Assembly (NCBI RefSeq): GCF_002303885.1
Contig: NZ_MRCM01000018.1
Span: 62,001 to 126,000 of the forward strand
Length of the DNA: 64,000 nucleotides
DNA from: Flavobacterium sp. ACN2
Lineage (GTDB): Bacteria > Bacteroidota > Bacteroidia > Flavobacteriales > Flavobacteriaceae
Reading direction: 5' to 3'
Part shown: positions 1 through 64,000 of the stretch, piece by piece
How positions within the stretch are numbered: position 1 is the first letter of the stretch
Layout of the letters: each line of letters begins with the position of its first letter
Translations under genes and position numbers: made by a program
Notes under the pieces: generated by a model
Told to the model about the DNA's origin: nothing
Database searches by the model: none
What the model saw: the letters and a program-made list of their open reading frames with translations, nothing else

Positions 1-845
1 AAATGATGAAATTCCTTTTGAGATTTTGCACTGAATATTTTTACTATAAAATAAAGCAAAGGCGCTAAAACAGTGGCAAAAGCATAAAATACTGAAATGT
101 AAAGCTTGTTTTGCATGAAGTACGTATTGCAATAAAGCGCACACATAATAAACGCAACAACGGCAAAGCCCAAAGCGATTTTGGCCGCTCTATTAACTCC
201 TATTGCAACAGGTAATGTATTCATTCCCATATTGTAATCGCCATTTACATCTTCGATATCTTTTATAATTTCACGAATAAAATTAATCATAAAAGCAAAT
301 AAGGCATAGTCTATCAGAATAGAAAAAAGACTTGCCATTTGGGCTTGATTTTCGCCTGTAGTAGCAGGAAAAAGATCAAAAACCCCAATAATTAATACGC
401 TTGTCGCTAAAAGCAATGCGACTACAAAATTGCCTAAAATCATAATTTGTTTTAGACTCGTCGCATAAAAATATAGAAGCGAAGCTATTAGAATAAAAAG
501 GGATGCAAAAGTCGGCCTCATAATAATATTCGACAAAATAAAACCAATTGCAACGCCAGAAATATTTAAACCTATATAAATATTATAAGCAGCCGTTTCT
601 GTAATTCCTTTTCCAACGACAACATTTTGCGGTTTGTTGATGCTATCAGTTCCCACATCGTAAATATTATTAATTACATAACCTGCAGCGGCTAATAAAA
701 CAGTGCTTAAAACCAGCAATCCATATTGCCAGTCAGCCAATGCCAGCGGAACTTGCTGTTGTTTTAAAAAGGCATAGCGAAAAAGCAGCTGCATAAAAGC
801 AAGCATTAAAAGGTTTTTATAACGAATAAGTTTTAGGAATTTCAT
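1..845 (-). CDS. UbiA-family prenyltransferase, 3' end cut by window edge
   Basis: Translating the minus strand from the ATG at 845 gives an open frame that runs off the left edge, about 281 residues. It is very hydrophobic with many membrane segments and carries the two Asp-rich motifs of UbiA enzymes: NNIYDVGTDSIN near residues 62-73 and DIEDVNGDYNMG near residue 200. These bind the Mg-diphosphate of the prenyl donor. Flavobacterial homologues are often named geranylgeranylglycerol-phosphate geranylgeranyltransferase, but the acceptor cannot be read from sequence. It is distinct from MenA at 16817. The family is secure, the substrate is not. Confidence 0.85.
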   Translation of the reverse strand, partial: MKFLKLIRYKNLLMLAFMQLLFRYAFLKQQQVPLALADWQYGLLVLSTVLLAAAGYVINNIYDVGTDSINKPQNVVVGKGITETAAYNIYIGLNISGVAIGFILSNIIMRPTFASLFILIASLLYFYATSLKQIMILGNFVVALLLATSVLIIGVFDLFPATTGENQAQMASLFSILIDYALFAFMINFIREIIKDIEDVNGDYNMGMNTLPVAIGVNRAAKIALGFAVVAFIMCALYCNTYFMQNKLYISVFYAFATVLAPLLYFIVKIFSAKSQKEFHH

Positions 846-859
846 ATTCTAAGGTTCTG

Positions 860-925
860 AGAGGCTAAGATTCTAAGGTACTAAGTTTTTTTTCAAAATG
901 GATACTGGGAACTGAAAACTGCGAC
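860..925. repeat. Flavobacterial intergenic repeat-like stretch
   Basis: Short iterated words of the type TTCTAAGG and CTAAG fill the gap between the prenyltransferase start and the KdsC-like gene. Similar word-rich spacers recur elsewhere in the window, for example at 19890-19965. Confidence 0.4.
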
Positions 926-932
926 TGATTAC

Positions 933-1460
933 TTAATCGTGTTTTCCGTTAAAATAATCCATCCATTTTCCTTGCACTTTCATCACTTGCTCGATAACGT
1001 CTCTCGCAGCGCCACGTCCGCCTTTTACGTGTGAAATATAATGGCAAAGCGTTTTAATTTCTGGGCTAGCATCTTGCGGACAAGTTGGAAGTCCAACTAA
1101 TTTCATTACATGAAAATCAGGGATATCGTCTCCCATATACAACACATTTTCTGGTTTAATATTGTTGCTTTCGCAGTAAGCGTTAAACGTTTTTACTTTA
1201 TCAGGAGTTCCTAAATGAATGTCATTAACGCCCAAATTACGAAGACGAACACGAACGCCTTCGTTGCTTCCGCCAGAAATAATGCATACATGGTAACCGC
1301 TTTCAATAGCCGCTTTCATTGCATAACCATCACGAATGTTCATTGTTCTTAACATTTCGCCTTCATTGGTTACAAAAACAGAACCATCTGTAAGTACGCC
1401 ATCTACATCAAAAACAAACGTTGTGATGTCATTCATTATTTCTTTATAACTTTTTCCCAT
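933..1460 (-). CDS. KdsC-like HAD phosphatase
   Basis: A 175-residue HAD hydrolase without a cap domain. Motif I is FDVDGVLTDG with the nucleophile Asp18 and general acid Asp20; motif II is the SGG near 63-65; motif IV is GDDIPD near 110-115. Length and motifs fit 3-deoxy-D-manno-octulosonate 8-phosphate phosphatase, which makes KDO for lipopolysaccharide; these proteins act as cytosolic tetramers. Its start overlaps the end of the upstream DUF2520 gene by 17 bp, which suggests co-transcription. Other sugar phosphates are possible substrates, so no symbol is given. Confidence 0.85.
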   Translation of the reverse strand: MGKSYKEIMNDITTFVFDVDGVLTDGSVFVTNEGEMLRTMNIRDGYAMKAAIESGYHVCIISGGSNEGVRVRLRNLGVNDIHLGTPDKVKTFNAYCESNNIKPENVLYMGDDIPDFHVMKLVGLPTCPQDASPEIKTLCHYISHVKGGRGAARDVIEQVMKVQGKWMDYFNGKHD

Positions 1461-2205
1461 TATGCTGTATAGATTGTGTTAGGATTTTATAGATATTTTT
1501 TTTGTTTTCGTCTTGTAAAAAGGCCATATGCGCATTGGTTGTGTTAGAATCATGGCGTATCGCTGGGCCTGTTTGTGCATCAATAGGATCGAGTGTATTG
1601 ATTTTATCTGCTGTCTCTTGAATTAAAGGCTTTAAAACAGCAAAAGGAACCTGATTTTCTTCGCAGATTTCGTGTCCCATTTGGTACAAGTGATTCGTAA
1701 AATTGCTTACAAATACCGCAGCAACATGAAGTGCCTTGCGCTGTTCTGAACTTATAGAATAAACCGCAGTTGAAACACTTTTTGCAATGGTTTCTAAAAG
1801 TTTGAAATCGGCTGTATTTTCTGCTTCTAGACAAAAAGGAACAACAGAATAATCTAATTCTTTATTTTTAGAAAATGTCTGAAGCGGATAAAAAACACCA
1901 CGTCTGTTTTTAGGATCTAAAAGTTCAATTGAAGATGTTCCAGAAGTATGAACCACCAATTGATTGTTAAACGGAAGCTGTTCTGAAACTTCTGTAATGG
2001 CATTATCTGAAACTGAAATAATATGCAAATCAGTAGGTTCTAATGCTTGAAAATCGGTTACAATCTTTTCAGAATCAATAAGATGAAGTAAGGCTTCTTT
2101 CTTTCGTGAAAAAACCTGCTTAATTTCAACAATTTTGCTGGCAGAAAAAGCCTTTATCAAATGCTGTGCAACATTGCCGGAACCGATTATTGTTATCTGA
2201 ATCAT
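1444..2205 (-). CDS. Rossmann-like/DUF2520 domain protein
   Basis: A 253-residue cytosolic protein. The N-terminus has a dinucleotide-binding glycine motif, GSGNVAQHL at residues 8-16, and the C-terminal half matches the all-helical DUF2520 domain that resembles the dimerisation domain of F420- or NADP-dependent reductases. No reaction is established for the family. It is the first gene of a minus-strand group with the KdsC-like phosphatase and the UbiA enzyme; this order is common in flavobacteria but does not reveal a function. Confidence 0.8.
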   Translation of the reverse strand: MIQITIIGSGNVAQHLIKAFSASKIVEIKQVFSRKKEALLHLIDSEKIVTDFQALEPTDLHIISVSDNAITEVSEQLPFNNQLVVHTSGTSSIELLDPKNRRGVFYPLQTFSKNKELDYSVVPFCLEAENTADFKLLETIAKSVSTAVYSISSEQRKALHVAAVFVSNFTNHLYQMGHEICEENQVPFAVLKPLIQETADKINTLDPIDAQTGPAIRHDSNTTNAHMAFLQDENKKNIYKILTQSIQHNGKKL

Positions 2206-2454
2206 GAAAGCAAAATTAGTATTATTTTTTTTAATGCGGGAGACTATTGAATATTGATAATGCTTTTTTGAAGTTTTTATTGTCTTCTGGTTTTGGTTAG
2301 AATTCTAACACTTTTTAGCTAAAAACAATTATTCAAAAAAAGTACATCTGTTTTGTAGGTTTAAACTTTCTATATTACCAATTCGTTTAAAAAATAGTCC
2401 TTATTTTTGGTTTTTATTAACAAAAGGCAAAGCCTGCTAATCAACATTTTTAAG

Positions 2455-2462
2455 TACTTTTG
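2455..2462 (+). promoter_or_regulatory. Putative -7 element (TACTTTTG) for the ccs gene
   Basis: TACTTTTG matches the Bacteroidota -7 consensus TAnnTTTG exactly and lies 31 bp upstream of the ATG at 2494. I see no clear TTG at the expected -33 distance. Confidence 0.5.
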
Positions 2463-2493
2463 TCGCACTTTTATACAATGTAATTCCTAAGAA

Positions 2494-5400
2494 ATGGATA
2501 AAAAAATATTCTCTTTTTTGTTTTCTACACGATTAATGGCCGTTCTTTTTTTAACATTCGCAATTGCAATGGGTATTGGAACTTTTATCGAAAGTAAATA
2601 CAATACCGATACGGCTAGAATACTAATTTACAATACTTGGTGGTTTGAGGCAATTATGGCCATCTTTATGCTGAATTTCTTCGGAAATATCAAAAGATAT
2701 CAATTGCATAAAAAAGAAAAATGGGCAACTCTTTTATTACACCTTGCTTTTGTTTTTATCCTTTTAGGAGCTTTTATTACAAGATATATTAGTTACGAAG
2801 GAATGATGCCAATTCGCGAAGGCGCGGCAGAAAACCAAGTATATTCAGATAAAACCTTTTTAACCATTTTTGCTGATGGCGAATATAAAGGGGAAATGAA
2901 AAGAAGGGTTTTTGAAAAAAATCTTTTATTGTCTCCTGTTACCAATAATGATTTTAGCATTTCAGGAAAATTTGACGAAACTCCTTTTGAAGTGACCTAT
3001 TCGAACTATATCATGGGAGCAAAAGAAGTGGTTAAGCCAGATCCAAACGGAACTTTATACCTTAAACTAGTTGAAGCCGGAGCGGGTGGGCGAGAAGAAC
3101 ATTACCTAAAAGAAGGTGAAGTTCAGAACATTCACAATGTTTTATTTGCTTTAAATAAGCAGACAGACGGTGCCATTAACATCAATACAACTGGAAAAGA
3201 ATATACAATCCAAACTCCGTTTGAGGGTGAATTTATGCGAATGGCAGATCAATTTAAAGGAAAAGTTACAAAAGATAATGTACAGCCTTTAATGATGCGC
3301 TCATTATATAGCATTGGAGATATTAGAATTGTATTTCCAGAGCCTCCATTGAAAGGAAAAGTGGATTATGAATCGAATAATGATTTTAAAGCAAAATCTC
3401 ATTCTGACGCTTTAGTAGTTAAAGTAAAAGCAGAAGGACAAGAAAAAGAAGTGATGCTTTTTGGTTCTAAAGGACAAGTTGGAGAAGCTAAAACAGTAAA
3501 AATTGGCAACATAGAATATTCTTTATTTTACGGAAGTAAAGCTTATATTTTGCCATTTAAAGTTCGTTTGAACGATTTTATTGCAGAGAAATATCCTGGA
3601 ACAGAAAAAAGTTATTCTTCATACAAAAGTAAAGTAACTGTTCAAGATTCAACAGAAACTTTTGATGCTGATATTTTTATGAATCACGTTTTAGATTATA
3701 AAGGATTCCGTTTCTTCCAATCTTCATTTGATCCAGACGAAAAAGGAACTGTTCTATCTGTAAACCATGACTTCTGGGGGACAAACATTACTTATTTTGG
3801 TTATTATCTATTATACATTGGTTTAATGGCAATTATGTTTACTAAATATTCTCGTTTTGGTGATTTGAAAAAGAAATTAGAAGCCATTCAGAAGAAAAAA
3901 GAAAAGCTAATTACTATTTTAGTTTTATTGATTAGTTTGAACGGATTTGCACAGCAAACACCTCATGTTCATTCACACGATCATGATCATGACCATGAGC
4001 ATACTGCAGATTCAAATGATCATGCCAATCACGTTACGGCTCCACCAAGCAAGAAACAGTTAGATTCTTTATTGAATATTTACAAAGCGCCAGAAGCACA
4101 CGCAGCAAAATTTGGTCGTTTGATTATTCAGGATGCTGGCGGAAGAATGAAGCCAATCAATACATTTTCATCTGAATTACTTCGTAAAGTAAGTCATAGT
4201 GATAAATATAACGAAATGAATTCTGATCAGGTTTTCTTATCTATGACGCAATATGCGCAGGTTTGGATTCAAGTTCCTTTGATTTATATTAAATCTGGAA
4301 ATGACAGTATTCGTAAAATTATCGGAATCGATTCTAAAGATCAATACGCTCCTTTTGTAAAATTCTTTGATGAACAAGGAAATTATAAATTATCTCCTTA
4401 TTTAGATGCAGCTTACAAAGCAGCAAATCCGAATAATTTTGAGAAAGATTTTGTTGAGACTGATAAAAAAGTAAACTTAATGGAATCGGCATTAAGCGGA
4501 AGTATTTTAAGAATCTTCCCAATTCCAAATGATCCAAACCACAAATGGGTTTCTTATTTAGAGCGTGAAAGTGCTGGTTTTAAAGGAATGGATTCTACTT
4601 ACGTAAAACAAATTCTTCCGTTATATTTTAGCGCTTTAAATAACGGTTCTATCGAAAAAAACTTCGATACAGCAGATAATTTAGTAGAAAGCATCAATGG
4701 TTTTCAAAAGAAATTTGGAGCTAAAGTAAGACCAAGTGAGCAAAAAATCGATGCAGAGATTGCTTACAATAAGTATGATGTATTTAAAGTTTTGCCTTAC
4801 TGGTATATTACAGTAGCTATTTTGATGTTAATATTTACGATTTTAAATATTTTCTTTGAGAAAAAATGGCTTCGTGTTACCGTAAACGTTTTCCACGTTA
4901 TGGTGGGATTATTGTTTGCACTTCATACGGTAGGATTAATTGCACGCTGGTATATTTCTGGACACGCACCTTGGAGTAACGCGTACGAATCTATTGTATA
5001 TGTGGCTTGGGCAACTATGTTCTTCGGACTTGCTTTTGATAGAAAATCTAAATTAACAGTTGCTTCATCTGCATTTGTTACAGCAATGATTTTGATGGCT
5101 GCTTATATGAACTGGATTGACCCTGAAATTGCAAATTTACAGCCGGTGCTTAATTCTTACTGGTTAATGATTCACGTTGCAGTAATCGTGGCTAGTTACG
5201 GCCCATTTGCATTAGGAATGATTTTAGGTTTTGTTGGTCTTGTATTGATTTTCTTTACAACTGAGAAAAACAAAACTAAAATGGACTTACATATTAAAGA
5301 AATAAGCTATATCAATGAAATGGCCTTAACAATTGGTCTTATTATGTTGACTATTGGAAATTTCCTTGGCGGACAATGGGCAAATGAAAGTTGGGGACGT

Positions 5401-5715
5401 TACTGGGGATGGGATCCAAAAGAAACTTGGGCTTTAATTTCAATTATGGTTTATGCCTTTGTTATTCACGCTCGTTTTGTACCTGCGCTAAGAGGAAAAT
5501 GGTTCTTTAACTTAATGAGTATGTTTGCTTTTATTTCGATCTTATTTACTTATTATGGAGTGAATTTTCACTTAGTTGGTCTGCATTCTTATGCAAGCGG
5601 AGAAGCACATTCATTAAACTGGGTATATTATTTACTAATTGCCATTAGTATAATTGGAGCAATTACGTATCCAAAATATCATAAATACTACAAAACTAAA
5701 AAAGTAAAGAAATAA
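2494..5715 (+). CDS. ccsBA: Fused CcsB(ResB)-CcsA(ResC) cytochrome c biogenesis protein
   Basis: System II haem delivery and haem-cytochrome c ligation in the inner membrane, 1073 residues. The first half is ResB-like: membrane segments near residues 10-30, 45-65 and 75-95, a long periplasmic domain, and a further segment near 430. A linker then starts with a signal-peptide-like stretch (ITILVLLISLNGFAQ) followed by an alternating His/Asp run near 490-510. The second half is CcsA with several membrane helices and the haem-handling WWD-type motif WGRYWGWDPKETW near residue 970. Conserved His residues flank this motif. The protein probably arose by fusion of two genes, the second keeping a relic signal peptide. 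Confidence 0.93.
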   Translation: MDKKIFSFLFSTRLMAVLFLTFAIAMGIGTFIESKYNTDTARILIYNTWWFEAIMAIFMLNFFGNIKRYQLHKKEKWATLLLHLAFVFILLGAFITRYISYEGMMPIREGAAENQVYSDKTFLTIFADGEYKGEMKRRVFEKNLLLSPVTNNDFSISGKFDETPFEVTYSNYIMGAKEVVKPDPNGTLYLKLVEAGAGGREEHYLKEGEVQNIHNVLFALNKQTDGAININTTGKEYTIQTPFEGEFMRMADQFKGKVTKDNVQPLMMRSLYSIGDIRIVFPEPPLKGKVDYESNNDFKAKSHSDALVVKVKAEGQEKEVMLFGSKGQVGEAKTVKIGNIEYSLFYGSKAYILPFKVRLNDFIAEKYPGTEKSYSSYKSKVTVQDSTETFDADIFMNHVLDYKGFRFFQSSFDPDEKGTVLSVNHDFWGTNITYFGYYLLYIGLMAIMFTKYSRFGDLKKKLEAIQKKKEKLITILVLLISLNGFAQQTPHVHSHDHDHDHEHTADSNDHANHVTAPPSKKQLDSLLNIYKAPEAHAAKFGRLIIQDAGGRMKPINTFSSELLRKVSHSDKYNEMNSDQVFLSMTQYAQVWIQVPLIYIKSGNDSIRKIIGIDSKDQYAPFVKFFDEQGNYKLSPYLDAAYKAANPNNFEKDFVETDKKVNLMESALSGSILRIFPIPNDPNHKWVSYLERESAGFKGMDSTYVKQILPLYFSALNNGSIEKNFDTADNLVESINGFQKKFGAKVRPSEQKIDAEIAYNKYDVFKVLPYWYITVAILMLIFTILNIFFEKKWLRVTVNVFHVMVGLLFALHTVGLIARWYISGHAPWSNAYESIVYVAWATMFFGLAFDRKSKLTVASSAFVTAMILMAAYMNWIDPEIANLQPVLNSYWLMIHVAVIVASYGPFALGMILGFVGLVLIFFTTEKNKTKMDLHIKEISYINEMALTIGLIMLTIGNFLGGQWANESWGRYWGWDPKETWALISIMVYAFVIHARFVPALRGKWFFNLMSMFAFISILFTYYGVNFHLVGLHSYASGEAHSLNWVYYLLIAISIIGAITYPKYHKYYKTKKVKK

Positions 5716-5744
5716 ATAATTTACAATAATTATTAATTCATAAG

Positions 5745-5771
5745 AAAGGCTCAACACTATGTTGAGCCTTT
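5745..5771. terminator. Bidirectional hairpin terminator
   Basis: A perfect 12-bp stem (AAAGGCTCAACA) with a 3-nt loop, followed by a T-run on the plus strand and preceded by A-rich sequence. It separates the convergent ccsBA and DUF3667 genes. Confidence 0.85.
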
Positions 5772-5781
5772 TTTTATATTT

Positions 5782-6516
5782 CTAATCTGAAAATTTACCC
5801 GAGAGAAGAAGCACAATAGCAGTTAGTATTAAAAAGCAGATTAAAAAGATAAGGTGGCTTAATATGGATAATAAAAATGCTTTTGTTTTAGATATTTTAT
5901 TGAAGAACTGAATATTGGTCCAAAAGATTAAAACAATACCAATAATATACATGGCGTAAGTATACTGCTGTATGTGTGAAGTATGATTGAAAAAAATCAA
6001 CGCTGGTATTGTTAATAGCTGTACAGAAATTCTTTGTGCAGCTTTGAAAGTATTAAGCACAAAAAGTTCCACAAAATTATAACCTTGTTTTCTAAAAACG
6101 AGATACGTACCAATAGTATAAATAGGAATGGAAGCTACTGTTACCCATGAGAAATGGGTCGCGAAAAATTCGTTTAAATAATCAGAATCTATGTTTGGAC
6201 TCTTTACCGAATCAAAAGTATTAATGTGAAAATAATGATACAAAACCCCATAAAGCGTCGCAAGAACCACAACCAATGATAAAGGCTTAAAATGACGAAC
6301 TCTTTTTCCTTCTATAAATTCGCGGATAGAATGGCCTGGCCTTGTAAACAATTGTTTTAGAGAATACAAAATACCTTTATCAAAATGCAATAAACCGTGC
6401 TGAATGTCGTGCCACAAAAAATGAATATTGATCTTGTGTGTTTCTGCAGGCTGACCGCAATTATTGCAATAATGACCTCTAAAAACCTGATGGCAATTTT
6501 TGCATATTATTTCCAT
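5782..6516 (-). CDS. DUF3667 membrane protein with N-terminal zinc ribbon
   Basis: 244 residues. The N-terminus has two Cys-x2-Cys knuckles (CKNC at 5-8 and CNNC at 17-20) that should form a zinc ribbon. Next comes the conserved DUF3667 block with a GILYSLKQLFTRPGHSIREF motif, and then about five hydrophobic membrane segments. The family is widespread in Bacteroidota and has no established function. It is followed 19 bp away by the DoxX gene upstream on the same strand, so the two could share a transcript. Confidence 0.8.
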   Translation of the reverse strand: MEIICKNCHQVFRGHYCNNCGQPAETHKINIHFLWHDIQHGLLHFDKGILYSLKQLFTRPGHSIREFIEGKRVRHFKPLSLVVVLATLYGVLYHYFHINTFDSVKSPNIDSDYLNEFFATHFSWVTVASIPIYTIGTYLVFRKQGYNFVELFVLNTFKAAQRISVQLLTIPALIFFNHTSHIQQYTYAMYIIGIVLIFWTNIQFFNKISKTKAFLLSILSHLIFLICFLILTAIVLLLSGKFSD

Positions 6517-6535
6517 TTCAGTTCCATATTTGGTT

Positions 6536-6928
6536 TTATGAATTACTTTTTTGCTTTCTTATGATTCCGTTAGGATACATAATCGCCAATAAAACTATTA
6601 TCAGCAGAAAATTATATTCGACACCGTTTCTTCCGCCGCCTACAACAAACCAGCCTTCTTTAAAATGCACTAAAACAATTCCCATTATAAGAACAAAAAT
6701 GGTTACAAAACCAGCAAGTTTAACATATTTGTTTGCTAACAAAAGTACCGCCGCAACAACATGAGATAATTTGATACTCCAGGCTAGAAACACGCCATAA
6801 GAAGCAAAACCGATTTGGTTGAGAAAAAGATTTCCGAAATCATTTATACCGTTATTGAACATTCCAAAAACGGAATGAGTTAAAAGGATAATAGCCACAG
6901 CAATTCTCAAAAGTAAATTTGCACTCAT
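6536..6928 (-). CDS. DoxX-family membrane protein
   Basis: A 130-residue protein with four predicted membrane helices, with an early Gly/Asn-rich loop (GMFNNGINDFGN) and a later HFKEGWFVVGGGRNGVEY segment typical of DoxX proteins. Family members include quinone-oxidase subunits and small-molecule stress proteins, but most are uncharacterised. Nothing nearby points to an electron-transfer partner. Confidence 0.8.
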   Translation of the reverse strand: MSANLLLRIAVAIILLTHSVFGMFNNGINDFGNLFLNQIGFASYGVFLAWSIKLSHVVAAVLLLANKYVKLAGFVTIFVLIMGIVLVHFKEGWFVVGGGRNGVEYNFLLIIVLLAIMYPNGIIRKQKSNS

Positions 6929-6960
6929 AAATTGGTTTTTGGTGAATTAAAAGTAATAAA

Positions 6961-6990
6961 AAAACGCATATTACTCTGAATATGCGTTTT
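6961..6990 (-). terminator. Terminator after the sigma/anti-sigma operon
   Basis: A 12-bp stem (AAAACGCATATT / AATATGCGTTTT) with a 6-nt loop. On the minus strand a T-run follows directly, so it should end the transcript of the genes at 7013-8331. Confidence 0.8.
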
Positions 6991-7012
6991 AGCTTTTTAT
7001 GAAAAATGAGTT

Positions 7013-7801
7013 TTAAACTTTTCCTAAAGTATAAAGTTGTTCCATTGTTGGTGTTAGACTTCCGCCAGCTGGCTCCAAAGTAATTCCAAAAGCCTCAGCC
7101 GAATCGGTTTGGCTTACAGCAAAGATTTTTTGTTTATTTCCTTCAAAATCATCCAGTAAACCAATACTTGTTGGCGTAAGAACAGGACTTAGCTTTAAAG
7201 ACCAAACCTGATAAACCATTCCTTTTGGAGGATCTGGTAAACCTGCGGCATCAATATAAGTTGTTTTAGTCTGCTTATTCCAGTATACTTTTGCAAAAGA
7301 AGCTGGAGAAACGGCCTGACCGCCAAGAGTTACTCCGGTATTTTTAATATCTCTTACGATACTTAGATTTTTTTCAGTTTGTTTATTCTGCTGATCTAAG
7401 AAAGCGTATTCGCGCTGAATTTTATTTTTTTCATTTCCAACAGTCGAGATTGCTTCTTTAGTTTTTGTTAATTCTAAAGTCTGATATCCTAAACCTAGCA
7501 ATAACAGCACGGCAGCGGCCCAACCGACATATTGAGACCAGTTTGAAGTTGGTTTCAGTTCGACTACTTTTCCGTGCTTAAGCTCCAGACGAGCTTTAAT
7601 TTTTTCAAAATTTTCCACAGAATGGAAAGGAGAGAAGCTCGACGAAAGTGCAATTATAGCTTTTTCTATCGAAATGATTTCTTGATCAACTTCGGGTGAC
7701 TTTTTTGCTAGTTCTGCTATTTCTAAATTTTCTTTTTCGCTCAGTAAGCCATAAACGTATAGCTCTAAAATTCCTGATTCTATATATTCTTGTGCTTCCA
7801 T
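7013..7801 (-). CDS. Anti-sigma factor, RskA-like
   Basis: 262 residues with the layout of a membrane anti-sigma factor. An N-terminal helical zinc-less sigma-binding region comes first (about 1-85), then one membrane segment (WAAAVLLLLGLGYQTL near 92-107), a short coiled coil rich in Lys and Gln, and a C-terminal RskA-type extracytoplasmic domain containing a conserved WSL motif. It should hold the adjacent ECF sigma factor inactive at the inner membrane until a signal triggers release. Its ATG overlaps the stop of the sigma gene by one base (TAATG), indicating coupled translation. Confidence 0.85.
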   Translation of the reverse strand: MEAQEYIESGILELYVYGLLSEKENLEIAELAKKSPEVDQEIISIEKAIIALSSSFSPFHSVENFEKIKARLELKHGKVVELKPTSNWSQYVGWAAAVLLLLGLGYQTLELTKTKEAISTVGNEKNKIQREYAFLDQQNKQTEKNLSIVRDIKNTGVTLGGQAVSPASFAKVYWNKQTKTTYIDAAGLPDPPKGMVYQVWSLKLSPVLTPTSIGLLDDFEGNKQKIFAVSQTDSAEAFGITLEPAGGSLTPTMEQLYTLGKV

Positions 7802-8331
7802 TATACTTTCAAATAATTACGTAAATCGTTAATACAGTTTCTGTTTTGTGTCTTGATAGTCCCCAGTGGCAGTGCCAATTCTTCTGAAGCTTCTTGCTGG
7901 GTATATCCTTTAAAGAATAATAGGTTAATTATTTCGATACATTTTGGTTTCAGTTTCTTTACGAATTCTTGAATTCCAATTGCATCGAGTTTGTGGCTTA
8001 ATTTATTACTCTCATCTAACAGATTTACGAAATTATCTGAGGAAAGGTTTTTTTGGGTGTTATTATAGTCTTTAGAACGAAGTTTATCGATCGATGTGTT
8101 TCTGGCAATATTAATGATCCAGGTGTAAAAACGACCTTTACTTTCATTATAAGAATCGATGTTTTTCCATATTTTGACAAAAACATCTTGCAGAACATCT
8201 TCTGCTTCTTCTCGATTTTTGATTAGGACATGAATAACAGAAAACAAGCTTTTTGAATACATATCGTACAAATGGGTAAAAGCTTTTTCGTCCTTTTTGT
8301 AAATTAAAACTAGCAGTTCTTCTTGACTCAT
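7801..8331 (-). CDS. ECF RNA polymerase sigma factor
   Basis: 176 residues with sigma region 2 (about 20-90, including DVFVKIWKN and the DNA-melting segment GRFYTWIINIARN) and region 4 (about 115-172, with GYTQQEASEELALPLGTIKTQNR as the helix-turn-helix). Translationally coupled to the RskA-like anti-sigma factor at 7013, so its activity is likely controlled by that partner. The SigK-type pairing is inferred from the neighbour. Its targets cannot be read here. Confidence 0.9.
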   Translation of the reverse strand: MSQEELLVLIYKKDEKAFTHLYDMYSKSLFSVIHVLIKNREEAEDVLQDVFVKIWKNIDSYNESKGRFYTWIINIARNTSIDKLRSKDYNNTQKNLSSDNFVNLLDESNKLSHKLDAIGIQEFVKKLKPKCIEIINLLFFKGYTQQEASEELALPLGTIKTQNRNCINDLRNYLKV

Positions 8332-8600
8332 AGATTAGAAATTTTAAGTTTAAACATTAGAAATTGAAGCATTATATGTTAACCTGTTATAAAGTTAAAT
8401 TATTTTTCTCTCACTTTTATATTTTTTTTAATAGCGAAAAACCTAAGAAAACAAAGGCTTCAAGAAAAAAATGCATTTTTTTTTCATTTTTTTTAAAACC
8501 AAAAACAATCCAATTACGTAAATGAGTTTATAAGGCCAGAAAAATCTCAATAGAGTTATAGAAAATCGAAAAACTGTTGTTATAATAGCATTATAGACAT

Positions 8601-8741
8601 ATGGATAGCAAAATAATAGTCAGAATATTAATAGTTGGATTAACAACAGTTTTGACACTGATCAGTTTTTCTGAAAGTGAATTTTTGAAAGATGCTTTAA
8701 CGAGCTTTATTAGTATAAGAATTGATAACGAAATAGTTTAA
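8601..8741 (+). CDS. Possible small membrane protein, 46 residues
   Basis: ATG to TAA gives a 46-residue frame with one hydrophobic segment (residues 5-23, IIVRILIVGLTTVLTLISF) and a mixed tail. I do not recognise it. It is too short for statistical support and no promoter was identified, but it is followed by an inverted repeat and then a terminator on the same strand, which would suit a short transcript. It may equally be chance. Confidence 0.25.
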   Translation: MDSKIIVRILIVGLTTVLTLISFSESEFLKDALTSFISIRIDNEIV

Positions 8742-8750
8742 AAATATTAA

Positions 8751-8918
8751 ATAGTTGATGCACTCGGACTTCCAAAAAAAGAAGATTTTTTTAATAGGTC
8801 ATTCGACAATTTTAGGATTTAAGTTTTCATCATACAAGCCAATAAGAGATTTTTTTTAAAGACGTTTGACATATGGGGGTTGAAGAAATTTTCGACATAA
8901 CCGAGTGTCATCAACTAT
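8751..8918. repeat. 168-bp element bounded by 17/18-bp inverted repeats
   Basis: The left arm (8751-8767, ATAGTTGATGCACTCGG) is the reverse complement of the right arm (8901-8918) apart from one extra base. The arms enclose about 133 bp of AT-rich sequence. It could be the closing stem of a structured RNA or a miniature inverted-repeat element. I see no convincing target-site duplication. Confidence 0.55.
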
Positions 8919-8975
8919 AATTTATAAAAGATTACATAATAATTAATTCATGGTTTGATTTGTTTGTATGGGGGG

Positions 8976-9004
8976 AAGCCTAACGTCTGATTAACGTTAG
9001 GCTT
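8976..9004 (+). terminator. Strong intrinsic terminator of an unassigned transcript
   Basis: A perfect 11-bp stem (AAGCCTAACGT / ACGTTAGGCTT) with a 7-nt loop, followed by CAATTTTTTATTT on the plus strand. On the minus strand the stem is followed by C residues, so it is directional. It lies upstream of the glutathione peroxidase gene. Confidence 0.75.
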
Positions 9005-9097
9005 CAATTTTTTATTTAACTTTTGATTGGCAAAAATTATAGACTTAAAATAGTTTTTGTGAAATGGATTTTAGCTAATTTTATAAAAAATTATCAG

Positions 9098-9685
9098 ATG
9101 AAAAAAATAATATTAATGCTATTTGGAGCAGCTCTTTTGTCAGCAACAGGATTAAATGCTCAAACTAATACAAACAAATTATCTAAAAAAGATAAAGCCA
9201 TGGCTAAAGAAACAATTTATCAATTTAAAGTAGAAGATTTATCAGGAGATACTTTTGACTTTGCTTCTTTAAAAGGCAAAAAAGTCATGATTGTTAATAC
9301 AGCTTCAAAATGCGGTTTAACTCCGCAATACAAAGATTTAGAAGCGGTTTACAAAGAATATAAAGATAAAGGTTTTGTAATTGTTGGATTTCCGGCAAAT
9401 AATTTTGCTTCACAAGAACCTGGGACAGCTAAAGAAATCGAAACATTCTGCCAGCAGAATTACGGTGTAACTTTCCCGATGATGAACAAGGTTTCTGTTA
9501 AAGGAAGTGATATGTGTGAAGTGTATAAATTCTTAACCGAGAAATCTAGAAATGGTTTGCAAGATTCTGAAGTGGAATGGAATTTTCAAAAATACCTAAT
9601 CAACGAAAAAGGGGAATTGGTTAAAGTAATTAAACCAAAAACTTTAGTTACAGAACCTGAAGTTATTAATTGGATTAAAAGCTAA
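9098..9685 (+). CDS. Exported glutathione peroxidase-family protein (Cys type)
   Basis: 196 residues from the ATG at 9098; an in-frame TTG at 9023 exists, but 9098 starts a clean signal peptide (MKKIILMLFGAALLSATGLNAQ). The thioredoxin-fold domain has the peroxidatic Cys72 in NTASKCGLT, then GFPANNF and WNFQKYL, completing a Cys/Asn/Trp-type catalytic set. It should reduce hydroperoxides in the periplasm or at the envelope. Most Cys-type bacterial homologues use thioredoxin, not glutathione. It is followed directly by a strong terminator, so it is probably monocistronic. Confidence 0.9.
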   Translation: MKKIILMLFGAALLSATGLNAQTNTNKLSKKDKAMAKETIYQFKVEDLSGDTFDFASLKGKKVMIVNTASKCGLTPQYKDLEAVYKEYKDKGFVIVGFPANNFASQEPGTAKEIETFCQQNYGVTFPMMNKVSVKGSDMCEVYKFLTEKSRNGLQDSEVEWNFQKYLINEKGELVKVIKPKTLVTEPEVINWIKS

Positions 9686-9696
9686 AAAGCATAAAA

Positions 9697-9733
9697 AAAA
9701 ACTCAAATTTGAAATTTTCAAATTTGAGTTTTT
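9697..9733. terminator. Bidirectional terminator after glutathione peroxidase
   Basis: A long AT-rich hairpin (AAACTCAAATTTGAAA with its complement) followed by ten T residues on the plus strand. Confidence 0.85.
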
Positions 9734-9744
9734 TTTTTTAGTTT

Positions 9745-9904
9745 CAAAGGGACAAAGATACAAAGGAACAGAGTTTTTAAATACTTTGCGTACTTTGCGG
9801 TTAATAAAACAAAAACTTTAAGTTCCAAAGATACAAAGGCAAAGGAACAGAGTTTTTAAATACTTTGCGAACCTTGCGTAATGCTTCGCGAACTTTGCGG
9901 TTAA
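9745..9904. repeat. Two tandem copies of an intergenic repeat
   Basis: The word series GATACAAAGG, AACAGAGTTTTTAAATACTTTGCG occurs twice (about 9758-9800 and 9831-9870), with the related ACTTTGCGGTTAA at both ends. Relatives of this CAAAG/CTTTGCG repeat occur at 28245-28300. The last copy reaches the stop codon of the GNAT gene. Confidence 0.6.
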
Positions 9905-10398
9905 ACTAAAATAAGCTGCATAAAAACCAAGTCCAGCCAATGGTCAAATTTGTAGCCAACTTCACGAATCGTGCCCGTAGCGATAAATCCAAATTTTTCA
10001 TGAAAAGCAATACTTCCTGCATTATCAGCATCAATTGCGCCAATCATAACATGATAACCTTGTTCTTTTGCTAAACAAATTAATTCTGTCAAAAGTTTAG
10101 AACCAATTCCTTTTCCTATAACATTGTCCACTACATAGACAGAATGTTCTACGGTATGTTGATAGCCTATTTTCTCTCTAAATTGCCCATAACTTCCAAA
10201 ACCAACTACTTCGCCATCTAAATCGGCTACAATTACAGGAAGATTTTTAGCTTTTTTATCTTCAAACCATTTGGTCTGAACTTCCAAAGTTTGAATCTCG
10301 TAGCTATAATTAGCGGTTGTATGTAAAATAGAGTGATTTACAATTTCTAGAATCTTTTGTAAATCGTTTGTGGTTGCAGGTCTTAAAATAATGCTCAT
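9901..10398 (-). CDS. GNAT N-acetyltransferase, phosphinothricin-acetyltransferase-like
   Basis: 165 residues. The acetyl-CoA loop is recognisable as VVDNVIGKGIGSKLL near residues 88-102, followed by AIDADNAGSIAFHEKFGFIATGTIREVGYKF, the pattern of PAT/Bar and methionine-sulfoximine acetyltransferases. These acetylate the amino group of small amino-acid-like substrates in the cytosol. The true substrate is unknown and chromosomal versions usually serve amino-acid detoxification. It lies 16 bp downstream of the thioredoxin-like gene on the same strand. Confidence 0.85.
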   Translation of the reverse strand: MSIILRPATTNDLQKILEIVNHSILHTTANYSYEIQTLEVQTKWFEDKKAKNLPVIVADLDGEVVGFGSYGQFREKIGYQHTVEHSVYVVDNVIGKGIGSKLLTELICLAKEQGYHVMIGAIDADNAGSIAFHEKFGFIATGTIREVGYKFDHWLDLVFMQLILV

Positions 10399-10414
10399 TG
10401 GTAATTATTGTGAT

Positions 10415-11590
10415 TTATTTGGTATTCAGTTCAGCCAATAGAACATCTACTTCTTTAGAGTTCCAATCCATTTCTTTAGCAATGGCTTTGGCATTTTTGG
10501 CGTATTCCAAAGCTTTTTTCTTATTCTTTATTTTATTGTAAAGCTTAGCTTCGAGTAAGTTTCCGTCGTAGGAATCATTTAATTCTAAAGAGCGATCCAC
10601 CCAAGAAATAGCCTTTTTTAAACTTTCAGTGTCTTTAATATGTTTAAAGTAAGTATTTCCGATGTCCTTTAAAAAACTAGCATCGTTCCAAACTAGTTTC
10701 TGAGTATCTTCAAGAGTAACTTTTTTATAGAAATTCCACTTTTCAGTTCTTTCTGCTAATGTCAAATCGTATTTAAAAACCAAAGAATCTGTTTTTTGCA
10801 ATCGGATAGATTTGGCAATTTCCCTTTGTTTATAATAGTTTACCGTATCTAAATTATCAACCAAAGGACGAAGCAATTCATTTACAATACTTTCAATTTT
10901 ACGGTCAACGCGATTTTGAGATGCTACAGCAGCAAATTCCTTCTGATGGTCTAAAACAAACTGAAATTCTCTAGATTTAATATCCGTAACACCGTTGGCT
11001 ATAACTCTCCAGTTTAATTCGCTAACCAATTGATTATCCGTTTGAGTATTCAAATATACGTGAGTTGGTATTGATAACTCAGTTCTGTCTTTTCCTTTTT
11101 TTAGAGTATTTAAATACGTGAAGAATTTATCAGAATTGCTTGGATCAGCAAGAAACTCCTTTTCTAAATATGGTAATTGCATTTTCGGATTTAAAGCATA
11201 ACGCAATTCATTTTGAAACTCCGCTTTTTTCATTTCTCCTTTCAGAGCATAAATTAGCGTTTCATTGCCGTCAAGAAATAAAAAAGTAGGAAGTGATTTT
11301 GTATTGAATTTATTCTTTAAAGCAATTCCTTCTTCTTTTTCAATATTTTTATACGTGCATACATAATTTTTATTCAAAAAATCAATAATAGCGGGATCGC
11401 TTAAAACTTCGGTTTTCATTAAATTACAATGCGGACACCAATCGGCATAAAGCATTACAAAAAGTGGTTTTCCTTCTTTTTTTGCATTTTCTAAAGCTGT
11501 TTTGTACGGAACATCAACAGGAACAAATTGATTCTGAGAAGTTATGGTTTGAAAAGTAACAGATAAAAAAAGTATAAATAAGAAACGCAT
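10415..11590 (-). CDS. Exported thioredoxin-family protein with TPR-like C-terminus
   Basis: 391 residues. It has a signal peptide (residues 1-19, ending ITSQ), then a thioredoxin fold of the DsbD-gamma/thiol:disulfide type with the active site WCPHC (Cys52, Cys55) in LYADWCPHCNLMK and the cis-Pro segment SLPTFLFLDG. The rest, about 140-391, is helical, and its end (SLELNDSYDGNLLEAKLYNKIKNKKKALEYAKNA) resembles TPR helices. It likely reduces disulfides or assists redox homeostasis in the periplasm. The partner is not evident. Confidence 0.85.
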   Translation of the reverse strand: MRFLFILFLSVTFQTITSQNQFVPVDVPYKTALENAKKEGKPLFVMLYADWCPHCNLMKTEVLSDPAIIDFLNKNYVCTYKNIEKEEGIALKNKFNTKSLPTFLFLDGNETLIYALKGEMKKAEFQNELRYALNPKMQLPYLEKEFLADPSNSDKFFTYLNTLKKGKDRTELSIPTHVYLNTQTDNQLVSELNWRVIANGVTDIKSREFQFVLDHQKEFAAVASQNRVDRKIESIVNELLRPLVDNLDTVNYYKQREIAKSIRLQKTDSLVFKYDLTLAERTEKWNFYKKVTLEDTQKLVWNDASFLKDIGNTYFKHIKDTESLKKAISWVDRSLELNDSYDGNLLEAKLYNKIKNKKKALEYAKNAKAIAKEMDWNSKEVDVLLAELNTK

Positions 11591-11697
11591 AATAAGGCTG
11601 GCTTTTATTAATTATTCGATTTTACAAATATATCCCCTTTTTTGAGAAAGAGCCTTAATATATTCCTAATTATAATATAAATCAAGTGCGAAGTTTG

Positions 11698-11705
11698 TAA
11701 CTTTG
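11698..11705 (+). promoter_or_regulatory. Putative -7 element (TAACTTTG) for menD
   Basis: An exact TAnnTTTG match, 62 bp upstream of the menD ATG. Confidence 0.45.
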
Positions 11706-11767
11706 TAAGCAAGAGAAAGAAAGATTAAATAAGGATTTTTCTTTGAAAAAAGTAATACACGACCGGA

Positions 11768-13429
11768 ATGATTTACCCCAAAATAGCGCTTGCACAAAGC
11801 ATTATCGAAATTTTATCTGCCAAAGGCATTGTTAATATTATAATTTCTCCAGGATCTAGAAATGCACCGTTAACTATCGGATTTGCTCAAAATTCAAATT
11901 TTACCTGTTATAGTATTGCAGACGAGCGATGTGCCGCTTTTTTTGCTCTAGGAATTGCACAGCAAACTAAACAGCCAACTGCAATTGTTTGTACTTCAGG
12001 ATCGGCTTTATTGAATTATTATCCCGCTTTCGCGGAAGCGTTTTACAGCCAAATTCCTTTAATTGTAATCTCTGCCGATCGTCCGCAAAGTAAAATTGAT
12101 ATTGGTGACGGACAAACGATTCGTCAAGAAAATGTTTTCTCTAATCATTCCGTTTTTAATGCAAATTTGACCGAAGATGCTTCAGAAGAAAATGATTTGA
12201 AAATCAATTTGGCCATTGAAACGGCAATTCAAAAGAAAGGACCAGTTCATATTAACGCGCCTTTTGAAGAACCTTTATACGAAACAACAGAAGAGCTTTC
12301 TGTACAGCCCAAAATTACAAATCCCGAGCCAGAAGCTTTTCCTTTAGCAATAGAAAATAGCGACGAAATAGTTTCTATTTGGAATACTGCAAAGCGAAAA
12401 TTAATCTTAGTAGGAGTTAACGAAGCAAATGCAATTGATCAAGAAGTTATTGAAAATTTAGCTTCAGATCCGTCAATTGTTGTACTGACAGAAACAACAT
12501 CAAATTTACATCATCCTAGTTTTATCAATTCAATAGATACTTTAATTACTCCTTTTGATGATTTTGATTTTAAGAAGTTTAACCCTGAAGTTTTAATCAC
12601 TTTTGGAGGAATGGTTGTCTCAAAAAGAATCAAAGGATTTTTAAGAAAATACAAACCAGAACACCATTGGCATATTGATACTTTAAGAGCGTATGATACA
12701 TTTGGAGCATTGACAAAACATTTTGAGATGCAGCCCAATGATTTCTTTAAAAACCTGCTTTCAAAAACCTCTTTTGTAAAAAGCAATTATTTTAAAAATG
12801 TAGATGCCGTTTACCAAACGAGATTAGAGAGAAGAAAAGAATATTTAAGTAAAATTGATTTTTCTGATTTTAAAGTTTTCGAAAAAGTAATAGAATCACT
12901 TCCTAAAAATAGTTTGTTGCAAATTAGCAACAGTTCTGCAATTCGCTATGCGCAATTAATCGATATTGATAGTTCTATTGAGGTTTTCTGTAATCGCGGA
13001 ACAAGCGGAATTGATGGAAGCACTTCTACAGCAATTGGTGCAGCGGTTGGAAATAAAAAGCAAACTGTTTTTGTTACTGGAGACATTAGTTTCTTGTACG
13101 ATAGCAATGCTTTATGGAATTCATACATTCCAAAAAACTTCAAAATTATTCTAATAAATAATGGAGGAGGAGGAATCTTTAGAATTTTGCCCGGACATGA
13201 AGAAAAACCTGTTTTCAATACGTATTTTGAAACCTCTCATAATCTTACAGCGGAGCATTTGGCTAAGATGTATAATTTTAATTATTATGCAGCAAAAGAC
13301 AATGAATCTTTAGAAAGCGGAATCAAATCCTTATATGGTTCAGATGATGTTCCAGCAATTTTGGAAGTATTTACGCCAACATTGGAGAATGATCAGATTT
13401 TAAAGCAGTATTTTAAATACCTATATTGA
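11768..13429 (+). CDS. menD: 2-succinyl-5-enolpyruvyl-6-hydroxy-3-cyclohexene-1-carboxylate synthase
   Basis: A ThDP-dependent cytosolic enzyme that joins isochorismate and 2-oxoglutarate in menaquinone synthesis. 553 residues, the usual length. The N-terminal pyrimidine-binding domain contains IISPGSRNAPLT and the CTSGSALLNYYPAFAEAFY block. The C-terminal domain contains the diphosphate/Mg motif with GDISFLYDSNALWN and the INNGGGGIFRILPG segment specific to MenD. First men gene of the region; menB, menA and menC follow on the same strand with other genes between them. Confidence 0.96.
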   Translation: MIYPKIALAQSIIEILSAKGIVNIIISPGSRNAPLTIGFAQNSNFTCYSIADERCAAFFALGIAQQTKQPTAIVCTSGSALLNYYPAFAEAFYSQIPLIVISADRPQSKIDIGDGQTIRQENVFSNHSVFNANLTEDASEENDLKINLAIETAIQKKGPVHINAPFEEPLYETTEELSVQPKITNPEPEAFPLAIENSDEIVSIWNTAKRKLILVGVNEANAIDQEVIENLASDPSIVVLTETTSNLHHPSFINSIDTLITPFDDFDFKKFNPEVLITFGGMVVSKRIKGFLRKYKPEHHWHIDTLRAYDTFGALTKHFEMQPNDFFKNLLSKTSFVKSNYFKNVDAVYQTRLERRKEYLSKIDFSDFKVFEKVIESLPKNSLLQISNSSAIRYAQLIDIDSSIEVFCNRGTSGIDGSTSTAIGAAVGNKKQTVFVTGDISFLYDSNALWNSYIPKNFKIILINNGGGGIFRILPGHEEKPVFNTYFETSHNLTAEHLAKMYNFNYYAAKDNESLESGIKSLYGSDDVPAILEVFTPTLENDQILKQYFKYLY

Positions 13430-13520
13430 TTTTTTGAAAGAAAAATTTTGTTAAAATTATTGATTTATTGCTTCTTTAGCTATAGATTTGGCGCATTATT
13501 CACCAAATACATTCATAGTT

Positions 13521-13862
13521 ATGAGCAAGAGAGAAGAATTAATTACAAAGTACACTACTGATTTAAAAGAGAAATGCGGTATTACAGCTGATGTAGATTT
13601 ATTAACAAAAGTCACAATTGCTTGTGGCCCATCTATTTATAATGATGATGCCTCTACAGTAGCTTCTTCGCAACAATCAGAATTGGATACTGTAAAAAAC
13701 AACTTTCTAATTAAGAAATTAGGTTTAAGTAGTGGTCCAGATTTAGACAAAGGAATTGATGCCGTTATGGAAAAATATGGAAAATCTAATAAACACAAAT
13801 ATAGAGCTGTTGTTTATTATTTACTGACTGTACATTTTAAAAAAGAAAGCATCTTCAAGTAA
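13521..13862 (+). CDS. DUF2853 family protein
   Basis: 113 residues from the ATG at 13521; a longer in-frame non-ATG start at 13488 adds 11 residues without family support. Small, soluble, charged and mostly helical, with the conserved YTTDLKEKCG start and an IACGPSIYNDDAS segment typical of DUF2853. The function is unknown. Its position between menD and cvfB is usual for flavobacteria and does not imply a role in quinone synthesis. Confidence 0.85.
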   Translation: MSKREELITKYTTDLKEKCGITADVDLLTKVTIACGPSIYNDDASTVASSQQSELDTVKNNFLIKKLGLSSGPDLDKGIDAVMEKYGKSNKHKYRAVVYYLLTVHFKKESIFK

Positions 13863-13880
13863 TTAAGTTTGATGCAATTT

Positions 13881-13918
13881 AAAATCCCTTCATAAGTTCT
13901 ACTTATAAAGGGATTTTC
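13881..13918 (+). terminator. Terminator after the DUF2853 gene
   Basis: A stem of AAAATCCCTT with its complement, extended inside by ATAAGT/ACTTAT, then CTGTTTTTT. Confidence 0.75.
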
Positions 13919-13959
13919 TGTTTTTTACCTACAAATTAAGTTTTGTTAAATTAATTTCT

Positions 13960-13987
13960 TTGTACGATGCCAAACTTCGTACCTTTG
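13960..13987 (+). promoter_or_regulatory. Bacteroidota promoter for cvfB
   Basis: TTG at 13960-13962, a 17-bp spacer and TACCTTTG at 13980-13987 match the TTG-N17-23-TAnnTTTG consensus fully. The ATG is 45 bp further on. Confidence 0.7.
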
Positions 13988-14032
13988 CACCTCACAAACT
14001 TAGTTGTATAATCAACTTAGAATATTTAGAAA

Positions 14033-14887
14033 ATGCTAGAAATAGGAAAATACAATACCCTAACTATATTGCGTGACACCAAAGTTGGTTTGTTTTTAGG
14101 AGATCCTGAAAACGATCCAGATGGCGTTCACGATGTTTTGCTTCCCAATAAATATGTACCAAAAGTATTTGAAATTGGCGAAGAATTAATCGTTTTTGTT
14201 TACTTAGATCATGAACAGCGACCAGTTGCGACAACTTTGGTTCCGTACATTTTACTTAATGAGTTTGCTCTTTTGAGAGTAAATTACATTAATAACGTTG
14301 GTGCGTTTATGGACTGGGGAATGGAAAAAGATATCTTGGTTCCGTTTAAAGAACAAGCGCGTCCGATGGAAAAAGGAAAACGCTATTTGGTTTATTTATA
14401 TTTAGACACACAGACCAATCGTTTGGTGGCTTCAAGTAAAACCAATCAATTTTTGAGTAATGACCAGTTGACGGTTGAAAAAGGCGAAGAAGTAGATTTA
14501 ATCGTGTCTCATATTACCGATATGGGAATTAATGTTATTATAAACGAACGTCATAAAGGTCTTTTGTACAAAGATGAAGTTTATGATGATTCGATAAGAA
14601 CCGGCGACAGAATGCGTGGTTATATCAAAAACATTCGTCCTGATAACAAAATTGATGTTGCGCTTCAGCCTCAAGGCGTTGAGAGTATCGAGCCCAATGC
14701 AGAGAAGATTTTAAGTGAATTGAGAGCCAGTAGAGGTTTCCTTCGTTTAAACGATAATTCTCATCCAGAAGACATTAAAACAGTTTTGAAAATGAGTAAA
14801 AAGTCATTCAAAAAAGCAATTGGTTCTTTATACAAAGAAAAACTGATCGAAATTAAAGAAGACGGAATTTATCTGGTAAAAGAATAG
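14033..14887 (+). CDS. cvfB: S1 RNA-binding protein, CvfB family
   Basis: 284 residues with the CvfB layout: three consecutive S1-like beta-barrel units (about 1-65, 66-135 and 140-215, the second recognised by VNYINNVGAFMDWGMEKDILVPF) and a C-terminal winged helix (about 225-284, with MSKKSFKKAIGSLYKEKLI). CvfB proteins bind RNA and affect virulence-factor expression in Gram-positive species; the role in Bacteroidota is not known. The final codons are duplicated downstream together with the terminator (see 14855-15213). Confidence 0.88.
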   Translation: MLEIGKYNTLTILRDTKVGLFLGDPENDPDGVHDVLLPNKYVPKVFEIGEELIVFVYLDHEQRPVATTLVPYILLNEFALLRVNYINNVGAFMDWGMEKDILVPFKEQARPMEKGKRYLVYLYLDTQTNRLVASSKTNQFLSNDQLTVEKGEEVDLIVSHITDMGINVIINERHKGLLYKDEVYDDSIRTGDRMRGYIKNIRPDNKIDVALQPQGVESIEPNAEKILSELRASRGFLRLNDNSHPEDIKTVLKMSKKSFKKAIGSLYKEKLIEIKEDGIYLVKE

Positions 14888-14982
14888 AAATTCCAATTAA
14901 AAAATTCCAAATTCCAATTGATACTTGGAATTTGGAATTTAAAATTTGGAATTTATTTTGCGCTAGCAAAATTATTATAACA

Positions 14983-15013
14983 CGAAAGGCTGCTCATTAC
15001 AAGCAGCCTTTCG
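14983..15013 (+). terminator. cvfB terminator, copy 1
   Basis: A perfect 12-bp stem (CGAAAGGCTGCT / AGCAGCCTTTCG) with a 7-nt loop, followed by CTTTTTATTC. Confidence 0.9.
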
Positions 15014-15182
15014 CTTTTTATTCAGTTTAAAAAAAAACAGAAAATAAAGAAGACGGAATTTATCTGATAAATCAAATCCTAATATTTTAAATTCCAAATT
15101 CCAAGACTGATTCAACGCAATCCATTGGAATTTGGAATTTAAAATTTGGAATTTATTTTGCGCTAGCAAAATTATTATAACA

Positions 15183-15213
15183 CGAAAGGCTGCTCATTAC
15201 AAGCAGCCTTTCG
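15183..15213 (+). terminator. cvfB terminator, copy 2
   Basis: An identical hairpin 200 bp downstream of copy 1, with the same T-run. It is part of the tandem duplication. Confidence 0.9.
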
Positions 15214-15228
15214 CTTTTTATTCAGTTT

Positions 15229-15875
15229 TAAAAAAAATTGTAATTAAAAAAAAACAGAAATAAAATAATTCGAATTCATCTCAGGACAATGGCTTTACGT
15301 ATTTTAGAGATCGTCCCATCGATGGTATGTCTTTTAAATAATCAATGCACCTATCTTAAAAGCAAAAAAGAGAATTTCACGGCTCATCCATTGGTTTTAT
15401 AAAATAACTTTTAGAAAGTTGTGAATTAGTACTTTTTTCCTCTTTTCGTTATCATTTCTATACTAATCAATAGACAATTCTAACATTTAACCTTAGGTGT
15501 TACTTTTTTCTTTTTGAAGTTTCGACAAACACATAAATCATTTGCTCCTTTAATTGAGGTTTGTTACTTAAAACCCTAAAAAAATGAGCGACAAATTTTT
15601 TAAATTTTCTCAAAAAAATCATTTTTTAGGTTAATAAATCAGTGAAAGAAAATCAATCTGAAATCTTTGAAATGTTTTGTATCTCATTGATTTCTAGGGT
15701 GTAAAATTAATTATTATTTTTCTAAACTAATGTTAAAAAATGTTATTTTTTGTAAGTAAATACCAATTGTTAACATTAGAAGTCAATTTAGCAAAGACTT
15801 AAGAGCGATTGAGTAGGTAAAGTAGTAAAAATGATTTATTTTTACCCTATAATTATTTTTAAACAAAAAATCAAA
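15229..15875. other. Gap of about 650 bp before menB
   Basis: AT-rich with no ORF of normal length. It contains a 16-codon micro-ORF enclosed by an imperfect inverted repeat (15572-15634). The rest looks like plain intergenic DNA to me. Confidence 0.5.
15572..15634 (+). other. Micro-ORF inside an inverted repeat
   Basis: Arms AACCCTAAAAAAATGA (15572-15587) and TCATTTTTTAGGTT (15619-15632) pair with two bulges. ATG at 15584 opens a 16-residue frame (MSDKFFKFSQKNHFLG) ending in TAA at 15634, so the start and stop codons both sit in the stem. It could be a leader peptide of the menB transcript or a chance frame. Confidence 0.25.
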
Positions 15876-16709
15876 ATGGATTGGATTACAGCCAGAGAAT
15901 TTGAAGATATAACTTATAAAAAATGCAATGGAGTAGCGAGAATAGCTTTTAACAGACCTAATGTTAGAAATGCATTCCGTCCTAAAACTACTTCAGAATT
16001 ATACCAAGCTTTTTATGATGCACAAGAGGATACTTCGATTGGTGTAGTTTTACTTTCAGCTGAAGGGCCTTCAACAAAAGACGGAGTTTATTCTTTCTGC
16101 AGCGGTGGAGATCAAAATGCGCGTGGACACCAAGGTTACGTTGGAGACGACGGACAGCACCGTTTAAATATTTTAGAAGTACAGCGTTTAATCCGTTTTA
16201 TGCCTAAAGTAGTTATTGCAGTGGTTCCAGGATGGGCCGTAGGTGGCGGACATAGTTTGCACGTAGTTTGCGACATGACGCTTGCAAGTAAAGAACATGC
16301 CATTTTTAAACAAACTGATGCAGACGTAACAAGTTTTGACGGTGGTTACGGATCGGCATATTTGGCTAAAATGGTGGGTCAGAAAAAAGCTCGTGAAATC
16401 TTCTTTTTAGGTAGAAATTATTCTGCTCAAGAAGCTTTTGAAATGGGAATGGTAAATGCTGTAATTCCACATGACGAGTTAGAAGCTACTGCTTACGAGT
16501 GGGCACAGGAAATTCTTCAAAAATCACCAACATCTATAAAAATGCTGAAATTTGCAATGAACTTGACAGACGACGGAATGGTCGGACAACAAGTTTTTGC
16601 AGGAGAAGCAACTCGTTTAGCTTACATGACCGAAGAAGCAAAAGAAGGAAGAAACGCTTTCTTAGAGAAAAGAAAACCAAACTTCGGTGAAAATAAGTGG
16701 TTACCATAA
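15876..16709 (+). CDS. menB: 1,4-dihydroxy-2-naphthoyl-CoA synthase
   Basis: A crotonase-fold enzyme that closes the naphthoate ring of o-succinylbenzoyl-CoA in menaquinone synthesis. 277 residues from the ATG at 15876, where the conserved MDW start lies; an upstream in-frame start at 15831 adds a lysine- and phenylalanine-rich stretch that is unlikely to be translated. Typical MenB elements are FCSGGDQNARG, PGWAVGGGHSLHVVCD (oxyanion-hole glycines), TDADVTSFDGGYGS and the C-terminal FLEKRKPNF. Followed by menA after about 107 bp of repeat sequence. Confidence 0.96.
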   Translation: MDWITAREFEDITYKKCNGVARIAFNRPNVRNAFRPKTTSELYQAFYDAQEDTSIGVVLLSAEGPSTKDGVYSFCSGGDQNARGHQGYVGDDGQHRLNILEVQRLIRFMPKVVIAVVPGWAVGGGHSLHVVCDMTLASKEHAIFKQTDADVTSFDGGYGSAYLAKMVGQKKAREIFFLGRNYSAQEAFEMGMVNAVIPHDELEATAYEWAQEILQKSPTSIKMLKFAMNLTDDGMVGQQVFAGEATRLAYMTEEAKEGRNAFLEKRKPNFGENKWLP

Positions 16710-16721
16710 TAAATTGTAGAT

Positions 16722-16770
16722 TTCTGATTTTAGATTTTAGATGTGATATTCAAGCAATCTAAAATCAGAA
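16722..16770. repeat. Inverted repeat between menB and menA
   Basis: Perfect 15-bp arms TTCTGATTTTAGATT (16722-16736) and the complement at 16756-16770, followed by more TCTAAAATCTA words up to 16808. A typical flavobacterial spacer repeat; it might attenuate readthrough into menA. Confidence 0.65.
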
Positions 16771-16816
16771 TTTTTAAAAATCTAAAATCTACATTCTAAA
16801 ATCTAAAATAATAAAA

Positions 16817-17779
16817 ATGAAACATTGGATTGAAGCCGCTAGACTGCGCACATTACCTTTATCAGTTTCCGGAATTATAGTTGGAAGTATTTATGCATTG
16901 TCAAATCCAACAGAAACGATTAACACTCCAACAGAAGTATTCAGCTGGAAAGTTTTTGGTTTTGCTCTATTGACAACGTTAGGATTACAGGTTTTATCCA
17001 ATTTTGCAAACGATTATGGCGATGGAGTAAAAGGCACTGATAATGCTGATCGAGTAGGGCCACAACGCGCTATTCAGAGTGGTGTTATTACGCCTCAGGC
17101 AATGAAAAAAGCCATTATTATTACTTCGCTTTTAACTTTATTGTCTGCCATCACATTAATTTATTTTGCTTTCGGAAAAGACAATTTCGGATATTCAATC
17201 TTTTTTCTATTATTAGGAATCGCGGCTATTGTTTCTGCAATTCGTTATACTGTTGGTAATTCTGCTTACGGTTATAGAGGATTTGGAGATGTATTCGTTT
17301 TCATTTTCTTCGGACTAGTGAGTACTTTAGGAGTAAACTTTTTGTACGCAAAAGAAGTTGATCCGCTTTTGATTCTTCCAGCCGTTGCAATCGGATTATT
17401 GAGTGTTGGGGTTTTAAACCTAAACAATATGCGCGATCAGGAATCGGATAAAAAATCCGGTAAAAATACAATTGTAGTGCAGATAGGAGCTAAAAAAGCT
17501 AAAAACTATCACTTTTTCCTAATCATTACTGCAATGGTATTAGTAGTTGTATTTGCTATTTTAAGCGATTACAACTTCGACCAATACTTATTTTTATTGG
17601 CTTATATTCCGTTGACAAAACATTTAATTACGGTTTACAAAAATCAAGATCCAAAATTATTAGATCCAGAATTAAAGAAACTGGCATTAAGCACGTTCTT
17701 ACTTTCTATACTACTTACAGTGTGTATGATTTCTTTGATTTCAGATATCATTGTAAACCTCTTTTTGGGAGGTAGATAA
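16817..17779 (+). CDS. menA: 1,4-dihydroxy-2-naphthoate prenyltransferase
   Basis: A membrane UbiA-family enzyme that attaches the polyprenyl chain to dihydroxynaphthoate to give demethylmenaquinone. 320 residues with about eight or nine membrane helices. The first Asp motif is NDYGDGVKGTDNADRVGPQRA near residues 71-90, the MenA signature, and the second is NNMRDQESDKKSGKNT near 202-217. Start at MKHWIEAARLRTLPLS is typical. A UPF0173 hydrolase follows 30 bp later, probably on the same transcript. Confidence 0.95.
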   Translation: MKHWIEAARLRTLPLSVSGIIVGSIYALSNPTETINTPTEVFSWKVFGFALLTTLGLQVLSNFANDYGDGVKGTDNADRVGPQRAIQSGVITPQAMKKAIIITSLLTLLSAITLIYFAFGKDNFGYSIFFLLLGIAAIVSAIRYTVGNSAYGYRGFGDVFVFIFFGLVSTLGVNFLYAKEVDPLLILPAVAIGLLSVGVLNLNNMRDQESDKKSGKNTIVVQIGAKKAKNYHFFLIITAMVLVVVFAILSDYNFDQYLFLLAYIPLTKHLITVYKNQDPKLLDPELKKLALSTFLLSILLTVCMISLISDIIVNLFLGGR

Positions 17780-17809
17780 AAATAAACGTTTAATTTAAAA
17801 GGTAAAAAA

Positions 17810-18487
17810 ATGAAAATTACATACTACGGACATGCTTCATTAGGAATTGAAGTAGGAGGAAAACATATCATTGTGGATCCATTTATTACCGGAAATCCGC
17901 AAGCAGCATCAATCAATCTTAGTACCATAAAAGCCGATTATATCTTATTGACGCATGCGCATGCCGATCACGTTTTAGATGTTGAGGCTATTGCTCAAAA
18001 TACAAAGGCAGTTATTGTTTCTAATGCTGAAATTGCAAGCTATTACGCAAAAAAAGGATTCAATTCTCACCCAATGAATCACGGCGGAAGTTGGAAATTT
18101 GATTTCGGAAAAGTAAAATATGTAAACGCAATTCACTCAAGCAGTTTTCCTGATGGCACATACGGAGGAAATCCTGGAGGTTTTGTAATCGAAGGAGAAC
18201 ATAAAAATATCTATATCGCTGGAGATACCGCTTTGACTTACGATATGAAATTGATTCCGCTTCGTACAAAATTAGATTTAGCAATTCTTCCAATTGGAAA
18301 CAATTTTACAATGGATGTTGAAGATGCTATTATTGCTTCAGATTTTGTAGAATGTGACAAAGTTTTAGGATATCACTTTGACACTTTTGGCTATATCGAA
18401 ATCAATCATGAAGAAGCAATCCGCAAATTTTTCGATAAAGGAAAAGATTTAATGCTTTTACCAATCGGAGATTCTATTGAATTATAA
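17810..18487 (+). CDS. UPF0173 metal-dependent hydrolase (metallo-beta-lactamase fold)
   Basis: 225 residues. The metal-binding signature is THAHADHVLD near residues 47-56, followed by conserved His at NHGG, AGDTALT and a late HFDTFG, the set expected for a dinuclear-metal lactamase-fold hydrolase. UPF0173 members have no assigned substrate. It lies 30 bp behind menA, an arrangement common in flavobacteria, but a role in quinone metabolism is only a guess. Confidence 0.88.
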   Translation: MKITYYGHASLGIEVGGKHIIVDPFITGNPQAASINLSTIKADYILLTHAHADHVLDVEAIAQNTKAVIVSNAEIASYYAKKGFNSHPMNHGGSWKFDFGKVKYVNAIHSSSFPDGTYGGNPGGFVIEGEHKNIYIAGDTALTYDMKLIPLRTKLDLAILPIGNNFTMDVEDAIIASDFVECDKVLGYHFDTFGYIEINHEEAIRKFFDKGKDLMLLPIGDSIEL

Positions 18488-18494
18488 GAAGCTA

Positions 18495-18568
18495 ATCCCG
18501 CTATACGCTATATCTTTTGTGGCGAACCCCGCCACAAAAGGATATCGCTACTATCGGGGCTAGGGCAC
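18495..18568. repeat. Long imperfect stem-loop repeat
   Basis: The core stem ATATCTTTTGTGGCG (18510-18524) pairs with 18530-18545 with one bulge around the loop AACCC. The outer parts GCTAATCCCG... and ...CGGGGCTAGGGC extend the pairing imperfectly. It looks like a dispersed palindromic element of the flavobacterial type. Confidence 0.65.
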
Positions 18569-18647
18569 TCAATTCCATAAGAAAGTTATTTGGCATAATC
18601 TATGTTAATTGAATTAAAGTTTTTTAAAGTAAAAATCATTTTAATCT

Positions 18648-19886
18648 GTGAAATCAGTGGCAACTAAAGCATCATCACAAAATTCAACTTTCAAACCAAT
18701 TCTATTCTTACTATTTATCGCAATTTCCAGTAATGCGTTTGCACAAAAAGACGGTTATTGGGACAAAGAACGCGCTACAACCAAAGAAATTATGGTTCCT
18801 GCGCGCGATAGAATTTCTATACCAACAGAAGATTTGCCGGTTGGAACTACAGAAATTGTATATAGAATCACTCTTTTAGACAAAAACCAAGAAATGGCCA
18901 ATAGTTTGGTCTCTTTGTTAAAAGCAATTCCAGATCCAACAGGAGTAAGTCAGGGTTCGGCTGGCGCTGTTTTTCTGATGTCAAAAATTTCAGGAGATGA
19001 CAAATGCACTTATTCGATTTTTACATCTAATGAAAATGCTAAAAAATATATTGCAGATGGTAAAATTGACAATGCTTGCTATTCTCAAGCAGAACCTGTA
19101 AGCAAAGATGCCAAACGTTTATCCGTAAACAAATCTTCTTGTTTAAAAGAAGATATTAGCACTATTTGGTTTGGCTTTGAAAGCAAAAATTGGATCTTGA
19201 GTCAGAAAGTTGTTATAGAAGTGGTGCCTTGGGTTGATACTAAATTAAGCCGTGGTTGGAATCAAGACAATAAAAATGAAATTATAAGTTTGTGCAAAAC
19301 GTCTACAATGGCACAAAAAATGGCCAATTCAGATGATTTCTGTGTTTGCATTTTAAATAAAATTATGAAGCAATATCGTTACGACGAGTTTCAAAAATTA
19401 TTAGCCGTAGAAAAGACAAAAGTGTACAAAGATTTTGGAAACAGCTGTTACAAAGATGCCGATATTTCTAAAAATGTATTCAACGATTTGAGAACGCAAG
19501 TTGCTTCTTTAATTAAAGCTCAAAAATACAACGAGGCAATTCCAAAATTAAACACGATTGTGAGCGAAGGCAAAGCAACTGCATTAGATTACAGTTCTTT
19601 AGGTTATTGCTATATTTTAACCAAACAATATGCAAAAGCATTAAAAGTGCTTGTAGAAGGCGAAAAATTGGATGATACCGAATTATTGGTAAAATTAAAT
19701 TTAGCACATACTTATTTGGTAAGCGATGATTATAGTGCTGCTAAAGCCATTTACAAAAAATACCAAACACAAAATGTAACCGATAGCTTAAGCTGGATTG
19801 CCAAAACAAAATTAGACTTTGCAGCATTTGAAAAAGCAGGTTTGCCAACAAAAGATTTTGAAAAAGTCTTAAAATTATACAATTAA
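18648..19886 (+). CDS. Exported TPR-containing protein
   Basis: About 412 residues. The N-terminus has a signal peptide (PILFLLFIAISSNAFAQ). The central part is unknown and contains several Cys residues. The C-terminal third (about 280-400) has TPR-like helices (YNEAIPKLNTIVSEGKATALDYSSLGYCYI, YAKALKVLVEGEKLDDTELLVKLN split by position). No ATG lies ahead of the signal peptide: the candidates are GTG at 18648 and GTG at 18657, both in sequence that resembles an intergenic repeat. It lies between UPF0173 and menC, with no sign of enzymatic function. Confidence 0.75.
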   Translation: MKSVATKASSQNSTFKPILFLLFIAISSNAFAQKDGYWDKERATTKEIMVPARDRISIPTEDLPVGTTEIVYRITLLDKNQEMANSLVSLLKAIPDPTGVSQGSAGAVFLMSKISGDDKCTYSIFTSNENAKKYIADGKIDNACYSQAEPVSKDAKRLSVNKSSCLKEDISTIWFGFESKNWILSQKVVIEVVPWVDTKLSRGWNQDNKNEIISLCKTSTMAQKMANSDDFCVCILNKIMKQYRYDEFQKLLAVEKTKVYKDFGNSCYKDADISKNVFNDLRTQVASLIKAQKYNEAIPKLNTIVSEGKATALDYSSLGYCYILTKQYAKALKVLVEGEKLDDTELLVKLNLAHTYLVSDDYSAAKAIYKKYQTQNVTDSLSWIAKTKLDFAAFEKAGLPTKDFEKVLKLYN

Positions 19887-19970
19887 GTTTCTGAGCTATG
19901 AAGTACTTCTTAAAGTCTTTTTTTTAAGCTTAGCAGCTCAGTATCTTAGCAACTCAGCATCTTAAAAAAA

Positions 19971-21014
19971 ATGAAAGCATCCTATCAAAAGTATTTATTA
20001 GAGTTTAAACGTCCGTCAGGAACTTCAAGAGGGATTATGACCGAGAAAGAAACTTGGTTTATAATTCTGGAAGAAAATGGCAAAAAAGGAATAGGAGAGT
20101 GCGGTATACTTCGTGGCTTAAGTGCAGATGACCGTGAGGACTACGAAGAAAAACTAAAATGGACTTGCGATAACATTCATTTAGGAGAAACGGAAATTTG
20201 GTATACCTTATTAGAATTTCCTTCTATTCAATTTGGCTTAGAAATGGCTTTCTTGTCTCTTAAAAGCGAAAACCCACACATTTTATTTCCTTCAGATTTT
20301 ACAAAAAATACGGCTTCAATTCCTATAAACGGATTAGTCTGGATGGGTGAAGCTGCTTTTATGAAACAGCAAATAGAAGAGAAATTGGCCGACGGTTTTA
20401 ACTGCATAAAACTTAAAATTGGCGCTATTGATTTCAATAAAGAATTAGAATTATTGCAATATATTAGAAGCCATTTTTCTGCAGAAGAAATAGAAATCAG
20501 AGTAGATGCTAATGGTGCTTTTTCTTCAATAGAGGCTTTAAATAAATTGAATCAATTAAATCAATTTCAGCTTCATAGCATAGAACAACCAATTAAAAAA
20601 GGCCATATTTCAGAAATGGCAGAATTGTGCAAACAAACTCCATTTCCAATTGCGTTGGATGAAGAGCTTATTGGAGTGTTTTCATTTGAAGAAAAAGAAA
20701 AATTGCTTCAAGAAATTCAACCCCAATACATCATTTTAAAACCAAGCTTTATCGGCGGTTTCCGTGGTACTCAGGAATGGATTACTCTAGCAGAAAAAAA
20801 TAATATTGGCTGGTGGATTACTTCGGCATTAGAAAGCAATATCGGATTGAATGCTATTGCACAATGGACCTTTACTTTAAATTCAGATATGCCACAAGGT
20901 TTAGGAACCGGAGCATTATATACTAATAATATAGATTGCCCACTTGAAGTAAAAAATGGAAAACTTTGGTACAATTCTTCTAAGAATTGGGAAAGGTTCA
21001 AAGGTACAGAGTGA
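19971..21014 (+). CDS. menC: o-Succinylbenzoate synthase
   Basis: A dehydratase of the enolase superfamily in menaquinone synthesis. 347 residues. The catalytic barrel shows KLKIGAIDF (Lys of the KxK pair near residue 146), RVDANGAF (Asp metal ligand), SIEQP (Glu ligand), DEELIG (Asp ligand) and KPSFIGG (second catalytic Lys). The last codons (ERFKGTE) lie inside an inverted repeat arm that extends beyond the stop, so the natural C-terminus may have been altered by the repeat. The expected partner menE does not follow. Confidence 0.92.
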   Translation: MKASYQKYLLEFKRPSGTSRGIMTEKETWFIILEENGKKGIGECGILRGLSADDREDYEEKLKWTCDNIHLGETEIWYTLLEFPSIQFGLEMAFLSLKSENPHILFPSDFTKNTASIPINGLVWMGEAAFMKQQIEEKLADGFNCIKLKIGAIDFNKELELLQYIRSHFSAEEIEIRVDANGAFSSIEALNKLNQLNQFQLHSIEQPIKKGHISEMAELCKQTPFPIALDEELIGVFSFEEKEKLLQEIQPQYIILKPSFIGGFRGTQEWITLAEKNNIGWWITSALESNIGLNAIAQWTFTLNSDMPQGLGTGALYTNNIDCPLEVKNGKLWYNSSKNWERFKGTE

Positions 21015-21060
21015 CAAAGGTAAAATCTCTGAACCTTTGAAACTGTGTACCTTTGAACCT
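20994..21060. repeat. Inverted repeat overlapping the menC stop
   Basis: Perfect 15-bp arms AGGTTCAAAGGTACA (20994-21008) and its complement (21046-21060) around 37 bp. The left arm is the coding end of menC. Confidence 0.8.
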
Positions 21061-21065
21061 ATTTT

Positions 21066-21608
21066 TTACTCTTTTCCTCCCAAAAGATTTTCTTGCCATT
21101 CTTTCAAATCCTGCCATTTGCCTTGATAAGCCAAGAGTGCTTGTTTTGCCCATGTGCTCGGATTATGCATGGCGTAATTTTCTCCGCCAGCATCAAGAAT
21201 AGACTGCATTTTTTCGGTAGAAGCTTGTGAAAGCTCGTACCAGGTATTGATTCCTGAGGCATTAAACAGCGCTTCTATTTTAGGACCAATTCCTTCTACA
21301 ATTTTTAAATCATTTTCTTTAATTTTCTTGCCTAAGACATTTGCCGCCAAACCAGCATCAAAAACAATGTCTGCAGGTGCAGTTGCAAAAGATTGTACCG
21401 AAGCTTTGGTTTTTGCCGCCAAATCTGCTTCTAGTGTAGCGATTTTTGCATTTAAGTTTCGTGTATTCGCTTTACAGGCATCTAAATCAGCTTGAAGCGA
21501 TGCTGAAAGCGAATCATCATTTTTAGAATTCATTTTTCCTAGTAAATAACCTAAGATTCCACAAATTAAGCCTATTAGAATAGGTATTAAGATACAAGGT
21601 ATATTCAT
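21066..21608 (-). CDS. Membrane-anchored coiled-coil protein with helix-hairpin-helix domain
   Basis: 180 residues. A single membrane anchor (IPCILIPILIGLICGILGYLLG, in parts, residues 3-24) is followed by a coiled coil rich in Ala, Asp, Lys (about 35-75) and a C-terminal helix-hairpin-helix block, NDLKIVEGIGPKIEALFNAS near 97-116, continuing to about 165. Such HhH domains in proteins related to COG3743 resemble DNA or protein binding modules. It is 17 bp downstream of the OmpA-type gene and probably co-transcribed. The function is unknown. Confidence 0.8.
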   Translation of the reverse strand: MNIPCILIPILIGLICGILGYLLGKMNSKNDDSLSASLQADLDACKANTRNLNAKIATLEADLAAKTKASVQSFATAPADIVFDAGLAANVLGKKIKENDLKIVEGIGPKIEALFNASGINTWYELSQASTEKMQSILDAGGENYAMHNPSTWAKQALLAYQGKWQDLKEWQENLLGGKE

Positions 21609-21625
21609 GATCGTATATTTTTATG

Positions 21626-22537
21626 TTATTTAATGGTAATTACAGTTCTTCTGTTTGAAGCTTTTCCTTCTGAAGTATTATTATCGCCAATAGGCTCGTC
21701 AGGACCTTTAGATTGTGTTTCAATTCTCGCATTATCGATTCCGTTTTTAGAGAGATAATTTTTTGAGAAATCGGCTCTTTTTTGTCCTAAAACAATATTT
21801 GAATCGCGATTACCAACATTATCAGAATGCCCGATCACTACAATCACCGCATCTTTTACGTTCTCGGCATATTTGGCGATGTCAGTAACTTTTTGCTTCT
21901 CAATATCGCTTAATTTCTCGCTAGATTTGTTGGTGTTGAAGTGGAGAATTAACGGATCAGCATTTATTTTTGCTTTTAATGCGCTCCACTCATCATTTGA
22001 TGTTGCAGTAGAATCTATTGCTTCAAATAAATATTCTGCAGGCCCAAGAAGTGTGTCGCCACTCATTTTCCACTTATCTATAATGGTGCCTTTAGTAGAA
22101 AACTGATTTTCTAACAATCCTTTTGAAACAAAATAATTCTTAACATCATTGGCCCTCGCCAGACCTAGATTTTCAAAAGTAGTAGAATTTGTTTCGTCCG
22201 AAGTCGCGTAACCAGTTATTGTAATTTTCTGTTTCGGATTTGCTTCTAAGAATTTCTTTAAGTTATCGATGCCAGTTGTGACCGAGTCGCTTACAGGCAT
22301 AATAAGCTTTGCACTGTTTTTAAGGAACTTCAAATTATCATTTGTCTGATAATTAAGTCCGGGACCATTTAATACAAACGGAACAAAATTGGGCTCTGTG
22401 ACAGTAGGAGTAACTGTTTTTGGAGTAATGTCCGTTGTTGTTTTTTCGCAGCAATTGCAGCAAAATTTCAGATATAAAAAAGTACCCAAAATGATGGTTA
22501 TTGCAATGCCTAACAGGTAAAGTGCTTTTTTAGACAT
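21626..22537 (-). CDS. Membrane-anchored protein with two OmpA-like domains
   Basis: 303 residues. An N-terminal membrane helix (residues 5-25) ends in the Cys cluster CCNCC (26-30). A Thr/Pro-rich linker follows, then an OmpA-like repeat (about 65-165, with ITGYATSDETN) and a second, canonical one (about 190-303, with VIGHSDNVGN and the ASNRRTVITI end). OmpA domains bind peptidoglycan diaminopimelate. There is no beta-barrel, so it probably tethers the inner membrane to the cell wall. It leads the two-gene unit with the HhH protein. Confidence 0.87.
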   Translation of the reverse strand: MSKKALYLLGIAITIILGTFLYLKFCCNCCEKTTTDITPKTVTPTVTEPNFVPFVLNGPGLNYQTNDNLKFLKNSAKLIMPVSDSVTTGIDNLKKFLEANPKQKITITGYATSDETNSTTFENLGLARANDVKNYFVSKGLLENQFSTKGTIIDKWKMSGDTLLGPAEYLFEAIDSTATSNDEWSALKAKINADPLILHFNTNKSSEKLSDIEKQKVTDIAKYAENVKDAVIVVIGHSDNVGNRDSNIVLGQKRADFSKNYLSKNGIDNARIETQSKGPDEPIGDNNTSEGKASNRRTVITIK

Positions 22538-22719
22538 ATATTTCGGATTAAGATTCTATCAAATTTAATTAAAATAATAATCATAACACATTAATAATCA
22601 GTTATTTTAATGTTTATACATTAAAGTGAAGCAAAAAAAATGACTTGTTTTTCGATTTTTATACGTTCAAAGACTTGATTAAAATGAGTAACTTGCATAA
22701 AAAATAATCTACAGTTAAA

Positions 22720-23193
22720 ATGGTCGAAATAGAAAGAAAGTTTCTTGTGAAATCCAATGATTTCAAGAGTCAAGCTTTTACTCAGAATAATATTGCCCAG
22801 GGTTATTTGAGTTCTGCTCCTGAGCGTACAGTTCGGATTAGGATTAAAGGGCACAAAGGCTTTATAACCATAAAAGGAATAAGCCATAGCGGTGGTATGT
22901 CTCGTTTTGAATGGGAAAATGAAATTCCGTTAGATGAAGCACAAGAGCTATTGAAATTATGCGAAAAGGGCAAAATTGAAAAAACACGTTACGAAATAAA
23001 ATCTGGAGAGCATATCTTTGAAGTAGATGAGTTTTATGGAGAAAATGAAGGTTTGGTAATGGCTGAAATCGAGTTAAATTCTGAAAATGAAACTTTTGAA
23101 AAGCCAGAATGGTTGGGCGAAGAAGTAACAAATGACGAAAGATATTACAATGCTTACTTAAGCAAAAATCCATTTAAAGATTGGCAAAAATAA
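22720..23193 (+). CDS. CYTH-domain protein (triphosphate tunnel fold)
   Basis: 157 residues, close to the minimal CYTH length. It starts with the diagnostic EIERKF motif (residues 3-8) and has the paired basic strands RTVRIRIKG and KTRYEIK plus the acidic strands EVDEF and AEIELN, lining a tunnel that binds triphosphates with divalent metals. Members are tripolyphosphatases, thiamine triphosphatases or class IV adenylate cyclases; a short bacterial form like this is most likely a triphosphatase. It ends 1 bp before the YpdA gene, so the two are co-transcribed. Confidence 0.88.
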   Translation: MVEIERKFLVKSNDFKSQAFTQNNIAQGYLSSAPERTVRIRIKGHKGFITIKGISHSGGMSRFEWENEIPLDEAQELLKLCEKGKIEKTRYEIKSGEHIFEVDEFYGENEGLVMAEIELNSENETFEKPEWLGEEVTNDERYYNAYLSKNPFKDWQK

Positions 23194-23194
23194 A

Positions 23195-24163
23195 ATGACA
23201 GAATCAAAATACGACCTTATTATTGTGGGGGGCGGACCAATTGGTCTGGCTTGTGCGATAGAAGCTGAAAAGAAAAAACTTAAATATTTAATTATAGAAA
23301 AAGGTGCGATCGTTAATAGCATTTTCAACTATCCACTTTACATGACCTTTTTTTCTACAGCAGAAAGATTAGAAATTGGCGAGATTCCGTTTAATTGTTT
23401 GGCACCAAAACCAGGACGTCAGGAAGCTTTGGAATATTACAGAAATATTCATCGCTATTTTAAATTCAATATCAATTTATTTGAAAAGGTTCTGAGTGTT
23501 GAAAAACAAAACGCAATTTTTAAGATTACAACAGACAAACGAAATTATGAAGCTCAAAACGTGGTAATTGCAACTGGCTTTTATGATATTCCGATTGAAA
23601 TGAATGTTTTAGGTGAAGCTTTACCCAAAGTACGCCATTATTATAAAGAAGCGCACGAATATGCTTTTAGAAAAGTTTTGGTTGTAGGCGCTAATAATTC
23701 GTCTGTAGATGCGTCTTTAGAATGCTGGAGAAAAGGATCAGAGGTTACCATGGTAATTCGTAAAAACGAAATTAATAGCCGTGTAAAATATTGGGTTAAA
23801 CCCGATATTGAAAACCGAATTGCAGAAGGAAGTATTAAAGCTTATTTTGAATCTAATATCACCGAAATTAGAGAAAATGAAGTAGAAATTGAAACTCCAA
23901 ACGGAAAAGTTACAATTGAAAATGATTTCGTTCTAGCTTTAACGGGTTATAAGCCAGATCTTACTTTTCTAGAAAAAATGGGTATTAAACTTTCTGAAGA
24001 TGAATTAAAAATTCCAGTTTATAATCCTGAAACCATGGAAACTAATGTAGAAGGTTTATTCCTTGCTGGTGTAGTTTGCGGCGGAATGCAGACGCATAAG
24101 TGGTTTATAGAAAACTCGAGAGTTCATGCTAATCTGATTGTAGATTATATAAGCTCAAAGTAA
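23195..24163 (+). CDS. ypdA: YpdA-type FAD/NADPH oxidoreductase (putative bacillithiol disulfide reductase)
   Basis: 322 residues with a thioredoxin-reductase-like fold but without the CxxC redox pair, as in YpdA. The FAD motif is IIVGGGPIGLACAIE (8-22) and the NADPH motif is VLVVGANNSSVDASLECW (near 166-183). A late LFLAGVVCGGMQTHKWFIEN segment contains the single Cys region used by YpdA to reduce bacillithiol disulfide. It implies that this organism uses bacillithiol as low-molecular-weight thiol. Followed by a long palindrome that likely ends the transcript. Confidence 0.9.
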   Translation: MTESKYDLIIVGGGPIGLACAIEAEKKKLKYLIIEKGAIVNSIFNYPLYMTFFSTAERLEIGEIPFNCLAPKPGRQEALEYYRNIHRYFKFNINLFEKVLSVEKQNAIFKITTDKRNYEAQNVVIATGFYDIPIEMNVLGEALPKVRHYYKEAHEYAFRKVLVVGANNSSVDASLECWRKGSEVTMVIRKNEINSRVKYWVKPDIENRIAEGSIKAYFESNITEIRENEVEIETPNGKVTIENDFVLALTGYKPDLTFLEKMGIKLSEDELKIPVYNPETMETNVEGLFLAGVVCGGMQTHKWFIENSRVHANLIVDYISSK

Positions 24164-24169
24164 AAGTAA

Positions 24170-24260
24170 GGCACGAATTACACAAATTCACACCAATTTT
24201 ATCCGTTTAATTTTTATTCTTAAAGTATAGAAATTGGTGTGAATTTGTGTAATTCGTGGC
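24170..24260. repeat. 30-bp-arm palindrome between ypdA and selO
   Basis: The arms at 24170-24199 and 24231-24260 are complementary at 29 of 30 positions, with CACGAATTACACAAATTCAC as core. The 31-nt loop is AT-rich. The two genes are convergent, so it may act as a bidirectional terminator. The same words recur at 25894-25971. Confidence 0.85.
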
Positions 24261-24269
24261 AAAAAACTT

Positions 24270-25838
24270 TTATGAACTACAAGATAACATAGAGCATCCC
24301 ACCTTAGTTCTTGCCCAATCTGGACGTTTGGCAAACCATTTTTCAGATTCAGGCTGTTCATCATATGGATTTTTCAAAAGCTGAAATAATTCATCAACCA
24401 AAGAGTAATCGTCTTTATCTGCAGCATCTATGGCTAATTGAGCCATATAATTTCGAAGTACATATTTCGGATTAATTTGATTCATTTTTAAAGCCCTTTC
24501 TTCATCTGAAAGTTCTTCTGCGTTTAATCTTTTCAAATAAACCGTAAACCATTTTTGCCAAGCATCGAGAATGTTTTCTTTTATTTCTTCTGAAATATAA
24601 AAAGCGTATTCTATTTTTTCGAATGCTTGTTCTACAGAATCTTCTTTTTTAATTTTACTCAGATTTCTAAAAAAGATAGTCATATCGGTTTCTGATAACT
24701 GCAAAATTTCCTCTAAACCTTTAATAATTTTATTATCAGATTCACTTGAAGTAAAGATACCTAATTTGCTTAAAAACATTGTTTTGTAATCATTTTCAAA
24801 CTCTGTCATAAATGAATCTAAGATCTTTTCTAAAGGTGCCGCTTCATTAACCAAAGGATAAAGCGAATTAGCCAATTGAAACAAATTCCATTGAGCTACC
24901 TGAGGCTGATTTCCGAAACGATATCTTCTATTTTGGCTGTCGGTTGTATTTGGCGTCCAGTCTGGATCATAATTTTCAAGCCATCCGTATGGGCCATAAT
25001 CGATTGTGATTCCGTGAATCGACATATTGTCGGTATTCATTACACCATGTACAAATCCGACACGTTGCCAATGCAGAATCATTTCGCGAGTTGTATCGGC
25101 AACTTTTTGAAAGAATTGTAAATATTGTTCTTTGGGTTCGCCCTTTATTTCAGGAAAATAGTGTTGAATAGTATATTCTACAAACTGTTTCAAATTTTTC
25201 AACTCATTTCGAGCCGTTAGCATTTCAAAGCTTCCGAAACGAATAAATGAAGGAGCAACACGACAAACAATTGCACCTTTTTCATAAGCAGGATTTCCGT
25301 TATACAAAATATCCCTTAAAACTTGATCTCCAGAAAGAGCAAGAGAAAGCGATCGAGTAGTAGGAACACCCAAATAGTGCATTGCTTCGGCGCATAGATA
25401 CTCTCTTATAGAAGAACGTAAAACAGCCAATCCATCTGCAGTTCTAGAATAGGGAGTTTTTCCAGCTCCTTTTAATTGCAGAGTATAAAACTGATTGTTG
25501 TTTTCTACTTCCATCAGATTGATTGCACGACCGTCGCCTAATTGTCCTGCCCAGTTTCCAAATTGATGTCCTGCGTAGCACATTGCATAAGGATGTGATT
25601 CTGGAAGAATTTCTTTTCCAGAAAAAACATTTAAAAATTCCTCTGATTGAATTTCATCTTTAGAAATACCAACCAATTCAGCAACTTCTTGAGAAGCATG
25701 AATCAATTTTGGATTGGAAGGTTTTACTGGATTTACGTACGAAAACAGCGTGTCTTTAACCTGACGAATTTCATTTGTCAAATCTGGATCTGCTGGTAAT
25801 TCGGCAGTAAAACGATTTTTTATTTTAAGATTTTTCAT
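24270..25838 (-). CDS. selO: Protein adenylyltransferase SelO
   Basis: A pseudokinase that transfers AMP to protein hydroxyls and is linked to redox stress. 522 residues from the ATG at 25838; the longer in-frame start at 25907 would translate a palindromic repeat and is rejected. Conserved blocks are QLKGAGKTPYSRTADG, SIREYLCAEAMHYLGVPTTR, GVMNTDNMSIHGITIDYGPY (catalytic Asp region). The C-terminus is GCSMLSCSS, with Cys where animal SelO carries selenocysteine three residues from the end. Flanked by msrA and ypdA. Confidence 0.94.
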   Translation of the reverse strand: MKNLKIKNRFTAELPADPDLTNEIRQVKDTLFSYVNPVKPSNPKLIHASQEVAELVGISKDEIQSEEFLNVFSGKEILPESHPYAMCYAGHQFGNWAGQLGDGRAINLMEVENNNQFYTLQLKGAGKTPYSRTADGLAVLRSSIREYLCAEAMHYLGVPTTRSLSLALSGDQVLRDILYNGNPAYEKGAIVCRVAPSFIRFGSFEMLTARNELKNLKQFVEYTIQHYFPEIKGEPKEQYLQFFQKVADTTREMILHWQRVGFVHGVMNTDNMSIHGITIDYGPYGWLENYDPDWTPNTTDSQNRRYRFGNQPQVAQWNLFQLANSLYPLVNEAAPLEKILDSFMTEFENDYKTMFLSKLGIFTSSESDNKIIKGLEEILQLSETDMTIFFRNLSKIKKEDSVEQAFEKIEYAFYISEEIKENILDAWQKWFTVYLKRLNAEELSDEERALKMNQINPKYVLRNYMAQLAIDAADKDDYSLVDELFQLLKNPYDEQPESEKWFAKRPDWARTKVGCSMLSCSS

Positions 25839-25856
25839 TTTGTTGATTTTCTTTTT

Positions 25857-26017
25857 GCCACAGATTATACAGAATAGAAGGATTTTTTTGTTTGCCACGA
25901 ATTGCACAAATTTCCACTAATTTTTAGGCTTAGTTTAAATAAGATTCGTGCGAATTCGTGTAATTCGTGGCAAATGGATAATACAGAAAATCTTTTTTAA
26001 TCTGTGTAATCTGTGGC
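25857..26017. repeat. Nested palindromic repeats between selO and msrA
   Basis: Outer arms GCCACAGATTATACAGA (25857-25873) and 26001-26017 pair with one mismatch. Inner arms GCCACGAATTGCACAAATT (25894-25912) and 25953-25971 pair with two mismatches. The inner one is related to the palindrome at 24170-24260. The element lies immediately upstream of the selO start and may carry its promoter. Confidence 0.8.
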
Positions 26018-26028
26018 TAGAACTAAAT

Positions 26029-26562
26029 TTAGCTGATTAACCTATCAGCATACATTTTTTTAAGTTTTTGAATTTTTGGATCAATTACAACTTGGCAATA
26101 TCCAGCTTCTTGATTTTCATTATAATAGTTCTGGTGATAATCTTCGGCTTCGTAAAAAACTTCAAAAGGCTTTAATTGGGTTACAATTGGATCTGGATAT
26201 GCAGGCTGAACTTCTTCAAATACTTTTTCTGCAATTTCTTTTTGTTCGTCATTATGATATAGAATGATAGAACGATATTGCGTTCCGCTATCGCCACCTT
26301 GACGATTTAAAGTTGTTGGATCATGACTTGTCATGAATATGAAAATTAAGTCATGATATGAAATTATGTCAGGGTTGAAAGTTACTTGAATCACTTCAGC
26401 ATGTCCTGTTCTACCCGTGCATACTTCGCGATAAGCAGGATTCTTTATAAATCCGTCTGAATAACCCGATTTTATAGATTCTACACCTTTTATACGCTGA
26501 ATTACAGCCTCAATACACCAAAAACATCCGCCACCAAAGGTAGCAACTGATAAATTTCCCAT
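26029..26562 (-). CDS. msrA: Peptide-methionine (S)-S-oxide reductase
   Basis: 177 residues. The catalytic motif GGCFWC has Cys13 and is followed by the conserved SGYSDG, GHAEVIQVTF, SHDPTTLNRQGGDSGTQYRS and EDYHQNYY blocks. It reduces the S epimer of methionine sulfoxide in proteins using thioredoxin. No signal peptide, so cytosolic. No MsrB gene is adjacent. It is upstream of selO on the same strand, with the nested palindromes between them. Confidence 0.96.
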   Translation of the reverse strand: MGNLSVATFGGGCFWCIEAVIQRIKGVESIKSGYSDGFIKNPAYREVCTGRTGHAEVIQVTFNPDIISYHDLIFIFMTSHDPTTLNRQGGDSGTQYRSIILYHNDEQKEIAEKVFEEVQPAYPDPIVTQLKPFEVFYEAEDYHQNYYNENQEAGYCQVVIDPKIQKLKKMYADRLIS

Positions 26563-26713
26563 AAATAATGCTTTCTTTAAATTTAATGCCTATTAATTCG
26601 ATAGGATATTATGATAATTTATTAAAAAAAAGTTCTTTTAACTAAAAATACCAAACGGTAACGTAGTGTTTGAAGTTTAGTATTGATAAATTCGCAATTT
26701 TGTAAAAAAACTA

Positions 26714-26721
26714 TATATTTG
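26714..26721 (+). promoter_or_regulatory. Putative -7 element (TATATTTG)
   Basis: An exact TAnnTTTG match, 23 bp upstream of the ATG at 26745. Confidence 0.5.
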
Positions 26722-26744
26722 CAGTCAAACACAAGGCACAACTA

Positions 26745-28232
26745 ATGAATAGCAAAAATAGTACCATGACCCTGGAAACTTATTTTCAGGAATTTAGACA
26801 AAATATTGTCGGTATAAACCAAGAATTTACGTCACCTTATGGCAGAAAATCAATAATTTACACCGATTGGACTGCCAGCGGAAGATTATATCGCCCTATT
26901 GAAGAAAAATTATTGAATCAATTTGGGCCATTTGTTGCCAATACACATACAGAAACGACTGTTTCTGGTACTGCCATGACAAAAGCGTATCATCATGCTA
27001 GACATATTATTAAGCGTCATGCTAATGCCAATCATGATGATGTGTTAATTACGGATGGAACTGGAATGACGGGAGTTATCAATAAGTTCCAACGTATTTT
27101 GGGATTGAAAATTCCTGAAAACTTGAAAGGTTTTACCAATGTTCCTGCTGAGAAAAAGCCAATTGTCTTTATTTCGCATATGGAGCACCATTCTAACCAG
27201 ACTTCTTGGTTGGAGACTATTGCAGATGTAGAAATTATTCCTTCTTGCGAGAAAGGGCTTTTCAATTTAGAAAATCTTGAAGTTTTATTAGAAAAATATA
27301 AAGATAGAACGATAAAAATCGCTTCTATTACAGCATGTTCGAATGTTACTGGATTAAGAACTCCTTTTCACGAAGCGGCAAAATTGATGCATCAGTACAA
27401 TGGTGTTTGTTTTGTTGATTTTGCTTGTTCTGGACCTTATGTAGAAATTGACATGCATCCTGCTGATCCAGAAGCCTATTTAGATGCTGTTTTTATGTCT
27501 CCACATAAATTCTTAGGAGGGCCAGGAACTTCTGGGGTTTTAATTTTCAATAAGAAATTATACAATAATATGATTCCTGATTGCCCTGGAGGAGGAACGG
27601 TAAGTTGGACAAATCCTTGGGGTGAGCATAAATACATCGATAATATTGAAGATCGCGAAGATGGTGGAACACCTGGTTTTCTACAAGTTATTAAAATCGC
27701 GCTTGCCATTGAATTGAAAGAAGAAATGGGGATTGAAAACATCATGGAGCGTGAGCACGAAATTGTTGATTATGTTTTCTCTCAATTAGATTCTGTCGAA
27801 AATATCAAAATTTTAGCAGGGCAACACAAAGAACGTCTGGGGGTCATTTCATTCTTTATTGATGATCTTCACTTTAATTTGGGTGTTAAAATTTTGAATG
27901 ATCGTTTCGGAATTCAGACTAGAGGAGGATGCAGCTGTGCGGGAACTTACGGTCATTATTTATTACATGTTGATCAAGAAACTTCTAATAAGCTGGTTAA
28001 TGAAATTACGATTGGTGATTTAATTAAAAAGCCGGGATGGATTAGAATGTCGATTCACCCAACGACTACAGATGAGGAAATTGCTTTTGTTTGTGAAAGT
28101 ATAAAAGAGTTGGCAGCAAATCATAAAACTTGGGCATTGGATTATTCTTATGATAAAATGCGTAACGAGTTTATTCATAAAGATGCAACTTCGTTTGAAG
28201 ATGAACTAGTTGAAAGTTGGTTTAAATCTTAG
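26745..28232 (+). CDS. Class V aminotransferase-fold PLP enzyme, cysteine-desulfurase-like
   Basis: 495 residues, longer than ordinary SufS/IscS (about 400). The PLP lysine is in MSPHKFLGGPGTSGVLIF (near residue 253), and the Asp that pairs with the pyridine nitrogen is in CFVDFACSGPY. The conserved block RGGCSCAGTYGHY contains a Cys pair positioned like the desulfurase active-site loop. It may be a desulfurase or lyase; the family is annotated only as class V aminotransferase. A second start at 26766 (MTLETY) is possible. Single gene with its own promoter. Confidence 0.85.
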   Translation: MNSKNSTMTLETYFQEFRQNIVGINQEFTSPYGRKSIIYTDWTASGRLYRPIEEKLLNQFGPFVANTHTETTVSGTAMTKAYHHARHIIKRHANANHDDVLITDGTGMTGVINKFQRILGLKIPENLKGFTNVPAEKKPIVFISHMEHHSNQTSWLETIADVEIIPSCEKGLFNLENLEVLLEKYKDRTIKIASITACSNVTGLRTPFHEAAKLMHQYNGVCFVDFACSGPYVEIDMHPADPEAYLDAVFMSPHKFLGGPGTSGVLIFNKKLYNNMIPDCPGGGTVSWTNPWGEHKYIDNIEDREDGGTPGFLQVIKIALAIELKEEMGIENIMEREHEIVDYVFSQLDSVENIKILAGQHKERLGVISFFIDDLHFNLGVKILNDRFGIQTRGGCSCAGTYGHYLLHVDQETSNKLVNEITIGDLIKKPGWIRMSIHPTTTDEEIAFVCESIKELAANHKTWALDYSYDKMRNEFIHKDATSFEDELVESWFKS

Positions 28233-28244
28233 ATTTTTATTTAA

Positions 28245-28386
28245 CCGCAAAGTTCGCGAAAGTTTTTTCTATAAAAATATTTTTAAAGAACGCAAAGTTT
28301 AGTAAACCCGACAGGTTTTTGAAACCTGTCGGGTTTGTCAATTTTACGTATAACCTTTGTCAAAGTTTGAAACTTTGACAAAGGTC
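28245..28386. repeat. Intergenic repeat block with two perfect palindromes
   Basis: CGCAAAGTTCGCGAAAG-type words (28245-28300) lead to two perfect palindromes: 28304-28336 (arms AAACCCGACAGGTTT, loop TTG) and 28353-28385 (arms ACCTTTGTCAAAGTTT around one G). A degenerate relative of the first lies at 50489-50521. The convergent flanking genes make a terminator role likely. Confidence 0.8.
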
Positions 28387-28447
28387 TTCTAAGGCAATTA
28401 ATTTTGTTATTTCTTATGAAAACACAAATTTTTCTGCTTCTTAAAAA

Positions 28448-30190
28448 TTACATAATCAATCGTACACCACCAAGATCGGCTACACGGTAAGAGAATTTGT
28501 TTCCTGGAGAACCGATAAACATAAAGTTTTTTGGGATTTTCCATTTTTCAGAAAGCTCGTCGATTATTTCGGGACCAAATGTGCCTTCAATTTCGATGTA
28601 TTCTATATCTAGTCCGCCGTAAGCGCGATCTAAAACTTCGAGATCTTTTTTAAGTGCTTCGTTGTCTACAGGATCTTTTTTGACATGAACAATTTTTAAT
28701 TTCTTTGTAGTTTCGTTGTCTTCAACGTATTGCAAGACTTTGTTCAAGATTGTAATGTCATCTCCTTTTGTAAAGAAAACAAACTCTTGAGAGTTAATTT
28801 CGGAACTTAGTTTTTCAAGATAACGATTACTCAGAATAACCATTTTACGCAGTGGCTGATAGAAATATTCTAAAGCTTCTATTAATAGACGTATTAAGAT
28901 AACACGATTGAGCATAATTCCAATAAAGAGTAAGGCTGGAATCATATATTGCAAAAAGGTATAAAACGAATTGATGTTGAGGAGCATGTTTCCAAAAAAA
29001 GCAGCTATTACAGAAACTACCGCAATTACGACCGCAATACCTCGCGCACGTTCTGGTCTTGGCAGTTTTCTGCGTTTGTATTTTAAAAGCAGATTTCCGA
29101 TTCCGAAAAGAGCCATAACAGCTAAAAATGAAAAAGTATAAACTCCAGCAAGAGATTCCAAATGCCCGTTTGTCGCAAAAAGAACAGAAATACAAAGAAT
29201 TAGAAAACTTAAAACAATTCTATAATGAGAACCTCTTTTGTTTTGTTTTAGAAAATAATTAGGAAGAATTCGGTCTAATGTCATTCGGTTTAAAAGCCCT
29301 GAAACCCCCACAAATGAGGTTAAAACAGCTCCGCACAGCACCATAACAGCATCTATAGAGATAAGCCATGCTAACCAAGATCCACCTGTTGTTTCTCCTA
29401 AATGCGCTAAAAGTGATTCTTTATTTTCTCCAACTTCTGTTAGCGGAATTACGCTGATTAACAAAATAGCAATTACGGGATTGAAGAAACTTACAATTCC
29501 CCACATGTTTCGAAGTGTTTTAGGAAAAACACCGTGTTCTTGTTCTTCAACAAAATTGGCCGAACTCTCAAAACCTGAGATGCCCAACATGGCTGCCGAA
29601 AAACCAAGAAAAAGAGCCGTTTGTATGCTTCCTGATGAAATAGGTGTTTGCCAATTGATGTGAAAAGTATCTAATCCGTGAGTTAGGACAAACCAAACTG
29701 ATGCTAAAACCAGCAAAGTCAAAGTCCCTATATGTGTCATGAAAATAATGACGGCCACAAATGCCGATTCTCCAATTCCTAAAATGGCTAATCCCGTAAA
29801 CAAAATTAAAACGACTACTGTTGCAATGGTTACATTTAGACCTTCAAAGATTCCGTGCAAATAATGCATTCCTTCAGAAGCTGAAATTACGGCAGTTGCC
29901 ATATAGGATAAAACCGTTAAAGTCGCTGCTAAAGAAGCCAGACGTTTGGTCGAAGTGTTTAATAAAACATTGTAAGCACCACCATTTAAGGGAATTGCTC
30001 CAACAACTTCAGCGTAAATTTTACGGAAAAGAAATAATACAACAGCAACAATTAGAAGTGAAATCCAAGCATATTGACCTGCATATAAAATGGTTAACGC
30101 TGAAACATATAAGCAAGAAGAGCTAATGTCGTTTCCGCAAATTGCAGTTGCCTGTAATTCATTTAATTTTTTGTGTACGATTTCTTTCAT
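28448..30190 (-). CDS. APC-superfamily amino acid permease
   Basis: 580 residues with about twelve membrane helices and an extra hydrophilic C-terminus of about 130 residues. The N-terminal GNDISSSCLY segment and AIPLNGGAYNVLLNT (helix 2-3 region) match APC amino acid permeases, as does FSAAMLGISGFESSANFVEEQE. The tail (about 450-580, including KKDPVDNEALKKDLEVLD) looks like a soluble regulatory domain that folds on its own. The transported amino acid cannot be deduced. It stands alone on the minus strand. Confidence 0.87.
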   Translation of the reverse strand: MKEIVHKKLNELQATAICGNDISSSCLYVSALTILYAGQYAWISLLIVAVVLFLFRKIYAEVVGAIPLNGGAYNVLLNTSTKRLASLAATLTVLSYMATAVISASEGMHYLHGIFEGLNVTIATVVVLILFTGLAILGIGESAFVAVIIFMTHIGTLTLLVLASVWFVLTHGLDTFHINWQTPISSGSIQTALFLGFSAAMLGISGFESSANFVEEQEHGVFPKTLRNMWGIVSFFNPVIAILLISVIPLTEVGENKESLLAHLGETTGGSWLAWLISIDAVMVLCGAVLTSFVGVSGLLNRMTLDRILPNYFLKQNKRGSHYRIVLSFLILCISVLFATNGHLESLAGVYTFSFLAVMALFGIGNLLLKYKRRKLPRPERARGIAVVIAVVSVIAAFFGNMLLNINSFYTFLQYMIPALLFIGIMLNRVILIRLLIEALEYFYQPLRKMVILSNRYLEKLSSEINSQEFVFFTKGDDITILNKVLQYVEDNETTKKLKIVHVKKDPVDNEALKKDLEVLDRAYGGLDIEYIEIEGTFGPEIIDELSEKWKIPKNFMFIGSPGNKFSYRVADLGGVRLIM

Positions 30191-30286
30191 TAGTATCTAA
30201 AATTTACACTTTTAGTAAAATTAAGTAACAAAAAAATTAGAATCGGGCGTGAGGCAAATAGTGATATCTAGTTGTAACGTATTGTT

Positions 30287-30757
30287 TTATTTGGCATTCT
30301 GAAATTGTTTCAGTGCTGATAAGGCTTGCGATTGAACTTTCTTCTGAAAAAATCCTGTCCAACCTAATAAATAGCCCGTAATGCCAAAAGCTTGTTTTGA
30401 CCATTTCCACACATCAAAACTATCGGTGTGTTTGATAATTAATCCGTCTTGAAAAATAAAATGGGCAGAGATTTTATTGACAACTTTTCTATTTGTTTTG
30501 CTAAAATTATAGGTAGCGGTCCAATTTGCTGAACCAGTCGAATCATCGGCAGTTACGTTTGAAAATTCGATTTTTAAATTGCCTTTACTTTTTAGAAGTA
30601 ACATTTCCCACATTTTAGAAACCTGTTCTTCTTTTAATAATCCAAAAGCTGGATCTATAAAATGAACTTTCGGATGATAGCATTCACTCATCGTTTTAGC
30701 ATCTGCATTTGCGAAAGCAGTATAGAATTTTGCAATTAAAGCCTCATTTGCATTCAT
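30287..30757 (-). CDS. NTF2-like (SnoaL-type) protein
   Basis: 156 residues, no signal peptide. It has the NTF2-fold start EALIAKFYTAFANADAKTMSECYHPKVHFIDPAFG and the strand set with WTATYNFSKTNRKVVNKISAHFIF and the helical DGLIIKHTDSFDVWKWSKQ. Family members are small enzymes or ligand-binding proteins. Nothing in the sequence shows the substrate. It is the most downstream gene of a minus-strand run reaching back to 33171, but a 47-bp gap separates it from its neighbour. Confidence 0.8.
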   Translation of the reverse strand: MNANEALIAKFYTAFANADAKTMSECYHPKVHFIDPAFGLLKEEQVSKMWEMLLLKSKGNLKIEFSNVTADDSTGSANWTATYNFSKTNRKVVNKISAHFIFQDGLIIKHTDSFDVWKWSKQAFGITGYLLGWTGFFQKKVQSQALSALKQFQNAK

Positions 30758-30804
30758 AAAAATATATTTATGTTAAATATAAGGTTTATTAAATTAAAAA
30801 ATCA

Positions 30805-31329
30805 TTACAAAACACTAATTTCTTTTGCTGTATCAAATGTTTTTTTTGTTTTATCAAATGCTGTTGAGAAATACTTCACTTTGCTGTAAGCAGTAAAATG
30901 TCCCGTTAGATTCCCTGAAATATCTGGCCCTCCAGCAATTATAAACCGTATCGCATAAATATCGGTCTTTTTAAGTTTCAGCCATTCTGCGGGAGTAAAA
31001 TAATAGTAGGCAGTTGTTTTTCCGTCAGCAGATTCTTTTACGTTTTTATCTGTACACGCAATTACATCTGCATTGGTTAAATCGACATAAACGCCACCAG
31101 CAATTTTTGCTTTGTCACTTGCTGTTGAAACAGTTAGTTTTAAAATGCCTCCTTTTTCCGTCTTAGCTATTTGAACGTTAATTTCGCCAGAGTAAGCATA
31201 TTTTTCGCAAATAAAAGTGTATTCTTGTGTTGCTGGATAGGGAGCTGAACCTTTTACACTCATTGTTTGCTGTGCCGAAGCAAAAGTTGAAATAAAAAAT
31301 AATAGGAGTAGTGACAGTTTAAAATTCAT
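30805..31329 (-). CDS. Exported protein of unknown function
   Basis: 174 residues with a signal peptide (MNFKLSLLLLFFISTFASAQ) and a beta-rich remainder containing two Cys (in FICEKY and VIACTDK) that could form a disulfide. I do not recognise the family. It starts 11 bp after the stop of the lipoprotein gene and is probably in one operon with it. Confidence 0.7.
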   Translation of the reverse strand: MNFKLSLLLLFFISTFASAQQTMSVKGSAPYPATQEYTFICEKYAYSGEINVQIAKTEKGGILKLTVSTASDKAKIAGGVYVDLTNADVIACTDKNVKESADGKTTAYYYFTPAEWLKLKKTDIYAIRFIIAGGPDISGNLTGHFTAYSKVKYFSTAFDKTKKTFDTAKEISVL

Positions 31330-31340
31330 ATATATGGTAT

Positions 31341-31817
31341 TTATTGTTCGGCTAATTTGGCATCAAATTTCTCATCCCAATCCATAGATTTTATGGCAGA
31401 AATAAGATTATCTTCATTTACAAAAATGCGTAATTCTTTATTGGCCACTTTTTTAGTGTACAAGGCATGATAGCGGTAAATGACTTCTTGTTTGGTTTTG
31501 TAAACTCCATCCAATTTTAAATCTATAAAACTTCCGTAATATTGTCTAAATCTTTGGCAGGTCTTTGTTAAACGCTCTTCTGTAGTGTTTTCCATAACCG
31601 ATTTAGTAACTTCAGTTTCATTAAAAGGTTTAAATTTTGAAGTGTTACAAGTTTCTAAAACTCTCTTTCCTAAATCATACGCTTTTCGCTGCTGATTTGC
31701 ATTTACTTCTTCTCCAGAAACTTTTTTAATTTTTAAATCTTCTGTATCTCTACTTACTGTTTTCGACTTACATCCAATTAACAATAACAAACATATAATC
31801 AATCCTGCTTTCTTCAT
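31341..31817 (-). CDS. Putative lipoprotein
   Basis: 158 residues. The N-terminus is a lipoprotein signal (MKKAGLIICLLLLIGC) with the lipobox Cys16. The mature part is charged and mostly helical with a C-terminal YRYHALYTKKVANKELRIFVNE strand pattern. No family recognised. It begins 6 bp downstream of the M23 peptidase stop and is likely co-transcribed with it. Confidence 0.75.
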   Translation of the reverse strand: MKKAGLIICLLLLIGCKSKTVSRDTEDLKIKKVSGEEVNANQQRKAYDLGKRVLETCNTSKFKPFNETEVTKSVMENTTEERLTKTCQRFRQYYGSFIDLKLDGVYKTKQEVIYRYHALYTKKVANKELRIFVNEDNLISAIKSMDWDEKFDAKLAEQ

Positions 31818-31823
31818 AACTAT

Positions 31824-32501
31824 TTAAGTAATTTTTAATAATAAGTTAGGATCGGGACAATTTTCGATATAAAAGTTTAGGTCATTTGTATTGCAGACGC
31901 CTGGATAGTCTCCCCAATAATCGCCAATATTATGGATAATCTGAAAATGTACATGAGGGGCGTAATCTCCATTTACTGAGGCATTTCCTAAAGTCGCAAT
32001 CTTTTCGCCTTTCTTAAATTGGTCTCCGATATTTAAATTTTCTATACTTTCTAACGATAAATGTCCGTATAAAGTATAAAATTTCTCATTTTCTACTTCA
32101 TGTTCCAATATAATAGTCGGTCCATAGTCTCCTAGGCCAATATTGTTTTTAAAACTATGAACAACTCCGTCAAGGGCAGCAAGAACAGCTGTTCCAGCTT
32201 CGGCCCATAAATCTAATCCTATGTGAATATTACGTTCGGGTTTGGATACATCTAAAAAAATAGGACTTCTTTGATATAAAAATCTTCCTTCTATATAACC
32301 GCCAAATGCAACTTTAGCGTTGTTTTCTTTTAAAAATTTTGAAATGTATTTTTCAAAATCTTCTGAGGTATCCAATTTTTGACTTACTAATTCCTCATTA
32401 GAAACCGATAAATTTAACGGCGTGTATTCTGAAATATTAATTGAGGCATCAATAACTTTAGTAGGTGGCTGGGCATTTAAGATTGAGGTAAGGGGCTTCA
32501 T
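31824..32501 (-). CDS. M23-family peptidase domain protein
   Basis: 225 residues from ATG at 32501; a TTG at 32513 would extend it by four codons and overlap the previous gene. The LytM/M23 fold is clear: HIGLDLWAEAGTAV supplies the first His and Asp ligands, and APHVHFQI the HxH pair; YTLYGHLS is the middle conserved block. It cuts peptidoglycan cross-links in typical members. There is no evident signal peptide, which is unusual for an envelope hydrolase. Confidence 0.85.
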   Translation of the reverse strand: MKPLTSILNAQPPTKVIDASINISEYTPLNLSVSNEELVSQKLDTSEDFEKYISKFLKENNAKVAFGGYIEGRFLYQRSPIFLDVSKPERNIHIGLDLWAEAGTAVLAALDGVVHSFKNNIGLGDYGPTIILEHEVENEKFYTLYGHLSLESIENLNIGDQFKKGEKIATLGNASVNGDYAPHVHFQIIHNIGDYWGDYPGVCNTNDLNFYIENCPDPNLLLKIT

Positions 32502-32505
32502 AAAA

Positions 32506-33171
32506 CTAGGCAACTTTATTTATAATTATTAATTCATTATGTACTTCTATTCGGGGTAACATTTTGGTTTGAAACAATTTCGGATTAACTTCTGTCACAT
32601 ACTTTCTATTTCGAACATTATGCGCTTCGTCTAATATCATGGTGTTGAATAAAACAAAGCCAGCATCTTTTAAAATCGTGCAGATTCTATCTACAAAAAA
32701 CTTCTCAAACAAAAAGTAAGGCATATGTGTATCTTCAAAAATATCAATTATTATGAGATCGTATTTCTCTTTTGTTTTTAAAACAAATTCAAATGCATCA
32801 TCAATAACCACTTCCAACTGTTTAATTTGATTAAGATTAAAATACTGATTTGCAATCTCAATCATATCGGGATCTATTTCTACCCCAGTTATTTTTTCTT
32901 TATATTCGATCTCATTTACTAATGTTTTAACTACGCTTCCACCAGCAACACCTAATAATAAGATGTGTTCCATTTCTAGAATTTTATCATAACCAATATT
33001 TCGAAGTCCGTACCTTAATATACGCTGTAGACTTCCGTACGAATAATTGGTGTTTTCAGTGTCCAATACTAATTCTCCATTTGCCCAGGTAACTTCGATC
33101 ATTTTACTTCGGGTCGATTTTTTCTTAAATATTTTTATTGGAATTAAGTAACTGAAAAATTTTCGAATCAT
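32506..33171 (-). CDS. Spermidine-synthase-like Rossmann methyltransferase-fold protein
   Basis: 221 residues. The nucleotide-binding motif LLLGVAGGSVVKTL (near 70-83), the acidic GVEIDPDMIEIA and VIDDAFEFV and the DLIIIDIFED motif match the spermidine synthase fold. It lacks the usual N-terminal beta domain, so it is probably not an orthodox SpeE. An aminopropyl transfer or methyl transfer cannot be distinguished. First gene of the minus-strand run to 30805. Confidence 0.8.
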   Translation of the reverse strand: MIRKFFSYLIPIKIFKKKSTRSKMIEVTWANGELVLDTENTNYSYGSLQRILRYGLRNIGYDKILEMEHILLLGVAGGSVVKTLVNEIEYKEKITGVEIDPDMIEIANQYFNLNQIKQLEVVIDDAFEFVLKTKEKYDLIIIDIFEDTHMPYFLFEKFFVDRICTILKDAGFVLFNTMILDEAHNVRNRKYVTEVNPKLFQTKMLPRIEVHNELIIINKVA

Positions 33172-33235
33172 TTTTTATGCTTTTACTCAAATTTACCATT
33201 AAATCTTTTATTTTGCACGAAATATTATATCTTTA

Positions 33236-33787
33236 ATGAAAAAACTATTATATAAATTCGTCTTTTTTAAGCTAATGGGCTGGAAAATAGTAGGAATCGA
33301 AAATGCAGAAGTTAAAAAATGTATACTCATGGTGATGCCTCATACGAGTAATCACGATTTTTATATCGGACTTTTTACTCGAGGCATCTCTGGACTACAG
33401 ATGAATTGGGTAGGAAAGAAAGAATTGTTTCGTTTTCCGTTCGGTTATTATTTTAGAAATGTTGGAGGAGAGCCTTTAGATCGTTCCGGCGGATTAAATA
33501 AAGTAGATTCTATTGCTGCAATTTTTGACAGAAAAGAAATCTTTCGTTTAGCTGTTGCTCCAGAAGGAACTAGAAAAAAAGTAAAAGAAATTAAAACAGG
33601 ATTTTATTTTATCGCTCTTAAAGCGAATGTTCCAATTGTTCCCGTAGCTTTTGATTGGGGCAAAAAAGAAGTAAATCTGGGCAAGCCATTTTATCCAACT
33701 GGAAATTATGAAGCCGATTTTGAAATCTTAAAAAAACACTATGAAGGAGTTTTGGGGAAAATTCCTGAAAATGGAGTCAAATTGTAA
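33236..33787 (+). CDS. PlsC-type 1-acylglycerol-3-phosphate acyltransferase family protein
   Basis: 183 residues, shorter than PlsC. Motif I is MPHTSNHDFY (a variant of NHxxxxD: HTSNHD, residues 38-43), followed by the motif III-like APEGTRKK. It should transfer an acyl chain to a glycerophosphate or related lipid at the inner membrane. One N-terminal hydrophobic stretch can anchor it. It is divergent from the spermidine-synthase-like gene. Confidence 0.85.
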   Translation: MKKLLYKFVFFKLMGWKIVGIENAEVKKCILMVMPHTSNHDFYIGLFTRGISGLQMNWVGKKELFRFPFGYYFRNVGGEPLDRSGGLNKVDSIAAIFDRKEIFRLAVAPEGTRKKVKEIKTGFYFIALKANVPIVPVAFDWGKKEVNLGKPFYPTGNYEADFEILKKHYEGVLGKIPENGVKL

Positions 33788-33871
33788 TTTCTGAGAATTT
33801 TTTCAAACGCGCGAGAATTGCATATTTGAAAATTTTCTGGACTAAGAATCAAATACGCGCTAATTTTTATA

Positions 33872-34321
33872 TTATGGAGAATAGGCTTTAAAAGTTCCAT
33901 TTTTGTAGAATAAGACTATTTTTTCAATTTCATCATCTTCAAAATTAATATTTACATTTTTTGAAGGTGATACTTTTTTTATTTCGCTCTTTTCTTCTTC
34001 ATTTTTTTCAATGGAAGAAAACAAATCTGTACCTATATTTTCATTGGATGAAATTGGAGTAGGAGATTCTGGAATTTCTAAATTTTCGTCATGGTTTTTA
34101 GGAAAACTTCCTTTCCCAACTAAAATCCAATACAGATCAACATCAGGGAAAACCTCCAGAATTTTCATTACAAAATCTAAACTTGGCTTGTTTCTACCAG
34201 ATAAAAGATGAGACATACTAGAACGTTGCACACCAATTTTATCTGCAAAGGTAGAAGCATTTAAACCATAATAATCTAATATGGTTTCGAGTCTTTTTAC
34301 AAAATCATCTATGTTTACCAT
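33872..34321 (-). CDS. XRE-family transcriptional regulator
   Basis: 149 residues. The Cro/CI-type helix-turn-helix lies at about 5-65 (LNASTFADKIGVQRSSMSHLL with the next helix SLDFVMKILEVFPDVD). The rest is acidic and low in complexity, with a short basic end; it has no peptidase domain. It probably controls its own promoter and the divergent M14 peptidase gene through the four TTTACA palindromes at 34349-34619. Confidence 0.87.
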   Translation of the reverse strand: MVNIDDFVKRLETILDYYGLNASTFADKIGVQRSSMSHLLSGRNKPSLDFVMKILEVFPDVDLYWILVGKGSFPKNHDENLEIPESPTPISSNENIGTDLFSSIEKNEEEKSEIKKVSPSKNVNINFEDDEIEKIVLFYKNGTFKAYSP

Positions 34322-34348
34322 TGTGAATTAATGTTTTAAATTGTTCTA

Positions 34349-34363
34349 TTTACAAATGTAAAC
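34349..34363. promoter_or_regulatory. Palindromic operator 1 in the XRE/M14 gap
   Basis: TTTACAAATGTAAAC, an almost perfect palindrome. It overlaps the putative -7 box TACATTTG of the XRE promoter on the minus strand (34353-34360), with TTG 20 bp upstream at 34381-34383. Confidence 0.6.
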
Positions 34364-34546
34364 AAAAAGAAAGAACACTCCAATCTTGTTGTTTCATTTT
34401 TAATAGGACTTTAGTTTTATGTTAAATATAAAATTTATGTAAAGCTTTATAATTAACTGAAATTAATATATTTATGAATCTTAAATGAATTAAACAGCTC
34501 TATTAAAACAAGTTAAAGCGTAAATGGATAAATACTTTATAAAACT

Positions 34547-34561
34547 GTTTACAAATCTAAA
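34547..34561. promoter_or_regulatory. Palindromic operator 2
   Basis: GTTTACAAATCTAAA, a weaker match to the GTTTACA-type half-site pair. Confidence 0.45.
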
Positions 34562-34579
34562 TTATTAAATTTTTCTTTT

Positions 34580-34594
34580 GTTTACAATTGTAAA
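34580..34594. promoter_or_regulatory. Palindromic operator 3
   Basis: GTTTACAATTGTAAA; TTTACAATTGTAAA is a perfect 14-bp palindrome. Confidence 0.6.
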
Positions 34595-34604
34595 AATAAA
34601 GATA

Positions 34605-34619
34605 TTTACTTTTGTAAAC
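34605..34619 (+). promoter_or_regulatory. Palindromic operator 4 overlapping the M14 promoter
   Basis: TTTACTTTTGTAAAC contains the exact -7 box TACTTTTG (34607-34614), 18 bp ahead of the ATG. A repressor bound here would block RNA polymerase. Confidence 0.6.
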
Positions 34620-34632
34620 TAATCAAAATACA

Positions 34633-35787
34633 ATGAATTTAGAACAGCTTTTTACGCAATACAAAGAAAAGTCAATATCTGGACGATATCTTACTTTAGA
34701 TCATATAAAACCTCTTTTAGATAAGTTAAATACAAATGGCCAAGTGGAGATTATTGGTACATCTGTTTTAGGCGAACCTATATATAGTTACCAAATCGGA
34801 ACAGGAAAGTTACGTGTTTATTTATGGTCTCAAATGCATGGTAACGAAAGCACAACAACTAAATCTTTATTTGATTTCATTAATTTATTAAATGGCGATA
34901 CTGATTTTGCTAAGCAAATGCTGGAGACTTTTACTTTCTACTGTATTCCGATACTTAATCCTGATGGAGCGAGACTTTATACACGAGCAAATGCAAATGA
35001 AGTAGATTTAAATCGTGATTCTCAAAACCTGACACAACCAGAAAGCAAAGTTCTACGCGAAGTATTTGAAAAATTTAAACCTGATTTCTGTTTTAACCTA
35101 CATGACCAGCGAACAATCTTTGGAGCAGGAACGACAGGAAAACCAGCAACAGTTTCTTTTCTAGCTCCTTCTTATAATGAAGAAAGAGAAGTAAACGATA
35201 ATAGATTGAAAGCGATCAATATTATTGCAGGAATCAATGAAGAACTTCAAAAATACATTCCCGGACAGGTTGGCCGATTTGATGACTCATTCAATATTAA
35301 TTGTATAGGAGACACTTTTCAATTTTTAGGTGTTCCTACTATCTTATTTGAGGCTGGCCACTTTCCAGAAGATTACGAGCGAGAAATTACTAGGAAATTC
35401 ATATTTTTCTCGTTAATTTTAAGCTTCAAGCTGATATCCGAAAACGATTTAGTTGACAATAGATTTTCCGAATATTTGAATATTTCACAAAATAACGTGG
35501 TTTTTTATGATTTTATGTATAAAAATGTCAAAATAAATTATGATGGTATCGAAATTATTACGAATTTTGTCGCACAATACAAAGAGGAATTAATCGAAAA
35601 TAAGATTCATTTTAATGCTTACATAGTAGAAGTAGGTGAGCTGGAAAATTATTTTGGTCATTACGAATACGACGCAAAAGGCGCAGAATATTCGGACGAT
35701 TTCCAAAATTTTCCAAAAACGGGTCAGAAAGCAAATTTTTATTTAAATAAAAATGTTAAATTTGTTAACGGATTAATAAAAAGTTAA
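34633..35787 (+). CDS. M14-family zinc carboxypeptidase
   Basis: 384 residues. The M14 zinc signature is HGNESTTTK with the His-x2-Glu pair (near residue 77), and the third zinc ligand is in FCFNLHDQRT. The substrate-binding Arg-type motif ANANEVDLNRD and the catalytic Glu region FEAGHFPEDYERE fit the carboxypeptidase fold. No signal peptide, so cytosolic, perhaps cleaving peptides or a peptidoglycan precursor. Regulated probably by the divergent XRE protein. Confidence 0.86.
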   Translation: MNLEQLFTQYKEKSISGRYLTLDHIKPLLDKLNTNGQVEIIGTSVLGEPIYSYQIGTGKLRVYLWSQMHGNESTTTKSLFDFINLLNGDTDFAKQMLETFTFYCIPILNPDGARLYTRANANEVDLNRDSQNLTQPESKVLREVFEKFKPDFCFNLHDQRTIFGAGTTGKPATVSFLAPSYNEEREVNDNRLKAINIIAGINEELQKYIPGQVGRFDDSFNINCIGDTFQFLGVPTILFEAGHFPEDYEREITRKFIFFSLILSFKLISENDLVDNRFSEYLNISQNNVVFYDFMYKNVKINYDGIEIITNFVAQYKEELIENKIHFNAYIVEVGELENYFGHYEYDAKGAEYSDDFQNFPKTGQKANFYLNKNVKFVNGLIKS

Positions 35788-35864
35788 TTTTTATGTGAAT
35801 TTGTTGTTTTTTATATATAATTTTATACTTTGTAATAGCAATTAGTAATATTAATTAAACAATT

Positions 35865-36344
35865 ATGAGTAAATTTCGTTTAGATGAAGTAGATCACCAG
35901 ATTTTAGATATGTTAATAGACAATACGAGAGTTCCGTTTACTGACATTGCAAAAAAACTATTGATATCTGCTGGTACAGTACACGTTAGAGTTAAAAAGA
36001 TGGAAGATGCCGGTATCATCATGGGGTCTTCATTAGCCTTGGATTACGATAAATTAGGTTATTCATTTATTGCTTATGTAGGGGTTTTTCTAAATAATAC
36101 ATCTCAGACTAAATTTGTATTAGAGAGAATCAATCAAATTCCATTCGTAACTGTAGCTTCTGTAACTACAGGAAAATTCAACATCTTTTGTAAAATTAGA
36201 GCAAAAGATACTAAGCACGCGAAAGAAGTTATCTTTATGATTGACGATATTGATGGTGTTTACAGAACAGAAACAATGATTTCATTAGAGGAAAGTATAA
36301 ACGATAAGAAGCGTTTGATGCATACTATTTTCAAAAATATGTAA
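35865..36344 (+). CDS. Lrp/AsnC-family transcriptional regulator
   Basis: 159 residues with the two-domain Lrp layout: a helix-turn-helix (about 5-60, with DHQILDMLIDNTRVPFTDIAKK) and a C-terminal RAM ligand-binding domain (about 75-155, with KFNIFCKIRAKDTKHAKEVIF). It likely binds an amino acid and forms octamers. It is the only regulator of this type in the window. It is about 78 bp downstream of the M14 peptidase gene and 92 bp ahead of ppc. Confidence 0.93.
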   Translation: MSKFRLDEVDHQILDMLIDNTRVPFTDIAKKLLISAGTVHVRVKKMEDAGIIMGSSLALDYDKLGYSFIAYVGVFLNNTSQTKFVLERINQIPFVTVASVTTGKFNIFCKIRAKDTKHAKEVIFMIDDIDGVYRTETMISLEESINDKKRLMHTIFKNM

Positions 36345-36374
36345 TAACTTTTCTTGAATGCTATATTAAAATAT

Positions 36375-36402
36375 AACCTCAAGTTTATTCTTGGGGTTTT
36401 TT
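36375..36402 (+). terminator. Terminator after the Lrp gene
   Basis: Stem AACCTCAAG / CTTGGGGTT with a 6-nt loop and one G-T pair, followed by seven T residues. Confidence 0.65.
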
Positions 36403-36436
36403 TATGACTAATTAACCAACCAACTATAACACGATT

Positions 36437-39022
36437 ATGTATACGTTGCCAAAAATTGAGCGTTTTAATCAAGACGTTCTCTCAAAATACCACATTTATA
36501 ATAGTGTTTTCATAACATTACCTTTTGACTCTATAGATAACACAGGGGTTTTACTTCCTTTATTTACAGAGACTTGCGAAACGGGCTTTAAAAAACAAGA
36601 AACACCAAAAGAAATCGTAGATTTCTTTTCTAATAAATTTTTAAACAATACTTCTGAAGACGAAAAAATCGATCTTATGTTTCGATTTATTCAATATATA
36701 GAACGTCAGATTGTATTGTTTGATGCCATTGAAGATGCTGCTTTTCCAGAAGTTAATAATATGGAAGGGCGTGGATCTCTTCGTGATATTAAGGAGAAAT
36801 CTGATGCTAAAGAGAAAGATGACGAATTGGTAGAGTTTCTAGAAAACTTTAACGTTCGTACAGTTTTAACAGCGCATCCTACTCAGTTTTATCCAGGACC
36901 CGTTTTAGGAATTATAAATGACTTGACAGAAGCTATTCGTCAAAATGATTTGCTTCAAATTAAACAATTACTTGCTCAATTAGGAAAAACGCCTTTCATT
37001 CAGAAAGAAAAACCAAATCCTTATGATGAAGCAGTAAGCTTAATTTGGTACCTAGAAAATGTATTTTATGCTACTGCAGGAGAAATTGTACATTATTTGC
37101 AGAAAAACATTTTAAACGGAAATCCGATTCATAATCAATTAGTAAAACTTGGTTTCTGGCCAGGGGGTGATCGTGACGGAAATCCTTTTGTTACTACAGA
37201 TATTACACTTAAAGTTGCAGATCGTTTGCGCACCTCAATTTTAAAGTGCTATTATGTAGAAATGAGAAACTTAAAACGCAAGCTAACTTTCTCAGGTGTA
37301 GATGATTTAGTAGCAGAACTTGAACATAAGCTTTACCGTTCTGTATTCTATTCTAAAGGAGATATCTTTATTACTTTAGAAGAATTATTGACACAATTAA
37401 ACAAAATTCGAACTATAATTATAGAGAAACATCAATCTTTATATTTGGATGAATTAGATGCTTTTCTAGTAAAAATTAATTTGTTCGGATTCCATTTTGC
37501 GACTTTAGATATTCGTCAGAATAGTAAAATTCATAATGCCGTTTTCAAAGATGTGGTAGATTACTATTTGAATTCTGGTTCAGATGTTTTTCCTAAGAAT
37601 TATTTCGAATTGACAGAAGATCAAAAAATTGATGTTCTTTCTAAAGTAAAAGGAAATCTAAATCCTGTTGATTTCGAAAATGAAATTACAAGATATACTT
37701 TAGAATCGGTGCAAGCCATTAAAACCATTCAGCAAAATAATGGTGAAGAAGGAGCAAACCGTTACATTATCAGTAATAACGAAAGCGCGCTGAATGTGAT
37801 GGAAACATTTGCCATGATTCGTTTGAATAACTGGGAAAAACCAACAGTTGATATTATTCCGCTTTTCGAATCAGTAGACGATTTGCAAAATGCACATGCT
37901 ATTATGGAACAGTTGTATACCAATCCAGAATATGCTAAACATTTGAAATCTAGAGGAAACAAACAGACCATTATGCTTGGATTCTCTGACGGAACTAAAG
38001 ATGGCGGCTATTTAATGGCAAACTGGAGTATTTATCAAGCTAAAATTTCGCTGACTAAAATTTCTAGAGAATACGGAATTAAAGCTATTTTCTTTGACGG
38101 ACGTGGTGGACCTCCAGCTCGTGGCGGTGGAAAAACACATAAATTCTACGCTTCTTTAGGTCCAAAAATTGAAAACAACGAGATTCAAATTACAGTTCAA
38201 GGTCAGACTATTAGCTCTAATTTTGGAACTTTAGATTCTTGCCGTTACAATATCGAAAACTTATTGAGTGCCGGTGTTACAAATCAAGTATTTAGTAAAG
38301 AGAAAAATGAACTAACAGCTGATGAAACTCAAATTTTAACGGATTTGGCTAATTTAGGTTATGAGAAATATTTAAGTTTCAAAAACCATCCAAAGTTTAT
38401 TCCGTATTTAGAAAAAATGAGTACGCTTAAATATTATTCTAAGACTAATATCGGAAGCCGTCCTTCAAAAAGAAGTAAATCTGAATCTTTAGATTTTGCC
38501 GATTTAAGAGCAATTCCGTTTGTAGGTTCATGGAGTCAATTAAAGCAAAACGTTCCTGGGTTTTTTGGAGTAGGTTCGGCATTAAAACATTTTGAAGAAT
38601 CTGGTCAATGGAACAAAGTAAGCGATTTATATCACAATTCATTGTTTTTCAAAACTTTGCTTGAAAACAGTATGATGTCATTAGCAAAATCATTCTTGCC
38701 TTTGACAGCTTACATGAAAAATGATCCTGAGTTTGGCGAATTCTGGCAGATTATTTACGATGAGTTCTCAGAAACAAAACGTCTTTTGTTGAAAATTGCT
38801 GATCATAAAACATTAATGGAAAATTATCCTGATGGTATTGCTTCTATTCAAATAAGAGAGCGTATTGTTTTGCCTTTATTGACAATTCAGCAATATGCTT
38901 TATTGAGAATCAATGAGCTAAACAAAGAACAAACTCCTGATGAAGAGTTGATTAAAGTTTATGAGAAAATCGTAACGAGATCACTATTCGGAAATACGAA
39001 TGCAAGTAGAAACTCAGCTTAA
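36437..39022 (+). CDS. ppc: Phosphoenolpyruvate carboxylase
   Basis: Carboxylates PEP to oxaloacetate in anaplerosis. 861 residues. The active-site His lies in LTAHPTQFYPG (near 155-165), and GFWPGGDRDGNPFVT and GFSDGTKDGGY (near 515) are present. The mobile glycine loop reads FFDGRGGPPARGGG, with Asp in the place of the usual His, and the C-terminus ends RNSA in place of the canonical QNTG. The order of conserved blocks leaves no doubt about the family, but the two changed motifs may affect kinetics or regulation. A DinB-family gene follows at 12 bp. Confidence 0.93.
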   Translation: MYTLPKIERFNQDVLSKYHIYNSVFITLPFDSIDNTGVLLPLFTETCETGFKKQETPKEIVDFFSNKFLNNTSEDEKIDLMFRFIQYIERQIVLFDAIEDAAFPEVNNMEGRGSLRDIKEKSDAKEKDDELVEFLENFNVRTVLTAHPTQFYPGPVLGIINDLTEAIRQNDLLQIKQLLAQLGKTPFIQKEKPNPYDEAVSLIWYLENVFYATAGEIVHYLQKNILNGNPIHNQLVKLGFWPGGDRDGNPFVTTDITLKVADRLRTSILKCYYVEMRNLKRKLTFSGVDDLVAELEHKLYRSVFYSKGDIFITLEELLTQLNKIRTIIIEKHQSLYLDELDAFLVKINLFGFHFATLDIRQNSKIHNAVFKDVVDYYLNSGSDVFPKNYFELTEDQKIDVLSKVKGNLNPVDFENEITRYTLESVQAIKTIQQNNGEEGANRYIISNNESALNVMETFAMIRLNNWEKPTVDIIPLFESVDDLQNAHAIMEQLYTNPEYAKHLKSRGNKQTIMLGFSDGTKDGGYLMANWSIYQAKISLTKISREYGIKAIFFDGRGGPPARGGGKTHKFYASLGPKIENNEIQITVQGQTISSNFGTLDSCRYNIENLLSAGVTNQVFSKEKNELTADETQILTDLANLGYEKYLSFKNHPKFIPYLEKMSTLKYYSKTNIGSRPSKRSKSESLDFADLRAIPFVGSWSQLKQNVPGFFGVGSALKHFEESGQWNKVSDLYHNSLFFKTLLENSMMSLAKSFLPLTAYMKNDPEFGEFWQIIYDEFSETKRLLLKIADHKTLMENYPDGIASIQIRERIVLPLLTIQQYALLRINELNKEQTPDEELIKVYEKIVTRSLFGNTNASRNSA

Positions 39023-39034
39023 AAAAAATAAAAA

Positions 39035-39550
39035 ATGAGAGCATCAGAATTATTGGAAAATGAATATTCAGGTCATTTTGAAACTTACATTAAAGCAGCC
39101 GGAGATGGTATTTTAATTGAAGAATTGGAAATTTCTCTTCACGAGTTCATTCGATTTGTTCAAAATATTCCAATGGATAAATTTGATTATCGCTACGCGG
39201 AAGGGAAGTGGACCATTAAAGATATTATTCAGCACGTAATAGATACGGAGAGAATTTTTGCATATCGTGCTTTGCGTTTTTCAAGAAACGACAAAACGCC
39301 TTTACCAAGCTTTGAGGAAAATGATTATGCAGACAATACAAATTCAAACAGCAGAAGTATTCAAGATCTGCTTACTGAATTTTCAGCGGTAAGACATTCG
39401 ACTTTATTATTTTACAAAAGCTTATCCGAAGAACAGTTGAAGAGAATTGGAACTGCGTCTAACAATCCGATTTCTGTTCGTGCTTTAGGTTTTGTAATGA
39501 TTGGACATCAAAAACACCATCAGAAAGTTTTTGAAGAGAGATATTTGTAA
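39035..39550 (+). CDS. DinB-family protein
   Basis: 171 residues with the DinB four-helix layout and the conserved metal-ligand set, DIIQHVIDTERIFAYRALRF and a late GHQKHHQKVFEERYL. These proteins are metal-dependent and often act in thiol transfer or detoxification, possibly with bacillithiol. It lies 12 bp after ppc and should be co-transcribed with it; a strong terminator follows. Confidence 0.86.
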   Translation: MRASELLENEYSGHFETYIKAAGDGILIEELEISLHEFIRFVQNIPMDKFDYRYAEGKWTIKDIIQHVIDTERIFAYRALRFSRNDKTPLPSFEENDYADNTNSNSRSIQDLLTEFSAVRHSTLLFYKSLSEEQLKRIGTASNNPISVRALGFVMIGHQKHHQKVFEERYL

Positions 39551-39570
39551 AATATACTTTGTATATAAAA

Positions 39571-39602
39571 AAAAAACTGTACTTGAAAAAGTACAGTTTT
39601 TT
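39571..39602. terminator. Terminator after the DinB gene
   Basis: A 14-bp stem (AAAAAACTGTACTT) with the loop GAAA, ending in a T-run. Confidence 0.85.
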
Positions 39603-39618
39603 GCTTTTAGAAACGTGA

Positions 39619-39687
39619 GCTTCGACTTCGCTCAGCCTGGAATAGATAGTTTATTAATTGGTATGTCAGGCTGAGCGAAGTCGAAGC
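39619..39687. repeat. Perfect 21-bp-arm palindrome at the recQ end
   Basis: Arms of 21 bp at 39619-39639 and 39667-39687, core CTTCGACTTCGCTCAGCCTG, around a 27-nt loop. Just downstream of the recQ stop (39692). A dispersed flavobacterial repeat. Confidence 0.85.
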
Positions 39688-39691
39688 CTTT

Positions 39692-41812
39692 TTATGCTGT
39701 TTGATGCTTTCTCTCCAGGAACGCCAATCCAAATCGAATTTTGTCATAAGACATTTTTTCTTCAAAATAATCGAAGTAAGGTCTTAGTGCATTTGGATTT
39801 TCTAATTCAATCTGAGCTTTTTCAATTTGAAGAATTTCCTCTTCAGAAACAAATTGACTTAAATCTATATCATTTCCGTCAACGTATAATTTAGCCAAAT
39901 GAGAAATGATTGTAGTTTCGCCGAGATTTCGTTGCTCAGCAATTCCCTTCACAGAAAGTCCGGCTTGAAATAATTCTAACGTTTTTTTATAAGTATTCTC
40001 TTTTTTCTCTTTTTTGACAACCGATTTATTTCGCTGAAATTCAATTATAACATTTATAAAATCGGTTCCGTATTTTTCTAGTTTAGCTTTACCGACACCT
40101 TCCACAGCAAGAAAATCTTCATCAGACATTGGTCTTAAAACTTCCATTTGTCTTAATGATGCGTCACTAAAGATAACATACGCGGGAACTTCTTCTTCTT
40201 GAGCGATTTCATAACGTAATTTTCTAAGCGTTTCAAAAAGAGAATTTTTAGCAGCTTTTGGTTTTGCTTCTTTGGCTTCGTTTTTATCAATTACTTTTTT
40301 GACAACTGTTGTCAGTTTTACTTTTTCTCCTTCAAACAAAACTTTCTTCGCAAAGGGAGTAAGCAAAATTTTATTGTGCTGATGAAAAGCAATTTCACAA
40401 TATCCTAAATTGATAAGCTGAATAAGATATTGATTCCAATCGTACCAAGAAACATCAGCGCCAATTCCGTACGTTTTTAGCTCTTGATAATTTTTTTCGT
40501 AAATATACGCGTTTCTCGAGCCTCTCAAAAAATCAACAATTACAGCTAGAGACTCAGATTCTCTTAATCGCACAATTGCCGACAAAGCCTTTTGCGCGAG
40601 AATCGTCCCATCAAAAAAAGTTGGCGGATTTTTACAAATATCGCAGTTTCCGCAATTCTCAGTTACCAGTTCGCCAAAATAAGACAGCAGAATTTTTCTG
40701 CGACAGCTTACAGCATCGGCATATTGCTTCATACGATCTAACTTTGCAAGCTGAATATCAGAGTTCAATCCTTCCGATGCAAATTTCTGCAATTGAATTA
40801 CATCGGCGTAACTTTCAAACAAAACGGTTTCAGCTGGCAAACCATCTCGGCCCGCACGCCCAATTTCTTGGTAATATCCTTCTATATTTTTTGGAAGATT
40901 GTAGTGAATGACCCAACGAACATTTGATTTGTCAATTCCCATTCCGAAAGCAATTGTAGCGCAAACTACTTGACAATCGTCATTAATAAATTGATCCTGA
41001 GTTTTGGCACGTGTTTCATTATCTAGGCCTGCATGATATGCTTTAGCTTCAATTCCGTTCTTTTTAAGTTTTTCAGCAAGTTCTTCTGTAGTTTTACGAC
41101 TCAAGCAATAAATTATTCCAGATTCATTGGGTTTGCTTTCAATAAAATCAATGATTTGCTTAACGCGATCTAAAGCAGGACGAACTTCTAGACTCAAATT
41201 TGCTCTATCAAAAGAAGCGATAAACGTTTTTGGATTCTTAAGATTTAATTGCTTGGTTATATCTGTTCGTGTTGCTTTGTCAGCAGTCGCAGTTAAGGCC
41301 AAAATTGGAGTAGAAGGGAAACGACTTTTCAAATAACCCAAATTAGTATAAGCAGGTCTAAAGTCATGACCCCAAGACGAAATACAATGTGCTTCATCAA
41401 TTGCTATTAAGCTAATGTTCAACTCATTGAAAGCCATATCCAAATAAGAAAGACTTTCAGGCGCGATATAAACTAACTTAAAATGATTTGTTTTTAAATT
41501 ATCAATATAATATTGCTGCTCTTGAGAAGATTGGCTACTATTAATAAAACAAGCAGAAATTCCGTTGGTTTTTAAACTATCAACCTGATCTTTCATTAAA
41601 GCGATCAAAGGCGATATGACAACTGTTATTCCTGGTAGAATTAAAGCGGGAAGTTGAAAACATATTGATTTTCCACCTCCAGTGGGCATAATTGCCAAGG
41701 TATCTTGTCCTGACAAAATGGTATTAATTATGGTTTCTTGATTGGGTCTGAATCTTTCGAAACCAAAATTTTCTTTTAGTGTAGTATGTAGAATTTCTGA
41801 AGTCATAGGCAT
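39692..41812 (-). CDS. recQ: ATP-dependent DNA helicase RecQ
   Basis: 706 residues from the ATG at 41812; MTSE at 41806 is also possible, while the TTG at 41827 is unlikely. The superfamily-2 helicase core has MPTGGGKS (Walker A), IDEAHCISSWGHDFRP (Walker B) and QEIGRAGRDGLP (motif VI). The zinc site follows with CRRKILLSYFGE and CGNCDICK. RQC and HRDC domains come next (HRDC around 550-620, ending VEGVGKAKLEKYG), and then a short C-terminal HTH extension (LGETTIISHLAKL). Works in recombination repair in the cytosol. Confidence 0.95.
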   Translation of the reverse strand: MPMTSEILHTTLKENFGFERFRPNQETIINTILSGQDTLAIMPTGGGKSICFQLPALILPGITVVISPLIALMKDQVDSLKTNGISACFINSSQSSQEQQYYIDNLKTNHFKLVYIAPESLSYLDMAFNELNISLIAIDEAHCISSWGHDFRPAYTNLGYLKSRFPSTPILALTATADKATRTDITKQLNLKNPKTFIASFDRANLSLEVRPALDRVKQIIDFIESKPNESGIIYCLSRKTTEELAEKLKKNGIEAKAYHAGLDNETRAKTQDQFINDDCQVVCATIAFGMGIDKSNVRWVIHYNLPKNIEGYYQEIGRAGRDGLPAETVLFESYADVIQLQKFASEGLNSDIQLAKLDRMKQYADAVSCRRKILLSYFGELVTENCGNCDICKNPPTFFDGTILAQKALSAIVRLRESESLAVIVDFLRGSRNAYIYEKNYQELKTYGIGADVSWYDWNQYLIQLINLGYCEIAFHQHNKILLTPFAKKVLFEGEKVKLTTVVKKVIDKNEAKEAKPKAAKNSLFETLRKLRYEIAQEEEVPAYVIFSDASLRQMEVLRPMSDEDFLAVEGVGKAKLEKYGTDFINVIIEFQRNKSVVKKEKKENTYKKTLELFQAGLSVKGIAEQRNLGETTIISHLAKLYVDGNDIDLSQFVSEEEILQIEKAQIELENPNALRPYFDYFEEKMSYDKIRFGLAFLERKHQTA

Positions 41813-41902
41813 ATATTTTTTATCCAAGATTTAAATGTAAAAATAATCCTATAAAAATAAAAATATAATTTGGTTTTGTTTGTTTCTTATTCATCATAAA
41901 AA

Positions 41903-41928
41903 AAAGGAACTCCCAATAGAGTTCCTTT
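41903..41928 (-). terminator. Terminator of the polyamine group
   Basis: A 10-bp stem (AAAGGAACTC / GAGTTCCTTT) with a 6-nt loop. On the minus strand it is followed by eight T residues, so it ends the transcript of the genes at 41950-44850. Confidence 0.85.
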
Positions 41929-41949
41929 ATTTATTAAAAAGAAAATGAA

Positions 41950-42363
41950 TTAATCTTCATCGTCTTCGTCTTCTTCATCATATTCAGTATCTGCTTTGTC
42001 ATCTTCATCGTCATCATCGTCACCACTGTCAGTATCTGGCTTATCAAGATTATCATCATCTTCGTCATCGTCATTGCTAATATCATCATCAAGATCAATA
42101 CCTTTAACTGGCGCAATTGCATCTACATCAACATCTAAATCATCATCTTCATCGTAGTTTTCAATTCTGTCAGCAAGTTTAGTACTAATTTTCACCAAGT
42201 AAATTGTGTCTTCAGTACGAACTTCTACAGCTTCAACCAATTCGTTTTTAGCATTTCTAAAACGGATAACATCCGAATCATCATAACCATCAGGAAATTT
42301 TTCAACCAAAAGGTTTAAAATTTCGTTGGTAAGTTTGGCGTAGTCTACTATAACTCTTTTCAT
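41950..42363 (-). CDS. Small acidic protein with Asp/Glu-rich tail
   Basis: 137 residues. The first 70 are a compact folded region (VDYAKLTNEILNLLVEKFPDG then IRFRNAKNELVEAVEVRTEDTIYLVKI). The last 60 are almost entirely Asp and Glu, with a few Thr/Ser/Lys. Homologues in flavobacteria are sometimes labelled DNA primase without basis; I see no primase motif. It starts 8 bp behind the deoxyhypusine-synthase-like gene and should share its transcript. A polyanionic tail could bind polyamines or mimic DNA. Confidence 0.8.
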   Translation of the reverse strand: MKRVIVDYAKLTNEILNLLVEKFPDGYDDSDVIRFRNAKNELVEAVEVRTEDTIYLVKISTKLADRIENYDEDDDLDVDVDAIAPVKGIDLDDDISNDDDEDDDNLDKPDTDSGDDDDDEDDKADTEYDEEDEDDED

Positions 42364-42371
42364 AAATTATC

Positions 42372-43340
42372 TTATAAATCTAATAAGTATGCAAAAATTA
42401 ACGGCGCAACGATTGTAGCATCCGATTCAATAATAAATTTTGGGGTTTTGATGTCTAATTTACCCCAAGTGATTTTTTCATTTGGAACTGCTCCAGAATA
42501 AGATCCATAACTAGTTGTTGAATCTGAAATTTGGCAGAAATAACTCCAAAATGGAACATCGTGCATTTCCATATCTTGGTATAGCATTGGCACTACACAG
42601 ATAGGGAAGTCACCTGCGATACCACCACCGATTTGGAAGAATCCAATTCCGTTTGAACTGTTTTTAGAATACCAATCCGCAAGGAAAGTCATGTATTCAA
42701 TTCCAGATTTCATAGTAGACGCTTTTAATTCTCCTTTAATTACGTATGAAGCAAAGATGTTCCCCATTGTACTATCTTCCCATCCTGGAACGATAATCGG
42801 CAAGTTTTTCTCTGCAGCTGCATACATCCAGCTATCTTTTAGATCAATTTCATAATATTCTTCTAAAACGCCAGACAATAACATTTTATACATAAATTCA
42901 TGCGGGAAGTAACGCTCACCTTTGTCATCAGCGTCTTTCCAAATTTTGTAAATATGTTTTTGCAAACGACGGAAAGCTTCATGCTCAGGAATACAAGTGT
43001 CTGTAACACGGTTTAATCCTCTTTCTAATAAAGCCCATTCGTCTTCTGGTGTTAAATCGCGATAGTTAGGAACTCTCTCGTAGTGAGAATGAGCTACTAA
43101 ATTCATGATATCTTCTTCTAAGTTTGCTCCAGTACATGAAATAATATGCACTTTGTCCTGTCTGATTACTTCGGCAAAAATTTTACCAATTTCTGCTGTA
43201 CTCATTGCGCCAGCCATACTTACCAGCATTTTAGCACCATCAGCTAATTGCTGCTCATAAGCTTTTGCAGCATCTACTAATGAAGCAGAGTTAAAATGCA
43301 AATAATGTTTTTCAATAAACTGACTGATTGGTCCTTTCAT
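42372..43340 (-). CDS. Deoxyhypusine synthase-family protein
   Basis: 322 residues with the Rossmann-type DHS fold. The block SGAVPNEKITWGK carries the Lys (about 294) that corresponds to the catalytic Lys of eukaryotic DHS, and an MAGAMSTAEIG (NAD-binding) block is present; DATIVAPLIFAYLL is the C-terminus. Bacteria lack eIF5A, so it is unlikely to make hypusine; the usual bacterial roles are homospermidine or related polyamine synthesis. It lies 106 bp downstream of arginine decarboxylase in the same orientation. Confidence 0.88.
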   Translation of the reverse strand: MKGPISQFIEKHYLHFNSASLVDAAKAYEQQLADGAKMLVSMAGAMSTAEIGKIFAEVIRQDKVHIISCTGANLEEDIMNLVAHSHYERVPNYRDLTPEDEWALLERGLNRVTDTCIPEHEAFRRLQKHIYKIWKDADDKGERYFPHEFMYKMLLSGVLEEYYEIDLKDSWMYAAAEKNLPIIVPGWEDSTMGNIFASYVIKGELKASTMKSGIEYMTFLADWYSKNSSNGIGFFQIGGGIAGDFPICVVPMLYQDMEMHDVPFWSYFCQISDSTTSYGSYSGAVPNEKITWGKLDIKTPKFIIESDATIVAPLIFAYLLDL

Positions 43341-43446
43341 TTTTTTTGTTTTTTTTTTTTTGAATTAAAAAGTTTTAACCTTTTTGGATGTTCATGCAAA
43401 TTAAGAATTTTTTAAGAAAAATTATTACTTAATGTGCCGTTTTTTT

Positions 43447-44850
43447 TTACACCTTTTTTTTGTATCCTAAAATCTTTAAAACGTCGTCTGAAGTCTGTTG
43501 CTCTGAGAACACTTCGGTTGCCAGAATTCCATTTTCATCACGATCGATTAAAATATGTTTAGGTTGTGGAATCAAACAGTGGTGTAGACCTCCGTATCCT
43601 CCAATTGTTTCTTGATAAGCGCCAGTATTAAAGAATCCAATATACAAAGGCTTCTCTTTGTTATATTTAGGCAAATAAATGGCGTTCATGTTTTGCTCAG
43701 AATTGTAATAATCGTCACTATCACAAGTCAGACCTCCTAACAGAACCCGTTCGTAAGTATCATTCCAGCGATTTACTGCCAGCATAATAAAACGTTTGTT
43801 TATAGCCCAAGTATCTGGTAAAGTGGTAATGAAAGATGAGTCAATCATATTCCATTTTTCTCTATCATTTTGTTGTTTCTGATACAAAATCTGATAGATT
43901 GCACCACCGCTTTCGCCTACAGTAAACGATCCAAATTCCGTAAAAATATTTGGAACATCAACTTCGGCTTCATCACAAGCAATTTTAATCTGATTGATAA
44001 TTTCATCAATCATGTATTGATAATCATATTCAAAGGCAAGTGAGTTTTTAATTGGAAAACCACCACCAATGTTCAAACCATCTAGAGTAGGGCACTCTTT
44101 TTTAAGAGCAATGTATACTTTAATACATTTTACAAGCTCATTCCAGTAATATGATGTATCGTTAATTCCAGTATTGATAAAAAAGTGAAGCATTTTAAGC
44201 TCTAATTTATCATTTTCCTGGATTTGTTTTTTATAGAAAGAAACAATGTTTTTGTAACCAATACCTAATCTAGAAGTATAAAACTCAAATTTAGGCTCTT
44301 CTTCGGCAGCAATACGGATTCCGATTTTGAATTTTCCTTTAATTTCTGCCTGTAGCAAATCTAACTCCTCGTAATTATCAATAATCGGAATAGTGTTTTT
44401 ATGTCCGTTGTTGATTAATCTTGCAATGTTAGCAATATATTCATCTCTTTTAAAACCGTTACAAATTACATAAGTGCTTTTGTTGATTTTTCCATTTTCT
44501 AATAAATTCTCCACAATATTCACGTCAAATGCAGATGAAGTTTCGATGTGAATGTTATTCTTGAAAGCTTCATTCATAATGTATTCAAAATGAGAGCTTT
44601 TTGTACAATAACAATAGTAATATTTTGCTTCGTATTTATTCTTTTCCATTGATTTTCTGAACCAAGCTTTTGCTTTGTTGATATTTTCAGAAATCTGAGG
44701 CAGATAAGTAAACTTTAATGGTGTGCCATATTGCTCAACCAATTTCATCAAATCGATGTTGTGAAACAATAGGTTGTCTTTGTTTAGTTTGAATTCCTCT
44801 TGTGGAAAGTAGTATGTTTGATTTATTAGATCAGAATATTTTGTATTCAT
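43447..44850 (-). CDS. speA: Arginine decarboxylase-type PLP enzyme (fold III)
   Basis: 467 residues with the alanine-racemase-fold barrel and beta domain of ornithine/arginine/diaminopimelate decarboxylases. The early block YYYCYCTKSSHFEYIM contains the PLP Lys (near 84), GIRIAAEEEPKFEFYTSRLGIG follows, and NIGGGFPIKN and GGLTCDSDDYYN bind phosphate and substrate. The best fit is arginine decarboxylase giving agmatine, as in other Bacteroidota. Ornithine or lysine activity cannot be excluded. The deoxyhypusine-synthase-like gene comes next; no agmatinase gene lies here. Confidence 0.87.
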   Translation of the reverse strand: MNTKYSDLINQTYYFPQEEFKLNKDNLLFHNIDLMKLVEQYGTPLKFTYLPQISENINKAKAWFRKSMEKNKYEAKYYYCYCTKSSHFEYIMNEAFKNNIHIETSSAFDVNIVENLLENGKINKSTYVICNGFKRDEYIANIARLINNGHKNTIPIIDNYEELDLLQAEIKGKFKIGIRIAAEEEPKFEFYTSRLGIGYKNIVSFYKKQIQENDKLELKMLHFFINTGINDTSYYWNELVKCIKVYIALKKECPTLDGLNIGGGFPIKNSLAFEYDYQYMIDEIINQIKIACDEAEVDVPNIFTEFGSFTVGESGGAIYQILYQKQQNDREKWNMIDSSFITTLPDTWAINKRFIMLAVNRWNDTYERVLLGGLTCDSDDYYNSEQNMNAIYLPKYNKEKPLYIGFFNTGAYQETIGGYGGLHHCLIPQPKHILIDRDENGILATEVFSEQQTSDDVLKILGYKKKV

Positions 44851-44917
44851 TTATTTGTCAATGTTTAGAGATTGTAATTTTACTTAATGTTAGGCTTTCT
44901 GGGGCTTAATCTTAAAT

Positions 44918-45097
44918 TCAAACTCTAATATTGGCAAATATAATTGGCAGTTTTTCATGCTCAGCTTTAGTACATTGGAAAACATCAAAACAAAACGGGC
45001 TTTTACTATTATAGAAACGGTTCAACATTCTTAATAAAGAACTATTGAGTCTGTTTCTGTAAGAGCTAAAGTGCCTTTGCTGATTCTTTGTTTTCAT
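44918..45097 (-). CDS. Possible small ORF upstream of speA, 59 residues
   Basis: ATG at 45097 to TGA at 44918 gives 59 residues, basic (six Arg) with two Cys near the C-terminus. A Bacteroidota promoter (TTG-N21-TACATTTG) ends only 4 bp before the ATG, so the transcript would be nearly leaderless for this frame and would carry 245 nt ahead of speA. It could be a genuine small protein or a leader peptide. I do not recognise it. Confidence 0.35.
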   Translation of the reverse strand: MKTKNQQRHFSSYRNRLNSSLLRMLNRFYNSKSPFCFDVFQCTKAEHEKLPIIFANIRV

Positions 45098-45101
45098 GGG
45101 G

Positions 45102-45133
45102 CAAATGTAAAAAATAATATATACCAAATGCAA
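45102..45133 (-). promoter_or_regulatory. Promoter on the minus strand ahead of speA
   Basis: TTG (45131-45133), a 21-bp spacer, TACATTTG (45102-45109). It fits the consensus fully and points towards speA. Confidence 0.65.
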
Positions 45134-45153
45134 TGCTTTTGATTAAAAAAAGT

Positions 45154-46221
45154 TTAAGATTTATAATCCTCAAACGCTTCTAGAATCAATTTATTTTCAA
45201 CGGATTGGTTAATTTTTATTTTTCCGATTCCTTCAATCAATGCAAATTGAATTAAACCGTATTCATTTTTTTTGTCATGAATTAGCAATTCTAAGATCGG
45301 ATCGATATCTTTTTCTTCAAAAATTACATCGTCATAAATGTCTTTAATCACTGCTTTAATCTCTCTATATTCTTCTGCAGAAATTAATCCTTTTTGAAGA
45401 GAAATATAACTTTCCAAAATCATTCCAACCGCAATGGCTTCTCCATGTAGTAAAGTGATTTTTTCTTCACTTTCTAGAAAATATCCTTCAATGGCGTGTC
45501 CTAACGTATGTCCGAAATTTAAAGCTTTACGGATGTTTTTCTCAGTTGGATCCTGAATTACGATTTCATTCTTGATTTCAACCGAGCGATAAATCAATTG
45601 ATCTAATTCATCAAAAACAATTGATTTCAAATCTGAAAATTGTCTCCAGTACGGCGCATCATATATTAACCCGTGTTTTAGCATTTCTGCCAAACCAGAA
45701 CGCATTTCGCTTTGTGGTAGTGTTTCTAAATATTGCGTATCAATTAAAACCATTTGAGGCACGTTGATAACGCCAATCTGATTTTTAAGATTTCCTAAGT
45801 CAACACCAGTTTTTCCTCCAACAGAAGCATCAACCATAGATAATAATGTAGTAGGGATATTAATGAAATTTACACCTCTTTTAAAAGTAGAAGCAACAAA
45901 ACCACCTAAGTCTGTAACAACGCCACCTCCCAAATTAATAACTAGCGATTTTCTATCAGCACCAAGTTCTGTTAATATATTCCATATCTCGATACAAGTC
46001 TCAATGTTTTTATTGGCTTCACCAGCTTCAAATTCAATGATTTCGATCGCTAAATCTGTCTCTAATAAAGGAATAAATTTTGGCAAACAATGTTCATTAG
46101 TCTGATCATCTACGATTATAAATATGTTAGAATATTTATTCTCTCTCAAATGTTTATTTAAAGCTTCGTAAGCATTCTCATTAAAATGTACGAGATAATT
46201 ATTGGCTTGAATAGATTGCAT
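45154..46221 (-). CDS. aroB: 3-Dehydroquinate synthase
   Basis: Second step of the shikimate pathway, NAD and Zn dependent, cytosolic. 355 residues from ATG at 46221 (MQSIQANNYLVHF); the in-frame start at 46278 would add 19 residues that are not typical. NAD motif GGGVVTDLGGFVASTFKRG, substrate motif GGKTGVDLGNLKNQIG, zinc ligands in LAEMLKHG, HTLGHAIEG and LLHGEAIAVGM. The O-antigen ligase gene lies upstream on the same strand but 138 bp away. Confidence 0.95.
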   Translation of the reverse strand: MQSIQANNYLVHFNENAYEALNKHLRENKYSNIFIIVDDQTNEHCLPKFIPLLETDLAIEIIEFEAGEANKNIETCIEIWNILTELGADRKSLVINLGGGVVTDLGGFVASTFKRGVNFINIPTTLLSMVDASVGGKTGVDLGNLKNQIGVINVPQMVLIDTQYLETLPQSEMRSGLAEMLKHGLIYDAPYWRQFSDLKSIVFDELDQLIYRSVEIKNEIVIQDPTEKNIRKALNFGHTLGHAIEGYFLESEEKITLLHGEAIAVGMILESYISLQKGLISAEEYREIKAVIKDIYDDVIFEEKDIDPILELLIHDKKNEYGLIQFALIEGIGKIKINQSVENKLILEAFEDYKS

Positions 46222-46359
46222 AATTCTTTTGTTAATTGAAAGCGCAAAATAAGGCATTTTTAACGTAATAATATTCAAACTTCTGGGCTAATTTGTTTTA
46301 AAATAAATTAGCCTATATCATTTAGCAGCTTTCTTAAATTCAAAATTTCGCCTGTATAG

Positions 46360-49065
46360 CTAATTGCATTTGTTAGCAATTAGTGCTTCAGCATCACGAT
46401 AGCTTTTGCTTTTTGATATATGCAAATACTTACATGCATTACTATTGTCATTTACTTGGAGATAACAAATTGCAAGGAAATATTCTGTTTTTCCACCATT
46501 TAAGCCCGGATACTTTAAAGCATTCAAAAGATAATTTATGGCTTTTTTTGACTGGCCGACTTTTAAATAATAGAAACCAATATTTTGTGCAGCGTAAATA
46601 CTTTTTGGATCAATTTTTAAAGCTTTTTGGTAAGACTCAAGAGCTTCATCCATTTTTTTCTGTTCTTCAAATTTTTGTCCTTCTGTAATTAAATCTGCGA
46701 TTAAAAGATCATTTTTACGCTTTTTAAATGCAGCTTCTTCTGCATCAGTATTCTGAATTTTAGACATTAATTGTTTTGCAGCAGAATAATTTTTCTCTTT
46801 TGCTAAGTTAAAATACTTAAGTGCATTAGCTTTATCATTTTCTTTTAAATAACAAATACCTAAGAAAAACTCTGTCTTTCCGCCATTTAAACCAGGCGAT
46901 TTTAATGCTTCAAGAAAAGCATTTATTGCTTTTTTATTTTGCCCCTGCTTTAAATAATTAAATCCTATATTTTGAGATACGTACACATTTCTAGGATCAA
47001 TTTTTAACGCTTTTTCATAGGAATGTAAAGCATTGTTTAAATCCGATTTGTTTTCAAAATTATGACCTCCAATTAGATAACTTGTAATTAAAAGTTCGTT
47101 TTTTTGTATTGTTAAGAGACTATCTTTAGGGAATTTCCTCAATCCTTCATCAATAAATTTAAGTAAATTTCGATAATTATAGCCTGAATATTGAAGTCCG
47201 CGAGCTGCAATATTCCATGTTTGAGGCATTGGTCTGTATTCCGAAAACAACTTATTCTGTTTTATTATTTCTAATGTGTCCCTTTTAGATATAGCAAATT
47301 TAATTGCATTATTAAATATGTCATAATTTCTTGGACGTAGATAAAAAGCTTGTTTTGAATAAATATAAGCACTATCAATATTTCCTTTATGTTTAGAAAT
47401 GACTTGCTTGTAAAACTCAATACGTCCAGCATAACCATTAATTTTACTTGCTTTTGAAAAACAGTTAAGTGCCTTTTCGTAATTTTTCTCGCGTACATAA
47501 TAAATTCCAGCATATTCATAAAATGACTCTGAACTACTAAGTGTATTGGGATATGCTGACATTTTATTCACTACTTCATCTCCGCTAAGAACACCTTTTG
47601 TGTTCATGTTTATATCGTCAAGAGCAATTAAGTATTCTAAGTTTGAAGCTTTATAAATTATAAAAGCAGAATAACTTGTTAGTAGAGATACTATAATTAT
47701 AATTGAAACTGTAATTTTTAATGAAATTTTATTTGATGGCACGATTTGATCTATTTCAGTATTAGCCAAGCTCAAGGCTAAAATCAAACTAAAAAATATA
47801 GCCATTGTAGGTCTGTACATCGGGAAATTAAAGAAAGAATCTATACCATATGCAATTAGCAACATCAATGTTAAGATCGCAATAAGTTGCTTATCGGTGC
47901 TATTTGGCTTAATTATCTTCTTCAAATTAATAATTAAAAGATAAATAAATATAGAAAGGTAAATTAAACCATTAATAATACCTGTTTCAGCTAAGATTTC
48001 AAGAAAGTCATTATGGGCATGCAAAGAAACAGTTGAATCGTTAGAAGTAGTCCTTTCATAAGGAATGGATTCGACTTGATAATTACCTAATCCAATTCCA
48101 AAAATTGGATTTTTTTCGCTCATTTTAATTGCATTACCCCAAAATGTTAATCTAGCCTTTGATGAAGCGTCATCAGTATTAATCTGGCTAACTCTGTTCT
48201 CCAACGATGCATATCGTTCCTTGTCTTTAGATTTTTCAAAAATTGAATTTACAAATAATACAGCTATTAAAACAGGAATTATTAAATATATAATCCTTAT
48301 GAAATTCGATTTACTAAGAGATCCTTTAAGTAGATAAATGATGTAGACAGTATAGATTAAAAAAAGATTTATTAAAGGAGTTCTTGCGCCAGTTAGAAAA
48401 ATGACTGCACTTACTGAAAATAATGCGACGAGAAGGAACCATTTTTTATAACCATCGTAATAAGTTATTCCAAGCAATAAAAATGGAACTTTGATTGTAA
48501 GACTTGCTGCAAGTATATTTATATTTCCTGTATTTCCTTTCATTGCATGCAAAAGATCTATTATGGAAGCATGTCGCGGAATAATTATAAAATTGCATAA
48601 TTGCAACCAAGCCTGTAAAAAAGCGCTAATACCTACGATTATAGTAATTTTATAAAGCAGATCTAGCTTGTCTTTCAGTAGAATAGTGAGATTTATAAAT
48701 AAGCAAAATACAATTACTATTTCAGTAAATTTAGTATAAACTAGCGATGTGTTTTTTGCTGCAAAAAGAGATATTCCGCAAAGAAATACAAAAGCTAGAT
48801 AAAGTTTAAAAAGGAAACTCTTTTTTAATATTGACAATGAGGTAATTGAAGTTATATCTGAATTAAAGTAAAAATAAAAGCCCAATAGCATATTTATCAG
48901 TGACAAATAAAGGAATTGAGGATTGATGATTTCTAAACTTTTAAAATAAGGAAAAAAGTCAATTGCGAGTAATGAAATAATAACTGTTAGAACAGTAAAG
49001 CTTGAGATGCTTTGCTTTCTTTTTGTTTCATTAAGTATTTTATCAATTGCATTCATAACACTCAT
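46360..49065 (-). CDS. O-antigen ligase/polymerase-family protein with C-terminal TPR domains
   Basis: 901 residues. The first 465 form about twelve membrane helices with the large periplasmic loop of Wzy/WaaL proteins, including the conserved GIGLGNYQ and HAHNDFLEILAETG motif near 345-360. The second half is TPR-like, with a nearly exact internal duplication of about 125 residues: EKALKIDPRNVYVSQNIGF matches QKALKIDPKSIYAAQNIGF, and both copies contain PGLNGGKTE. It should join or polymerise surface polysaccharide at the periplasmic face. The TPR part may organise the complex. Confidence 0.86.
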   Translation of the reverse strand: MSVMNAIDKILNETKRKQSISSFTVLTVIISLLAIDFFPYFKSLEIINPQFLYLSLINMLLGFYFYFNSDITSITSLSILKKSFLFKLYLAFVFLCGISLFAAKNTSLVYTKFTEIVIVFCLFINLTILLKDKLDLLYKITIIVGISAFLQAWLQLCNFIIIPRHASIIDLLHAMKGNTGNINILAASLTIKVPFLLLGITYYDGYKKWFLLVALFSVSAVIFLTGARTPLINLFLIYTVYIIYLLKGSLSKSNFIRIIYLIIPVLIAVLFVNSIFEKSKDKERYASLENRVSQINTDDASSKARLTFWGNAIKMSEKNPIFGIGLGNYQVESIPYERTTSNDSTVSLHAHNDFLEILAETGIINGLIYLSIFIYLLIINLKKIIKPNSTDKQLIAILTLMLLIAYGIDSFFNFPMYRPTMAIFFSLILALSLANTEIDQIVPSNKISLKITVSIIIIVSLLTSYSAFIIYKASNLEYLIALDDINMNTKGVLSGDEVVNKMSAYPNTLSSSESFYEYAGIYYVREKNYEKALNCFSKASKINGYAGRIEFYKQVISKHKGNIDSAYIYSKQAFYLRPRNYDIFNNAIKFAISKRDTLEIIKQNKLFSEYRPMPQTWNIAARGLQYSGYNYRNLLKFIDEGLRKFPKDSLLTIQKNELLITSYLIGGHNFENKSDLNNALHSYEKALKIDPRNVYVSQNIGFNYLKQGQNKKAINAFLEALKSPGLNGGKTEFFLGICYLKENDKANALKYFNLAKEKNYSAAKQLMSKIQNTDAEEAAFKKRKNDLLIADLITEGQKFEEQKKMDEALESYQKALKIDPKSIYAAQNIGFYYLKVGQSKKAINYLLNALKYPGLNGGKTEYFLAICYLQVNDNSNACKYLHISKSKSYRDAEALIANKCN

Positions 49066-49217
49066 TTTTTTGCAAAATTAGTAAAAATTCAAAGTAATTT
49101 CTTACTTATTTGGAAAATAATTATTCTATCGCATTCTTTAGCTAAAATTGATTTCTTTTTTATTGCTAAAATTGAAAAATATGATACCATTTAGTGAATA
49201 ATATTCAAAACACTCTA

Positions 49218-49225
49218 TATCTTTG
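49218..49225 (+). promoter_or_regulatory. Putative -7 element (TATCTTTG) for proline dehydrogenase
   Basis: An exact TAnnTTTG match, 17 bp ahead of the ATG. Confidence 0.5.
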
Positions 49226-49242
49226 CACAAAAACTAAACTTA

Positions 49243-50412
49243 ATGGAAAAAATATTCGATAACACACAAGTTGCGTTTTCGCTAAAAAGTGATACAGAAC
49301 TTGATAGAGCTTATTTCCTTTTCAAAATGATTGACAGTGAACCTCTAGTAAGAATAGGAACTGCTGTAACAAATTTTGCAATTAAAGCTCATTTACCAGT
49401 AGAAGGATTAATTCGTGCAACTGTTTTTGATCACTTTTGTGGTGGTGTAAACGAAAACGACTGTCTTACTGTTGTAGATAAAATGTTTACAAAAGGCGTT
49501 TCGTCTGTTTTAGATTATTCTGTTGAAGGAAAAGAAGAAGAGGAGCAATTTGATGCTGCATTAGAAATGACTTTAAGAACTATTGATTTTGCTAAAGAAC
49601 GTTTAGCAATTCCATTTGCAGTTTTTAAACCAACAGGTTTAGGTCGTTTTGAATTGTACGAAAAATTAGGAGAAAAACAAACTCTTAATCCCGCAGAACA
49701 AGCAGAGTGGGATCGAGTAGTGGCCCGTTTTGATAAAGTTTGTGGCGAAGCTCATAAAAAAGATGTTGCCTTATTAATTGATGGTGAAGAAAGCTGGATG
49801 CAAGATGCAGCTGATGATTTGGTTACCGATATGATGCGTAAATACAATAAAGAAAAAGCAATTGTATTTAACACTTTGCAAATGTATCGTTGGGATCGTT
49901 TAGATTATTTGAAAAAACTTCATGAGGTAGCGAAATCCGAAGGTTTTTATATCGGAATGAAACTAGTTCGTGGCGCTTACATGGAAAAAGAAAACAAAAG
50001 AGCGGAAGAAAAAGGTTATGTTTCTCCAATCTGTGTTTCTAAAGAAGCTACTGATATCAATTACGATAATGCTGTACAATATATGTTAGAGCATATTGAA
50101 AAAATGGCCATTTTTGCAGGAACTCACAACGAATTGAGCTCTTATAAATTAATGGAAATGATGGCCCAAAAAGGAATCGCTAAAAATGATTCTAGAATTT
50201 GGTTCGGACAATTATACGGAATGAGTGATAATATTAGCTACAACTTAGCAGAAAATGGTTATAACGTTGCTAAATACTTACCATTCGGACCTGTAAAAGA
50301 TGTTATGCCGTACTTGATTCGTCGTGCAGAAGAGAATACTTCTGTTGCTGGTCAAACTAGCCGCGAATTATCTATGATTAAAGCAGAACGTAAACGTAGA
50401 AAAGGGAAATAA
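49243..50412 (+). CDS. Proline dehydrogenase
   Basis: 389 residues, FAD-dependent barrel. VFKPTGLGRFELYEKLG, LLIDGEESWMQDAADDLV, the FAD-binding VRGAYMEKENKRAEEKGY and the C-terminal YLPFGPVKDVMPYLIRRAEEN are characteristic. It oxidises proline to pyrroline-5-carboxylate, feeding electrons to the quinone pool. It is a monofunctional form without the P5C dehydrogenase domain. The product is then oxidised by a P5C dehydrogenase that is not in this window. It has its own promoter and terminator. Confidence 0.95.
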   Translation: MEKIFDNTQVAFSLKSDTELDRAYFLFKMIDSEPLVRIGTAVTNFAIKAHLPVEGLIRATVFDHFCGGVNENDCLTVVDKMFTKGVSSVLDYSVEGKEEEEQFDAALEMTLRTIDFAKERLAIPFAVFKPTGLGRFELYEKLGEKQTLNPAEQAEWDRVVARFDKVCGEAHKKDVALLIDGEESWMQDAADDLVTDMMRKYNKEKAIVFNTLQMYRWDRLDYLKKLHEVAKSEGFYIGMKLVRGAYMEKENKRAEEKGYVSPICVSKEATDINYDNAVQYMLEHIEKMAIFAGTHNELSSYKLMEMMAQKGIAKNDSRIWFGQLYGMSDNISYNLAENGYNVAKYLPFGPVKDVMPYLIRRAEENTSVAGQTSRELSMIKAERKRRKGK

Positions 50413-50434
50413 TTCAGTTTACAGTTTAATATAG

Positions 50435-50467
50435 AAAAAGCTTCAATTAAAATTGAAGCTTTTTTAT
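50435..50467. terminator. Terminator after proline dehydrogenase
   Basis: Stem AAAAAGCTTCAATT with its complement and T6. Confidence 0.85.
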
Positions 50468-50488
50468 TCGAAATAAGTCAGTATTATT

Positions 50489-50573
50489 AAACCCGACAGT
50501 TTTTAAGAATCTTTCGGGTTTGTTATTTGAGATAAAAAAACTCCATTTGATCTTTAAATGGAGTTTTTTTTTG
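50489..50573. repeat. Degenerate palindrome and a second bidirectional terminator
   Basis: 50489-50521 resembles the AAACCCGACAG palindrome at 28304-28336 with mismatches. 50534-50573 is a stem of AAAAACTCCATTT with its complement, loop GATCTT, T-rich on both sides, separating the convergent genes. Confidence 0.7.
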
Positions 50574-50605
50574 AATTTGGATTTTATAAAAATTGGATTT
50601 TCAAA

Positions 50606-52396
50606 TTAAGAGTTACTAAACTGTAAGTTGCTTAAATTCTTGTAAATTCCGTTTTCTAAGTTTATTAGTTCTTGATGTGTTCCTTCTTCAGAAATTCTTC
50701 CGTTGTCTAAAACTAAGATTTTGTCTGCATTTCTAATTGTAGAAAGCCTGTGCGCAATAATAATGCTTGTTCTTCCTTCCATCAGAACTTCTAGAGCTTC
50801 TTGAACTAGTTTTTCGCTTTCACTATCTAAAGAAGAAGTTGCTTCGTCTAAGATCAAAATGCTTGGGTTTTTAAGCAAAGCTCTCGCAATTGCGATACGC
50901 TGACGCTGACCTCCAGAAAGCTTAACTCCACGTTCTCCAACCAAAGTTTCAAATTTCTCAGGGAAACCATCTACAAAATTGAACGCATTAGCTTGTTTAG
51001 CGGCTGCTATAATTTCTTCTTCAGAAGCGTTTGGATTTCCATAAGCAATATTTTCTCTAATTGTTCCACCAAACAAAATAACATCTTGAGGAACGATACT
51101 CATATTTCCTCGAAGATTTTCTAAATCATAATCGTAAATATTTTTTCCATCAACTAAAATTTCTCCTGAAGTTATATCGTAAAAACGCAATAAAAGCGAA
51201 GAAATAGTAGATTTTCCGGCTCCACTTGGTCCAACGATTGCTATTTTCTGGCCGAATTCGGCATTGAAATTCACATCTTTTAAAACCTGAACTTCCTTTC
51301 TTGAAGGATAACTAAAAGCAACGTTATTGAAAGCTACATTTCCTTTTATTTTTTCAACTGCCGAAAGTCTTGGCTTAGCATTGATTTCTTCTGGAGTTTC
51401 TTCTAATAATTCAAAAACACGCTCTGTTGCGCCAACTGCTTTTTGAATTTGCGCGTACATTTCTGCAATTCCACCAAAAGAAGCACCAATAAATGTAGTA
51501 TATAATACAAACGAGATTAAATCACCAACACCTTCAACTTCTCCTTTAATCGTTAATGTGATTCCGTACCAAACAACAGCAACAACACATCCGAAAAGGC
51601 AAAGAATAATAAACGAAGCAAAATAACCTCTGTATTGACCACCTTTAATAGCGATTTTTACAATTTCTCTAATTTTGTTTTTATAACGCTGAATTTCGTA
51701 CCATTCGTTAGCAAATGCTTTTACATTGCTAATTCCTTGCAGCGTTTCTTCAACTATAACTTGGCTTTCGGCAACTTTATCTTGTGTCTTTTTTCCGTAC
51801 TTACGAATGAATCTTCCAAAGATCACAGCAGCAACTGCTACAATAGGTACAATTGCTAGCATCATTAAGGTTAATTTTGGACTAATGCTTCCTAAAATTA
51901 CAAAACCTCCAATAATTAAAATAAACTGACGCAGAAACTCTGCAATAGTGGTGCTGAAAGTATCTTGCAATTGCGAAATATCGGCACTGATTCTACTATT
52001 AAGTTCTCCAACACGTTTTTGAGAATAAAACGACATGGGTAATTTTATCAGATTCTCATATAATGCAAAACGAATATTAGAAAGAGAGTTTTCGGTAAAA
52101 TTTACAAACAATGAAATTCTGAAAAACGAGAAAATTGCCTGAAGTGCGAGAATTACCATTAAACCAAGAGCAATTTCGTTTGCTTTAGAAAGATCTTTAT
52201 TCGTAACGCAATCAACCAACATTCCCATCAATTTAGGAAAGGCTAGGGCAGTGGCACTTGTTAAAAATAAGAAAACCAATCCCAGGAAGAATTTCCATTT
52301 GTGGTTTTTAGCGTATTTAAAAATTCGGAGAGCTTTTTGTAGGGAGTTAGAGTTTAATTTAGCTTTAGGTAAATCATTTTCTTGAAATCTTGCCAT
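50606..52396 (-). CDS. ABC exporter (fused permease and ATPase)
   Basis: 596 residues from ATG at 52396; an in-frame TTG at 52408 is less likely. Six membrane helices (about 30-325) precede the nucleotide-binding domain (about 345-595): Walker A GPSGAGKST, signature LSGGQ, Walker B ILDEATSSLD and the switch IIAHRLSTI. It works as a homo- or heterodimer; the layout is of the MsbA/multidrug type, so lipid or drug export is plausible. The substrate is unknown. Nothing else lies in its operon. Confidence 0.92.
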   Translation of the reverse strand: MARFQENDLPKAKLNSNSLQKALRIFKYAKNHKWKFFLGLVFLFLTSATALAFPKLMGMLVDCVTNKDLSKANEIALGLMVILALQAIFSFFRISLFVNFTENSLSNIRFALYENLIKLPMSFYSQKRVGELNSRISADISQLQDTFSTTIAEFLRQFILIIGGFVILGSISPKLTLMMLAIVPIVAVAAVIFGRFIRKYGKKTQDKVAESQVIVEETLQGISNVKAFANEWYEIQRYKNKIREIVKIAIKGGQYRGYFASFIILCLFGCVVAVVWYGITLTIKGEVEGVGDLISFVLYTTFIGASFGGIAEMYAQIQKAVGATERVFELLEETPEEINAKPRLSAVEKIKGNVAFNNVAFSYPSRKEVQVLKDVNFNAEFGQKIAIVGPSGAGKSTISSLLLRFYDITSGEILVDGKNIYDYDLENLRGNMSIVPQDVILFGGTIRENIAYGNPNASEEEIIAAAKQANAFNFVDGFPEKFETLVGERGVKLSGGQRQRIAIARALLKNPSILILDEATSSLDSESEKLVQEALEVLMEGRTSIIIAHRLSTIRNADKILVLDNGRISEEGTHQELINLENGIYKNLSNLQFSNS

Positions 52397-52592
52397 TTGA
52401 ATATACAATTAAGGTACGCAAAGGTATGACTATAGCAAATGAATACAAAAAGAATATCTTGAATAAGCTTTCGACTAATCAATTTTTAACTAAAATTTAG
52501 AAATTGCAGATTTTTTCTTTTTTTTAATTCGTTGAAAAATAGTTTTCTATATATTTTTATTGAAGTTTTTTTTACTTTTTTCAAAAAAAGGC

Positions 52593-52622
52593 TTGCAAAT
52601 ATAAAATCTAGCTGTATATTTG
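52593..52622 (+). promoter_or_regulatory. Promoter for the tRNA-Val/tRNA-Tyr unit
   Basis: TTG (52593-52595), a 19-bp spacer, TATATTTG (52615-52622). Transcription would start about 30 bp before the tRNA. Confidence 0.75.
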
Positions 52623-52659
52623 CACTCGCAATCACAAACGATAGCAGCCTAGTAAAATA

Positions 52660-52734
52660 GGGCGATTAGCTCAGCTGGTTCAGAGCACCTCGTTTACACC
52701 GAGGGGGTCGGGGGTTCGAACCCCTCATCGCCCA
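52660..52734 (+). tRNA. tRNA-Val (anticodon TAC)
   Basis: A full cloverleaf: acceptor GGGCGAT/ATCGCCC, D arm with GCTCAGCTGGTT, anticodon stem CCTCG/CGAGG with loop TTTACAC giving anticodon TAC, and T arm with GTTCGAAC (TTCGAAC loop). The CCA end is not encoded. 75 nt. Confidence 0.96.
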
Positions 52735-52812
52735 CAAATAAATCCTTAAGAAATTAAGGATTTTTTTTTGAATTTCGTGAATGCAATAAATTGTAATTTG
52801 CAATCAGATTTT

Positions 52813-52893
52813 GGGGAGATACTCAAGCGGCCAACGAGGGCAGACTGTAAATCTGCTGTGTGAACTTCGCAGGTTCGAATCCTGCTCTCCCCA
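52813..52893 (+). tRNA. tRNA-Tyr (anticodon GTA)
   Basis: Acceptor GGGGAGA/TCTCCCC, anticodon stem GCAGA/TCTGC around the loop CTGTAAA giving GTA, an extended variable arm (GTGTGAACTTCGC) as expected for bacterial tRNA-Tyr, and TTCGAAT in the T loop. 81 nt, CCA not encoded. Probably on the same transcript as tRNA-Val. Confidence 0.95.
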
Positions 52894-52951
52894 CAAAGAA
52901 ACGAAAAGCCTGTAAGTCTTTTGATTTACAGGATTTTTCTTTTTTAGTAGC

Positions 52952-53614
52952 TTATTTTATTTCTATACTTCCGCACAGAATTTCTTTATCTCTTATTTTA
53001 TAAAAAAGATTTTGTCCCTTTAAACTAAGTTCTGTTCTCAACACACCATATTGATCTCCTCCAATCAAACGAAACGTTACAACATAAAATGCAGTTGATT
53101 CTTTTGGTTTAATAGTCCTTTTTAATAAAGATGGTTTATCAATATTCTTATCAAAAAAAGTTTCTAAGTTTGTCAAACCATAATTAAACAAAGGTATTTT
53201 CTGAATTGTCATCGTGTCAGATGGAATCAATGTTTTGTAATATTTTCCAGGCAGAGTAGGAATCTCATAAGAATCTATAGGAAAGTTAATTTTCAATTCA
53301 ATAGAATCATCTGTTTCATTGATTATTCGAGTCCAAAATACAGCATAAATGTATTCGTTTCCTTTAGGATCAGTATATTTTATTCCGCCTTTGGGCAGGC
53401 TATTTTGTACTATTAGACTTTTGTCTTTAGAATTAGTATATACATATTTAGTATAAATGCTCTTATCAATATTACTATTAGATTTTTTATTCTTTTCTGT
53501 ATTCTTTACTGATTCTAAAGTTTGTTTATCAACAGTATCAAATCCTGAATTAATATCTTTCTTACAGGAAAAAAGTACGGTTACTAGTATCAGTAGTATT
53601 GTTGTTTTATTCAT
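52952..53614 (-). CDS. Putative lipoprotein of unknown function
   Basis: 220 residues with a lipoprotein signal (MNKTTILLILVTVLFSCKK, lipobox Cys17). The mature part starts with a Lys/Asn/Ser-rich linker and then a beta-rich domain, with several Ile, Thr and Tyr strands. No family recognised. Its start faces the divergent ECF sigma factor gene, 252 bp away. Confidence 0.75.
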   Translation of the reverse strand: MNKTTILLILVTVLFSCKKDINSGFDTVDKQTLESVKNTEKNKKSNSNIDKSIYTKYVYTNSKDKSLIVQNSLPKGGIKYTDPKGNEYIYAVFWTRIINETDDSIELKINFPIDSYEIPTLPGKYYKTLIPSDTMTIQKIPLFNYGLTNLETFFDKNIDKPSLLKRTIKPKESTAFYVVTFRLIGGDQYGVLRTELSLKGQNLFYKIRDKEILCGSIEIK

Positions 53615-53866
53615 TTTCTGTAAATAATAAATTGATTTCTATTTCAAGCAATTTAAAAAATATTTCAGGTTAATACATTAACCTTTTTAATATAAACAAA
53701 AGCCCTATAGCAAGAACAGTTAGAAATGTTAGGTTTATGATTTTTGGAGGAAACTGGAATTATATAAAAAAAGACCGTATTTTGATACTTTAAAGTCTTA
53801 ATAGGCAAAAAGATACATTCAATTCATCTTTAATTTTGCAACTCCAAAAATTAGAAATTTGATGTT

Positions 53867-54448
53867 ATGACTGAATTGAATATACCTGACTCTTTATTGA
53901 TAAAAAAATACGTAGAAGGTAACGAAGAAGCGCTCTCAAAATTAATTAACAGACATAAATCTAGAATATATGGTTTTATATGCTCGAAGATTAAGGATAC
54001 AGATATTGCAAATGATGTTTTTCAAGATACGTTTGTTAAAGTAATTAAGACACTTAAAAGCAATTCTTATAAGGAAGAAGATAAATTCGTTTCTTGGGTT
54101 ATGAGAATTTCTCACAATTTGATTATGGATCATTTCCGTAAAATAAAAAGAATGCCAATACAAAGAGATACTGATGAATTTTCCGTTTTTTCTATTCTAT
54201 CTGATAATTCTCCAAATATTGAAAATAGAATAATTACAAACCAGATTCAAATTGATTTAAAAAAACTGATAGAAGAACTCAATGACGATCAAAAAGAAAT
54301 AGTTGAAATGCGATTATATCGTAATATGAGTTTTAAAGAAATATCTGAAGAAAAAGAAATCAGTATAAATACAGCGTTGGGAAGAATGCGTTACGCCATA
54401 AACAATTTAAGAGCAATTATTATCAAAAATAAGATTACACTAATGTAA
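53867..54448 (+). CDS. ECF RNA polymerase sigma factor (orphan)
   Basis: 193 residues with region 2 (about 20-90, DVFQDTFVKVIKTL and the WVMRISHNLIMDHFRK segment) and region 4 (about 125-185, with MSFKEISEEKEISINTALGRMRYA as the HTH). Unlike the factor at 7801, no anti-sigma gene lies next to it: the following DNA holds only a short gene fragment and a terminator. Its control must come from elsewhere or from its own abundance. Confidence 0.9.
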   Translation: MTELNIPDSLLIKKYVEGNEEALSKLINRHKSRIYGFICSKIKDTDIANDVFQDTFVKVIKTLKSNSYKEEDKFVSWVMRISHNLIMDHFRKIKRMPIQRDTDEFSVFSILSDNSPNIENRIITNQIQIDLKKLIEELNDDQKEIVEMRLYRNMSFKEISEEKEISINTALGRMRYAINNLRAIIIKNKITLM

Positions 54449-54576
54449 AAAACTATTATCCAACTTTCAATATAAATCCAGCTGACAAATGGATTGAAGC
54501 TTTAGAAGAAATTGAACGATTAAATTCAGAGTTTTTAAAAGCTAAAGAAGAACATATTAAAGCTTTAAATACTTAA
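54433..54576 (+). pseudogene. Fragment of a helical C-terminus without a start codon
   Basis: An open frame of 47 codons runs to a TAA at 54574 and overlaps the end of the sigma gene in another frame, but contains no ATG. Its product (PADKWIEALEEIERLNSEF and further Lys/Glu-rich helix) looks like a coiled-coil C-terminus such as those of small XRE regulators in Bacteroidota. It may be the remnant of a gene whose 5' part was lost. Confidence 0.4.
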
Positions 54577-54579
54577 AAA

Positions 54580-54609
54580 CAAAAAAGAGACTCTAAAGTC
54601 TCTTTTTTG
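54580..54609. terminator. Terminator after the ECF sigma gene
   Basis: A stem of CAAAAAAGAGACT with its complement and a 4-nt loop, followed by T8. Confidence 0.8.
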
Positions 54610-54744
54610 TTTTTTTTAATCATTAACCTTATAATTTCTAGTCCGAAATTATAAATCCGTACTCCTGCATTATAAGCTCAGACCGATTTAAATCTTACTC
54701 CATATAATTTTGAGAAACATTTTTAAATCAATAAAATCAAAAGC

Positions 54745-54972
54745 TTATGAAGAAAATCTTTTTTGCAATCCTAATGCTGTCGGAATCAATTCTCCGTTGT
54801 CTATATAGCTATTAATTTTAGTTGCGATAGCATGATCACTCTTTAAGAAATCATTTTTAATTCGGTCTCCTGAAATAATATTTAACTCTTTTTCAGAATG
54901 TAGAATTTCCTCGACAGAAGGATATACAACTTCAGATATATTAAAACGAAAAATTATTTTTACTTCAGTCAT
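54745..54972 (-). CDS. Small protein resembling the NMP-binding part of adenylate kinase
   Basis: 75 residues. The middle reads IISGDRIKNDFLKSDHAIATKIN and then IDNGELIPTALG, a pattern close to the ISTGD...G.LVP segment that binds AMP in adenylate kinase. There is no P-loop at the N-terminus and no lid or C-terminal lobe, so it cannot be a complete kinase. Upstream sequence on the same strand gives no P-loop in any frame that I could find. It may be a degraded copy or a small gene that looks alike by chance. Confidence 0.5.
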   Translation of the reverse strand: MTEVKIIFRFNISEVVYPSVEEILHSEKELNIISGDRIKNDFLKSDHAIATKINSYIDNGELIPTALGLQKRFSS

Positions 54973-55126
54973 TTTACTTTTACTTTCATCTTAGCGAAAA
55001 TAGGAATTATAATGTTGATTTTTACAAATCGTCAATTATAGAATAGTTCCTATATTAGCAACAAAATGATTTACATTTATCTCACTTTTCAACTTAAATC
55101 TCAGATATAAATTTTAAACTTAAAAA

Positions 55127-55684
55127 TTGGCGAAAAAATCAAACCGAGATTGGTATTTTATATTTATAGGAATTCTGATGTTGTATTTTGGGTTATCTAA
55201 TAATGTGACATCCAAAAGAACAGAATTGCAAAAAATTACGGTAGAACTGGAAAACGACATCGCCAGTGCAAAGGGTAGAAGCACTGCCGATTATAAATTT
55301 TGGACAAAAACCTTTAAGAATCGATTTAATATTTTAAATGCAAGTGTTTCCAAAGACAAACAGGATGCTGTAGCAAATTTAAAAAAGGGCCAAAAGGTCA
55401 ATTTATTAATCAAATCATCAGATTTTCAAAGTCTCTCTGAAGGCAAGAATGAAATTACGGTAATCGGCCTTAGTTTAAATGGAAATTCTTTAATGACACC
55501 AGATGAATTTTACCATAATCGAGAGTGGTATAAAATTCGACAAGGCCTATTTGCGCTCTTTTTAGGTTTTATGCTACTATTAAATGGTTTGGCAAAAATT
55601 CCCCAGAAGATCAATTATATTCTTATTGGAATTTTTATTGCAGCCATAGCCATTATGCGATTTTTTGAGATAGGTATATATTAA
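55127..55684 (+). CDS. Membrane protein of unknown function
   Basis: 185 residues starting at a TTG; no ATG lies near. Three or four membrane helices: one near 10-25 and two or three at the C-terminus (about 145-183), with a soluble region of about 100 residues between them. This region is beta-rich with a basic KFWTKTFKNRF stretch. I do not recognise the family. It stands alone. Confidence 0.65.
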   Translation: MAKKSNRDWYFIFIGILMLYFGLSNNVTSKRTELQKITVELENDIASAKGRSTADYKFWTKTFKNRFNILNASVSKDKQDAVANLKKGQKVNLLIKSSDFQSLSEGKNEITVIGLSLNGNSLMTPDEFYHNREWYKIRQGLFALFLGFMLLLNGLAKIPQKINYILIGIFIAAIAIMRFFEIGIY

Positions 55685-55729
55685 TTTGTTTAAGTTTTAA
55701 GAGAAGAAATGGTTCTTTACCTAAGTGCG

Positions 55730-56659
55730 TTATTTAAAAAACGCATCAAAACTTTCTTTTTTAGATTTTTGATACTTTTCGATATAAGTATCTAGAAAAC
55801 CGCTTTGCTGCAAGAATAGCAATGGATCTTTTATATTCAGAATTTCGTCAATTGCTTTCTGTTTGTCTTTTTGTTTATTGAAATAAGATTCTATTATTTT
55901 ATAACCCATCCAATATCCCAAGTCATTTGGTCTATCATCTTTTTTGGTAGTTCCATACAGCCAATCTAGATAGTCTGTATTTTTTAACCTTGATACAAAT
56001 TCTTCGCATAATTTACCTTTATGCTGCGCTCCATATTTATAAGAAAACGAATTAATTGATTCTCCTGAAATAAGTTCACCAATAAAATCTGCGCCACCTT
56101 CCATCAGGCACAATTTCAAAAGCATATCTTTACCGGTTATATTTTGCTGATAATGTATGAGTTCGTGAGCAATTAAGCCAGAAATTCCATCTAGATTTTG
56201 AAGCATTTCGGTTCCAACAATAACTCCCTCTGGAGCAGAAGTTCCACCTGAATTAAATCTTCCGTAAACAAAAAAAATAGGAGGGAATTTTGCCTTTGGA
56301 TACCAATATTTCAATGCACTATAAATAGCTCTTACACGCTTTTCTTTAGAAGAAAGATCGTTTAAAACATTTCTTGTAAGTTCATACTCTGCTTTTCTTT
56401 TTTTTACCACTCTAAAAAGAGAATCGGCATTGATTATTCTGTTTTCAGTAAAAGCTTTAACACCAGGAGAACCTTTCTGCATATATTCAACAAATGGATT
56501 TTCTTTTGATTTGTCCATTTTGTCGAAAGCGATCCAGAAATTTTCTGAATCTCTTGTTTCAAAAACAGCATCTAAAGGATTGTCTGAAAAGTTATTTTGT
56601 CCAAAAACGGGATTTTGGATATAAATCAAAGCAAATAGAAGAATAAACTTTAGTTTCAT
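55730..56659 (-). CDS. Exported gluzincin-type zinc protease (DUF2268-like)
   Basis: 309 residues with a signal peptide (MKLKFILLFALIYIQNPVFG). The metal motif is AHELIHYQQN (HELIH, HExxH) near residues 167-171, and the third ligand Glu lies in LMEGGADFIGE, about 20 residues later. This is the arrangement of gluzincins. It probably acts in the periplasm or is secreted. The substrate is unknown. A hypothetical gene lies 19 bp upstream on the same strand. Confidence 0.8.
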   Translation of the reverse strand: MKLKFILLFALIYIQNPVFGQNNFSDNPLDAVFETRDSENFWIAFDKMDKSKENPFVEYMQKGSPGVKAFTENRIINADSLFRVVKKRKAEYELTRNVLNDLSSKEKRVRAIYSALKYWYPKAKFPPIFFVYGRFNSGGTSAPEGVIVGTEMLQNLDGISGLIAHELIHYQQNITGKDMLLKLCLMEGGADFIGELISGESINSFSYKYGAQHKGKLCEEFVSRLKNTDYLDWLYGTTKKDDRPNDLGYWMGYKIIESYFNKQKDKQKAIDEILNIKDPLLFLQQSGFLDTYIEKYQKSKKESFDAFFK

Positions 56660-56678
56660 ATGTTTCTTTAAGATTGGT

Positions 56679-57158
56679 TTATATTTTTCTAAAATTAAAC
56701 ACTTTAGAATAATATTCTTTCTTTTTATCTTCTACAATCAGCAAGCTATTAAAATATGTTATTTCAAATCGGCTGCTTTCTAAAAATAAATGTTTAAGTC
56801 TATAATTGTAGTTCAGTTCTTTTTTAATGACATTAATTATATTCAGAAATTCTTCTTTTTCAATTTTAAAGCATTCATCAATATCAATTGGTTTTCCTAT
56901 GCTATAAATCACTTCAATACTATTATTTTGTCTTTTGAACAAATCCAAACAAAACTGATAAACAGCTACTTTTGGTATTAAAATGGTTTTTTCGTCGAAA
57001 CGAAAATTATACGTAATTCTAAAATTGGCTTCATCTTCAAGCTGAACTCTAATTTTATTCATTTCATTTACCAAAATGACTGAATTTGCAAAAGTGTCAA
57101 ATTTGTATTTGAAATTCTCCGATAAAATTTTTAAGTTTTCTATAATAGTTTCAGCCAT
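56679..57158 (-). CDS. Hypothetical protein
   Basis: 159 residues, charged and soluble, no signal peptide. It shows alternating beta-strand and helical segments without motifs I can name. It is 19 bp upstream of the zinc protease gene and likely shares a transcript with it. Confidence 0.65.
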   Translation of the reverse strand: MAETIIENLKILSENFKYKFDTFANSVILVNEMNKIRVQLEDEANFRITYNFRFDEKTILIPKVAVYQFCLDLFKRQNNSIEVIYSIGKPIDIDECFKIEKEEFLNIINVIKKELNYNYRLKHLFLESSRFEITYFNSLLIVEDKKKEYYSKVFNFRKI

Positions 57159-57302
57159 TAAAACAGATTTAATTTTTCTTAATTTTCAATGCTAATATAT
57201 AAATAAAACCTCGTTAATTTAATTTTAAACTTTAAACGATTGCAGATCTTTAGAAAAAGCAATACATTACAATAATATAAAAACCTATAATAGACAATAA
57301 AA

Positions 57303-57884
57303 ATGAAAGAGCAAAAAGACTGGTCAATAGATGAAATTCAGAATGTTTGGAAGCTGGTTTCAAAACTTCATAACGGACAAAAATATGGCGGATTTAATGA
57401 GGATGAACAAGTTGAATATCTGAATCATATCGGCGGTCTTGTTTTTGAGATTATAAATGCTGCGCGATTTACAGAAAACATGAATGTTGATCTGGCAATT
57501 AAATGCGCGATGCTTCATGATACCATAGAAGATACCGAAATGAAATATGAAAAAGTGATCGACTTATTTGGCAGTCAGGTTGCATCTGGAGTTCTTGCTT
57601 TAACCAAAGATGATAAAATCAAAGATTCTTCAGAAAAAATGATGGATAGTTTAAGAAGAATCAAACAACAGCCCATAGAAGTTTGGGCAGTTAAAATGGC
57701 TGATAGAATTTCAAATCTATACGAACCACCTTTTTATTGGAATGATGATAAAAAACTAAAATACATTGCCGAAGCAGAAACTTTATACAATGAACTGAAA
57801 GACGGAAACGAATATTTAGCGAACCGATTGAAACTTAAAATAAATGAATATCATCGGTTTCTGAGTTCAAATCAATTCGTATAA
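57303..57884 (+). CDS. HD-domain metal-dependent phosphohydrolase
   Basis: 193 residues. The HD signature is IKCAMLHDTIEDTEM (His-Asp near residues 77-78), and AVKMADRISNLYEPPF is the conserved second block. It resembles the hydrolase half of RelA/SpoT (Mesh1-type) but lacks a synthetase domain, so (p)ppGpp or another nucleotide may be its substrate. A terminator follows at once. Confidence 0.85.
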   Translation: MKEQKDWSIDEIQNVWKLVSKLHNGQKYGGFNEDEQVEYLNHIGGLVFEIINAARFTENMNVDLAIKCAMLHDTIEDTEMKYEKVIDLFGSQVASGVLALTKDDKIKDSSEKMMDSLRRIKQQPIEVWAVKMADRISNLYEPPFYWNDDKKLKYIAEAETLYNELKDGNEYLANRLKLKINEYHRFLSSNQFV

Positions 57885-57887
57885 TAG

Positions 57888-57917
57888 AAAAACTCCGCAA
57901 TTTCTTGAGGAGTTTTT
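57888..57917. terminator. Bidirectional terminator
   Basis: Stem AAAAACTCC / GGAGTTTTT around a 12-nt loop, between the convergent HD and endonuclease V-like genes. Confidence 0.75.
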
Positions 57918-57919
57918 TA

Positions 57920-58420
57920 TTATTCCTTACTCAATCTATCCAATTCTTTCAACAAAGTAGGAAATCTATATTCTCCTGCCATGCTTTCCACTTTTTTGTA
58001 GGCTTCATCCAAATCAATTCCGATAGAAGTGATGTATAGCGGTTTCTTGCTATCGCCTCTAAACAGCGCTTTTTTATTCTTTTCTATAGAAGCAAAATTC
58101 GTTTTGGCAACACCAATAATTGGGATTTCTTTATTCAGTTTTTCATATAAATAACCTCCTAAACCATATTTGTTTTCATCGTTTAAATAAACAAAACCAT
58201 CCACTACTATAACATCAATAGTCGACAAATCGATCTGTTTTAATAAGCTCAAAATACAAGGCAATTCTCTTTTGTAGAATTCTCCGGGTATGTATTCTTC
58301 TACGTTATCTATTATTTCAGAATGAATTTTGAAGTTCTTATCTTCATTCCATTCTGCAAATTCAAGGCAGATTGTTTTTGCTTTATCGTCAAAGTAATAA
58401 GTATCAAAAGCTAAGATCAT
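57920..58420 (-). CDS. Endonuclease V-like protein (deoxyinosine 3' endonuclease)
   Basis: 166 residues, about 50 shorter than E. coli EndoV. The first Asp is in AFDTYYFD, a Glu in PGEFYKRELPC, and the next Asp in VVDGFVYLND, followed by GLGGYLYE and IGVAKTNF, which correspond to the EndoV active-site order. It should nick DNA or RNA next to inosine. The shorter length and the altered first motif make it a divergent member. Confidence 0.8.
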   Translation of the reverse strand: MILAFDTYYFDDKAKTICLEFAEWNEDKNFKIHSEIIDNVEEYIPGEFYKRELPCILSLLKQIDLSTIDVIVVDGFVYLNDENKYGLGGYLYEKLNKEIPIIGVAKTNFASIEKNKKALFRGDSKKPLYITSIGIDLDEAYKKVESMAGEYRFPTLLKELDRLSKE

Positions 58421-58637
58421 TTGGTGTAAAATATTTTAATTTTAGCTAATATAGAAAAACCTTACAAGGAAATTGTCTGATCTTAAGTAATTAATTAAAA
58501 ACTTTCGGAAACATTTTTTATGTCCTTCTAATTCAGAATAAAAGAAATTCTAAAATTTAAAATTCAGTTTTTGATAGCTTATCAAATAAATGTAGTTTAG
58601 CTAAAATTTAAAAAAAATTCTTCAAAAAGTATTTCAA

Positions 58638-59480
58638 ATGAAATGGATTACCAGAGAAAGACCCAAAATAGATCGAATTGCCTGTCCGTGGCTTATTCGA
58701 AAATTTGTCGATCCTGAATCTGAATTTATTTATGTTCCTTTTAATGACGTTATAACCAAGGCAAAGGAACTTGGCGCCATTCCGTTTGATATTCCAGATG
58801 TTGAGTTTACTCATTATAATGAAGAAAGCACTTTTGATTATATAGTCAAAAAATATGAAATTAAAGATCCGGCAATTAAGATTATTGCAGGAATTGTACG
58901 CGGCGCTGATACTGATAGGCACGAAATTGCTAAAGAATCGGCGGGACTTTGGGCCATTTCTGCTGGATTGGCTTATAATATTACCGATGATTACGAGCTA
59001 TTAGAAAAAGGAATGCTTTTGTATGATGCCTTATACAGTTGGGCAACTCATTTACATCAGCAAAATCATTTGCAGAATAGTCCATTTGAAAAACTATTGC
59101 ATGAAGTGTATAATAAGTTTTTGAATGACAAAAAAACATCGGGCAAAACGCCATCTTGGGTAAAAGATTTAAAAAATATAATTCAAGATCAGATTGATAC
59201 TCAGTTTACTTTTGATTTAAAGAAAATTTCGAGCGAATTAGATTTGAATCCGTCGTATTTGTCTCGAGAATTTTCAAAGCATTTTGAAGATTTGAATTTT
59301 GGCGAATACGTTAGAAAACTTCGTATTGAAAAAGCAATTCATCTCATCGAAAATTCCTCGAGTACTTTAACAGAAATTGCTTATATAACGGGCTTTTCTG
59401 ATCAAAGTCATTTTACGAGAATTTTCAAACTTCATACAGGAAAAAATCCTTCTTCCTATAGAAAAAAAACAAAAAAGTAA
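58638..59480 (+). CDS. Fusion of ChrB-like (chromate resistance) domain and AraC-type HTH
   Basis: 280 residues. The N-terminal part (about 1-150) matches the chromate-resistance ChrB C-terminal domain: MKWITRERPKIDRIACPWLIRKFVDP at the start, then FTHYNEESTFDYIV and IVRGADTDRHEIAKES (possible metal or oxyanion-binding residues). The C-terminal part (about 175-277) has two AraC HTH units (LNPSYLSREFSKHFEDLNFGEYVRKLR and GFSDQSHFTRIFKLHTG). So the oxyanion-sensing domain probably regulates DNA binding directly. No chrA transporter is near. Confidence 0.85.
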   Translation: MKWITRERPKIDRIACPWLIRKFVDPESEFIYVPFNDVITKAKELGAIPFDIPDVEFTHYNEESTFDYIVKKYEIKDPAIKIIAGIVRGADTDRHEIAKESAGLWAISAGLAYNITDDYELLEKGMLLYDALYSWATHLHQQNHLQNSPFEKLLHEVYNKFLNDKKTSGKTPSWVKDLKNIIQDQIDTQFTFDLKKISSELDLNPSYLSREFSKHFEDLNFGEYVRKLRIEKAIHLIENSSSTLTEIAYITGFSDQSHFTRIFKLHTGKNPSSYRKKTKK

Positions 59481-59563
59481 ACCAGATACAAAAGGTAAAT
59501 TGGGTTCTATTTTTTGAAAACGAATGCTTCTAGCTTTGTTTGTCTAATCAAAAACTAGAAACA

Positions 59564-60061
59564 ATGTCATTTAAGCATATTTTATTTTTTACAGTACTAC
59601 TTACAGGTTTTACGTCTTTTTCTCAAACTACATATCCTAAAATAGTGGGATATTTTGGCATTATGCATCCAATAGTTACAATTAATGAAGATGAAACTAC
59701 TGTAAATTTTAGGGATTATTACGCTGTTGGTTTTCCTACTGGAATAAATATCTGGAAAAACGAAAAAATCGGATTCTCATTTGAAATCGTTCCCAACATA
59801 AAAGAGGATCAAGGAACGAGCAAAGTAACCAATTTGCTATTTCATCCAGGTGTTTTGGTCGCTTTAGGAAAAGGCTACACATTTGCCGGAAGAGCAGCAT
59901 TTGAAAGTGGTGGCAGATATGGTTTTACTCCAGTTTTTAATAAAACAATTATAAAAAATACAAACTGCAGTTACTACGTTGCTGTGCCATTGCCCGTTCG
60001 TTTTGGAAATGATCATCCTGCTAGTTTTACGGTAGGTTTTCAGTTTGGAATTGCTTTTTAA
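59564..60061 (+). CDS. Exported or outer-membrane protein of unknown function
   Basis: 165 residues from ATG at 59564; the TTG at 59540 is rejected because the signal peptide (FKHILFFTVLLTGFTSFSQ) starts after 59564. The mature part has amphipathic beta-strands with a GYFGIMHPIV and VAVPLPVRFGNDHPASFTVGFQFGIAF ending, the terminal aromatic residue expected of an outer-membrane barrel. It could be an 8-strand barrel. It lies 83 bp behind the ChrB-AraC gene and could be its target. Confidence 0.7.
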   Translation: MSFKHILFFTVLLTGFTSFSQTTYPKIVGYFGIMHPIVTINEDETTVNFRDYYAVGFPTGINIWKNEKIGFSFEIVPNIKEDQGTSKVTNLLFHPGVLVALGKGYTFAGRAAFESGGRYGFTPVFNKTIIKNTNCSYYVAVPLPVRFGNDHPASFTVGFQFGIAF

Positions 60062-60136
60062 GGTTCTTAAATAGAATTAAACCAAGTGTTTACCAAATTA
60101 ATTGATTAATTTAGTTATCAATAAAAACTTAAGTTT

Positions 60137-60532
60137 ATGAAAACTAAAATGATATGGGCCAACTTGGTTTCGAACGATATACAGAAAACAATTCAATTTT
60201 ATACTGCTCTTGGTTTTAAGCAAAACGGAGAAGAGACAAAAGAATTAGTTAGTTTTGTTTTTGGAGAAAATGATTTTGTAATTAATTTTTTCGCGCCAAA
60301 AAGACTAGAAAATGCTATAAAAGGAAAACTATCCAACACGGCTGTAGATAATGAAATTATATTTTCTTTGTCTGCAAATAGTGTAGAAGAAGTGGATCTT
60401 TGGCATCAGAAAATAAAAGAAATAAAGGGAACTGTTTTTTCTGAGCCTGAAAATTTCGAGGTCGGTTATACTTTTGGTTTTTCAGATCCAGACGGGCATA
60501 AATTTAATTTTCTGTATTGGCCAGGAATGTAA
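60137..60532 (+). CDS. VOC-family (glyoxalase/bleomycin resistance-like) protein
   Basis: 131 residues with two beta-alpha-beta-beta-beta units. Start KMIWANLVSNDIQKTIQFYTALGFKQNG, end FSDPDGHKFNFLYWPGM are typical VOC elements, with a metal ligand in the C-terminal His/Asn. Members include lyases, dioxygenases and drug-binding proteins; the specific role is open. 39 bp ahead of the GNAT gene. Confidence 0.86.
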   Translation: MKTKMIWANLVSNDIQKTIQFYTALGFKQNGEETKELVSFVFGENDFVINFFAPKRLENAIKGKLSNTAVDNEIIFSLSANSVEEVDLWHQKIKEIKGTVFSEPENFEVGYTFGFSDPDGHKFNFLYWPGM

Positions 60533-60571
60533 ATTTTAATCAAAAAACATCTTAATTCTAGAAACAAAATA

Positions 60572-61030
60572 ATGCAAATAATAGAATACACATTTGGAGA
60601 ATTTCTTATTACAACAGACAAATCTAAACTAGACATTACTGCAATACATGATTTTTTGTCTAAAGATTCTGGATGGAGCGATAATATTCCGTTAGAAAAA
60701 GTAAAAGTTTCAATTGATAATTCATTGAATTTTGGGCTTTTTCATGGAGAAAAACAAATTGGTTTTGCTAGAATTATATCCGATTTTTCGACTATAGCGT
60801 ATTTAGGAGATGTTTATGTTTTGGATGATTATCGCGGAAAAGGACTTTCTAAAGAAATGATGGACTGCATTATGTCGCATCCTAATTTGCAAGGCTTGAG
60901 ACGATGGATTTTACTGACTTCTACTGCAGAATGGCTTTATAAAAAATATGGTTTCCAGAATGTTCCTAACCCAGAAGTTTACATGGAACTTTACAATCCA
61001 AATGTTTATAAGAATACTCAAAAAGTCTAA
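60572..61030 (+). CDS. GNAT N-acetyltransferase
   Basis: 152 residues with the acetyl-CoA motif VLDDYRGKGLSKEMM (R-x2-G-x-G type) near 87-101 and the C-terminal ILLTSTAEWLYKKYGFQNVP. Cytosolic. It is the last gene before the first Crp/Fnr operator, which starts 6 bp after the stop. The substrate is unknown. Confidence 0.87.
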   Translation: MQIIEYTFGEFLITTDKSKLDITAIHDFLSKDSGWSDNIPLEKVKVSIDNSLNFGLFHGEKQIGFARIISDFSTIAYLGDVYVLDDYRGKGLSKEMMDCIMSHPNLQGLRRWILLTSTAEWLYKKYGFQNVPNPEVYMELYNPNVYKNTQKV

Positions 61031-61035
61031 TTCTT

Positions 61036-61051
61036 TTTGCCATATGGCAAA
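61036..61051. promoter_or_regulatory. Crp/Fnr-type operator 1
   Basis: TTTGCCATATGGCAAA, a perfect 16-bp palindrome. Its centre is 36.5 bp before the end of the -7 box of the Crp/Fnr gene. Confidence 0.75.
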
Positions 61052-61072
61052 TTCTCAATAAAAACTTATACT

Positions 61073-61080
61073 TAACTTTC
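61073..61080 (+). promoter_or_regulatory. Putative -7 element of the Crp/Fnr gene
   Basis: TAACTTTC matches TAnnTTTG at seven of eight positions. The ATG is 4 bp further on, so the mRNA may be nearly leaderless. Confidence 0.5.
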
Positions 61081-61084
61081 GTGC

Positions 61085-61654
61085 ATGAAAGAATTAGTTA
61101 ATTATATATTGCAGTTTGGCAATTTGAATCAGCAACAGATTGATTTGATTTTGACGAAAGCCAAAGAAAAAGAAATCAAAAAAGAGGGATATTTTTCTGA
61201 GGCAGGAAAAATAGCCGCAGAAGTTGGATTTATCGTTGACGGAATAATGCGTGTTTGTTACTACAACAACAAAGGTGAGGAGATTACTAAATATTTTATC
61301 GACGAAAATAATCTGGTTGTAGATTTAGAAAGTTTTGACAATAATATTTGTTCTTCTGCTTATGTCCAAGCGGTTACAGATTGTAAAATCATTGTATTTT
61401 CTAAAGCCGAATGGCAAGAATTACTAGATACCATTGTAGGTTGGGACACGATTGTGCATAAAATCATTTCGAAAGCATTAATTCAAAAAGTGGCTAGAAG
61501 AAGTCCGTTGGTTTCAGAAGATGCTACAATTCGTTATTTGTCATTTATGGAAATGTTTCCAAAAGTAATCAATAGAGTTCCACTTTCGTATCTCGCTTCT
61601 TATCTCGGAATAACCCAATCGTCTTTGAGCAGGATTAGAAAAAACATCCGTTAA
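61085..61654 (+). CDS. Crp/Fnr-family transcriptional regulator
   Basis: 189 residues. An N-terminal cyclic-nucleotide-binding-like jelly roll (about 20-115, with the FIVDGIMRVCYY and EEITKYFIDENN strands) lacks the Arg/Ser phosphate-binding cassette of true Crp proteins. The C-terminal winged helix (about 140-188, with RVPLSYLASYLGITQSSLSRIRKNIR) is intact. Flanked by two near-identical palindromes at 61036 and 61663, so it probably controls itself and the SDR gene. Confidence 0.9.
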   Translation: MKELVNYILQFGNLNQQQIDLILTKAKEKEIKKEGYFSEAGKIAAEVGFIVDGIMRVCYYNNKGEEITKYFIDENNLVVDLESFDNNICSSAYVQAVTDCKIIVFSKAEWQELLDTIVGWDTIVHKIISKALIQKVARRSPLVSEDATIRYLSFMEMFPKVINRVPLSYLASYLGITQSSLSRIRKNIR

Positions 61655-61662
61655 AATCGCTT

Positions 61663-61678
61663 TTTGTCATATGGCAAA
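61663..61678. promoter_or_regulatory. Crp/Fnr-type operator 2
   Basis: TTTGTCATATGGCAAA differs from operator 1 by one base. The centre is 36.5 bp before the end of the -7-like box at 61700-61707. Confidence 0.72.
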
Positions 61679-61699
61679 TGTTTTTATTTTTTATCCGTG

Positions 61700-61707
61700 C
61701 AATTTTG
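61700..61707 (+). promoter_or_regulatory. Putative -7 element of the SDR gene
   Basis: CAATTTTG matches TAnnTTTG at seven of eight positions. The start of transcription would be about 25 bp ahead of the ATG at 61735. Confidence 0.45.
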
Positions 61708-61734
61708 CCTCAGATAATTTTAAAACATAAAAAA

Positions 61735-62469
61735 ATGAAAATAGTATTAATTACAGGCGCAAATAGAAGCATTGGTTTAGAAACTGCTAAACAGCTCTCC
61801 AAGAATGGATTATTTGTTTATTTAGGAACGCGTGATCTTGCAAAAGGAGAAGAAGTAGTAAAGGAACTGAATGAAAAAGGATTTCAAAATATTCGAGCTA
61901 TTCAAATTGATGTTACAAATGCAGAAAGTGTTTTAGCAGCAAAAAATAGCATTGAAAAAGAAAAAGGCAAATTGGATATCCTGATCAATAATGCTGGAAT
62001 TCTAGGTGATATTCCACAAGATCCTTCTACAACTTCTATCGAAAACATTCAGAAGGTTTTTGATACGAATTTCTTCGGAGTCATAACCGTTACACAGACT
62101 TTTCTTGAATTATTGAAAAAATCAGACAGTCCGAGAATTAGTAACATAACATCTGGACTTGGTTCTCTGACTTTGCACAGCGATCCAACTTGGAAATATT
62201 ATGCAATAAAAGCCATTTCGTACGTTTCTTCCAAAACTGCTTTAAATGCCTTTACAGTTACTTTGGCTCATGAATTAAAAGAGTCTTTCAAAATAAACTC
62301 TATTGATCCAGGTTACACTGCAACCGATTTTAACCATCATAGCGGACCAGGAAGTGTAGAAAGCGCAGCTAGTTTTATAATAAAACACACTTTGTTAGAT
62401 GAAAATGGACCAACAGGAAAATTCTTCAGTAATGATATTGAAGACGAAAGCGAAGAAAGTCCTTGGTAA
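61735..62469 (+). CDS. Short-chain dehydrogenase/reductase
   Basis: 244 residues from ATG at 61735; the earlier frame from 61678 contains the operator and is rejected. The cofactor motif is TGANRSIGLE (a variant of TGANRGIG), with ILINNAGILG, the catalytic Ser in ISNITSGLGS, and YVSSK giving the Tyr-x3-Lys pair. NAD(P)-dependent; the substrate is unknown. It is controlled most likely by the Crp/Fnr protein just upstream. Confidence 0.9.
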   Translation: MKIVLITGANRSIGLETAKQLSKNGLFVYLGTRDLAKGEEVVKELNEKGFQNIRAIQIDVTNAESVLAAKNSIEKEKGKLDILINNAGILGDIPQDPSTTSIENIQKVFDTNFFGVITVTQTFLELLKKSDSPRISNITSGLGSLTLHSDPTWKYYAIKAISYVSSKTALNAFTVTLAHELKESFKINSIDPGYTATDFNHHSGPGSVESAASFIIKHTLLDENGPTGKFFSNDIEDESEESPW

Positions 62470-62476
62470 AAGAAGA

Positions 62477-62511
62477 AAACCTTCCAAAGTCATTGATTTT
62501 TGGAAGGTTTT
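62477..62511. terminator. Terminator after the SDR gene
   Basis: Stem AAAACCTTCCAAA with its complement, ending in TTTT. Confidence 0.7.
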
Positions 62512-62585
62512 AGCATTATAATAACGATTCGTTCTAGAGAAAAGTAGTAAATTTAACCCGTTATTAATTTTTAAGAAACAAAACA

Positions 62586-63350
62586 ATGTCCATTACAACT
62601 GAAGCAGAATTAGCAGGAATGAAAAAAATAAGTGAGGCTGTAGCTTTTACTTTAAAAGAAATGAGAAAATTTGCCAGACCTGGAATATCTACAAAAGAAT
62701 TAGACGATTACGGCGGACAAATTTTAAATGATTTAGGAGCGAAATCTGCGCCTTATCTAACGTATGGATTTCCTGGTTGGACTTGTATTAGTGTTGATAA
62801 TGAATTTTGCCATGGAATTCCTTCCGAAAAAAGAATTTTACAAGAAGGCGATTTAATCAATATCGATGTTTCTGCAGAATTAGACGGATTTTGGTCAGAT
62901 AATGGAGGTTCTTTTGTAGTTGGTTCAGATGTAAACGAACATCAAAAACTCGTCGATGCTTCTAAAGATATTTTACATAAAGCGATTCACAATATAAAAG
63001 GCGGCGTTCGTATTTCTGATATTGGTTTTTTAATTGAGACAGAAGCAAAAAGACGCGGTTACAAAGTAATTAAAAACCTAACGGGACACGGAGTAGGGAG
63101 AAGTCTTCATGAAGCGCCACATGAAATTGCGAATTACAGAGATCGTTTTAATCAAACTAGATTTAAGAAGAATTCTGTTGTAGCAATTGAAACGTTTATT
63201 TCTACCGCTTCTACATATGCTGAAACCCTAAAAGATGGTTGGACAATGGTTGGAAATAAAGGCGGATTCATGGCACAACACGAACATACCATTGTTGTAA
63301 CTGAAGGAAAACCCATTATCTTGACAGAAATGAATGAAATTTGGAATTAA
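62586..63350 (+). CDS. map: Type I methionine aminopeptidase
   Basis: 254 residues, the usual length. The metal ligands are visible in NIDVSAELDGFWSDNGGS (two Asp), GHGVGRSLHEAPHEI (His), AIETFIS (Glu) and QHEHTIVVTEGKP (Glu region). FCHGIPS is the substrate-binding His. It removes the initiator methionine in the cytosol. Monocistronic between two terminators. Confidence 0.96.
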   Translation: MSITTEAELAGMKKISEAVAFTLKEMRKFARPGISTKELDDYGGQILNDLGAKSAPYLTYGFPGWTCISVDNEFCHGIPSEKRILQEGDLINIDVSAELDGFWSDNGGSFVVGSDVNEHQKLVDASKDILHKAIHNIKGGVRISDIGFLIETEAKRRGYKVIKNLTGHGVGRSLHEAPHEIANYRDRFNQTRFKKNSVVAIETFISTASTYAETLKDGWTMVGNKGGFMAQHEHTIVVTEGKPIILTEMNEIWN

Positions 63351-63364
63351 GAAAAACATAAAAT

Positions 63365-63394
63365 AAAAGCTCCATTAGAAATAATGGAGCTTTT
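63365..63394. terminator. Bidirectional terminator after map
   Basis: A 13-bp perfect stem AAAAGCTCCATTA with the loop GAAA, T-rich on the plus strand. Confidence 0.85.
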
Positions 63395-63400
63395 GTGTTT

Positions 63401-63931
63401 TTAAACAGATTTATTCTGTTTATTAAATTCGTTAACTAAATTTTTATTTGCTTCAATTATCTTACTTGGATGTATCATATTTGGGTTGAATATAAAATCG
63501 TAATTCACGTCTTTTGGTTTAAACTTATTTACTCCAAAAGCTACACTATTGGGCGGAATATCTTTTGTGATAATAGAACCAGCGCCAATAACAGAATTCT
63601 CTCCAATTACTACTGGACCCAAAATTTTAGCTCCATCGGCAATTACAACATTTTTAGCAACAATAGGGCTTCCAACATTTTCCCATTCTTTACTAATTTT
63701 ATTATACTTCAAATTGGCTCCGATAGAAACGTTTTGAAAAATTACTACATTTTCGCAAATTTTAGAAGCAACAATTGTACACCCGCGTCCGTGATGCGCA
63801 AACAAGACACTCTTGTCCATTTCAGCGCAATTGATTTCACAGCAATAGAGTTTTTCTAATAAATTGCCAGCAATCAGTTTTAAAAACCTATTTTTTGAAT
63901 GACAGTTTATTTTAACTAATGTATTAAACAT
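63401..63931 (-). CDS. Serine-acetyltransferase-like hexapeptide-repeat protein
   Basis: 176 residues. The C-terminal left-handed beta-helix shows hexad repeats (VVIFQNVSIGANLKYN, IVAKNVVIADGAKILGPVVIGENSVIGAGSIITKDIP in sequence). The catalytic His pair is in LFAHHGRG. The N-terminal helical domain of classic CysE is missing, so it may serve a surface-sugar pathway such as O-acetylation of polysaccharide. It lies at the window edge. Confidence 0.82.
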   Translation of the reverse strand: MFNTLVKINCHSKNRFLKLIAGNLLEKLYCCEINCAEMDKSVLFAHHGRGCTIVASKICENVVIFQNVSIGANLKYNKISKEWENVGSPIVAKNVVIADGAKILGPVVIGENSVIGAGSIITKDIPPNSVAFGVNKFKPKDVNYDFIFNPNMIHPSKIIEANKNLVNEFNKQNKSV

Positions 63932-64000
63932 ATTATTTTCCAGCTTTGGGAATAACTTCTAACTCATAATCCATAACTCACAACTCAATTAAGGTTCCCA
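63932..64000. other. Intergenic end of window
   Basis: Contains AACTCATAATCCATAACTCACAACTC words like other flavobacterial spacer repeats. I see no supported gene here. Confidence 0.4.

Follow-up and report, generated by a model that had tools for sequence, protein, structure and literature searches.

In O. tritici (TnOtChr) and C. metallidurans (pMOL28), the chr operon begins with chrB, which encodes a regulator carrying a ChrB_C sensor domain. In the mutant analysis published for O. tritici ChrB, the roles of sensor and of DNA-binder were assigned to different residues: chromate induction was lost in the R180A, R187A and H229A mutants, R175, R182, R195, R196 and C213 were dispensable, the H258A mutant displayed high expression without chromate, and R18 and R23 of the N-terminal half showed the behavior of residues that bind DNA (PMC3817168). 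ChrB_C also exists as the stand-alone protein ChrF, which in O. tritici is described as containing 1.0 Mn per protein and as having superoxide dismutase activity (PMC4779226), and the two halves of ChrB are reported as separate genes in Arthrobacter (PMC2751784).

Here, we describe a locus of Flavobacterium sp. ACN2, located in a stretch of 64,000 nucleotides that we call the window (contig NZ_MRCM01000018.1, positions 62,001 to 126,000), where a ChrB_C sensor is joined to a DNA-binding domain of the AraC type and followed by the gene of a predicted outer-membrane barrel. We consider it likely that this AraC-type protein responds to chromate and controls, probably as an activator, a Bacteroidota chr operon from which chrA was lost at this locus and in which the regulator and the barrel are kept under purifying selection. 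The pair of domains and the operon type are known; the novelty lies in the wiring, the candidate promoter site and the barrel partner.

Features of the locus, in window coordinates:
58571 to 58600, + strand: putative promoter of the regulator gene (TTG at 58571-58573, 19 bases, TAGTTTAG at 58593-58600), from comparison of the sequence with the consensus
58638 to 59480, + strand: regulator gene, ChrB_C sensor plus AraC helix-turn-helix, 280 amino acids (open reading frame and Pfam; full length in relatives)
58644 to 59042, + strand: ChrB_C domain, residues 3-135, with candidate chromate-contact residues R6, R13 and H59 (Pfam, conservation)
59229 to 59465, + strand: AraC-type DNA-binding domain (HTH_18), residues 198-276 (Pfam; AraC-family chains of the PDB)
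59471 to 59510, + strand: candidate operator, with AAAAAAGTAA at 59471-59480, GATACAAAAGGTAAA at 59485-59499 and TTCTAT at 59505-59510 (conservation)
59531 to 59538, + strand: -7 promoter element TAGCTTTG of the barrel gene, 20 bases 3' of TTCTAT (Bacteroidota consensus)
59564 to 60061, + strand: small outer-membrane-type beta-barrel protein, 165 amino acids, corrected start (start in relatives, AlphaFold2)

A ChrB_C sensor is fused to an AraC-type DNA-binding domain

The first-pass annotation had proposed a ChrB-like domain, sought within residues 1-150, fused to an AraC helix-turn-helix, and Pfam searches bear this out: PF09828 (ChrB_C) matches residues 3-135 with 168.7 bits (cut-off 25, E 1.1e-49) and PF12833 (HTH_18) matches residues 198-276 with 72.7 bits (cut-off 33.6, E 3.1e-20). 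The AraC part also matches PF00165 (E 2.6e-12), and residues 189-280 align with AraC-family chains of the PDB. This regulator is the sole ChrB_C match of the source genome (5.4 Mb in 46 contigs, 99.95% complete).

The protein thus shares the C-terminal DNA-binding domain of the AraC/XylS family and differs from that family by its effector domain, which is ChrB_C and not one of those usual in AraC proteins. Compared with proteobacterial ChrB, the N-terminal ChrB_N domain is replaced by a C-terminal AraC domain: PF20229 (ChrB_N) finds no match in the window regulator, whereas it matches all three full ChrB proteins tested (C. metallidurans, Acinetobacter and Sphingobium). Related proteins already carry the annotation "chromate resistance protein ChrB domain-containing protein", and our literature searches, which covered open-licence papers, turned up none that describes an AraC-fused ChrB.

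Residues required for chromate induction of ChrB are conserved in the fusion

Using residue spacing together with an alignment with C. metallidurans ChrB1, we mapped R180, R187 and H229 of O. tritici ChrB onto R6, R13 and H59 of the window regulator. The spacing of R180, R182, R187 and R195 is that of R6, R8, R13 and R21, and the distance between R187 and H229 is that found in ChrB1 when aligned to H59. R6, R13 and H59 are invariant in all 80 of the best 80 among at least 558 relatives, and among 40 diverse ChrB_C domains they occur in 38, 39 and 39, respectively. O. tritici H258 probably corresponds to R88, judging from a spacing that is one residue off; this position is an arginine in 28 and a histidine in 12 of the 40 domains. 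The same key residues of the ChrB_C sensor are shared with proteobacterial ChrB. In the alignment, ChrB1 is 33% identical to the window regulator, and a tree separates the regulator from the ChrB rows (branch 100/100).

In this tree, the fusion groups with ChrF and with rhodanese-ChrB_C proteins, apart from ChrB (100/100); within this group it does not form one clade, and long branches were flagged. ChrF is the closest sensor: identity is 61% with the ChrF-type protein of Pedobacter and 55% with that of C. metallidurans. ChrF starts like the window regulator with MKWITRE and differs by having no DNA-binding domain. The rhodanese-ChrB_C proteins, annotated as "sulfurtransferase/chromate resistance protein", are another fusion of the same sensor type, in which the partner is a rhodanese (Pfam, two tested) and not a helix-turn-helix; their genes adjoin chrA in three of the four plasmids inspected. 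As a separate observation on N-terminal halves, those of the ChrB proteins encoded at L145:810-1781 and L167:1428-2351 weakly resemble the Cas2-like domain of PaaX regulators, the two matches (E 0.006 and 6e-5) falling short of the curated cut-off.

The fusion belongs to a Bacteroidota version of the chr operon

A contig scan retrieved at least 558 relatives among at least 596 matched stretches, and the best 80 loci were analyzed. By their titles, these best 80 of at least 558 relatives are mostly from Flavobacterium, the other hosts being Pedobacter, Ferruginibacter, Dyadobacter, Emticicia and further Bacteroidota. Across the same 80 loci, 78 have a full-length fusion and 68 have the barrel gene immediately after it; chrA occurs in the 2.5 kb downstream in 40, and 14 have a following gene for an Fe/Mn superoxide dismutase (the identity of ChrA and of the dismutase being confirmed by Pfam on one example each). 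Sorted by downstream content, barrel and chrA occur together in 31 loci, the barrel alone in 37, chrA alone in nine, and neither of them in three. In F. johnsoniae, strain CI04 has the regulator, the barrel and chrA in this order (locus L082).

In an even sample of Bacteroidota, ChrB_C was present in 18 of 395 genomes, which we read as 15 with an intact fusion, two with seemingly broken fusions (G777 and G861) and one with another architecture (G683). The latter protein (L155) has 322 amino acids, with ChrB_C at its C-terminal residues 185-316 and no AraC part, so that another ChrB_C architecture exists in Bacteroidota. Within the genus, 35 of 199 genomes carry ChrB_C, and a hand count gave 31 genomes with ChrB_C and the barrel, four with ChrB_C only, six with the barrel only and 158 with neither. 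At one further locus (L269 of G308, 2704-5890), the fusion has a different C-terminus, with HTH_18 cut and below its Pfam cut-off, and lies directly before a transposase pair that looks IS21-type by eye.

Gene order places the fusion where chrB would stand. On a Pedobacter plasmid, a Tn3-family transposase and a recombinase are followed by the fusion, the barrel (67% identical to the window barrel over 143 residues), chrA, a ChrF-type gene and DUF1259; on C. metallidurans pMOL28, the order is chrB, chrA, superoxide dismutase, chrE, a ChrB_C-only gene and, further on, DUF1259. From the comparison of these two gene orders, we conclude that the fusion stands for chrB in the Bacteroidota operon. 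Since relatives hold the fusion and the barrel before chrA, sometimes followed by the dismutase, an arrangement also known from classical chr operons, the locus represents the chr operon in a Bacteroidota form that, in the window, lacks chrA. The absence of chrA noted in the first-pass annotation hence holds at this locus and fails as a general rule, given the 40 of the best 80 (of at least 558) relatives that carry it downstream; likewise, the suggestion of an uncharacterised oxyanion- or metal-sensing pair keeps its likely joint role in oxyanion sensing and loses its setting outside a chromate context, since chrA is present in relatives.

The neighboring gene encodes a predicted outer-membrane barrel

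The neighbor had been described as a signal-peptide protein, perhaps a small barrel, and the predicted structure agrees, with a revised start. A start at the TTG at 59540 was rejected: relatives begin at an ATG equivalent to 59564, and the TTG at 59540 lies directly behind the -7 element, so that translation probably starts at 59564. The AlphaFold2 model (mean pLDDT 89.8) displays a signal-like helix followed by an 8-stranded transmembrane barrel. Its top structural match is a designed barrel (Z 16.3), and it resembles the small outer-membrane barrels OprF (15.8), NspA (15.6), OmpW (14.9 and 14.6), OmpA (14.8) and OmpX (up to 11.5). It differs from such proteins in sequence, with 2-11% identity among the matches listed, and in being genetically tied to a regulator. 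The window protein has no Pfam family over cut-off, and OMP_b-brl_2 matched six of 34 barrel members at E values up to 1 (best 3.4e-4), the window protein not being one of them. The barrel may have a part in anion passage.

A glyoxalase-family gene lies 3' of the barrel gene on the same strand (60137-60532). Members of its protein cluster occupy the equivalent place in nine of 83 loci, including that of the window, and the gene may be read through from the barrel promoter.

A conserved candidate operator precedes the barrel gene

The -33/-7 consensus of Bacteroidota promoters is reported as TTTG/TANNTTTG, with a -33 element that is described as generally weak in F. johnsoniae (PMC6847099). By this consensus, the regulator gene would have a promoter of its own upstream, whose -7 element is one base off. 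A second promoter region, ahead of the barrel gene, is conserved among relatives. It follows the regulator gene in a fixed order, AAAAAAGTAA, GATACAAAAGGTAAA, a CTAT box, 20 bases and TAnnTTTG, and the candidate operator comprises a GATACAAAAGG half and the CTAT box. The gap was 20 bases in 71 of 73 matches among the 81 regions in which the site was discovered.

A strict form of the site (NNCTAT-N20-TAnnTTTG) was found in 99 of 120 regions 3' of the regulator and in 3 of 6000 first-order Markov-randomised sequences; a form with a looser -7 element, defined after divergent regions had been viewed, was found in 110 of the 120 and in 72 of the 6000. Many of these regions stem from close relatives, and among the 103 distinct ones the strict site occurs in 82 and the loose site in 93. 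The count is weaker in the 23 distinct regions held out from discovery (strict 11, loose 16), and 15 divergent loci contain two strict and 12 loose sites. At the window, AAAAAAGTAA at 59471-59480 overlaps the regulator stop codon; as the upstream half of the operator overlaps the regulator 3' end in many relatives, its conservation may partly be coding.

Two genomes present the site in trans. In G304 and G360, barrel and site are both missing from the regulator locus (L116 and L114, respectively), and the site is found at a barrel-chrA locus elsewhere in the genome. The sequence 5' of the site has diverged between these two genomes; since this flank resembles a former regulator 3' end, the site may partly be inherited. 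Five genomes with a barrel and no ChrB_C match, all except G329, were checked. In four of them (G385, G444, G446 and G447), the strict site is absent from the 9-kb stretches searched, and three of the four have chrA beside the barrel. The fifth, G305, retains the site next to broken barrel and chrA genes. Genome-wide, the search of the source genome gave five matches, as many as the reversed control, and none of the five lies on contig 1, home of a second chrA; we claim no regulon. On the whole, these sequence patterns fit a site that is read by the regulator ahead of barrel and chrA genes.

The regulator would probably activate the barrel promoter upon chromate binding

In the mechanism that we propose, a ChrF-type ChrB_C sensor would occupy the usual effector-domain place of AraC proteins, and chromate inside the cell would bind a basic pocket containing R6, R13 and H59. 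The resulting change of sensor shape would position the AraC domain on the conserved element at 59471-59510, which would take the position of the -33 box ahead of the -7 element TAGCTTTG, and the regulator would then recruit RNA polymerase, so that transcription of the barrel gene would be switched on. Relatives would transcribe chrA, and sometimes the superoxide dismutase, from this promoter as well, so that chromate would be pumped out. At the window locus, where chrA is gone, the barrel would be the remaining output, perhaps altering anion passage across the outer membrane. The regulator would presumably act as a dimer. Self-comparison of the operator consensus for direct repeats gave at best 13 of 24 positions, at an offset of 18.

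The same regulator and target could also work by repression, the protein covering the -33 region and leaving upon chromate binding, a reading that we consider less probable. AraC-family proteins are mostly activators, which argues against it, and so does the architecture of the barrel promoter, which has a perfect -7 element but lacks the TTG that precedes the -7 element of the regulator's own promoter by 19 bases; such an arrangement suits an activator-dependent promoter. The weight of the missing TTG is tempered by the generally weak -33 element reported for F. johnsoniae (PMC6847099). In favor of repression, the conserved box overlaps the place where a -33 element would lie, as a repressor site might. 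Since O. tritici ChrB is described as repressing a promoter that is constitutive in its absence (PMC3817168), activation is a step of our model that we infer.

The regulator-barrel pair is retained where chrA is lost

No chrA gene is present at the window locus. The source genome has one ChrA-family gene elsewhere, which is 30% identical to the operon type, belongs to another subfamily and is a ChrA by Pfam (L143, G000 contig 1, 386000-398000); its neighbors, as judged by eye from translations, are an ArsR-type regulator, a GNAT gene, an arsenate-reductase-like gene and an ACR3-like transporter. Across the genus, a hand count found operon-type ChrA (E 1e-167 or better) in 18 of the 35 genomes with ChrB_C, one of them, G408, with an interrupted gene, and not in the other 17, of which 15 retain the barrel (G313 has a barrel with an internal stop codon). 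These counts would suit a sensor whose signal is not chromate, such as manganese, superoxide or another oxyanion, with chrA being an accessory of that response, and ChrF, the closest sensor type, is reported as a manganese superoxide dismutase protein (PMC4779226). We find this rather unlikely: R6, R13 and H59 correspond to residues on which chromate induction depends, and no further partner is as common as chrA among the best 80 of at least 558 relatives. We thus retain chromate as the probable inducer.

Some relatives have damaged genes. In G408 (L271, 3432-5914), chrA is split in two with transposase-like ORFs in between, as judged by eye, and the regulator and site ahead of it are intact; the regulator is broken or short in others (G340 and G483), and chrA remnants are found in G392 and G481. 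At the window locus, the two genes evolve under purifying selection: in the window clade, made of eight loci none of which has chrA at the locus, the regulator has a median dN/dS of 0.037 and the barrel one of 0.061 (28 pairs), the ratios being rough as dS is about 1 or above. With the same limit, two chrA-linked clades have regulator medians of 0.050 and 0.045 and barrel medians of 0.063 and 0.069; another clade without linked chrA has 0.055 (regulator) and 0.103 (barrel). That the locus is the decaying, functionless remnant of a chr operon, as the missing chrA and the broken genes of relatives might suggest, is very improbable given that both genes are intact with these low ratios and that the promoter site is intact. 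Instead, the regulator-barrel pair looks to be maintained by selection where chrA is unlinked.

ChrB_C may be a degenerate DHH phosphoesterase

Searches by sequence gave no solved structure related to ChrB_C, the listed matches falling in the AraC part and the rest being at chance level, and in whole-model Foldseek searches of two libraries the AraC domain dominates the matches. A literature search for a link between ChrB and DHH proteins gave a single paper, on an unrelated subject. The model of the fusion has a mean pLDDT of 75.9, with ten-residue means of 78-93 over residues 1-140. When residues 1-138 were compared with known structures, the best matches were of the DHH type, with Z up to 7.6, values below 8 being in the common range according to the tool. 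Among the matches listed, 12 reach Z of 4 or more over this N-terminal part: a PAP phosphatase (8a8k, 7.6), PggH (7d62, 7.4), NrN (9lq9, 6.7), CDC45 (6cc2, 6.1), two replisome chains (5.4 and 5.2) that we take from their length to be CDC45, three family II pyrophosphatases (9m0m, 1k20 and 1wpp; 4.9, 4.5 and 4.1), two solute-binding proteins (4.8 and 4.4) and one PTS subunit (4.0). Sequence similarity links the three pyrophosphatases to NrnA, and the other six DHH-type entries are presumably members of the DHH group as well. In a viral library, two DHH proteins are among the 50 matches listed, and the top TM-score by query length among these 50 (0.33) belongs to NrnB of phage AR9, though at an E value of 1.0.

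A relationship at the sequence level was rejected. In hhalign comparisons, the 40 ChrB_C domains scored 10.8 against NrnA and 8.7 against RecJ, lower than the means of 100 column-shuffled controls (13.9 and 14.5) and than the scores of most of 25 unrelated families, whereas the positive control, NrnA against RecJ, reached a probability of 72. Other alignment runs placed R6-D12 opposite motif I and D91 opposite motif IV, with P about 0.3. D12, D51, H59 and D91 are nearly invariant (38, 40, 39 and 39 of 40 domains) and would fit DHH motifs by eye. When placed in the same manner, motif I (H-x3-D-x-D) reads R6-x3-K10-x-D12 and the DHH motif reads T58-H59-Y60; only D12 and H59 would be retained. 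We tentatively suggest, giving the idea somewhat less than even weight, that the ChrB_C domain of ChrB, ChrF and the AraC-fused sensor may be a degenerate DHH phosphoesterase, whose metal/phosphate site would have become an oxyanion pocket with R6, R13 and H59 on former catalytic motifs, and which would have been joined, apparently more than once, to ChrB_N, rhodanese and AraC domains.

Discussion

The exchange of one DNA-binding domain for another in nature supports the view of ChrB_C as a sensing module. Bacteroidota promoters are unlike those of E. coli, and the locus would add a second type of promoter under chromate control, one that could be used in Bacteroidota. Should the DHH-like fold hold true, it would offer a structural way into the question of how an oxyanion is read. 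Finally, that the barrel is retained after the loss of chrA points to a novel step of chromate tolerance at the outer membrane.
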